Notes under the pieces: model-generated
What the model saw: the letters and a program-made list of their open reading frames with translations, nothing else
The model's database searches: none
What the model was told of the DNA's origin: nothing
Source of the DNA: Thermotoga sp.
GTDB lineage: Bacteria > Thermotogota > Thermotogae > Thermotogales > Thermotogaceae
Reading direction: 5' to 3'
NCBI RefSeq assembly: GCF_021162145.1
Contig: NZ_JAGGZH010000097.1
Span: 1-35,446 of the forward strand
Length of the DNA: 35,446 bases
Program-made: the position numbers and the translations under genes
Shown: piece after piece, positions 1 to 35,446 of the stretch
How positions within the stretch are numbered: the stretch's first letter is position 1
How the letters are laid out: each line of letters opens with the position of its first letter

Positions 1-658
1 ACTGGAGCTCTTCGAGTACATCTTTTTCCAGAAGGGTCTTCTCTTGCATGATCATTTCGGCTTCCAAACCGTAGACTCTGACAACGACGCGATGGTACTT
101 CTTCGGTACAAACCTCAGGATTTCCCTCTCTCGGTCGCACACGAGTTTTAAGGTGGCAGACTGAACCCTACCAGCACTCAGGTTGGATTTGAAATTCCTC
201 CAGAGTACAGGGCTCAGGGAATAACCAACAATCCTGTCCAGTATCCTTCTTGCAAGCTGGGCATGAACTTTGTTCATATCTATCTTTCTGGGATTTTTGA
301 CCGCTTCTTTTATGACTCTGGGAGTGATCTCTGAGAAGACGATCCTGTTTTTCTTTCCAAGGGTGTTCGTGAGCCTGGCCACATGCCACGCAATAGCCTC
401 ACCCTCCCTGTCTATATCGGAGGCAATTAGGATCTCTCCCTCTTTCGAAATGGCCTTGATTCTTTCGACAACCTTTTCCTTCCCTTTTATCACGGTGAAC
501 TGTGGTTCGAAGCCGTTCCTCAAATCAACACCGAATTTGCTCTTCGGAAGGTCCACAATATGTCCCATCGACGCGAAAACCTCATATTCGGATCCCAGGA
601 TTCCCTTTATCGTCTTCGCTTTCGCAGGGGATTCTACTATTATGTACTTCTTACTCAT
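1..658 (-). CDS. topA: DNA topoisomerase I (N-terminal part, runs off the left edge)
   Basis: Type IA topoisomerase that relaxes negative supercoils by passing one strand through a transient break. The 219 visible residues begin MSKKYIIVESPAKAK and contain the Toprim domain: the glutamate in ESPAKA (about residue 9) and the metal-binding ASDIDREGE motif. They continue into domain IV with NLSAGRVQSA. The active-site tyrosine and the C-terminal part lie outside the window. The ATG sits inside the end of the upstream nuclease gene and shares the eight bases ATGAGTAA with it, so translation is probably coupled. Family identification is firm; the gene is incomplete only because the window ends. 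Confidence 0.96.
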   Translation of the reverse strand, partial: MSKKYIIVESPAKAKTIKGILGSEYEVFASMGHIVDLPKSKFGVDLRNGFEPQFTVIKGKEKVVERIKAISKEGEILIASDIDREGEAIAWHVARLTNTLGKKNRIVFSEITPRVIKEAVKNPRKIDMNKVHAQLARRILDRIVGYSLSPVLWRNFKSNLSAGRVQSATLKLVCDREREILRFVPKKYHRVVVRVYGLEAEMIMQEKTLLEKDVLEELQ

Positions 659-1673
659 CCAGTTCTTCACCTCTTATGAATATCCTTCTTTTGAGACTCT
701 TGTCGTACTCTGTCCACGCCTGATCTGAATTGGAATTCTCTATGATCTCAACGAACCTTGCAAGTTTGGAATCGAGGTTCTCTATGTGGTGAACGATCAA
801 TGCTTCTATGGTTTTCGGCACAACGGGAGATCCCCATTCTAGCTCCCCATGGTGAGAAAGAATGATGTGCTCTACCTCCAGCAACTTCTTCTCTGGGATA
901 CCAATTTCCCTTGCCTTTTCTCTCACCATCATGGCACCTATCGATATGTGCCCCTTCAATTCTCCCTCCGTAGTCACATTAATTCCAGATTCTGTCACAA
1001 CGTACTCCTTCACCTTCCCTATATCGTGGAGGAGAGCACCAGTTATGAGAAGGTCACGATCCAGGGGATAATATTTGCTGATTTCCTTACATATCTCTGC
1101 GACCGTAACGCTGTGCTCTAAAAGTCCTCCTATGTAGGCATGGTGAACTCTCATCCCCGCGGGCGACTTGAAAAATTTCGCCGAGAATTCTTTATCGTCC
1201 ACGAAAAACGCCCTCAACAGTCTCTTGTAGTCTCGATCTTTGATCTGATCTATTAACGCCCACAGTTTTTTCTTCATAATCTCGGGATTCTTCTTCGATT
1301 GAGCTACGAACTTCGTGAAGTCGTATTCGCCCTTCTTCAAAGGTCTGATGGCGTTGTAGTCGTTTTCTACGTTTATCTGGACTCTGTTTTCGAAGAAGAC
1401 CACTCTTCCTCTCACTCTGATGACATTTCCTTCTTTCAACCTTTGATCGTTCAGTTCGGCGTTGTACCAGTCAACAGCCCTGACCGCTCCTGTTCGATCT
1501 TCGAGGGTCATTATCAAAAATTTCTTGTTGTCCTTCGTTTCCTGAAGTTTTTTGCTTCGAACTTTCAAAATGATTTCGATGTTGTTGTTGATGTGGTTCT
1601 TGAGGTCCTGAACGAAAAGTCCCTGGCCAAGCAAACTTTTTGGCATCAGATCTCCCAGTTTCAACTTACTCAC
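651..1673 (-). CDS. YhaM-like 3'-5' exoribonuclease (OB-fold plus HD domain)
   Basis: Predicted metal-dependent nuclease of the YhaM/CBF1 type. The 340-residue protein has an N-terminal OB-fold nucleic-acid-binding part (about residues 15-110, with FLIMTLEDRTG and VDWYN) and an HD-superfamily domain with H187 (LLEHSVT), H216-D217 (LLHDIGK), H242 (GHISIG) and H274-H275 (LSHHGELEWGSP), all in the usual order. The reading frame is open further upstream, but I start it at GTG 1673. This has a GAAGGGA ribosome site and overlaps the previous stop by eight bases (GTGAGTAA); the extra 39 upstream residues are not family-like. It lies between a small membrane protein and topA, and probably acts in RNA turnover. 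Confidence 0.9.
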   Translation of the reverse strand: MSKLKLGDLMPKSLLGQGLFVQDLKNHINNNIEIILKVRSKKLQETKDNKKFLIMTLEDRTGAVRAVDWYNAELNDQRLKEGNVIRVRGRVVFFENRVQINVENDYNAIRPLKKGEYDFTKFVAQSKKNPEIMKKKLWALIDQIKDRDYKRLLRAFFVDDKEFSAKFFKSPAGMRVHHAYIGGLLEHSVTVAEICKEISKYYPLDRDLLITGALLHDIGKVKEYVVTESGINVTTEGELKGHISIGAMMVREKAREIGIPEKKLLEVEHIILSHHGELEWGSPVVPKTIEALIVHHIENLDSKLARFVEIIENSNSDQAWTEYDKSLKRRIFIRGEELDE

Positions 1674-2040
1674 TTCCCTTCTCACCAACCAATTTTTCCA
1701 AAAAATCAAAGTCCTCAACAGGATGCGGAAAAACAGCAAACGTTCCATCCTTGAAACGAAAAACGGTAGCCAACCCCTTCTTCTCCACACCCTTCACCGA
1801 AGAGAGGCTGAAGATCTTCTTTCCCAATTTCAACGTGCCCGTATCTTGATCGACTATGATCTCCTTTTTGAAGATGGAAAGTACCCACACACCGAAGATT
1901 ATATCCAAAGTCAGGAAGAGATACCTCAGAAGAGCGAGGAGGGGTTTGTATAAAAGGAAAATTGTGAGGTCGAAGCTCACAACCCATAAGACAAGCAAGA
2001 CGAACTTGTACCAAAACGGTGTTCTGAATCTTATTATCAT
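1666..2040 (-). CDS. Small membrane protein with a C-terminal soluble domain, function unknown
   Basis: I do not recognise the family. The 124-residue protein has two hydrophobic segments (about residues 8-27 and 31-55), then a soluble tail of about 70 residues with alternating beta-like stretches (IIVDQDTGTLKLG, VFRFKDGTFAVFPH). That layout resembles small bacterial proteins with a PH-like domain after two membrane helices, but this is only a shape comparison. The start is uncertain. ATG 2040 has no clear ribosome site; an in-frame TTG at 2055 follows a GGAGG by about 14 bases but lies inside a hairpin. It sits just after rpmB and overlaps the next gene by eight bases. Confidence 0.75.
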   Translation of the reverse strand: MIIRFRTPFWYKFVLLVLWVVSFDLTIFLLYKPLLALLRYLFLTLDIIFGVWVLSIFKKEIIVDQDTGTLKLGKKIFSLSSVKGVEKKGLATVFRFKDGTFAVFPHPVEDFDFLEKLVGEKGSE

Positions 2041-2047
2041 GAACAAC

Positions 2048-2064
2048 GCGGGCAAGGCGCCCGC
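2048..2064 (-). other. GC-rich hairpin directly after the rpmB stop codon
   Basis: On the minus strand GCGGGC-GCCTT-GCCCGC forms a perfect 6-base stem with a 5-base loop, starting at the base after the rpmB TAA. No run of T follows, so it is not a classical intrinsic terminator. It may stabilise the rpmB message, attenuate readthrough, or mask the start of the following gene. Confidence 0.5.
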
Positions 2065-2277
2065 TTACACCTCCGAGACCTGACCCACGTACTTTTTCAC
2101 TTTACCGGCCTTCAAACAGGATGTGCACACTCTCATCCTCTTAACAGTTCCGTCCGGAAGGACAACGCGCACCTTCTGGAGATTCGGTCTAAACCATCTA
2201 CCAGTCTTCTTGTTGGAATGGCTCACGTTATTTCCAGATCTGGGTGCTTTTCCGCACACTTCACACCTTTTTGCCAT
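2065..2277 (-). CDS. rpmB: 50S ribosomal protein L28
   Basis: Structural protein of the large ribosomal subunit. The 70 residues begin [20 protein letters not shown] and carry two cysteine pairs (CEVC near the N-terminus, CTSC near residue 52) typical of the zinc-binding form of L28. The ATG at 2277 has a strong AGGAGGG ribosome site seven bases upstream. A second possible start two codons earlier would lie too close to that site. It is the first gene after a visible promoter, so it may head a transcript that runs through the small membrane protein, the HD nuclease and topA. Confidence 0.97.
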
Positions 2278-2318
2278 GATCACGCCCTCCTGTGGATTTG
2301 ATTTTTTTTCTCTTCATG

Positions 2319-2327
2319 AGTATACCA
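2319..2327 (-). promoter_or_regulatory. Extended -10 promoter for rpmB
   Basis: In the 53-base gap between smpB and rpmB the minus strand reads TGG-TATACT, an extended -10 element (TGn plus five of six consensus bases), about 40 bases before the rpmB start. No good -35 box is visible, as is usual for extended -10 promoters. The following A-rich stretch forms the leader. Confidence 0.55.
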
Positions 2328-2330
2328 CAG

Positions 2331-2780
2331 TTACCTAGAGTACTTCATGTACTCTCTTATTTTCCTCTCCATTTCTCTTCTTTTTATTGCTTCTCTTTTG
2401 TCGTATTTTTTTCTTCCCCGGGCAACGGCTATCTCCACCTTCGCTATTCCTCTATCGTTGAAGTATATCTTCAGAGGAACGATGGTAATTCCTTCTTCCT
2501 GAACCTTCCCCATGAGTCTTTTGAGCTCCTTCTTGTGAAGAAGTAATTTTCTTGGTCTTTCTGGATCGTGATTGTGTATTCCTCCATGACTGTACGGTGG
2601 AATGTGGAGGTTCAAGAGGTACAGCTCTCCATCCCTGAACCGACAGAAGGAGTCTTTGAAACTGACCGAGCCATTTCTCAGAGATTTTACTTCAGTTCCG
2701 GTGAGGACGATTCCCGCCTCGTACGTCTCCAGAATATCGTAGTCCGTGTAAGCCTTTTTGTTAGTGGCCACCACCTTCAC
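2331..2780 (-). CDS. smpB: SsrA-binding protein SmpB
   Basis: Partner of tmRNA in ribosome rescue; it binds SsrA RNA and delivers it to stalled ribosomes. The 149-residue length and sequence are typical: [12 protein letters not shown] at the start, the [13 protein letters not shown] motif, the central [22 protein letters not shown] segment and a basic C-terminal tail ([10 protein letters not shown]) that fills the decoding site. The start is GTG 2780, one base after the stop of the YraN-like gene, behind a GGGGTGG ribosome site. No tmRNA gene is in the window. The gene is last before the gap with the rpmB promoter. Confidence 0.97.
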
Positions 2781-2781
2781 T

Positions 2782-3111
2782 CTACCACCCCAACCATATT
2801 CCTTCCAGATGATCTACTCTCCCGGGAGTTACTCTTATGAAATCCACCCTTATCGGTCCTTCTACATCGTTTTGGATCATGAAGATCCTCGCTGACCTTT
2901 CTATACTCCTAACCTTCCTTCGGTCGATCCTCTCCAGAGGATCCACTCTGCCAGTACCGCTTTTTACCTCTACGAAAACGATTTCCTTTCCATCCCGAGC
3001 TATGATGTCTATCTCTCCGTACCTTGTTCTGTAGTTTCTCTCCAGGATTCTGTAACCTTTCTTTTTCAGAAAATCACAGGCGATGTTTTCTGCCTTTTTC
3101 CAGTCGATCAT
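2782..3111 (-). CDS. YraN-like (UPF0102) endonuclease-fold protein
   Basis: A 109-residue member of the UPF0102/YraN family, which has the restriction-endonuclease-like fold and is thought to act on nucleic acid, although its exact role is unknown. The active-site pattern is intact: GEID (residues 32-35), then EVK (48-50), preceded by RNYRTRYGE and followed by KSGTG. The ATG at 3111 overlaps the gatC stop as ATGA. In many bacteria this gene lies among housekeeping genes, as it does here. Confidence 0.92.
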
Positions 3112-3398
3112 CGGTGTATCCCCGGGACCTTTATGTGACTTTCCTTCTCTTCTGGGAAGTTCTTCACTATGAGGTCTCTTCCTTCAAAAAATCTGGGTTC
3201 GTTCGTTCTGAGCTCTGCGTTGTCTTCAATCGGTGTATACATTGGCTCCACGCCCTCCACGTCGACTTCGCTCAAAAGCTCGACATAATCGAGGATCTCC
3301 TGAAAATCCTTCATAAGGCTTTCTCTTTGCTCCTCCGAAAGCTCCAATCTTGCCAGATTTTCAAGATGAAGGACCAAGTCTTTCGTGACCTTTATCAT
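3108..3398 (-). CDS. gatC: Asp-tRNA(Asn)/Glu-tRNA(Gln) amidotransferase subunit C
   Basis: Small stabilising subunit of GatCAB, which converts Glu-tRNA(Gln) and/or Asp-tRNA(Asn) to the amidated forms. The 96 residues show the usual GatC layout: a helical N-terminal half ([17 protein letters not shown], then [15 protein letters not shown]) and an extended C-terminal stretch with [15 protein letters not shown] and a short PGIHR tail. The first 38 bases lie inside the end of csrA, and a GGAGG ribosome site is embedded in csrA codons. gatA and gatB are not nearby, so the subunit genes are split. Confidence 0.94.
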
Positions 3399-3612
3399 TC
3401 TTCCATACCTCCTTCAGGTCGTCTTTCGAAACACTGGCTGCCCTTATGTTCTCGCTTTTGAGCTCTTCATAGAGCTCTTCCCTCAAAATTTTCACATGTT
3501 CTGGTGCCTCTATTCCGATTTTAACAGAATTTCCTTCGATTTTCAGAACGGTTATTACTATCTCATCACCTATTACGATCTTTTCTCCCACTTTTCTTGT
3601 GAGAACCAGCAT
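3361..3612 (-). CDS. csrA: Carbon storage / flagellar translation regulator CsrA
   Basis: RNA-binding homodimer that blocks ribosome sites containing GGA; in non-enteric bacteria its classic target is flagellin mRNA, with FliW as antagonist. The 83 residues contain the full CsrA core: [16 protein letters not shown], then [22 protein letters not shown], with the conserved RNA-contacting N-terminal LTR and arginine 44 regions. The last ~20 residues extend beyond the core and are variable. It begins four bases after dprA and overlaps gatC by 38 bases. No fliW is visible in the window. Confidence 0.96.
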
Positions 3613-3616
3613 ACTA

Positions 3617-4630
3617 TCACCCCAGTATCCTGTAGGTACCCCAAAAAAACTCCACCAGACCTGCCAGTTCCAGCTCCGAGATCACCTTGAGAACTTCCGA
3701 CACGTCCCATCCCAGTTCCTCCACCAGATCATCCACGGATTTGGGAGAAACCTTCAAAGATTCGTAGACCATCTTCTGCGGCGGATCAAGTGAAAGATCC
3801 TTTTTTGAAGCAAGTCCAAGGTAAAACATCAAATCTTCCTCGCTTGTGAGGGGGCACGCTCCAGATTTAACAAGGTAGTTCGTTCCCTCACTTGTCTTCC
3901 TATCTATGTCACCGGGAACCGCGAACACATCTCTTCCGTTTTCCACAGCGAACTTTGCCGTTATCAACGCACCACTCTTCATAGGAGCTTCGGTGACGAC
4001 AATCACTCTGGAGAGTCCCGCTATGATACGATTCCTCGCCGGGAAGTGATGTTTTCTCGGCCTTGTTCCCATTGGGTACTCACTGACAACACAGCCGCTT
4101 TTCAGTATTCGATTGAACAAAACCTTGTTCAACTTCGGATAGATCACATCCACTCCCGTGCCGAGCACTGCTACGGTTCTTCCACCGTTATCCAGTGCTT
4201 CTCTGTGAGCAACGGAATCTATCCCAAGGGCCATACCGGAGACGATCACGAAACACTCACACAGCAGCTTCACAAAACGCTTGGTGACACTCGTTCCGTA
4301 ACCAGTCGGTCTTCTCGTTCCCACCACTCCCACACAACTTTCTCTGAGAAGACGGTCATCCCCCCGAACAAAGAGTACAGCAGGTGGAAACCTGGTCTTT
4401 CTCAGGGACTCTGGATAAGAGTCATCCCAGAAAGATATCAGCTTCACTCCGTATCTTTCTATAAGAGTTTTCTGTCCTTCAAACTCTTCTTCACTGCACC
4501 TTTCCCGAAATTTTTGTGCCTTCTTCGGATCGGAGTTTTTCAGGAAAGCATCCAACTCAAGTTGGGGCTCCAGCTCTGAAAATCTGAACCCGCCGTGTTG
4601 AACGAGTAAAGCAATCTCAAGAGGCGTCAT
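3617..4630 (-). CDS. dprA: DNA-processing protein DprA
   Basis: Single-stranded DNA-binding protein that loads RecA on incoming DNA in natural transformation. The 337-residue protein has a short helical N-terminal part, the Rossmann-like core ([12 protein letters not shown] near residue 101, [62 protein letters not shown]) and a C-terminal winged-helix-like domain (about residues 275-337). The ATG at 4630 lies inside the rnfB tail, overlapping it by 14 bases. Its position after the Rnf genes looks like operon fusion rather than shared function. The presence of a pilin-like gene upstream at 9864-10145 may be relevant to DNA uptake. Confidence 0.96.
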
Positions 4631-4910
4631 TCTTGTATTCCTCGAGTATCTTCCTTATTTTCTCTTCCACACCCTGAGACCTTCCGGGAAGACATCTGTT
4701 GGGTTCTGCCTGCCCTTTCACGATCGCTTTCGCGTAAGCTTCACAACCAGCAAATCCACAGGCACCACAGTTTATTCCCGGAAGGACCTCCACTATCATC
4801 TTCACCCGGGGATCCTCTTCGACTCTGAACTTCTGCGCGGAATAGGCAAGAAATACCCCAAAGCCGAATCCCAAAACCGCCAGCAACAAGGTTGAGTACA
4901 GAACTTCCAA
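4617..4910 (-). CDS. rnfB: Rnf complex subunit B, short form with one Fe-S domain
   Basis: Electron-entry subunit of the Rnf complex, normally a membrane anchor, a four-cysteine [4Fe-4S] domain and ferredoxin-type cluster domains. Here only the first two parts exist. A membrane helix lies at about residues 4-24, followed by C48, C51, C56 and C73 in the family pattern (GINCGACGFAGC, then NRCLPG). The protein ends at about 97 residues, whereas usual RnfB has roughly 170-330. No ferredoxin motif follows in any frame because dprA begins before the stop. I prefer TTG 4910, six bases after GGAGGTG; GTG 4919 overlaps that ribosome site. Identity rests on sequence plus position after rnfA. Confidence 0.88.
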   Translation of the reverse strand: MEVLYSTLLLAVLGFGFGVFLAYSAQKFRVEEDPRVKMIVEVLPGINCGACGFAGCEAYAKAIVKGQAEPNRCLPGRSQGVEEKIRKILEEYKNDAS

Positions 4911-4923
4911 CTCCGTCACCTCC

Positions 4924-5499
4924 TCACAGTTTCACCATACCCTGGAAACCCATGAACGCCAGAGAAAGAAGACCAGCGGTGATCAGGGCGATAGCAGTTC
5001 CCTTGAAAGATTCTGGAAGGTCATACAGGTCGAGTTTCTCCCTTATACCAGCGAATATCACCAATGCGAGAGCAAAGCCCAACCCGGAACCCAGTGCATG
5101 GAAGACGGCCTCAACAAAAGTAAGCTTCATAAGACTGTTCAAGAGCACCATTCCAAGAATTGCACAGTTCGTGGTGATGAGAGGGAGGAATATCCCCAGG
5201 GCCTCGTATAGATCGGGACTTGTCTTTTTCAAGAAAAGTTCCACAAACTGTACGAAAGAGGCGATGACCAAGATGAAGACGATCGTTCTCAAAAATTCCA
5301 ACCCCGTGGCCATGAGGAGCTTATCCAGGAACCAGCTGATGGCAGCAGAAACCGTCATGACAAAGGTGACTGCGATTCCCATTCCTGTTGCTGTCTCCAG
5401 TCTCTTGGAAACCCCAAGAAAAGGACATATTCCAAGGAATCTAGCGAGAACGAAGTTGTTCACGAAAATAGCAGAAAAGAAGAGCAGAAACACTTTCAT
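4924..5499 (-). CDS. rnfA: Rnf complex integral membrane subunit A
   Basis: Membrane subunit of the ferredoxin:NAD+ oxidoreductase ion pump; RnfA and RnfE form an inverted pair holding a buried [2Fe-2S] cluster. The 191-residue protein has about six membrane helices, with NNFVLARFLGICPFLGVS near the N-terminus (cluster cysteine) and the matching PLITTNCAILG in the second half. It starts ATGA-overlapped with the rnfE stop and is followed by rnfB after 13 bases. Length and motifs are normal. Confidence 0.97.
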   Translation of the reverse strand: MKVFLLFFSAIFVNNFVLARFLGICPFLGVSKRLETATGMGIAVTFVMTVSAAISWFLDKLLMATGLEFLRTIVFILVIASFVQFVELFLKKTSPDLYEALGIFLPLITTNCAILGMVLLNSLMKLTFVEAVFHALGSGLGFALALVIFAGIREKLDLYDLPESFKGTAIALITAGLLSLAFMGFQGMVKL

Positions 5500-6098
5500 T
5501 TCGCTTCACCCCTCTTCTTCCTTCTCAAACCAACATAGGAGAAGAGTGCCGAGAGAAGTCCAAGTGTTATGTAGGCACCAGGCGGTAATATTTCCAAGAA
5601 GATCTTGATTCTCCAGATCTCGTATCCGAAGATAGTTCCATTTCCAAAGAACTCTCTCACACTTCCCAGAAGAACAAGGGAACCTGTGAACCCAAGACCC
5701 ATTCCTAGACCATCGAGGAAAGAGTCAAAAACACCGTGTTTGGAAGCAAAAGCTTCTGCCCTTCCCATGATTATACAGTTGACAACGATGAGGGGGATGA
5801 ACAGTCCCAACGTTTTCCATAGTTCGTAAGCGAAGCCGTGCATGAGAAGATCTATCAGGGTGACAAAGGACGCTATAACGACGATGAAAATGGGAATCCT
5901 GATCTTTTCAGGAACGATCTTTCTTATCAAGGAAACGACCACGTTCGACATGGTGAGAACCGCCGTGGTGGCAAGTCCCATTCCCAGACCGTTAATCGCA
6001 CTTGTGGTGACAGCAAGAGTAGGGCACATTCCAAGAACCTGAACATACGTTGGATTTTCTTTTATGAATCCTTTCGTGAACTCCTTCAGACGACTCAT
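5496..6098 (-). CDS. rnfE: Rnf complex integral membrane subunit E
   Basis: Second member of the RnfA/RnfE membrane pair. The 200 residues include PTYVQVLGMCPTLAVTTSA with one conserved cysteine and FIPLIVVNCIIMGRAEAFAS with the other, matching the positions that bind the membrane [2Fe-2S] cluster. About six helices are predicted, and the tail is basic (LRRKKRGEAK). It overlaps both neighbours by the four bases ATGA, consistent with a fixed stoichiometry of subunits. Confidence 0.97.
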   Translation of the reverse strand: MSRLKEFTKGFIKENPTYVQVLGMCPTLAVTTSAINGLGMGLATTAVLTMSNVVVSLIRKIVPEKIRIPIFIVVIASFVTLIDLLMHGFAYELWKTLGLFIPLIVVNCIIMGRAEAFASKHGVFDSFLDGLGMGLGFTGSLVLLGSVREFFGNGTIFGYEIWRIKIFLEILPPGAYITLGLLSALFSYVGLRRKKRGEAK

Positions 6099-6772
6099 TT
6101 CAGCACCTCCTCGGTCAAATACCTGTACATGAGGTTCAGGGCCGTTACAACCGCCCTCGGTGTGATGGTCGCTCCCGTCATAACATCACTCACCTTCACG
6201 ATTCCTTTCTTTTTCAGCTCCTCCGGTGTCCCTTTCGGGGATCCGGCGTCCTTGTCTACCCTCAGCCCATTCTTCAAACCCTCCGGTGGAATGAGAAAGA
6301 ACCTTCTCTGGACACTTTCTTCACCGATCCTCGCTCCAAGTCCAGGAGTTTCTTGAGAATAATCGATCACCCTGACAGAATTGAGTATAAGACCATTTTT
6401 TGTTTCCAGAAAACAGGCCACGGTAGTCACGTTCCCACCGAAACCGGGTGCGTAACCTGACAGAACGTAAGCCCTTCTCCCGTCCTTTGTTTCGAATTCG
6501 TAAACCGGACCCAGAACAGCTCCCTCCCTGTATTCTTTCAAAACAACCGTCTCTATTCCAGTTTTTTTCACCACTTCTTCGATCGTTTTCTCGTCCACCA
6601 GATATTCACCGGTGATAGGATCCTTCAAAACGAATTTGATGGCGTTCAACTTTGCCGCTCTATCTGCCTCCTGGATCTTTCCCTTCACACCCGTGTACAC
6701 GACTCCGAGAAAGAGACCTGAAATGGCCGTGAAGATCATGAGAATCAGGCCAGTTTTGAGAATGTCCTTCAT
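6095..6772 (-). CDS. rnfG: Rnf complex flavoprotein subunit G
   Basis: Subunit carrying covalently bound FMN on the outer side of the membrane. One N-terminal membrane helix (about residues 5-27) is followed by a soluble FMN-binding domain with the ETPGLGARIGEE motif. The attachment motif T199-G-A-T202 lies within DVMTGATITPRAVV, where the second threonine carries the flavin phosphate. The 225-residue length is normal. It is ATGA-overlapped with rnfD upstream and rnfE downstream. FMN transfer needs an ApbE-type flavin transferase, which is not in the window. Confidence 0.97.
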   Translation of the reverse strand: MKDILKTGLILMIFTAISGLFLGVVYTGVKGKIQEADRAAKLNAIKFVLKDPITGEYLVDEKTIEEVVKKTGIETVVLKEYREGAVLGPVYEFETKDGRRAYVLSGYAPGFGGNVTTVACFLETKNGLILNSVRVIDYSQETPGLGARIGEESVQRRFFLIPPEGLKNGLRVDKDAGSPKGTPEELKKKGIVKVSDVMTGATITPRAVVTALNLMYRYLTEEVLK

Positions 6773-7725
6773 TCTTTCACCTCACCGAAGATACGAGGTC
6801 TGGTGTACCTGTCTATCAGAGGAACCAGTGCGTTCATGAAAAGAATGGAAAACGAAACACCCTCTGGATAGGCTCCGAAAAGTCTTATTGCCATGGTGAG
6901 AACGCCACATCCTACGCCGAAGATCACCTGACCTTTTGTGGTAACCGGGCTTGTCACCATGTCGGTGGCCATGAAGAGTGCGCCAAGCATAAGGCCACCG
7001 CTGAGAAGATGAAAGAGAGGATCACCGAATCTCGGATTCACCAAATAAGCTATGGAAGAGAACAGAAAAACAGTTCCTATGTAGGAAACGGGAATGAATA
7101 TCTTCACTCTCCTTCTCAGAAGAAGATAGAAGAATCCCACGATGAGAAGAAGGGCACTCGTTTCACCGAGGGACCCTCCCACGTTACCTATGAACAGATC
7201 CCAGTAGGAAGTGATCACGCCGTGCTCTTTGAACAGAGCAAGAGGGGTAGCCGCCGTCATCACGTCCGCTGGCGATTTCCAAAATCCCGCGCCGGGCACG
7301 ACCCAAGTGGTCATGTAGGTGGGAAAGGAGATGAGGAGAAAGGCCCTTCCAACGAGTGCTGGGTTGAACACGTTCTGGCCAAGCCCTCCAAACGCGTGCT
7401 TTCCCAGTCCCAGTGCAAAAACAAGTCCTATTAGAAAAGCCCAGAAGGGAAGCCTTGTGCTCACATTCATCGCAAGAAGTAAACCTGTAACTGCTCCACT
7501 TCCATCGGGCACGAAGTTCTTCACACCCCTCAGATACCTCATAACAAACACGTCGAAGAGCTCTCCAATCACTGCTCCCGAAACACAGAGAAAGAGAGCG
7601 TACCATCCAAAGAAATAGGCAGCTCCAATGACTGCGGGTGAGAGGGCAATGAGAACGTCCAGCATGATTTTTCTCACATCGTCCTCTTCTCGAAGATGGG
7701 GTGCATAGGCACTTGTCAGCTTCAT
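6769..7725 (-). CDS. rnfD: Rnf complex membrane flavoprotein subunit D
   Basis: Polytopic subunit that binds FMN covalently and helps conduct the coupling ion. The 318-residue protein has about eight or nine helices with the family signatures NVFNPALVGRAFL (around residue 118), GETSALLLIVG and ATDMVTSP. The probable FMN-threonine is T160 in MTAATPLA (T157-A-A-T160); the usual motif reads S/T-G-A-T, so alanine replaces glycine. The gene overlaps rnfC and rnfG by four bases each. Identity is clear. Confidence 0.97.
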   Translation of the reverse strand: MKLTSAYAPHLREEDDVRKIMLDVLIALSPAVIGAAYFFGWYALFLCVSGAVIGELFDVFVMRYLRGVKNFVPDGSGAVTGLLLAMNVSTRLPFWAFLIGLVFALGLGKHAFGGLGQNVFNPALVGRAFLLISFPTYMTTWVVPGAGFWKSPADVMTAATPLALFKEHGVITSYWDLFIGNVGGSLGETSALLLIVGFFYLLLRRRVKIFIPVSYIGTVFLFSSIAYLVNPRFGDPLFHLLSGGLMLGALFMATDMVTSPVTTKGQVIFGVGCGVLTMAIRLFGAYPEGVSFSILFMNALVPLIDRYTRPRIFGEVKE

Positions 7726-9029
7726 TTTCTACCCCTCCTTGTGGCTCGATAGACGGTTTTTGCAAGTTTTATGTATCTCACGTGTTCTATCTTGGAAGGA
7801 CAAGTGTACGTGCAGGAACCGCATTCTATACAATCCATGAGGCCGTTTTCCACCGCTTCATCGTATTTCCTCTTCGTGGACAAGAGGTAGAGCAGATAAG
7901 GCTGAAGGTTCATCGGGCATACCTGAACACACTTGCTACATCTTATACAGGGTTTTTGAGGCTGAGGTTTTCTCGGGAGAAAGACAGTTATCCCCGAGGT
8001 ACCCTTCATGACAGGAAGATTGAGATTCGTGATGGAGACTCCCATCATAGGGCCTCCCAGGATGACCCGTTCTGTGTTTTCATCGATTCCTCCACAGTAT
8101 TCCAAGACGTCCTTCACAGGTGTTCCAATTCTGACAATGAGATTCTTTGGATCCCTGACAGCGTCACCGCTGACAGTCATACCTCTTTCCACAAGGGGCT
8201 TCCCATCCACAACAGCTTCCTTCACAGCAACGCAGGTACCCACGTTTTGAACGACAACCCCAACATCCATGGGGAGGCCTCCCCTTGGAACTCTTCTTCT
8301 CGTTATCGCGTAGATGAGTTGTTTTTCTGCTCCCTGAGGATATTTGGTCCTGAGCAGGACAGCCTCAACGGGATATCCCTTGAAGACTTTCTTCAGATTG
8401 TGGTAGGCATCCATCTTGTTGCTCTCCACACCAACCACTGCCTTCTGAACTCCCAGTACTTTCATCATGATCAAAATCCCCTTGAGAATGTCCTCTGCCC
8501 TCTCCAGCATCAATCTGTGGTCTATGGTGAGGACAGGTTCACACTCTGCTCCGTTGATGATCAGAGTGTCTATTTTCTTCTCAGGGGGAGGAGAAAGTTT
8601 GACGTGGGTGGGAAACATGGCACCACCGAGCCCTACTATTCCAGCCCTTTTGATGACATCCAGAATTTCCTCTTTTGACATGCGTTCAAAATCGCCTGTT
8701 TCCAAGTGCATCCACTCGTCGTCGGAGGTCCTTTCTATGACGACAGCTTCAACGGACTTTCCAGCGATTGGGTGAAGAATCTTTTTTATCTCGATCACCT
8801 TTCCCGTCACAGGTGAGTGAAGATAAGCGGAAATGAAACCATCGGGTTCTCCTACTATCTGCCCTGTTTTCACTTCATCGCCGGGTGAAACCACCGCCTT
8901 GGAGGGACTTCCAGCATGGTTCAACAGAAAAACGTAGACTCTCTGGGGAAGTGTCATCCTCTCGATCGGTTTTTCTTTTGTCCATTCTTTTAGCTGCGGG
9001 GGATGTACTCCTCCTTTGAAAGTGAGCAC
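7722..9029 (-). CDS. rnfC: Rnf complex subunit C (NADH-binding, two ferredoxin clusters)
   Basis: Peripheral subunit that exchanges electrons with NAD(H). The 435 residues run from the RnfC N-terminus (LTFKGGVHPP) through a NuoF-like flavin/nucleotide fold (GLGGAMFPTHVKL) and an SLBB region to two [4Fe-4S] motifs: C361, C364, C367, C371 (CIRCSKCVQVCP) and C400, C403, C406, C410 (CIECGSCTYTCP). The GTG at 9029 is chosen because it gives the conserved N-terminus and has GGAGGTGA, which overlaps the upstream stop. A longer open frame to 9170 would run into the radical-SAM gene. With RnfB lacking ferredoxin domains here, RnfC carries the only visible dicluster module of the complex. Confidence 0.96.
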   Translation of the reverse strand: MLTFKGGVHPPQLKEWTKEKPIERMTLPQRVYVFLLNHAGSPSKAVVSPGDEVKTGQIVGEPDGFISAYLHSPVTGKVIEIKKILHPIAGKSVEAVVIERTSDDEWMHLETGDFERMSKEEILDVIKRAGIVGLGGAMFPTHVKLSPPPEKKIDTLIINGAECEPVLTIDHRLMLERAEDILKGILIMMKVLGVQKAVVGVESNKMDAYHNLKKVFKGYPVEAVLLRTKYPQGAEKQLIYAITRRRVPRGGLPMDVGVVVQNVGTCVAVKEAVVDGKPLVERGMTVSGDAVRDPKNLIVRIGTPVKDVLEYCGGIDENTERVILGGPMMGVSITNLNLPVMKGTSGITVFLPRKPQPQKPCIRCSKCVQVCPMNLQPYLLYLLSTKRKYDEAVENGLMDCIECGSCTYTCPSKIEHVRYIKLAKTVYRATRRGRK

Positions 9030-9033
9030 ACTT

Positions 9034-9885
9034 TCACCTCCAGTGCGCGTTGTAGATAGGACCTCTTGGGCTTTCGTTGTAATAGGGACGTGTGCAGTGC
9101 GGACATCCTCTTGTTCTGAACGCCTCTTCTGGAACACCACCAAACCATTTAACGTCGATAATTCTACCACTCTGATCGAAAATGATATCTTCTAGTGTTA
9201 TCAGATTCTTTTCAAGAAGATAGGTTGCAAGCTGAACTTTTCTATAACGCTCGAGGGAAGGTCTTTCTTTCTTCTCCAAGGCAGTACCTTTTATGGGTGT
9301 GAAAGCAAAGAGGGAGAACGTAATTTTTCTTTCTCTTGTCCAGAGAAAAAATTCGATGATATCTCTGTCACTCTCTCCCAGACCTACTATGACGTGCGTT
9401 GTGATCCTCCCCGGGAACATCTCTGAGGCTTTTTCGAGAACGGAAAGGTGTCTTTCGTATTTTCCACCCCTTATTTTTTCAAAAAGATCCTTGTTGGGGA
9501 CGTCCACAGCGATTCCTACTCTGTCGGCTCCTAGTTCGAAATACTTCACTACTTCCTCTAAACCGGCTGGTCTCACACTCACAGAGACGGGTATCGTGAA
9601 CCTCGGAACGATGCGATGAAGGGCCTCCTTGTAACCTGGTTGAGAAACGACCTGAATACACACCCTCTTGAAACGAGAGTTCAATTCATCGAAAAGATCG
9701 CTGGAGATTTCTTTCCAGACAACGCGGGAGAGGAGGTACGAAGGAGAGGTAGAAGACCTCGCTTGGGCACAGTAAAGACAGTCGTAGACACACCTCTCAC
9801 CGAGCATGAGGTACGCTGTGTCCATGTTGAACCGGATTTTGCCTTTCAACTTTTGAAGTGTTCCTACTGAGGCCCTGAGTACCAT
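9034..9885 (-). CDS. Radical-SAM protein, biotin-synthase-related, substrate unknown
   Basis: Radical-SAM enzyme of about 283 residues. The cluster motif C32-x3-C36-x2-C39 (CVYDCLYCAQA) is intact, followed by GADRVGIAVD and THVIVGLGESD of the barrel. The C-terminus has a second conserved-looking patch, RTRGCPHCTRPYYNE, that could bind another cluster or the substrate. It looks like the uncharacterised biotin-synthase-related group I remember as COG2516, and lacks the pattern of true BioB. The ATG at 9885 has a good GAGGTG site; ATG 9930 is open but poorly supported. It ends four bases before rnfC, so it is co-transcribed with the Rnf genes. A role in lipoyl or cofactor synthesis is possible but unproven. 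Confidence 0.85.
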   Translation of the reverse strand: MVLRASVGTLQKLKGKIRFNMDTAYLMLGERCVYDCLYCAQARSSTSPSYLLSRVVWKEISSDLFDELNSRFKRVCIQVVSQPGYKEALHRIVPRFTIPVSVSVRPAGLEEVVKYFELGADRVGIAVDVPNKDLFEKIRGGKYERHLSVLEKASEMFPGRITTHVIVGLGESDRDIIEFFLWTRERKITFSLFAFTPIKGTALEKKERPSLERYRKVQLATYLLEKNLITLEDIIFDQSGRIIDVKWFGGVPEEAFRTRGCPHCTRPYYNESPRGPIYNAHWR

Positions 9886-10145
9886 CGATTCACCTCGAAC
9901 CTGTATTCTCTTCCCGATTTCTTCAGACATATGAAACCGTCCCTCACAGATACTTCGAAGTCGTTGTACGTCTCGGGAACAGGTTGGTTCACTTCTATTC
10001 TCATGAAGATACCCTCCGCTGTTCTCTTCGCGATCTCCCTCTCCTTGTACAGTACAAATCTCCTTCTAGCTTGAACCGCAACACCACAAACCATCAAAAA
10101 GGCCGTCGTCACAATGAGCAGTGCAAAAAGAGTCTCGAGAATCAA
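9864..10145 (-). CDS. Small pilin-like membrane protein, start uncertain
   Basis: Unrecognised protein of about 93 residues. It opens with a hydrophobic helix (ILETLFALLIVTTAFLMVCG), then a basic amphipathic helix (VQARRRFVLYKEREIAKRT) and a short beta-rich tail. That order is typical of minor type IV pilins and pseudopilins. The frame just upstream reads LQLG-SLILE, which matches a prepilin cleavage site with glycine at -1 and glutamate at +5. However, no ATG, GTG or TTG provides a leader; the only nearby start is TTG 10145, after the cleavage point, with a weak AGG site. A GTG at 10337 would overlap the upstream gene by 187 bases. The gene follows the tail-anchored protein by five bases. 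Confidence 0.6.
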   Translation of the reverse strand: MILETLFALLIVTTAFLMVCGVAVQARRRFVLYKEREIAKRTAEGIFMRIEVNQPVPETYNDFEVSVRDGFICLKKSGREYRFEVNRWYSGPQ

Positions 10146-10150
10146 TGAGC

Positions 10151-11179
10151 CTAGCTGAAGAGAAGATAGGACATAATCAGAAGAATCCCCATCACGAGCA
10201 AAGCCAGAATGAACGCCAGGAAAAAATCCGAACTCGTCACTGTCCGAACGGATTGTACGTACTTTCTCGAGTGCAACTTTTCCTCTTCTTTCGATGTTCT
10301 CTCCCCCTCCAGTATTTCTCCGATCTTTTCCATCCACTCTTCGTCGGATGTCTTCACTCTATTTTCCCCGTACTTTATCTTCAGGTTTGGAGACACCATG
10401 GCCTTTCCGTAGATACCCTCGTCAAATTCAATCTTCAGAAGGTAAAAGTTACCATTTTTCGTTCTTATGAGTTCTTTCGATACCAACCTTCCCGGTAGGC
10501 TCGCCACGTTTTCCGTTCCAAACTTTTCCCTGAGGAAACTCTTGAATTTTTCGGAAAATTCTCCACTTCCGTAGTTGAGAATCACGAAGTCCACCACGTC
10601 TTCAACGTCTATCTCTTTTATGGTGACACCGTTCAGGGGATCGAGAACAGGAAAGATCTCGGGGAGGTTTTTAAGATCCTCCCTTTGAAGAACGCTGAAC
10701 ACCGTTTCTGTTGAGAGTTCTTCGAAATGTTGTTTTACCACTTCGAGAGACACGTCTTCGAAGTTTAAAGGAGTAGCAACAACTTCCACCTCGACCTTCT
10801 CAGACCATTCTCTGAGGATATCGGAGATGAACACTTTTAAAGCTTCGTAATCACCACTTTCAGTCAGTCTGAACAACTCACTACCGATAAGACGAAGGTT
10901 CTGTCTTCTAGACTGGATCAACCAGAAATCGAAGAACTCGTCCGTCAAAGCAGAGCCCTCCAAAACCTCTTTCAAGGCTTTCTCTTTTTTTGCCCTGAAA
11001 TCTTCGAGAAAATCCTCGAAGCTTCCGGTGAGGTCGACGGAATACTTCTTCGCATATCGACCAGGAACAACGAAGAAATCGTATTCGGGAATCTGATTCA
11101 GTTTTCCAAGAAAGTAGCCTTGAACGACCTCCGATGTCAACTTTGAAGTTGCCCTGAACTTCACAAAGTAAAGATCCAC
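10151..11179 (-). CDS. Tail-anchored protein of unknown function
   Basis: I do not recognise this 342-residue protein. Most of it is a charged soluble region rich in Glu, Lys, Phe and Val, without cysteines or an obvious catalytic motif. The last ~24 residues (FFLAFILALLVMGILLIMSY onwards) form a single membrane helix preceded by a basic stretch, so it is probably anchored at the C-terminus with its body in the cytoplasm. The GTG start at 11179 follows the glgC stop with no gap, behind a GGGGAGG site, so it is coupled to glgC. It may be a lineage-specific Thermotogae protein, and a partner of the pilin-like protein encoded next. Confidence 0.8.
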   Translation of the reverse strand: MDLYFVKFRATSKLTSEVVQGYFLGKLNQIPEYDFFVVPGRYAKKYSVDLTGSFEDFLEDFRAKKEKALKEVLEGSALTDEFFDFWLIQSRRQNLRLIGSELFRLTESGDYEALKVFISDILREWSEKVEVEVVATPLNFEDVSLEVVKQHFEELSTETVFSVLQREDLKNLPEIFPVLDPLNGVTIKEIDVEDVVDFVILNYGSGEFSEKFKSFLREKFGTENVASLPGRLVSKELIRTKNGNFYLLKIEFDEGIYGKAMVSPNLKIKYGENRVKTSDEEWMEKIGEILEGERTSKEEEKLHSRKYVQSVRTVTSSDFFLAFILALLVMGILLIMSYLLFS

Positions 11180-12454
11180 TCACCATTCCTCCCCAGACAG
11201 AACATAGTCACCCGACTCTAGCTTCTTTGTTTTGAAATCCTTGGGCTTCACACCAACACCTATGACACAGTTTTTTCCAATTATCACGTCGTCCGGGATC
11301 GTTGAATTCATGCCCACCACCGTTAAAAGCCCCGTGTATATCTTAGGGTCGAGTCTGTTCTCAGCATCTTCCCCCACACCCATTCTCACATTGTTTCCTA
11401 TCTTCACATTTTCCGCGACTATTACGTTTTCCAGATGACTATTTTCCCCTATTTCCGTTCTTGTCATGATCACAGAGTTTTTCACTACGGTACCCCTTCC
11501 AATCCTCACCCCTTGAAAGATCACGGAGTTAAACACCTCTCCGTAGACTTCTGCTCCTTCACTAACGAGGGAGATAGAAGTTTTGGCCTCTGGCGCCACG
11601 TAGGCTGGTGGCATCTCCTCAGAGTGGGTGAAAAATCTCCAGTTTGGGTCGTAAAGGTTGAAAGATGGCACAGGTAACACAAGCTCCAAGTTTGCCTCCC
11701 AGTAGGATCTGAGAGTCCCCACGTCTCTCCAGTACCCATCGAATCTGTACGCGTAGAGGGATCCTTTGTTCTCCTTCAAAATCTTTGGTATCACATCCTT
11801 TCCGAAATCATGTGAGCTGTTTGGATCGTTCTCAGCTTCTATGAGAACCTTTTTCAGAAACTCGTAATTGAACACGTAGATCCCAAGAGAAGCAAGATTC
11901 GAACGGGGCCTGAGAGGTTTCTCTTCGAAATCCACGATTCTTCCCTCAACGTCTGTTATTATAATGCCGAATCTGCTTGCTTCTTCCAGCGGAACCTCCA
12001 TGCAGGCTATTGTGCCGTCTGCTCCTTTCAACAGGTGGTAGTCTATCAGATCGTTGTAGTTCATGGCGTAAACATGGTCACCGGAGAGAACCAGAACGAG
12101 TTCTGCGTCGTTCTCTTCCAGAAATTCCAGGTTTTGATACACCGCATTCGCTGTTCCTTTGTACCAGTCGGATTCATTCCGTCCAACGTACGGTGGCAGG
12201 ATTTCGACCCCTCCATCTTTCCTGTCCAGATCCCAAGGTCTGCCTATACCTATGTGCTTCGCCAGAACGTGCGGTCTGTACTGTGTAAGCACACCAACTC
12301 TGTATATACCGGAGTTTACACAGTTGCTCAGCGTGAAATCTATGAGACGGTATTTCCCTCCAAACGGTACAGCAGGTTTTGCTATCCTTTCCGTGAGAAC
12401 ACCCAGCCTCGCTCCCTGTCCGCCTGCCAAGATCATTGCAACCACGTTTCCCAT
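11180..12454 (-). CDS. glgC: Glucose-1-phosphate adenylyltransferase, catalytic subunit
   Basis: Makes ADP-glucose from ATP and glucose-1-phosphate for glycogen synthesis. The 424-residue protein has an N-terminal nucleotidyltransferase domain with GGQGARL (residues 11-17), K26 in [15 protein letters not shown]126 in LSGDHVYAM and the sugar-phosphate region DFEEKP. A C-terminal left-handed beta-helix follows ([21 protein letters not shown]). Catalytic residues are all present, unlike in the adjacent paralogue. The start has a GAGGTGAG site. It is translated just after glgD, an arrangement expected for a two-subunit enzyme. Confidence 0.96.
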
Positions 12455-12465
12455 GATGTCTCACC

Positions 12466-13578
12466 TCACAGAACAGCTCTCTTCTCGAAGACGGGAAGTT
12501 CTCCGTTACCCTCCACGACCCGTCCTTCCCGTACAATACAGTTCTTATCGACTATCACGTTCCTCAAAACCGCTCCTTCCTCCACAACCGTGTTTTCCAT
12601 GATTATCGAGTTTTCTACGATCGCACCAACCTTTATCCTGACATTTCTGAACACAACAGAGCTCCTCACGGTACCGGCAATTATGCTTCCATCAGCTATC
12701 AGGGAGTTCTCCACGACAGCAGTCGAAGTAAACTTCGGGGGGGGAAGATCCTTCAACTTCGTGTATACCTTGCCATTTTTGTAGAACAGTTCATCACGGA
12801 CTTCTTTTTTCAGAATGTCCATGTTTATCCTGTAGTACTCGCGGATTCCTTTCTTCACGTTCCTCCAGTATCCGTCGAACCTGTAAGCATACACTTTCAA
12901 TCTGTCCAAGTTGGGAATCACTATATCGAGGAGAAGATCGTACCTTCCCTGGGGAGCGGTTGCGTAGAGAAGTTCTTTGAGAAGCTCTTTGTTGAGAAAA
13001 TAAACTCCGAGAAACGCGATGTTACCCTTCGGTCTGATGGGTTTTTCTTCTATCTCCACAACCCTCATGTCTCGATCGAGCTGTACGATCCCATACTCGC
13101 TCAAATTGTAAGTTTCGTCCAGTTCTTTCACAAGGAGCGTGATGTCCGCTCTTTTTCTGAGATGGTAGTTGAACATGTCTCTGTAAATCATCTTGTAAAT
13201 ATGGTCGCCCGAACCTATGAGGACATGATCTTCCTCTCCACGTCTCAATATTGTCATGTTCTGAAAGATGGCATCCGCCGTCCCCCTGTACCACACTTCC
13301 CTGTTCGGCCCAACGTAAGGTTGGAGGATGAAAAGGCCACCACTCTTTCTGTCCAGGTCCCACTCTTTCCCGGCGCCCAGATGATCCATGAGACTCCTCG
13401 GATTATACTGGGTCAGAATACCCACTTTCCTGATGCCGGAGTTCACCATGTTACTCAGTGTGAAGTCTATCGCTCTGTACTTTCCGAAAACAGGAACGGC
13501 AGCACTGGCCCTGACTTTTGTCAGGGGCCACAACCTGTCACTCTTCCCTCCTGCAAGGATCAAACCGAGCACTCTCAT
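12466..13578 (-). CDS. glgD: Glucose-1-phosphate adenylyltransferase, GlgD-type (regulatory) subunit
   Basis: Paralogue of GlgC that in Firmicutes forms GlgC/GlgD hetero-oligomers with raised activity. The 370-residue protein keeps the fold and several substrate segments (FGKYRAIDFTLSN, SGDHIYKM, EEKPIRPKG), but the active-site loop has changed. GGKSDRL replaces GGxGxRL, and the lysine matching GlgC K26 is S25 (KVRASAAVPV). It is therefore probably weak or inactive on its own. ATG 13578 is preferred because GAGGTG lies six bases upstream; GTG 13587 is also open. It lies 11 bases before glgC. Confidence 0.93.
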   Translation of the reverse strand: MRVLGLILAGGKSDRLWPLTKVRASAAVPVFGKYRAIDFTLSNMVNSGIRKVGILTQYNPRSLMDHLGAGKEWDLDRKSGGLFILQPYVGPNREVWYRGTADAIFQNMTILRRGEEDHVLIGSGDHIYKMIYRDMFNYHLRKRADITLLVKELDETYNLSEYGIVQLDRDMRVVEIEEKPIRPKGNIAFLGVYFLNKELLKELLYATAPQGRYDLLLDIVIPNLDRLKVYAYRFDGYWRNVKKGIREYYRINMDILKKEVRDELFYKNGKVYTKLKDLPPPKFTSTAVVENSLIADGSIIAGTVRSSVVFRNVRIKVGAIVENSIIMENTVVEEGAVLRNVIVDKNCIVREGRVVEGNGELPVFEKRAVL

Positions 13579-13614
13579 CTTCTTCACCTCTCCCTGTCCT
13601 CATCGAAAATTCTA

Positions 13615-14151
13615 TCACCCCCAGCTTCCTTCAACGAAACCGTTCGAGAGTTTTTTCAAAAGGTTGAGAATGGAGTTGGTGATGGGATCCGGATACTCCC
13701 TGACGACAAGGCATACCTTTTCTCCAACGCTTCTCATAGCGGACAAAAAACCTGCCACTCTGAGGACATGCCCCACTACCTCCGGAAACACCAGAACATC
13801 TGATCTTTCCACTGTTTCAACCGCACGTCCAGGCACATCGAGCATCTCCTCGAAACTCACTCCGTAACGTTTGGAAAAAAGGTTCAACACGGCACAGGAG
13901 AGGGAGAAAAGCACTTTTGGGTGTTCCGGAAAGTACTCTTCAAGTTCTTCAAAAAGACCGAATATCTGTCCAGACTTTGCTTCCTTCAGAAATCCTTCGT
14001 ACTCTTCCAGCACAGCGACTACAGTTTTGTAGTTCTCTCCCAGACTCTTCTCCGGCACGATGGAGGAGATTCCTCTAGATCCTTCCTCCATCAATTCCAG
14101 CCGTACAATTTCCCTGTTTCTCCATCTCTCCAGATGGTAGGTTACTATCAT
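13615..14151 (-). CDS. Conserved-looking protein of unknown function
   Basis: Unrecognised 178-residue soluble protein and the first gene of the long leftward series. It has a good GGGGAGAGG ribosome site. The N-terminal part (VRLELMEEGSRGISSIVP, then about 20 residues later a helix FLKEAKSGQIFGLF and SLSCAVLNLFSKRYG) faintly recalls the capping domain of enolase-superfamily enzymes. No barrel domain follows, so this is a weak impression only. The C-terminal half has VLVFPEVVGHVLRVAGF and ends at NGFVEGSWG. It is divergently placed from murE with 66 bases between them, and lies upstream of glgD by 36 bases. Confidence 0.75.
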   Translation of the reverse strand: MIVTYHLERWRNREIVRLELMEEGSRGISSIVPEKSLGENYKTVVAVLEEYEGFLKEAKSGQIFGLFEELEEYFPEHPKVLFSLSCAVLNLFSKRYGVSFEEMLDVPGRAVETVERSDVLVFPEVVGHVLRVAGFLSAMRSVGEKVCLVVREYPDPITNSILNLLKKLSNGFVEGSWG

Positions 14152-14167
14152 GGTCCTCTCCCCTCTC

Positions 14168-16966
<2,799 letters not shown>

Positions 16967-16970
<4 letters not shown>

Positions 16971-17875
16971 TCGCGGCAGACTTTCTTTTGAACCTTTTGC
17001 TCTATCCGGTTCTGATAAACCTGTTCAAGAGGAAGAGAGTGGGACAGTACATAAGAAAAGAAGGTCCCGACCTTCATGGATACAAAGAAGGAACTCCAAC
17101 CATGGGAGGTGTGCTGTTCGTCCTGGTCAGCCTCCTATTTGGAGTTCTTTCAAAAGTGGATGGTGTGACCCTTGCTGGGACATTTCTGTTCTTTCTCATC
17201 GGCTTCCTCGACGACCTTCTCAGCATCGCAAAGAGGAATTCCACCGGTCTGAAGGCATATCAAAAAGCTCTTCTCCAACTTGTTGTTGCCTCCGTTGTGA
17301 TCGTCCTTGTACGACCTGAAACGACCGTCGATCTTTTTGAAATCGAGCTGGAGATGGGTGCGTGGTACTATCTATTCGCACTGGTTGTGATCGTGGGAAG
17401 CTCAAACGCCATGAACTTAACAGACGGACTGGACGGTCTCGCAGGTTGGGTTTACATCAGCGGAACCATCCCGTACTGGTTTTTTCTCAAAGAAAAGGGA
17501 TTTTCAGAAAGAATCATGATCCTTCTGTGTGCGGGTGTTTTGGCGTTTCTTATCTTCAACTCCAAACCGGCCAGGATCTTCATGGGCGACACGGGATCGA
17601 TCACTTTGGGGGGAACCTTGGGGATCGTTTCTGTTCTTACCAAGACAGAGTTCTACCTAATTCTGTTCTTCCCCGTTCTGGTGGTTGAAACACTGAGCGT
17701 GATCCTGCAGGTTCTGTCTTTCAAGATCTTCAAGCGAAGAATTTTCAAGATGTCACCCCTCCATCATCATTTCGAGCTTCTTGGTTGGAAAGAGGAAAAG
17801 ATCGTGGCGGTTTTCACCGCTTTCAACCTGGTATCCTCCCTGATAGCCCTTGAAGTCTTCGGGGTGATAGGATGA
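16967..17875 (+). CDS. mraY: Phospho-MurNAc-pentapeptide translocase
   Basis: Integral membrane enzyme that transfers phospho-MurNAc-pentapeptide to undecaprenyl phosphate, making lipid I. The 302 residues hold about ten helices and every MraY signature: GTPTMGG (42-48), GFLDDLLS (the aspartate pair), [18 protein letters not shown] and the HHHFELLGW segment near the C-terminus. It is somewhat shorter than the ~320-360 residues common in other bacteria, mainly through short termini. It overlaps murF and murD by ATGA. Confidence 0.97.
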
Positions 17876-19170
17876 GGATCGGTCTTCTTGGGTTTGGAAA
17901 AAGCAACAGAGCCCTTCTGAAGTATCTCTTAAAGACTGAGGAAATTGAAATCTTTGTGAGCGAAGAGAAGAGGCTCGATGACGATACGAAGAGGTACCTA
18001 AAGGAACACGATGTCGATTTTGAAGACGGAGGGCACACCGAGAAACTTCTGAGCTGCGACGTTGTCTACGTTAGTCCCGGCGTGAAGCCCCAATCGGACA
18101 TCGTCAAAAGACTGGTTGCAAGTGGTGTGAACATATCCACCGAACTTCAATTCTTCCTAGACAAGGCAACCGAAGAAAGGGTCATAGGTATCACCGGAAC
18201 GAACGGAAAGAGCACTTCTGCTGCTTTGTTACATCACTCCCTTTCACACCGGGGTTTGAGGGTCTTCTTAGGAGGTAATTTCGGAACACCTGCCGTCGAG
18301 GCGCTCAGAGAAAATTACGACTACTACGTCCTGGAGGTGAGCAGTTTTCAGCTCTTCTGGTGTGAAAGACCCCGGGTCTCCAAGTTTGTACTTTTGAACG
18401 TATCGGAGGATCATTTGGACTGGCATTCTTCGTTCGAAGAATATCTCAAATCGAAATTGAAACCCGCATTCTTCCAGGAAGAAAAAGACGTATTCGTTTA
18501 CAACAAGGGTGTCGAGGTTCTGGAAGATCTGAGCAGTGTGAGATCAAAGAAGATCCCGTTCTGGACAGAAAGTACTTTCGTTGAAAAAGAGAAGCTGGTC
18601 ATTCAGGGTGAAAGTTTTTCCCTTCCAGAACCGTATCCTCACCAGATGAAGGAGAACATCCTGGCGGTCTCCGTTCTGTACAAGGAGCTTTTCGGTGATG
18701 TGGAGAGGTTCCTGGACTCTCTCAGAAGTTTCAAGCCTCTTCCTCACAGAATGGAGTTCCTTGGAAAGATAAGAGGAAGATCCTTCTACAACGATTCCAA
18801 AGCAACATCCACTCACGCGGTCCTGGGGGCTCTCTCGAACTTTGACGAGGTTGTGTTGATAATGTGCGGTATCGGGAAAGAAGAAAATTATTCCGCTTTT
18901 GTGGAAAAAGCAAAATCCAAAGTAAAGCACTTGATCGTATTCGGTGAGATATACAGGGATCTCAGGCCGCTTTTGAAGGATGCACCTTACAGCGTGGTTG
19001 ATGACTTGGAGGAAGCATTCGAAAGGGCACTGGAGGTTTCCAAAGAGGGAGACGTGATCCTGTTCAGCCCGGGTGGTGCGAGTTTCGACATGTACGAAAA
19101 CTACGCGAAGAGGGGAGAACACTTCAGAGAGATCTTCGAAAGATACAAAGAAAAGGAGGGTAGATCTTGA
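17872..19170 (+). CDS. murD: UDP-MurNAc-L-alanine:D-glutamate ligase
   Basis: Adds D-glutamate to UDP-MurNAc-L-Ala. The 432-residue protein has an N-terminal Rossmann domain ([19 protein letters not shown]), the ATP P-loop GTNGKST (109-115), [10 protein letters not shown], and the C-terminal [13 protein letters not shown] and [11 protein letters not shown] motifs. All ligase residues look intact. It begins ATGA-overlapped with mraY and ends under the TTG start of ftsW. Confidence 0.96.
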
Positions 19171-20258
19171 ACGAAAGGTCTCTTGTGTTCTTCGTCATCG
19201 TTCTTCTGTGCGCCGGCTTCATGGCTCTCAGCAGTTTTGAGATGGTACAGGACTACATAAAACCCGCCAGTGGACGTTCTGTGATTCTGAACCATCTCAT
19301 GAAACTGACGGTGGCGCTCGTTTTCTTTGTAGTTTTCCTTTACACCGACCATAGGATGCTCTTCTCAAGACCGGTGATAGTGGGCGGATACGTTCTTTCT
19401 ATAGCCCTACTGGTGGTTGTGCTGATTCTTCCAGGCGGGGAAACGAGGACACACAGGTGGATGAACCTTGGCTATTTTTCCTTTCAACCCTCTGAGTTGG
19501 TCAAAATATACACGATCCTCTTTTTGGCGTGGTATGTTGAAAAAAACCAGCTGTTCATGAAACGCCTATTCAGAGGTTTTCTGAAGCCTTTACTTCTGGT
19601 ATCACCGTTTCTCTTTCTCATACTTGTGGAACCAGATTTCAGTACTTTTGCTTTGCTTTTTCTCACAGTTATGCTGACCCTCTACGTTGCCGAAACACGC
19701 GGCGTTTATGTCTTGACATTCTTTTCGATAGCACTGATTTTCTTCGTCTACACGTACAGAATGGGAATGTTGAACAACATCCTTAGGAGTTATCAAATAG
19801 AAAGACTCGTCTCTTACCTGAAAGGAAATGTTTCAGAACAGGTGATGAGAGCTGTCGAAGCGATAAGAAGTGGTGGAACTGTGGGAAAAGGTATGGTTTT
19901 GGGAGAGGAAAAGCTCTTCGTTCCGGTTGTAACCAGCGACTTCATACTGGCGATAGTTGGAGAAGAACTAGGTTACATCGGTCTTGGTGTGATCCTCTTT
20001 TCCTTCTATGGACTGGTACACAGTCTTGTGAAAGTGGTTTCCAGAATGCAACCGATACCTTCTGTTAAAACGTTCATCTCAGGCTTTGCAATTCTGATTA
20101 TGCTTCAAGTGATGGTGAACGTTGGAGTCGTATCTGGTATCTTCCCAGTGACGGGGGTGACACTTCCACTGGTGAGTTACGGTGGAAGTTCCCTTCTTGC
20201 CACGATGATAGGGTTTGGAATAGTCGGTAACATGATTCTGGAGAGTGAAAGAGAATGA
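19167..20258 (+). CDS. ftsW: Cell-division/elongation SEDS glycosyltransferase FtsW
   Basis: SEDS-family membrane protein that polymerises glycan from lipid II together with a class B penicillin-binding protein. The 363 residues contain about nine or ten helices, the [17 protein letters not shown] loop and the [18 protein letters not shown] signature, both diagnostic of FtsW/RodA. The start is TTG 19167, overlapping the murD stop as TTGA, with an AAAGGAGGG site. The partner transpeptidase is not encoded nearby. FtsW rather than RodA is inferred from its place inside the mur cluster. Confidence 0.93.
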
Positions 20259-21274
20259 TACGAGTGGCCGCCGCAGGTGGAGGAACGGGAGGACACTTCT
20301 ACCCTTTACTTGCCACCCTTGAAACACTCTCTAGAAATGTGAAAACGAAGGTCCTGTTTTTTGCCGTGAAAGGAAAGATAGACGAAAAGGTAGTGAAACA
20401 GGAACATCCAGAGTACGAAGTTGTCACTTTGGATGTCAGGGGATTTCTCAGGCCACTCTATCATCCACAGAACCTCTGGCGAGCCACAAAAGTGATTAGC
20501 GCAATTTTGAAAGTCAAAAGAGAGCTCTACCGTTTCAAACCCGATGCAGTGCTTCTCACCGGTGGATACGTTTCGGGAGTTGTTGGGCTTGCAGCGAAAA
20601 ACATGAGAGTTCCCATCTTCTTGCACGAACAGAACGTGGTACCTGGTCTTGCTGTGCGGACTGTGGCAAGATACGCCAGAAAGATCTTCATTTCTTTTGA
20701 GAAAACGAAAGAATTTTTGGAAGAATGGAAAGACAGGATCGTCTTTACAGGTTGTCCTGTGAGGGAATCGGACGAGGAAGCAACTCTGGAAGATTTTGTA
20801 CTCGTTCTCGGAGGAAGTCTGGGAAGTGATCTGATAAACAGTCTAATGGAGAAAGTGTACCACAGGATCCCCCATCTTCGTTTCGTACATTCGACAGGAT
20901 CTCAAAAGTGGGCAGAAAGACTCTCCAGATTTCCAAACGTTGATGCCTACTCTTATATAGACAATATGCCTTCTCTATGGAAGAAGGCACGTATGTCCAT
21001 CTCCAGAGCGGGTGCGAGTACGATAGGTGAAATGCTCTATCACGGTGTGCCCGGCATCCTCATACCCTGGGAAGGTTCAGCAGAATCACATCAGCTTGAA
21101 AACGCTCTAGAAGCAGAAAGACTCAGTTATGCAATCGTCGTAAGAGAAAAAGAGGCTACTCCTCAGAGGATAATCGAGGCTATTGATAAAATAACGAAAA
21201 AAGGTAAAATAGAGAAGATGAAAGAAAATCCTGCGTCGATCATCTCGAGAGAAATAATGGGGGAGATAAGGTGA
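20255..21274 (+). CDS. murG: Lipid II synthase (GlcNAc transferase)
   Basis: Peripheral membrane glycosyltransferase that adds GlcNAc to lipid I. The 339 residues begin with the glycine-rich membrane-side loop GGGTGGHFYPLLA (8-20) and include LTGGYVSG, HEQNVVPGL, VLGGSLGSDLIN, and the UDP-GlcNAc site ISRAGASTIGEMLYHGVPGILIPW followed by HQLENA. It overlaps both ftsW and murC by four bases. Length and motif order are standard. Confidence 0.97.
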   Translation: MIRVAAAGGGTGGHFYPLLATLETLSRNVKTKVLFFAVKGKIDEKVVKQEHPEYEVVTLDVRGFLRPLYHPQNLWRATKVISAILKVKRELYRFKPDAVLLTGGYVSGVVGLAAKNMRVPIFLHEQNVVPGLAVRTVARYARKIFISFEKTKEFLEEWKDRIVFTGCPVRESDEEATLEDFVLVLGGSLGSDLINSLMEKVYHRIPHLRFVHSTGSQKWAERLSRFPNVDAYSYIDNMPSLWKKARMSISRAGASTIGEMLYHGVPGILIPWEGSAESHQLENALEAERLSYAIVVREKEATPQRIIEAIDKITKKGKIEKMKENPASIISREIMGEIR

Positions 21275-22644
21275 AAATTCATTTTGTTGGTATCGGTGGA
21301 ATTGGTATGAGCGCCCTCGCATTACACGAATTTTTCAATGGGAACGAAGTTTACGGCTCTAACATAGAAGAAACGGAGAGGACCACGTATCTAAGAAAAC
21401 TTAAAATACCCGTTTTCATTCCTCACTCCGAGGAAAATTGGTTCAATCCAGATGTTCTGGTCAAGACCCCGGCCGTTCGAGAGGACAATCCTGAGGTGGT
21501 CCGTGCGAGAAAGGAGAACGTGCCGGTTGAGAACAGGCTCTCTTATTTCAGAACGATCCTCGAACGGGAAGATAGAGAAGAATTTGCCGTCACGGGGACC
21601 GATGGAAAAACCACCACGACTGCCATGATCGCCCACGTTTTGAAACAGCTGAATAAATCTCCCACTGTGTTCCTTGGAGGTATCATGGGCTTGTTGGAAC
21701 ACGGTAACTACGAAGAGGGCAGAGGACCTATCGTTTACGAACTCGACGAGAGCGAGGAAACCTTTTCAAAATTTTCCCCGAACTATCTGATCATCACGAA
21801 CGCCAGAGGAGACCACCTTGAAAACTATGAAAACTCGATTTTGAAGTACAAAGCTGCGTTTGAGAGGATCAGCAAAAATTCAGATCTGGTGATCACCTTC
21901 GCTGAAGATAGACTCACCTCGCACTTGGGTGACGTGACCTTCGGTGTGAGAAGAGGGATGTATACACTGGAGATGAGAAGCGCCTCTCGTTCTAATCAAC
22001 GAGCAATCGTGGAAAAAAACGGGAAAAAATACGCGGAGTTGAAACTCAGGATCCCTGGTTTTCACAACGTTTTAAACGCTTTGGCGGTGACGGCTCTCTT
22101 TGATTCTCTGGGATACGACTTGGAAGAAGTTTTGAAAGCTCTGGAAGAGTTCCCAGGCGTTCAAAGGAGATTCTCGATATCGTACCGCGATCCAGAAAGC
22201 AACATATACGTGGTCGATGACTACGCACACACCCCGGAGGAGATAAAAAACCTCCTTCAGACGGCCAAAGAAGTCTTTGAAAACGAGAAAGTGGTAGTGA
22301 TCTTTCAACCCCATCGTTACTCACGCTTGGAAAGAGAAGATGGAAACTTCGCAAGAGCACTCCTGCTAGCAGATGAGGTGATAGTGACAGAAGTTTACGA
22401 TGCATTCGAAGAAAAGAAACCCAACGTCTCTGGGAAGATCATCTGGGATTCTCTGATGAATCTTGGGAAAGAAGCAAAATTCGTGAATGACCTTTCACAG
22501 CTGAACGATGTCATCACTCCCAAAAGCAACACCGTCTTTTTGTTCGTCGGAGCTGGAGACATCATCTACTTCTCGAAACGATTCGTGAAGGCGCTTCAGA
22601 GCTCTAGTAGCTCTCCTTCACGCGTCTTTGGATCGAAAAGATAA
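21271..22644 (+). CDS. murC: UDP-MurNAc:L-alanine ligase
   Basis: First Mur ligase; adds L-alanine to UDP-MurNAc. The 457 residues have the MurC N-terminal VGIGGIGMSALA and the P-loop GTDGKTTTT (109-117; aspartate where asparagine or another residue is common, as I also recall for T. maritima MurC). They also contain YELDESEETF, NARGDHLENY, GVQRRFS, DDYAHTPEE and FQPHRYSR. The start is GTG 21271 in a GTGA overlap with murG. The last 49 bases overlap the oppositely oriented phosphodiesterase gene. The operon ends here without murB, ddl, ftsQ, ftsA or ftsZ. Confidence 0.96.
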   Translation: MKIHFVGIGGIGMSALALHEFFNGNEVYGSNIEETERTTYLRKLKIPVFIPHSEENWFNPDVLVKTPAVREDNPEVVRARKENVPVENRLSYFRTILEREDREEFAVTGTDGKTTTTAMIAHVLKQLNKSPTVFLGGIMGLLEHGNYEEGRGPIVYELDESEETFSKFSPNYLIITNARGDHLENYENSILKYKAAFERISKNSDLVITFAEDRLTSHLGDVTFGVRRGMYTLEMRSASRSNQRAIVEKNGKKYAELKLRIPGFHNVLNALAVTALFDSLGYDLEEVLKALEEFPGVQRRFSISYRDPESNIYVVDDYAHTPEEIKNLLQTAKEVFENEKVVVIFQPHRYSRLEREDGNFARALLLADEVIVTEVYDAFEEKKPNVSGKIIWDSLMNLGKEAKFVNDLSQLNDVITPKSNTVFLFVGAGDIIYFSKRFVKALQSSSSSPSRVFGSKR

Positions 22645-23072
22645 ACAGTTGACTTCCCGGTGAGATATCCGCACAACTCCCCAGGGTTGATGATCAGGGT
22701 CTTTCCCACTTTCCTCACATCGATCTGATGAGTATGGCCGTAGAGTATCAGATCGTACTCCTGGGAATTCGCCAGGGTTTCTATCAGGATGGGCTCGTGC
22801 ATCATCACCACTTTCAAACCATCTGCTTCGACAACAGCGGGTGGTTTCACAATCCTCCCATCGCTCTTTCTGTGAAGAAGCAGAACTTCCCCATCGTTGT
22901 TTCCAAATACTCCGTGAAACTCCACCCCCTCTTTCAAGAGCTTCCCCAGAATGAAAGGCGCGACGAAATCTCCACAATGGAAGACCCTTTCCACCTTCCT
23001 TTCAGAAATCAGGTCTTCAACCTTTTCCAGAGCGTTCATGTTATCGTGGGAATCGCTCAGAATCAACCACAT
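22596..23072 (-). CDS. YfcE/MJ0936-type metallophosphodiesterase
   Basis: Small calcineurin-like phosphodiesterase of 158 residues, probably with two metal ions; in vitro substrates of relatives are artificial phosphodiesters and the natural one is unknown. All metal ligands are visible: D7-x-H9 (SDSH), G34-D35, G57-N-N59-D60, H92 (MMHE) and G112-H-T-H115. The ATG at 23072 has GGAGGTGAGG upstream and lies four bases after the AEC gene. The 3' end runs 49 bases into the end of murC on the other strand. Confidence 0.93.
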   Translation of the reverse strand: MWLILSDSHDNMNALEKVEDLISERKVERVFHCGDFVAPFILGKLLKEGVEFHGVFGNNDGEVLLLHRKSDGRIVKPPAVVEADGLKVVMMHEPILIETLANSQEYDLILYGHTHQIDVRKVGKTLIINPGELCGYLTGKSTVYLFDPKTREGELLEL

Positions 23073-23076
23073 ATCC

Positions 23077-23937
23077 TCACCTCCAAAAGTGGTTTATCAG
23101 CAAGATAATAGCCAATGAAACGATCGTGGAGAAAGTGATCAGTCCGCTCGCCAACTCGGAATCGTAGTCTTTCTCTATGGAATAGACGAGGGTCATAATG
23201 GCGGACGGAAGGAGTGGGGAAAGAAATAGGTTCATCTCCTCGAACGACGAGAGTGTGAAGATCCTTACTGCGAGCAGAGATACGATGAAACCCAGGAAGT
23301 ACTTTACAGTGCTTGCCATCAGTATCAATCGGACTCTCTCGAAGACGGATTTGAAACTCAGGTAGTACCCAACAAGAAAGAAGACCAAAAAAGCGTTGGC
23401 GTTCTTTATTGTCTGTGCGACCTTGAGAATTATCTCCGGGGGAACGAGTCCAAATACGTTGAGAGTCAAGCTCAATATAAGAGTGAGAAAAGGCGGAAAC
23501 TCAAAGACCTTCAAAACCCCCTTGATGTTTGCTCTCTCTGCTACAGCTTTTCCCACCCCGAATATGAAAAAAGAATTTCCCAGATCGAAGAGAGCGTAAT
23601 TGACGACAGAATCGATCCCCCACAGGCTTTCGGCTAGAGGATACATGAACAGACCCGTGTTGAATCCCACAAAAGAGAGAATGAGAGGGACTCTCACCCT
23701 CGAATCCTCTACTCTTGAAAAGATCAAAAAAGCAACCGATATCAAAACCAGGTTGCTCAGTATACCAGTAATGGTGAAAGCGAACTTCGAGAAGTGAAAG
23801 TGCGCAGTGGACAGGCTGTAAAAGACTGCTGCCGGCAGGGTGAAATTCACCACCAGCCTCGAGAGAACCTTTCCAGTTTCTTTCTCGAAGAACTTCTTCG
23901 TCAAGTACCCGATCAGTATCACGATCGAAAACTCCAT
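23077..23937 (-). CDS. AEC-family (auxin efflux carrier-like) transporter
   Basis: Integral membrane protein of 286 residues with about nine or ten hydrophobic segments in two similar halves. The pattern LVVNFTLPAAVFYSLS early and GFNTGLFMYPLAESLWG later is characteristic of the AEC carrier family, whose bacterial members export or import small organic acids. The substrate cannot be read from sequence. It follows the nuoF terminator by about 30 bases behind an AGGGGTG site and is paired with the phosphodiesterase downstream. Transcription must come from a local promoter or from readthrough. Confidence 0.88.
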   Translation of the reverse strand: MEFSIVILIGYLTKKFFEKETGKVLSRLVVNFTLPAAVFYSLSTAHFHFSKFAFTITGILSNLVLISVAFLIFSRVEDSRVRVPLILSFVGFNTGLFMYPLAESLWGIDSVVNYALFDLGNSFFIFGVGKAVAERANIKGVLKVFEFPPFLTLILSLTLNVFGLVPPEIILKVAQTIKNANAFLVFFLVGYYLSFKSVFERVRLILMASTVKYFLGFIVSLLAVRIFTLSSFEEMNLFLSPLLPSAIMTLVYSIEKDYDSELASGLITFSTIVSLAIILLINHFWR

Positions 23938-23968
23938 TCAATACACCCCTGATGGAATTTTATCAAAC

Positions 23969-23997
23969 AAAGAGGACGCCTTCTTGGCGTCCTCTTT
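23969..23997 (-). terminator. Strong intrinsic terminator after the nuoF-like gene
   Basis: A perfect 12-base stem (AAAGAGGACGCC / GGCGTCCTCTTT) with a 5-base loop is followed on the minus strand by TTTGTTTG. The first stem bases overlap the nuoF stop codon (TAA at 23996-23998). The stem also has an A-run on its other side, so it could work bidirectionally. Confidence 0.88.
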
Positions 23998-25633
23998 ATC
24001 TGTTCTTGACACTTATCTTTCTCGATGCTTTTTTCTTTTTGAATTCACATACACCCGCAGGGCATTCTCTGACTTCAATGTGCGCCCTGAACTCATCTTC
24101 GAAGTTGTCGATTATTGAAAGTAACGGTACTGGGATGCTTTGACCGAGTCCACAGAACGACGTTTCCCCTGCGTTTTTTGCCACTTTTCTGAGAAGATCC
24201 AGATCCTCTTCCCTTCCTTCTCCTCTGCTTATTCTCTCCAGTATCTGAACAGCGATCTTCGTTCCTTCTCTACAGGGTGTACATTTACCACAGGATTCGT
24301 GCTCGAAGAACTTCATAACGGTGAGCGCAAGATTCACTGCGCAGTGTGACTCATCTGCAACGAGGATGACTCCAGAGCCGAGAGAAACACCGTACTTCGC
24401 GTACGAGTCGAAGTCCAGGGGTACGTCGAGCTTGTCGGGTCCTATGAACGTTCCCGCACTACCACCTGTCTGTACCAGTTTCAATTTCTTTCCTTTTTCC
24501 ACACCTCCACCGAACCTGAAGATCAAATCTCTCACCGTTACACCCATGGGTACCTCCACGATACCCTTCCTCACCACGTTTCCTACAAGAGAAAAGACCT
24601 TGGTTCCGGGCGATGATTCTGTGCCGAACTTTCTGAACCAATCCGCTCCGTTCAGAATGATTCTCGGGACATTCACAAAAGTTTCAACGTTATTCACAAC
24701 CGTTGGCTTTCCAAACAAGCCAAAAGTTGGTGGGTACGGTGGTTTTAGTCTGGGGCGCGCGGGCTTACCCTCTATGGACTCTATCAGGGCAGTCTCTTCA
24801 CCCGCTACGTAGGCGCCCGCACCCAGTCTGACCTTCAAGTCGAAGGAAAAGCCCGTTCCGAGAATGTTCTCGCCCAAAAACCCATATTCGTAAGCTTGAT
24901 CTATCGCCCTTCTCAGGATCTCAATGGAGCTGTAGTACTCACCCCTTATGTATATGTAACCTTTTCTCGCTCCAACCGCGTAGCCTGCTATGATCATACC
25001 CTCTATCAAAGAATGTGGATCTCCTTCCATGATGAGCCTGTCCTTGAAGGTACCGGGTTCCCCTTCGTCTGCATTGCAAAGGACATACTTTTGATCGGAA
25101 GAAGCTTTGTAGGTGAACTCCCACTTCAAACCTGTTGGAAAGCCTGCCCCTCCTCTTCCTCTGAGACCACTTCGCTTTATCTCTCCTATTACCTCTTCTG
25201 GTTTCATCTGAAGGGCCTTTGCGAGGGCAAAATATCCATCCCTTGCTATGTACTCTTCTATACGTGTGGGATCTATCTTCCCCACGTTCTTCAGAACGAT
25301 ACGTGTTTCTTCCGCTACCCTCTCCACTTCCACCGTTCCTTTTATCTGATCCTCCGATACTTCGAGACCCGGTATCCTTCTTCCTTTCAATATGTGCTCT
25401 TCGAAAACCCTTTTCACGTCACCCTCACTCTTCACAATGTAGAAAACACCATCCGGAAGGATGGAGACAATCACACCTTCAGGATAAACTCCCATACTTC
25501 CCGTTTCCAGGACATCCACAGAATCTGACAGATTGTGATCTCTAACAAGATCCCTCAAGTAGTTGAGAAAGTGGCGCGCTCCCATCAGAACACTGTTGGA
25601 GTCCACAGAGACAAGAACGGTGATCGGTTTCAT
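23996..25633 (-). CDS. NuoF/HydB-like flavoprotein with one [4Fe-4S] site
   Basis: NAD(H)-binding subunit related to NuoF and to HydB of bifurcating hydrogenases. The 545 residues comprise an N-terminal thioredoxin-like region (about 1-115) with no cysteine at all. They then have the FMN/NADH module (LRGRGGAGFPTGLKW, NADEGEPGTFKDR, GAGAYVAGEETALIESIEG), an SLBB region (about 330-400) and the cluster motif C448, C451, C454 and C494 (SCGKCTPCREGT, SFCGLG). The C-terminus keeps CPAGVC (524-529) but stops before the ferredoxin extension found in HydB-type proteins. It overlaps nuoE by ATGA. No hydrogenase or other catalytic subunit is adjacent, so its electron partner is unknown. Confidence 0.92.
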   Translation of the reverse strand: MKPITVLVSVDSNSVLMGARHFLNYLRDLVRDHNLSDSVDVLETGSMGVYPEGVIVSILPDGVFYIVKSEGDVKRVFEEHILKGRRIPGLEVSEDQIKGTVEVERVAEETRIVLKNVGKIDPTRIEEYIARDGYFALAKALQMKPEEVIGEIKRSGLRGRGGAGFPTGLKWEFTYKASSDQKYVLCNADEGEPGTFKDRLIMEGDPHSLIEGMIIAGYAVGARKGYIYIRGEYYSSIEILRRAIDQAYEYGFLGENILGTGFSFDLKVRLGAGAYVAGEETALIESIEGKPARPRLKPPYPPTFGLFGKPTVVNNVETFVNVPRIILNGADWFRKFGTESSPGTKVFSLVGNVVRKGIVEVPMGVTVRDLIFRFGGGVEKGKKLKLVQTGGSAGTFIGPDKLDVPLDFDSYAKYGVSLGSGVILVADESHCAVNLALTVMKFFEHESCGKCTPCREGTKIAVQILERISRGEGREEDLDLLRKVAKNAGETSFCGLGQSIPVPLLSIIDNFEDEFRAHIEVRECPAGVCEFKKKKASRKISVKNR

Positions 25634-26103
25634 TTCCCCTCACCTCTCAGCTTGTTTATGAGATCTCTCACTTTCTCTGGTGTCATGTTTCCATAGTATT
25701 CGTCGTTCACCATGATCACAGGTGCTACACCGCAAAGCCCCAGGCAACTCGTCATTTCGAGAGTGAACATGTTGTCGGGAGTGGTTTGACCGAAGTCTAT
25801 TTTCAGGGTCTCTTTTAACGCCTTCACCACTTCCCTCCCGTTCTCCACATGACACGGGAGACTTTCACACACTCTGATCACGTACTTTCCCCTCGGCTTC
25901 GTGGAGAACATCGTGTAGAAGGTGAGGACTTCATACACCTTCGAGAGGGGAACGTTGAGCTCTTCCGCAACGATCTCGGCTGCCTCAGGCGGTATGAAGT
26001 TCTTGAAATGTTTTTGGATCTCGTGAAGGGTGTTTATCAGGGTATCCCTCTCTTCCGCCGATTCTTTTGCTTTCTGGATGATCCCGATTATTACATCCCT
26101 CAT
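25630..26103 (-). CDS. NuoE-like [2Fe-2S] subunit
   Basis: Thioredoxin-like ferredoxin subunit that partners NuoF-type flavoproteins. The 157 residues contain the four cluster ligands C79-x4-C84 (CESLPC) and C120-x3-C124 (CLGLC), with the helical N-terminal bundle including IPPEAAEIVAEELNVPLSKVYEVLTFY. I start it at ATG 26103, directly after a strong GGGGGAGG site; the frame is open 13 codons further but without a site. It has its own promoter and a Rex-like operator in the leader. Confidence 0.93.
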   Translation of the reverse strand: MRDVIIGIIQKAKESAEERDTLINTLHEIQKHFKNFIPPEAAEIVAEELNVPLSKVYEVLTFYTMFSTKPRGKYVIRVCESLPCHVENGREVVKALKETLKIDFGQTTPDNMFTLEMTSCLGLCGVAPVIMVNDEYYGNMTPEKVRDLINKLRGEGK

Positions 26104-26116
26104 GTGTCCTCCCCCT

Positions 26117-26134
26117 TCGTCAAAAATTTCACAA
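26117..26134 (-). promoter_or_regulatory. Candidate Rex (NADH/NAD+ sensor) operator
   Basis: The 18-base plus-strand sequence TCGTCAAAAATTTCACAA matches the general Rex palindrome TTGTGAA-N4-TTCACAA at 12 of 14 specified bases, with one half perfect. It lies just downstream of the predicted transcription start and upstream of the nuoE ribosome site, a position suited to repression. The Rex gene itself is not in the window. The match is by eye to a remembered consensus. Confidence 0.5.
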
Positions 26135-26147
26135 TTATTCATAGAAA

Positions 26148-26156
26148 ATTATACCA
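26148..26156 (-). promoter_or_regulatory. Extended -10 promoter for nuoE-nuoF
   Basis: The minus strand reads TGG-TATAAT, a perfect -10 with the TGn extension, 45 bases before the nuoE ATG and just after the DUF554 gene. No clear -35 box is seen. The same TGG-TATA architecture occurs in front of rpmB. Confidence 0.65.
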
Positions 26157-26171
26157 CTTCTACCCCAGCAT

Positions 26172-26846
26172 TCAGAAAAGGTTTTTCAGCCAATCAAAGA
26201 GTGGCGTTAGAACAAGTGCTGGAAGGAGATTCCCAACCATCACTTTCTTCAACTCGAGGATCCTTATTCCAAGGCCTAAAATCATGATCCCCCCCGTTCC
26301 AACGAAATCGGCAATGAAAGTGTCACCAGTGAGAAAGGTGAGATTCCGTGCAAAGGCAACAAGTAACCCCTGAACGATGAACACAGAGAGGGCAGATAGA
26401 AACACTCCCGTTCCCAAGGTTGCTGTGAGAACGGTGGCAGAAACAGTATCGAGGACTGTCTTTATGAGGATCAACTCCGCGTTTCCAGAGATTCCTATGT
26501 TTATAGAACCGATGATCGTCATCGGACCAACGAGGAAAAGCAACGAAGACGCCAGAAAGCTCTCTGCGAACCCATGGGAATTTCTAAATTTCATGCCAAG
26601 ATTTTCTATTCTGTCTTCGATCTTCAAAAGCTCTCCGATCACTCCACCAGCAACGAGTGAGAGTAATATCAGCAAAAAGTCGTTCCCCTGGATGATCATG
26701 TGCACACCTATCCCCAGTGTGGTGAGTCCTATCACCGTGAAAAGGGTCTCATGGAGTCTCTGGGGAATTCTCTTCTTGAAGACGGCACCAACAAAGGCTC
26801 CAAAGAGCACCCCAAGGGAATTCAGGAGAACGGCGTAATGAAACAT
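26172..26846 (-). CDS. DUF554-family membrane protein
   Basis: Uncharacterised integral membrane protein of about 224 residues with seven or so hydrophobic segments. The arrangement LLNSLGVLFGAFVGAVFKK at the start, GGVIGELLKIEDRIE after the third segment and SLLFLVGPMTIIGSI fits the DUF554 (YdfK-like) family, possible transporters of unknown substrate. The start may be GTG 26849 or ATG 26846; both follow GGGAGG and overlap the upstream stop. It is coupled to the PLP enzyme gene, which may hint at transport of an amino acid or related compound (inference). Confidence 0.88.
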   Translation of the reverse strand: MFHYAVLLNSLGVLFGAFVGAVFKKRIPQRLHETLFTVIGLTTLGIGVHMIIQGNDFLLILLSLVAGGVIGELLKIEDRIENLGMKFRNSHGFAESFLASSLLFLVGPMTIIGSINIGISGNAELILIKTVLDTVSATVLTATLGTGVFLSALSVFIVQGLLVAFARNLTFLTGDTFIADFVGTGGIMILGLGIRILELKKVMVGNLLPALVLTPLFDWLKNLF

Positions 26847-27784
26847 CACAACAACCTCCCACTCTGTGCGAATACCCCGAATATTCCTCCTGTGTGGACG
26901 AACAGAACCCTCTTCCTAGAGGATCTGAACATCTCCAAAGTTCCCCTGAAAGCCTTCGATGTGTATACTGGATCAAGAACGATTGCTTCCTTGGCTGCGA
27001 CCTCCTTTATGACGTTTACGTCTTCATCGGAGGGAATAGCGTAGCCCGGTCCCCTGTACGAATCCACTATCTCGAAATCAGGCTTCCCCACCCTCACACC
27101 AAGATTTTCCATATCTCTAACAATTCTCTTCACTTTTTCAACGAAGTAATCCGCGTCTCTTGTCGTGACATTCACACCGATCACCGGGACACGGTACCCC
27201 AAGAAAGAAAGAGCTGCCGATATTCCCGCTATCGTCCCTCCGCTCCCTACAGCACAGACTATGGCATCGAGCGCCTCAACATCGATCTGATCCTTCAACT
27301 CCATTACCATGTTGAAGTACCCGAGGGCTCCGAGTGCGTTTGAACCTCCTTCCGGTACGATGTATACATTCTCCCCATTCCTCTCTCTTTCTTTCTTGTA
27401 CTCCAAGAAGATCTCGTCGATGTTTTCGTATTCCTCTGGAGATACTTCCACGATTTCCGCACCGAGGAGCATATCCAGGAGAAGATTTCCGTTCAAAACT
27501 TTTTCACCTTTCCTGAGGAACAGAACAGGTTTCAACCCAAGCTGTTTGGAAACGTACGCGGTTGCTCTGGCGTGGTTCGATTGAATGCCACCACAGGTGA
27601 AGACCGTCGTCGCCCCCTGTTTCAAAGCATCTCCCATCAGATACTCAAGCTTTCTGATCTTGTTCCCAGAGCCCAGAAGCTCCGTGAGGTCGTCTCTTTT
27701 GACGTAGAGATCGAACCCGTATTCCACCGAGATTCTTCTCAGGAATTGAACAGGAGTGGGTTTGAAGGCGAGATCAACCCTCAT
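26846..27784 (-). CDS. PLP enzyme of the ACC deaminase / D-cysteine desulfhydrase family
   Basis: Fold-type II pyridoxal-phosphate enzyme of 312 residues. The PLP lysine is probably K42 in GSGNKIRKLEYL; other family motifs are KRDDLTELLGSGN, GGIQSNHARATA, PEGGSNALGALGYF and the phosphate loop AVGSGGTIAG. Most hyperthermophile members act as D-cysteine desulfhydrases or on D-amino acids rather than on ACC, so a D-amino acid role is likely here but unproven. Thermotoga peptidoglycan contains D-lysine, which makes D-amino acid metabolism relevant. ATG 27784 follows AAAGGAGGGG. Confidence 0.9.
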   Translation of the reverse strand: MRVDLAFKPTPVQFLRRISVEYGFDLYVKRDDLTELLGSGNKIRKLEYLMGDALKQGATTVFTCGGIQSNHARATAYVSKQLGLKPVLFLRKGEKVLNGNLLLDMLLGAEIVEVSPEEYENIDEIFLEYKKERERNGENVYIVPEGGSNALGALGYFNMVMELKDQIDVEALDAIVCAVGSGGTIAGISAALSFLGYRVPVIGVNVTTRDADYFVEKVKRIVRDMENLGVRVGKPDFEIVDSYRGPGYAIPSDEDVNVIKEVAAKEAIVLDPVYTSKAFRGTLEMFRSSRKRVLFVHTGGIFGVFAQSGRLL

Positions 27785-27806
27785 AGCTTCCCCTCCTTTC
27801 GTTTGT

Positions 27807-27812
27807 TAAAAT
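27807..27812 (+). promoter_or_regulatory. Candidate -10 element for the biotin ligase gene
   Basis: TAAAAT, about 28 bases before GTG 27835, with a GAGGTG ribosome site between. The -35 region is poor. It overlaps the -10 of the opposite promoter by two bases. Confidence 0.35.
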
Positions 27813-27816
27813 TGTA
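27811..27816 (-). promoter_or_regulatory. Candidate -10 element for the PLP-enzyme/DUF554 pair
   Basis: The minus strand reads TACAAT (five of six), about 32 bases before ATG 27784. The gap to the AAAGGAGG ribosome site fits a start near 27804. The -35 is not evident. Confidence 0.4.
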
Positions 27817-27834
27817 GCACGAGGTGATGCTGGA

Positions 27835-28542
27835 GTGATCGGGGAAAAAATCGTATCGTTTGAAACGATAGACTCCACGAATCGCTTTTTGAAAGAGAAT
27901 TTCTCAAGGTATCCTGATGGAACAGTGGTGGTTGCCTTGGAGCAAACTTCAGGATACGGTAGAAACAAAAGAAGATGGCATTCTCCAAGGGGTGGTCTGT
28001 GGTTTTCAGTTCTCTTCAAACCGAGAAAACGGGTCGAATTGGTTTTCTACACCAAGGTTTTCTCCGTTGCCATCGTGAAGACGCTGGAGACTCTCAAGGT
28101 CCGCGCAGGCATAAAGTGGCCAAACGACGTCTACATATATGGCAGAAAACTCGCGGGCATCCTCACAGAGGGAATCTTTGAAGGGAAGAAACCAATGGCG
28201 ATAGTCGTGGGAGTGGGGATGAATGTAAACAACGAGATCCCAGACGAATTGAAAACGAGGGCGATCAGTTTGGAAGAAATCCTCGGCAAAGAAGTATCCT
28301 TGATGAGGTTGATGGAAGCGATACTGAAAAACGCCCGAGTACTCCTCAGAAGATACATCAAAAAGAAAGAGGCACTGACCAGGATCTGGAAGAGATACCT
28401 GCTCCAAAAGGAAGGAGATACCGTCACTTTTCTGGAAGATAACCAAGAGAAAAGGGGAAAGATCTTGAAAATCTCATCCGATCATCTGCTCGTCGAAACC
28501 GACGAAGGTGTTAAGAAGGTCTATTCACTCTCTCCTCACTGA
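27835..28542 (+). CDS. birA: Biotin--[acetyl-CoA carboxylase] ligase, no DNA-binding domain
   Basis: Activates biotin to biotinyl-AMP and attaches it to a carrier-protein lysine. The 235-residue protein starts directly with the catalytic domain (IDSTNRFLKE), then the biotin loop GYGRNKRRWHSPRGGLWFS, KWPNDVYIYGRKLAGIL and VGVGMNVNN, and a small C-terminal SH3-like domain (GDTVTFLEDN). It lacks the N-terminal helix-turn-helix of E. coli BirA, so it is an enzyme only and not a repressor. The start is GTG 27835. Its last 32 bases overlap the S4 gene on the other strand. Confidence 0.94.
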   Translation: MIGEKIVSFETIDSTNRFLKENFSRYPDGTVVVALEQTSGYGRNKRRWHSPRGGLWFSVLFKPRKRVELVFYTKVFSVAIVKTLETLKVRAGIKWPNDVYIYGRKLAGILTEGIFEGKKPMAIVVGVGMNVNNEIPDELKTRAISLEEILGKEVSLMRLMEAILKNARVLLRRYIKKKEALTRIWKRYLLQKEGDTVTFLEDNQEKRGKILKISSDHLLVETDEGVKKVYSLSPH

Positions 28543-28744
28543 GAATTTCGTATCCCCCGTTTCCAACCACTCTAAGTTTCAACTTCTTTGTGGGAAGAAA
28601 CACCTCTACCACATCGCCATCCTTCACCTCGTAAGAGGCTTTGGCTGGTCTTCCGTTTACCAGGACTTTCTGTCCCTTCAGAAGTCTTTGAGCAACTGTC
28701 CTTCTTTTTATAACCGAAATCTTCAGAAACATATCCAACCTCAT
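28511..28744 (-). CDS. S4-domain RNA-binding protein (RqcP/Hsp15-like)
   Basis: Protein of 77 residues made up almost entirely of an S4 RNA-binding domain: MRLDMFLKISVIKRRTVAQ, then LLKGQKVLVNGRPAKASYEVKDGD. Stand-alone S4 proteins of this size include RqcP and Hsp15, which bind 23S rRNA or stalled large subunits in ribosome quality control; assignment within the group is inference. The start overlaps the ATPase gene stop by four bases. The 3' end runs 32 bases into the opposite birA gene. Confidence 0.88.
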   Translation of the reverse strand: MRLDMFLKISVIKRRTVAQRLLKGQKVLVNGRPAKASYEVKDGDVVEVFLPTKKLKLRVVGNGGYEILSEERVNRPS

Positions 28745-29541
28745 ATCCGATGCACCCTATCTATCAACTCCTCATCCCTCATCAAAAAGGGATCTTCACC
28801 TGCCAGAAGAAGTCTCCTCATTACCTTCAGCCTGGTGGTAAAATAAGAGGGATCGATGTTTCTTAAGAAATCCTCCCTCGACCCGTCGAAAGTCTTCCTT
28901 CCATCCTCCAGAAACACCACGCGATCCACGTGTTCTATCACCGTTTCTATATCGTGTGAGATGAGAACAACTGTCTTTTTCAGTTTCTTCCATTTCTCTA
29001 TCACCCTCAAGAGATCGGTTTTACCTCCTCGATCGAGTCCCACGAACGGTTCGTCCAGTATCAGAATGTCCGGTTCGTGCACGATTACAGAAGCAATGGC
29101 AACCCTTCTTTTCTCTCCCCCGGATAGAAAAAAAGGAATTCTGTCTTTGAACTCGTCGAAATCCAATCCCACAAATTCCATTGCCTTCTTCACAAAGGGA
29201 ACGGGATCCTCACCGGGGTAGAAATTTCGTACGGCGAAAGCGATCTCGTCGAAAACACTCTCCGCGAAGAATTGGTCCTCTGGATACTGGAACGCTATGC
29301 CTATGTGTTTCCTCACCTCGTAGCCCTTCCTTTGCTTCCCATCGTAGAGTACCCGTCCGCTGGTTGGCTCTATCAAACCTGCTATGATCTGAAGGAGAGT
29401 GGATTTCCCAGACCCGGTGTTCCCGGCAACAAGAAGACACTCTCCTTTTTCGATCACAAGATCGATATCTCTAAGGGCGATTTTTTCCAGAGGAGTTCCA
29501 TGATAAAAGATATGAGTGACGCCGACGACCTCGATCTTCAT
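28741..29541 (-). CDS. ECF-transporter energy-coupling ATPase (EcfA type)
   Basis: ABC ATPase of 266 residues with a complete set of motifs: Walker A GNTGSGKST (from residue 40), Q-loop FQYPEDQFF, signature LSGGEKRRVA, Walker B ILILDEPFVGLD and the switch histidine LISHD. The Q-loop form YPEDQ and the C-terminal extension fit ECF vitamin transporters, which pair two ATPases with EcfT and exchangeable S-components. Thermotoga is reported to have these genes scattered on the chromosome, as here. ATG 29541 matches the family N-terminus but has no ribosome site; a -10 box lies seven bases upstream. It may be the EcfA' partner of a second ATPase elsewhere. Confidence 0.9.
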   Translation of the reverse strand: MKIEVVGVTHIFYHGTPLEKIALRDIDLVIEKGECLLVAGNTGSGKSTLLQIIAGLIEPTSGRVLYDGKQRKGYEVRKHIGIAFQYPEDQFFAESVFDEIAFAVRNFYPGEDPVPFVKKAMEFVGLDFDEFKDRIPFFLSGGEKRRVAIASVIVHEPDILILDEPFVGLDRGGKTDLLRVIEKWKKLKKTVVLISHDIETVIEHVDRVVFLEDGRKTFDGSREDFLRNIDPSYFTTRLKVMRRLLLAGEDPFLMRDEELIDRVHRI

Positions 29542-29682
29542 GTTGAAGATTATACTATGAATAACCCGGGAGATTACCAAGGTGATATAGACCTCATGTG
29601 ACGAATGAAGAGCAGCGGTGTCCTCTTCTTCTGATTCCGTTAATAGTATATATCACGTGGTAAAATTTAACGAGAGGTGAAC
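29542..29682. other. Divergent intergenic region between the ECF ATPase and fliF
   Basis: The largest gap in the window (about 140 bases). It holds the leftward -10 described separately. On the plus strand it has an A+T-rich stretch (TATATAT near 29647 and TAAAAT at 29661-29666) that probably contains the fliF promoter. Neither has a good -35 box, and I see no sigma-28 motif. No small ORF or stable RNA is apparent. Confidence 0.4.
29549..29554 (-). promoter_or_regulatory. Perfect -10 box seven bases before the ecfA-like ATG
   Basis: The minus strand reads TATAAT, then seven bases, then ATG. Transcription would start at or within a base or two of the start codon, giving a leaderless message. 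A TTGGTA 20 bases upstream is a possible but widely spaced -35. Confidence 0.5.
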
Positions 29683-31290
29683 ATGAGGATGAATTTTTTC
29701 GAGCAGATCAAAAACCTCTGGAGAAAGATTTCCGATGCCTGGAACTCCATGTCACGGGAGAGAAAGTTCCTTGTAGGGGGAATAACGGCGGCCCTTGTGA
29801 TATCCATCATCCTCTTCGCTGTGATAGCCGCCACTCCACACTACAGGCTTCTCATTGCTGGTCTCAGTGAAGAAGAGGCTGGGACGATTATACAAAAACT
29901 CGAAGAGATGAATGTTCCCTACAAAGTCTCACCAGGTGGGGACATTTATGTTTCTGATAAGTACAACGTCTACGAATTGAGGATGAAACTCGCTTCCGAG
30001 GGAATATTCGGGGGGACCAGAAAGGGCTTTTCCATTCTCAGCGAAAATTCATTCGGGGCCACCAGCTTTGACAAGCAGGTGAAGTACCAGATCGCTCTCC
30101 AGGAAGAACTGGAGAAGAGCATCATGACCATTAAGGGAGTCAGGAACGCCCGAGTCCACCTAGTCTTGCCGAAGTACACCTACTACGTTCGTGGCAAAAT
30201 GGCTGAACCACGTGCCTCTGTCCTCGTTGTACTGGAACCCGGAACCGAGCTCACACGGGAGCAGATAAGAGGAATCGTGGAACTCGTTTCAGGAGCCGTC
30301 GAGGGATTGAAACCGGAGAACGTAAGAGTGGTGGACAACTACTCCAGATCCCTCAGCGATATGCTGGAGAGCGGTGAGGAAACCTTCCTGGCATCCAGTA
30401 AACTGGAGTTGAAACAACAGCTCGAGAAATACTACGAAAACAAATTGAAGAAAGCTCTTGAAAGTGTGTTTGGACCGGGGAGGGTGGAAGTGATCCCCGA
30501 TGTTTCCCTGAACTGGACGAAGATAGAAACGGAGATGAAAAGGTACGAAGCGCCGGCCAGAAGAGAGGGACTGGTCAGAAGTCAAGAAACGGAGACCGAG
30601 AGAAGTCAAAACCTTCCCGCTGGTGGAGGTGAAGTGGGAACGGAGTCGAACATACCCCCACTCAGCTATCCGTCTGCAAGTAGCGAGGGAACGAGCACAT
30701 ACGAAAGGACTCACACAATCACCAACTATGAGTTGAACGAGATCTATCAGAAGATCCTTCAAAACCATGAGGGAGAAATATCGTCTCTTTCTGTTGCTGT
30801 GATAATCGATGCTTCTTCCACTGTTCTCCAAACCAACAACAACTGGTACGAAATCATAAACGATCTGGTGGAGAAAGGTATCGGTTCTGCTACCTCTTCC
30901 GCCTCCTTGAACATTGCGGTGGCGTTTTTACCCTTCGACAGAACAATTGAAAGAACCTTGCAAAAGGAGCTGGAACAGCTCCAGGCAAGAAAAAGGTTCA
31001 CCATGTACTCACTTGGAATCGCCATTCTTGGCTTTCTTACCTTCTTATTTGTGTACATCATGATAGTGCAGATCCGAAGGATCAGAGCTAGGAAACTGGC
31101 GGAAGAGAGGAGAAGAAAGCTTGAGGAAGAAATAAAAGAAGTTCTCCAGGAGGAGATGAAAGAAGAAGAAAAGATCTCACCTGAAGAAAAAGAATTAATG
31201 GAACTGATAGAAGAACTGGAGAATATCTTCAACCGCTCGCCCGCTGATATCGCCGAGATAGTCCGCTTGTGGTTCTTCGAGAGGGGATGA
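29683..31290 (+). CDS. fliF: Flagellar MS-ring protein FliF
   Basis: Forms the membrane ring at the base of the flagellum. The protein of about 535 residues has two membrane helices (near 31-50 and near 443-466) around a large periplasmic part with ring-building modules (YRLLIAGLSEEEAGTIIQKLEEMNVPYKV, then FDKQVKYQIALQEELEKSI and ARVHLVLP). The cytoplasmic C-terminus (PADIAEIVRLWFFERG) is the FliG-binding tail. Possible starts are GTG 29677, ATG 29683 and ATG 29689; 29683 is best spaced from GAGAGG. The flanking fliG, fliH and fliI follow in the usual order. Confidence 0.94.
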   Translation: MRMNFFEQIKNLWRKISDAWNSMSRERKFLVGGITAALVISIILFAVIAATPHYRLLIAGLSEEEAGTIIQKLEEMNVPYKVSPGGDIYVSDKYNVYELRMKLASEGIFGGTRKGFSILSENSFGATSFDKQVKYQIALQEELEKSIMTIKGVRNARVHLVLPKYTYYVRGKMAEPRASVLVVLEPGTELTREQIRGIVELVSGAVEGLKPENVRVVDNYSRSLSDMLESGEETFLASSKLELKQQLEKYYENKLKKALESVFGPGRVEVIPDVSLNWTKIETEMKRYEAPARREGLVRSQETETERSQNLPAGGGEVGTESNIPPLSYPSASSEGTSTYERTHTITNYELNEIYQKILQNHEGEISSLSVAVIIDASSTVLQTNNNWYEIINDLVEKGIGSATSSASLNIAVAFLPFDRTIERTLQKELEQLQARKRFTMYSLGIAILGFLTFLFVYIMIVQIRRIRARKLAEERRRKLEEEIKEVLQEEMKEEEKISPEEKELMELIEELENIFNRSPADIAEIVRLWFFERG

Positions 31291-31294
31291 TACC

Positions 31295-32302
31295 GTGCCT
31301 GAGAAGAAACTCGATGGGAAGAGAAAGGCTGCTGTCCTCCTAGTGGCACTCGGACCAGAAAAGGCCGCTCAGGTGATGAAACATCTCGACGAGGAAACAG
31401 TGGAACAACTGGTGGTGGAAATAGCGAACATAGGTAAAGTCTCCCAAGAAGAAAAGAAACAAGTATTAGAGGAGTTTCTGAACCTTGCCAAAGCAAAGGA
31501 AATGATCTCAGAAGGTGGGATAGAGTACGCAAAAAAAGTCCTGGAGAAGGCGTTCGGACCAGAAAAAGCGCGAAAGATCATCGAAAGGCTGACCGCTTCT
31601 CTTCAAGTGAAACCCTTCAGTTTCATAAAGGACACGGATCCCGTTCAGCTTGTGAACTTCCTTCAAGGAGAGCATCCTCAGACCATAGCTGTTGTCTTGA
31701 GCTACCTTGATCCACCAGTCGCGGCCCAGATACTAGGAGCACTTCCTGAGGATCTACAAAGCGAGGTGCTAAAGAGAATTGCCCTCCTCGAGAGAACCTC
31801 ACCAGAGGTTGTGAAGGAAATCGAAAAGAATCTTGAGAAAAAGATATCGGGCTTTGTGAGTCAAACCTTCAGCAAGGTAGGGGGTGTGGACACTGCCGCT
31901 GAGATCATGAACAACATAGACAGGAGCACGGAAAAGAAAATCATGGACAAACTGGCACAGGAGAACCCCGAGCTTGCTGACGAGATAAGAAGAAGGATGT
32001 TCGTGTTCGAGGACATCCTCAAGCTTGACGACAGGTCGATCCAGCTTGTTTTGAGGGAGGTTGACACGAGAGATCTGGCGCTTGCTCTGAAGGGTGCCTC
32101 AGATGAGCTGAAAGAGAAGATTTTCAGAAACATGTCGAAGAGAGCGGCCGCCCTACTCAAAGATGAACTGGAGTACATGGGACCTGTCAGGATCAAAGAC
32201 GTTGAAGAAGCTCAGCAAAAGATCATAAACGTGATCAGAAGGCTCGAGGAGGCAGGAGAAATCGTCATAGCAAGAGGCGGTGGAGAGGAGTTGATCATGT
32301 AA
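31295..32302 (+). CDS. fliG: Flagellar motor switch protein FliG
   Basis: Rotor protein that contacts FliF, FliM and the stator. The 335 residues carry the N-terminal FliF-binding helices (KRKAAVLLVALGPEKAAQVMKHL), the middle-domain EHPQ motif in LQGEHPQTIAVVLSYL (FliM contact) and the C-terminal torque domain with alternating charges (REVDTRDLALALKGAS, KEKIFRNMSKRAA). The start is GTG 31295, four bases after fliF. The structure of the Thermotoga orthologue is well known, so identification is secure. Confidence 0.97.
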   Translation: MPEKKLDGKRKAAVLLVALGPEKAAQVMKHLDEETVEQLVVEIANIGKVSQEEKKQVLEEFLNLAKAKEMISEGGIEYAKKVLEKAFGPEKARKIIERLTASLQVKPFSFIKDTDPVQLVNFLQGEHPQTIAVVLSYLDPPVAAQILGALPEDLQSEVLKRIALLERTSPEVVKEIEKNLEKKISGFVSQTFSKVGGVDTAAEIMNNIDRSTEKKIMDKLAQENPELADEIRRRMFVFEDILKLDDRSIQLVLREVDTRDLALALKGASDELKEKIFRNMSKRAAALLKDELEYMGPVRIKDVEEAQQKIINVIRRLEEAGEIVIARGGGEELIM

Positions 32303-32303
32303 C

Positions 32304-33008
32304 ATGCTCCTCAGAAAAGACGAGATATTCTACATAGATCTCCCGAAGAAGATCAAAACAGAAGAAAAAGAAAAGGAGTCTAAAAGAGTCGAGGAAACTT
32401 CCAAAGAACAGCTCGACAAGATCAAAGAGCAGATCATCTCCCAGGCACAAAAAGAAGCTCGGAAGATCGTAGAGGAAGCGAAAAGAAAGGCAGAAGAAAT
32501 CCTGAAAAACGCTTCGAGCAAAGCAGAAAGATTGGAACTCGAAGCAAAGAAGGCGCTGGAGGAGAAAAGAAGGCAAAAACAAGAATTCTTGGAGTACATT
32601 CTCTCGTTGAAAAAACAGATGCAGACACAACTCCAACAAAAGGTAGAGGAGATCCTGCCTGAAATCATCGAAATTCTCAAGGTACTGTTCAGAAAAATCC
32701 TCGAGAAAGAGATGAACGAATCAGTCATGGAGAGAAAGCTCAGGAGCGCTCTTTCGAAGGTGACTGGCATTGAGAACGTGAGGATAAGAATTCACCCAGA
32801 GGACTTGGAGAAAATCGATCTGAAAGAACTGAAAGGCAGACAGGTGGTACCGGATCCCAACGTTGAGAAGGGTGGAGTGATCGTCGAAACGGAGTACGGT
32901 GTCTTGGACAAGACGTTCTCCTATCAGTGGAAGCTGGTCGAGGACATATTCGAAGAGGTGGTGGGGTTTGAAGGACGTCCTCAGAGAATTGAAGAGGAGA
33001 CTGACTGA
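32304..33008 (+). CDS. fliH: Flagellar assembly protein FliH (negative regulator of FliI)
   Basis: Stator-like subunit of the flagellar export ATPase. The 234 residues form a long highly charged coiled coil (about 20-115, rich in Glu, Lys and Ala: EEAKRKAEEILKNASSKAE) and a C-terminal domain with VRIRIHPEDLEKID and DPNVEKGGVIVET, related to the peripheral-stalk subunits of F/V-ATPases. It starts one base after fliG and overlaps fliI by 41 bases. Family assignment rests on architecture, the C-terminal motif and position. Confidence 0.92.
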   Translation: MLLRKDEIFYIDLPKKIKTEEKEKESKRVEETSKEQLDKIKEQIISQAQKEARKIVEEAKRKAEEILKNASSKAERLELEAKKALEEKRRQKQEFLEYILSLKKQMQTQLQQKVEEILPEIIEILKVLFRKILEKEMNESVMERKLRSALSKVTGIENVRIRIHPEDLEKIDLKELKGRQVVPDPNVEKGGVIVETEYGVLDKTFSYQWKLVEDIFEEVVGFEGRPQRIEEETD

Positions 33009-34290
33009 AGAGGATTTCAATCGCTTCAACGGAAGAGTGACGCGCGTTGTTGGTCTCATCGTCGAATCACAGGGTCCCGATGCGTTTTTGGGGGAGATGT
33101 GTAAGATTTCCCTCCAGAACGGAAAAAATGCCCTGGCAGAGGTTGTTGGTTTCAAAGAAGGAAGGGTTGTTTTAATGCCCTATGAAGACGTTTCAGGGTT
33201 GAGAATGGGTTGCGAAGTCATACGAACGAACAGAGTGCTGGAGATCGGTGTAGGTAGAAACATGATCGGCCGTGTCTTCGACGGACTGGGACGACCGCTC
33301 GATGGGAGATCCTTCGTCCCGGAAGAACGGTATCCCCTGACGAACTCGCCACCACATCCCCTGAAAAGAAAGAGGATAAAAAATCCTCTTCCGGTTGGTG
33401 TTCGAGCAATCGATGGTTTCATCACCATAGGAAAAGGACAGAGAATTGGAATATTCGCGGGCAGTGGTGTTGGAAAGAGCACCCTCCTTGGCATGATAGC
33501 ACGGAACACGACGGCAGATGTGTGTGTGCTTGCTCTCATAGGGGAAAGAGGAAGAGAGGTTAGAGAGTTCATCGAAAGGGACCTGGGAGAAGAAGGGCTG
33601 AAGCGATCTATCCTCGTGGTTTCCACTTCCGATCAGCCAGCCCTCACCAGAGTGAAATCTCTTCTCACTGCCACCAGCATAGCAGAGTATTACAGGGACC
33701 TCGGGTACGATGTGCTTTTGATGGTAGACTCGCTCACCAGATGGGCCATGGCCCAGAGAGAAGTTGGTCTTGCAATAGGAGAACCACCAACCACCCGGGG
33801 TTATCCCCCCAGTGTGTTTGCAGGACTTCCCAAGATACTCGAAAGAGCTGGAAACTCAGACAAAGGAAGCATAACAGCTGTTTACACGGTTCTCGTCGAG
33901 GCGGACGATTTCAACGAACCTATATCCGACACGGTCCGCTCCATAGTGGACGGCCATATCGTTCTTTCGAGGAAACTTGCAGAGTCGAACCACTATCCTG
34001 CCATCGATGTGTTGGCAAGCGTGAGCAGATTGATGAATGATGTGGTCTCAGAGGAACACAAAGAGGCGGCAAACCACCTCAGATCGTTGATGGCTTCCTA
34101 CGAGTCAGCAAAAGACTTGATAGAGATAGGAGCTTACAAGAGAGGAACCAATCCTCTCGTCGACAAAGCGATCGAAATGCAAGAAGATATCAACGCGTTC
34201 TTGAGACAGGGGATCTTCGAGAAGTCTTCTTTCGAAGAAACCGTCCAAATGCTCCTTGAACTTTATTCACGTTCTCTTGACCAGATGTGA
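32968..34290 (+). CDS. fliI: Flagellar export ATPase FliI
   Basis: F1-beta-like ATPase that powers type III secretion of flagellar parts. The 440 residues include the N-terminal barrel (GRVTRVVGLIVESQGPDA), Walker A GSGVGKST (165-172), the GERGREVREFIE motif, Walker B VLLMVDSLTRWAMAQRE and the family-specific PPTTRGYPPSVFA. The TTG at 32968 gives the conserved start LKDVLREL and has a GAGGTGG site; an upstream-open frame from 32899 is only a reading of fliH in another frame. Its last 24 bases overlap glyS on the opposite strand. Confidence 0.96.
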   Translation: MKDVLRELKRRLTEEDFNRFNGRVTRVVGLIVESQGPDAFLGEMCKISLQNGKNALAEVVGFKEGRVVLMPYEDVSGLRMGCEVIRTNRVLEIGVGRNMIGRVFDGLGRPLDGRSFVPEERYPLTNSPPHPLKRKRIKNPLPVGVRAIDGFITIGKGQRIGIFAGSGVGKSTLLGMIARNTTADVCVLALIGERGREVREFIERDLGEEGLKRSILVVSTSDQPALTRVKSLLTATSIAEYYRDLGYDVLLMVDSLTRWAMAQREVGLAIGEPPTTRGYPPSVFAGLPKILERAGNSDKGSITAVYTVLVEADDFNEPISDTVRSIVDGHIVLSRKLAESNHYPAIDVLASVSRLMNDVVSEEHKEAANHLRSLMASYESAKDLIEIGAYKRGTNPLVDKAIEMQEDINAFLRQGIFEKSSFEETVQMLLELYSRSLDQM

Positions 34291-35446
34291 CATGTCCCCG
34301 ATCATCATGAAAAGCTCGTCGATGTTCTTCAAAAATCCTAGCCTGTTCATCCTCAAGTCATCCCTCTTTACCATCACGAAGACGTTATCGAAGTAGTCGT
34401 CAATGTAAGGTTTCAACTCTATCAGGTACTGTAGTGCTTCCTTGTAGTTTAACCTTTCTAGGGCTTTTAGAACCTTCTCCTTCACTTCGAAGAACTTGTT
34501 CATCAATCTTTTTTCTTCTTCCTTCTCAAAAAGGGCACCGTCGAACTCCTTGGAATCGTGTTTCTTCGTTATGTTGTGCACACGTTCGAATCCAACAAAC
34601 AGATCTTGAAACTCCGGTTTCTCCGAAATCTTCTGGAGAGCCTCCGCTGCAAGTGTTCCCCTCAGAGGTCTTTCCCATAGATGGTTTACCGCTCTTGCAA
34701 CGTCATAGGATATCCCAAGCTCGTTGATGAGGAACTGATAGAACCTGGTTGAAAAGAAATCTTCCAGTTCATCGGAGAGGTGATGGCTGACCAAGGACGA
34801 CGCGAAAGTCAAAAGTTCTTTGAGTGAAACATCCCACTCGTTCCTTCTCACTATCCTGAAAATAGTATCCGCTCTGCTCTTCAGTCCGTACGGATCTTTC
34901 GAACTTGTGGGAACGTTTCCTATGGCAAAATTACCCACGATGGTGTCCAGTCTGTCCGCCATTCCCACCACTGAACCTATCACCGTCTCCGGACTTTCGG
35001 AATAATGATCTTCTATTGCGATCGCGAGTTCCTCGTCCATTCCTTCTTTCAAAGCATAGATTCTCCCCATGACACCCTGAAGTTCTGGAAATTCGTACAC
35101 TACCTTGGAAGCGATATCTGCTTTGCACACTGACGCCACCTCCAACACCCTGTCAGTGAAATCCTCAGGAAATTTCAGCTCCTCGCATATCTTTCTGGAG
35201 ATCTTCACAATCCTCTCCACTTTGTTGTACAGTGTGCCGAGCTTTTCTTGAAACACGATTTCCTTCAGCTTTTCATTCATCTCTTCGAGAGAAATCTCCA
35301 GATCCTTGTAAAAATAGTAACGAGCGTCCTCCAAGCGGGCATTTATCACCCGTTCGTACCCTTTGACAACGTTCTCAGGAGGCTGGGGACCATCTTGGAA
35401 GACCACGAAGAAATTCGTCAATCTGTCTTTGCGAGCAATGAAAGCC
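34267..35446 (-). CDS. glyS: Glycyl-tRNA synthetase beta subunit (C-terminal part, runs off the right edge)
   Basis: Large subunit of the bacterial alpha2-beta2 glycyl-tRNA synthetase, binding tRNA(Gly). The 392 visible residues run in frame to the window edge; upstream codons read AFIARKDRLTNFFVV, matching GlyS, so TTG 35421 is an internal leucine and not a start. Motifs include LGTLYNKVERI, ADIASKVVYEFPELQGVMGRIYA, GSVVGMADRLDTIVGNFAIG and PTSSKDPYGLKSRA. The C-terminal helical part is the anticodon-binding domain (about the last 100 residues, ending IDELFMMIGDMSHLVKRT). glyQ would be expected just upstream, outside the window. Confidence 0.96.
   Translation of the reverse strand, partial: AFIARKDRLTNFFVVFQDGPQPPENVVKGYERVINARLEDARYYFYKDLEISLEEMNEKLKEIVFQEKLGTLYNKVERIVKISRKICEELKFPEDFTDRVLEVASVCKADIASKVVYEFPELQGVMGRIYALKEGMDEELAIAIEDHYSESPETVIGSVVGMADRLDTIVGNFAIGNVPTSSKDPYGLKSRADTIFRIVRRNEWDVSLKELLTFASSLVSHHLSDELEDFFSTRFYQFLINELGISYDVARAVNHLWERPLRGTLAAEALQKISEKPEFQDLFVGFERVHNITKKHDSKEFDGALFEKEEEKRLMNKFFEVKEKVLKALERLNYKEALQYLIELKPYIDDYFDNVFVMVKRDDLRMNRLGFLKNIDELFMMIGDMSHLVKRT

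Follow-up and report, generated by a model that had tools for sequence, protein, structure and literature searches.

A short RnfB with a single iron-sulfur domain in Thermotogota, and a probable route for electrons from ferredoxin into the Rnf complex

How does ferredoxin deliver electrons to an Rnf complex whose RnfB subunit lacks the ferredoxin-type clusters that accept them elsewhere? This question is raised by the rnf locus on a 35,446-nucleotide contig from Thermotoga sp. (NZ_JAGGZH010000097.1; we refer to this whole stretch as the window). The genes lie on the - strand in the order rnfCDGEAB, from 9029 down to 4617, and are followed by dprA. A preliminary description of the locus held that RnfB is a membrane helix plus one Fe-S domain, and the open reading frame and its domain content bear this out. 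The description had the short frame right but began it at 4910 (97 amino acids); we place rnfB at 4617..4919 (- strand), with a GTG start at 4919 and a product of 100 amino acids. Because the start has moved, the cysteine formerly numbered C73 is C76 here. The only Pfam domain matched in the product is the FeS domain PF04060 (57.8 bits; residues 46-78, encoded at 4686..4784, - strand), or FdI, with ligands C51, C54, C59, and C76. A membrane helix is predicted at residues 3-30 (4830..4913, - strand) from the AlphaFold2 model (m89c673e7d547, mean pLDDT 87.6) and from the hydrophobic sequence. The Pfam scan found no Fer4 or ferredoxin-type domain in this protein. Similarly, the NCBIfam model for rnfB, TIGR01944, gives 79.9 bits (its curated cut-off is 68.7 bits) with only model positions 7-91 of 190 aligned, leaving positions 92-190 unmatched. 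In Foldseek comparisons, the modelled fold matches A. woodii RnfB and the N-terminal domain of the corrinoid iron-sulfur protein, with modest E-values and a best probability of 1.00. The corrinoid protein (2ycl, 4c1n, and 4djd, probability 0.99-1.00) has the same FeS fold but, unlike the window RnfB, it is soluble, has no membrane helix, and has another partner.

The preliminary description was also right that the Rnf cluster is otherwise complete, as intact copies of rnfC, D, G, E, and A lie upstream. On the - strand, these are rnfA (4924..5499; TIGR01943, 287 bits), rnfE (5496..6098; TIGR01948, 288 bits), rnfG (6095..6772; TIGR01947, 191 bits), rnfD (6769..7725; TIGR01946, 402 bits), and rnfC (7722..9029; TIGR01945, 633 bits), which encodes 435 amino acids from its likely start in a frame that is open to 9170. 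All six Rnf subunits are thus encoded together in the window, and the redox ligands of RnfA, E, C, D, and G are conserved. In our alignments, C25 and C112 of RnfA, for the membrane [2Fe-2S] cluster, are both invariant in 56 rows, and C25 and C108 of RnfE are kept in 54 and 55 of 55 rows. The threonine of the TGAT flavinylation motif of RnfG is invariant in 49 rows; the RnfD threonine is conserved too, with serine in two RnfD rows at the first of the positions and in five at the second. RnfC can be aligned over almost its whole length with its counterparts in the 7zc6 and 9eri structures, and the eight cysteines of its two C-terminal 4Fe-4S sites are invariant in 53 rows. The flavin transferase ApbE is encoded elsewhere in the genome (G000:C39:18539-19345, 274.5 bits). 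Given these conserved ligands and the presence of ApbE, the pumping path beyond FdI is intact.

Could the short gene be a pseudogene, or an error of assembly or annotation? Only its length would speak for this. As the preliminary description argued, a frameshift cannot be hiding the ferredoxin clusters: the ATG of dprA (3617..4630, - strand; TIGR00732, 250 bits) is at 4630, so that the two genes overlap by 14 nt at the rnfB stop, and neither the window nor the short-RnfB operons that we read have any Fer4 coding sequence next to rnfB. We therefore rejected a frameshifted or split rnfB. The description had allowed that an assembly error might conceal the ferredoxin part, but no such domain is encoded downstream, and a local error is ruled out because six more genomes of the genus, and 83 Thermotogota genomes in all, from ten family-level groups, have the same short frame. 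Furthermore, the four FdI ligand cysteines are invariant across 24 diverse short RnfB proteins from Thermotogota, the N-terminal part of TIGR01944 is matched in full, and the T. maritima complex is active (PMC7414866). This conservation refutes the idea of a broken gene, to which we give next to no credence.

The short one-cluster RnfB is a correct observation but not a new one. The preliminary description presented it as novel, but both the short subunit and a working complex from T. maritima are already in print (PMC7414866; PMC9588780). Kuhns et al. (2020) reported that T. maritima RnfB has a mass of 10.56 kDa and one predicted 4Fe-4S cluster, and that the purified Rnf complex oxidises C. 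pasteurianum ferredoxin, reduces NAD+, and transports Na+; the ferredoxin:NAD+ activity was 97 mU/mg in membranes and 2.1 U/mg for the purified complex (PMC7414866). Vitt et al. (2022) stated that T. maritima RnfB consists of FdI only (PMC9588780). In the window locus the genes are likewise ordered rnfCDGEAB, and its RnfB, of about 10.5 kDa, again has a single predicted 4Fe-4S cluster; nothing material differs. Judged by its sequence, the window RnfB is this published short variant and not a canonical RnfB.

Comparison with longer RnfB proteins shows which part is missing. Subunit B of the ion-translocating oxidoreductase 8ahx (174 amino acids), which we take to be Azotobacter vinelandii Rnf1, resembles the window RnfB across the helix and FdI (59.7 bits) and has a further ferredoxin-type domain that the window RnfB is without. 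The helix and FdI also align with RnfB from C. tetanomorphum (7zc6; 74.3 bits over residues 6-88) and A. woodii (9eri; 54.7 bits over residues 9-80), but in those proteins five or seven more 4Fe-4S clusters follow as acceptors for ferredoxin (PMC12174285), and the window RnfB has none. Vitt et al. proposed that a mobile FdI shuttles electrons from FdII/III to RnfA/E (PMC9588780). In A. woodii, FdI corresponds to B8, the final cluster of RnfB on the way to RnfA/E, and Kumar et al. (2025) mutated the B8 ligands as a test of the electron path (PMC11889175). What is missing from the window RnfB is the FdII/FdIII polyferredoxin, and FdI, from whose cluster electrons enter RnfA/E, is retained.

How widespread is this arrangement? 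An RnfB N-terminal match was found in 99 of 103 Thermotogota genomes (the exceptions are G003, G011, G031, and G054, three of which are 71-80% complete), and judging by frame length or by reading, the ferredoxin module is missing in all 99. The open frame has 91-136 amino acids in the 83 genomes mentioned above and 231-240 amino acids in the other 16, which all belong to one Kosmotogaceae-like family (f9). Each of the long f9 proteins that we read (L175-L182, L196, L034, L036, and L044) has PF04060 twice and no Fer4. The two halves share 23-39 identities over 77-85 residues, with alignment scores of 132-200 versus maxima of 41-63 for shuffled sequences, and eight cysteines are invariant in an alignment of ten sequences. 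The f9 RnfB, at about 235 amino acids, is by this internal similarity a tandem duplication of FdI with a helical extension. The RnfB of the family that is sister to f9 in the tree (f10) has one FdI and shares the C-terminal helical extension; the likely order of events is therefore FdI alone, then FdI with the extension, and then the duplication. Our search of the openly accessible literature found no description of the FdI-duplicated Kosmotogaceae RnfB, so it seems not to have been described before.

One Thermotogota bin (G102) does contain a long RnfB with Fer4, on contig L195 (G102:C122). This contig has the same sequence as L075 (QNAP01000122.1) and holds an Omnitrophota-like rnf operon. 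Because it resembles the Omnitrophota contig L082, it is probably misbinned, and we left it uncounted. Also, in a family of the same order as the window (f3), the short rnfB mostly stays beside dprA (L155-L162, L199, and L200) and the remaining rnfCDGEA genes are sited elsewhere in the genome (L208 and L209).

The preliminary description had proposed aligning RnfB across Thermotogae and other phyla. The absence of the ferredoxin module proves to be phylum-wide, and short RnfB is not confined to Thermotogota. We used the alignment of Thermotogota RnfB proteins (A1) as the query. In Bacillota, 133 of 249 genomes had an RnfB match, and the frame was short in two of the 133 (98 and 102 amino acids); both loci have a full rnf operon with antiporter-like genes downstream. 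In Omnitrophota, RnfB was matched in 105 of 193 genomes and was short in 6 of these. Two of the six have a full rnf operon; the other four have rnfB apart, beside plsX, and rnfD, G, and E elsewhere. These four rnfB-plsX loci (L248-L251) are near genes for electron-transfer flavoprotein and acyl-CoA dehydrogenase; rnfC and rnfA were not located in these four genomes. Among 198 Spirochaetota genomes, 129 had a match, and 14 of the 129 have frames of 99-146 amino acids, a count that is by frame length only, excludes one frame at a contig edge, and could include split genes (G623, G681, G646, G651, G661, G571, G602, G636, G676, G648, G656, G630, G668, and G703). In the short Bacillota lineage, RnfG is also unusual: it has about 477 amino acids and four FMN_bind repeats instead of one (L217:3796-5226, - strand), and L216 likewise has a 506-amino-acid frame. 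This suggests an altered extracytoplasmic electron outlet in that lineage.

Trees of concatenated RnfC, D, E, and A, built by a quick method with SH-aLRT support only and with the root not inferred, point to repeated origins. Thermotogota form one clade (SH-aLRT 100), the Bacillota short pair is nested inside Bacillota with long RnfB (SH-aLRT 99), and the Omnitrophota short pair is among Omnitrophota with long RnfB (SH-aLRT 93). A single clade of all the Fer4-less rows was rejected (p-AU 7e-5). These results support at least three origins of short RnfB, and loss of the ferredoxin module is the clear reading for the Bacillota and Omnitrophota forms. In Thermotogota, loss is likely but falls short of proof, because the root was not inferred. 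Since short RnfB proteins with a full rnf operon arose inside long clades, the polyferredoxin module is dispensable.

We think it probable that the window encodes a genuine, working, reduced RnfB and that a soluble one-cluster ferredoxin donates electrons straight to FdI. In other RnfB proteins, the FdII/FdIII polyferredoxin is an antenna, which ferredoxin reduces and which in turn supplies FdI with electrons. In the short form, the soluble ferredoxin would replace the antenna: it would dock transiently, at FdI or next to it, perhaps in the space on the RnfC side that FdII/III fill elsewhere, and reduce the FdI cluster directly. FdI would then swing to the [2Fe-2S] site of RnfA/E, and electrons would follow the standard route via RnfG, RnfD, and RnfC to NAD+. 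Both the direct transfer and the docking site are inferred. Direct donation is favored in that the downstream ligands are conserved, FdI is the only known cytoplasmic entry to the pumping path, a one-cluster ferredoxin is present in the genome, and the short lineages have no shared change in RnfC. The preliminary description spoke of a different electron path. This is apt for the first step only, because beyond FdI the electrons take the usual Rnf route.

The charge of RnfB may also be relevant. The tail after the fourth FdI cysteine has a mean charge of +1.5 to +2.7 in the short groups versus -0.4 to -0.7 in the long ones, and a basic tail might suit the docking of an acidic ferredoxin. We also considered a basic residue after the CxPG motif as a signature of short RnfB. 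It was found in 0 of 76 long proteins in a pattern-biased sample, but lysine is present at this site in 9 of 56 long proteins in a less biased sample, so we rejected it as a signature and retain it as no more than a weak hint; that the lysine occurs in long forms too weakens the argument from the basic tail. Another point against direct donation is that the donor in the T. maritima assays was clostridial ferredoxin and not the native one (PMC7414866). Also, the second FdI of Kosmotogaceae suggests that one FdI is not optimal in every case.

The preliminary description suggested that RnfC might take over electron entry from ferredoxin. RnfC does have two 4Fe-4S sites on the cytoplasmic side, but these are its standard clusters. 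We counted 0 shared column changes in RnfC, D, E, or A across three short lineages (the null means were 0.02 to 0.09), which rejects convergent remodelling of these subunits and means that no RnfC column changed in common. Entry via RnfC would bypass the membrane pumping path, and the invariant cysteines of FdI and RnfA/E would then be unexpected. Furthermore, the clusters of RnfB and RnfC are 25 Å or more apart in the structures (PMC9588780, PMC11889175). We consider entry through RnfC to be very improbable.

A second possibility is that a detached module docks on RnfB in the role of FdII: either a Fer4 protein encoded elsewhere or a ferredoxin-like oxidoreductase subunit (PorD-type or Hyd). 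There are 32 Fer4 matches in the genome, part of which we read, and C. tetanomorphum RnfB is thought to accept either soluble ferredoxin or the Fd-like subunit of a larger complex (PMC9588780). Moreover, mass spectrometry of the 290-kDa T. maritima complex identified RnfC, D, and G only, so that RnfB itself went undetected, and Kuhns et al. noted that the true number of clusters remains to be established; an extra FeS subunit could therefore have gone unseen (PMC7414866). However, rnfB has no neighboring Fer4 gene, either in the window or among the short-RnfB operons that we read, and clostridial ferredoxin sufficed for the purified T. maritima complex (PMC7414866). The preliminary description proposed a search for an orphan dicluster ferredoxin. 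None was seen among the Fer4 matches that we read, in which the small two-cluster proteins adjoin genes for 2-oxoacid oxidoreductase subunits, and we rejected this candidate on that partial reading. The free-standing small ferredoxin of the genome is a 60-amino-acid, one-cluster protein of the T. maritima type (it matches 1rof/1vjw). The earlier idea that another ferredoxin docks on the short subunit thus survives in the form of an ordinary soluble ferredoxin, and a detached module seems unlikely.

Alternatively, the pump might run mainly on a different donor or in a different direction, so that an antenna for fast oxidation of ferredoxin is dispensable. The recurrence of short forms in four phyla and the RnfG repeats of the short Bacillota clade are compatible with this. 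However, ferredoxin:NAD+ activity was measured both in T. maritima membranes and with the purified complex (PMC7414866), and we judge this explanation improbable.

The short RnfB is the smallest input module of a working Rnf, and it therefore separates an essential step, from FdI to RnfA/E, from an optional antenna. We see about an even chance that Rnf complexes lacking a polyferredoxin form an architecture of their own, which has recurred, has become fixed throughout one phylum, and uses the cell's own ferredoxin as its antenna, and that Kosmotogaceae went on to restore a relay when FdI was duplicated together with a helical extension, giving an undescribed two-domain RnfB. To what was published, we add the phylum-wide extent, the recurrence in three other phyla, and the duplication of FdI. 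In cryo-EM work, the flexible and poorly resolved FdI region has obscured how ferredoxin docks on Rnf; the fixation across the phylum, the Kosmotogaceae duplication, and the independent losses are natural tests of it.

NqrF works similarly to the short RnfB, as its helix-anchored, mobile FeS domain feeds NqrD/E (PMC12174285), but it has a [2Fe-2S] cluster and an FAD/NADH domain and is not homologous to RnfB. A 2014 survey reported that the nqr operon is absent from Thermotogae (PMC4014512). We noticed a second, Nqr-like cluster in Thermotogota (L203:1680-5973 and L206:1362-5629, both - strand, and about 50 other genomes). It encodes NqrB, C, D, and E, NqrF (TIGR01941, 297.7 bits, over the cut-off), and a 153-amino-acid protein with no Pfam match; NqrA was not found in the stretch read around it. 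The window itself also encodes a second NADH-type FeS flavoprotein, a NuoF-like protein of 545 amino acids with Complex1_51K and NADH_4Fe-4S domains and no Fer4, which adjoins a frame of 170 amino acids (23996-26142, - strand).
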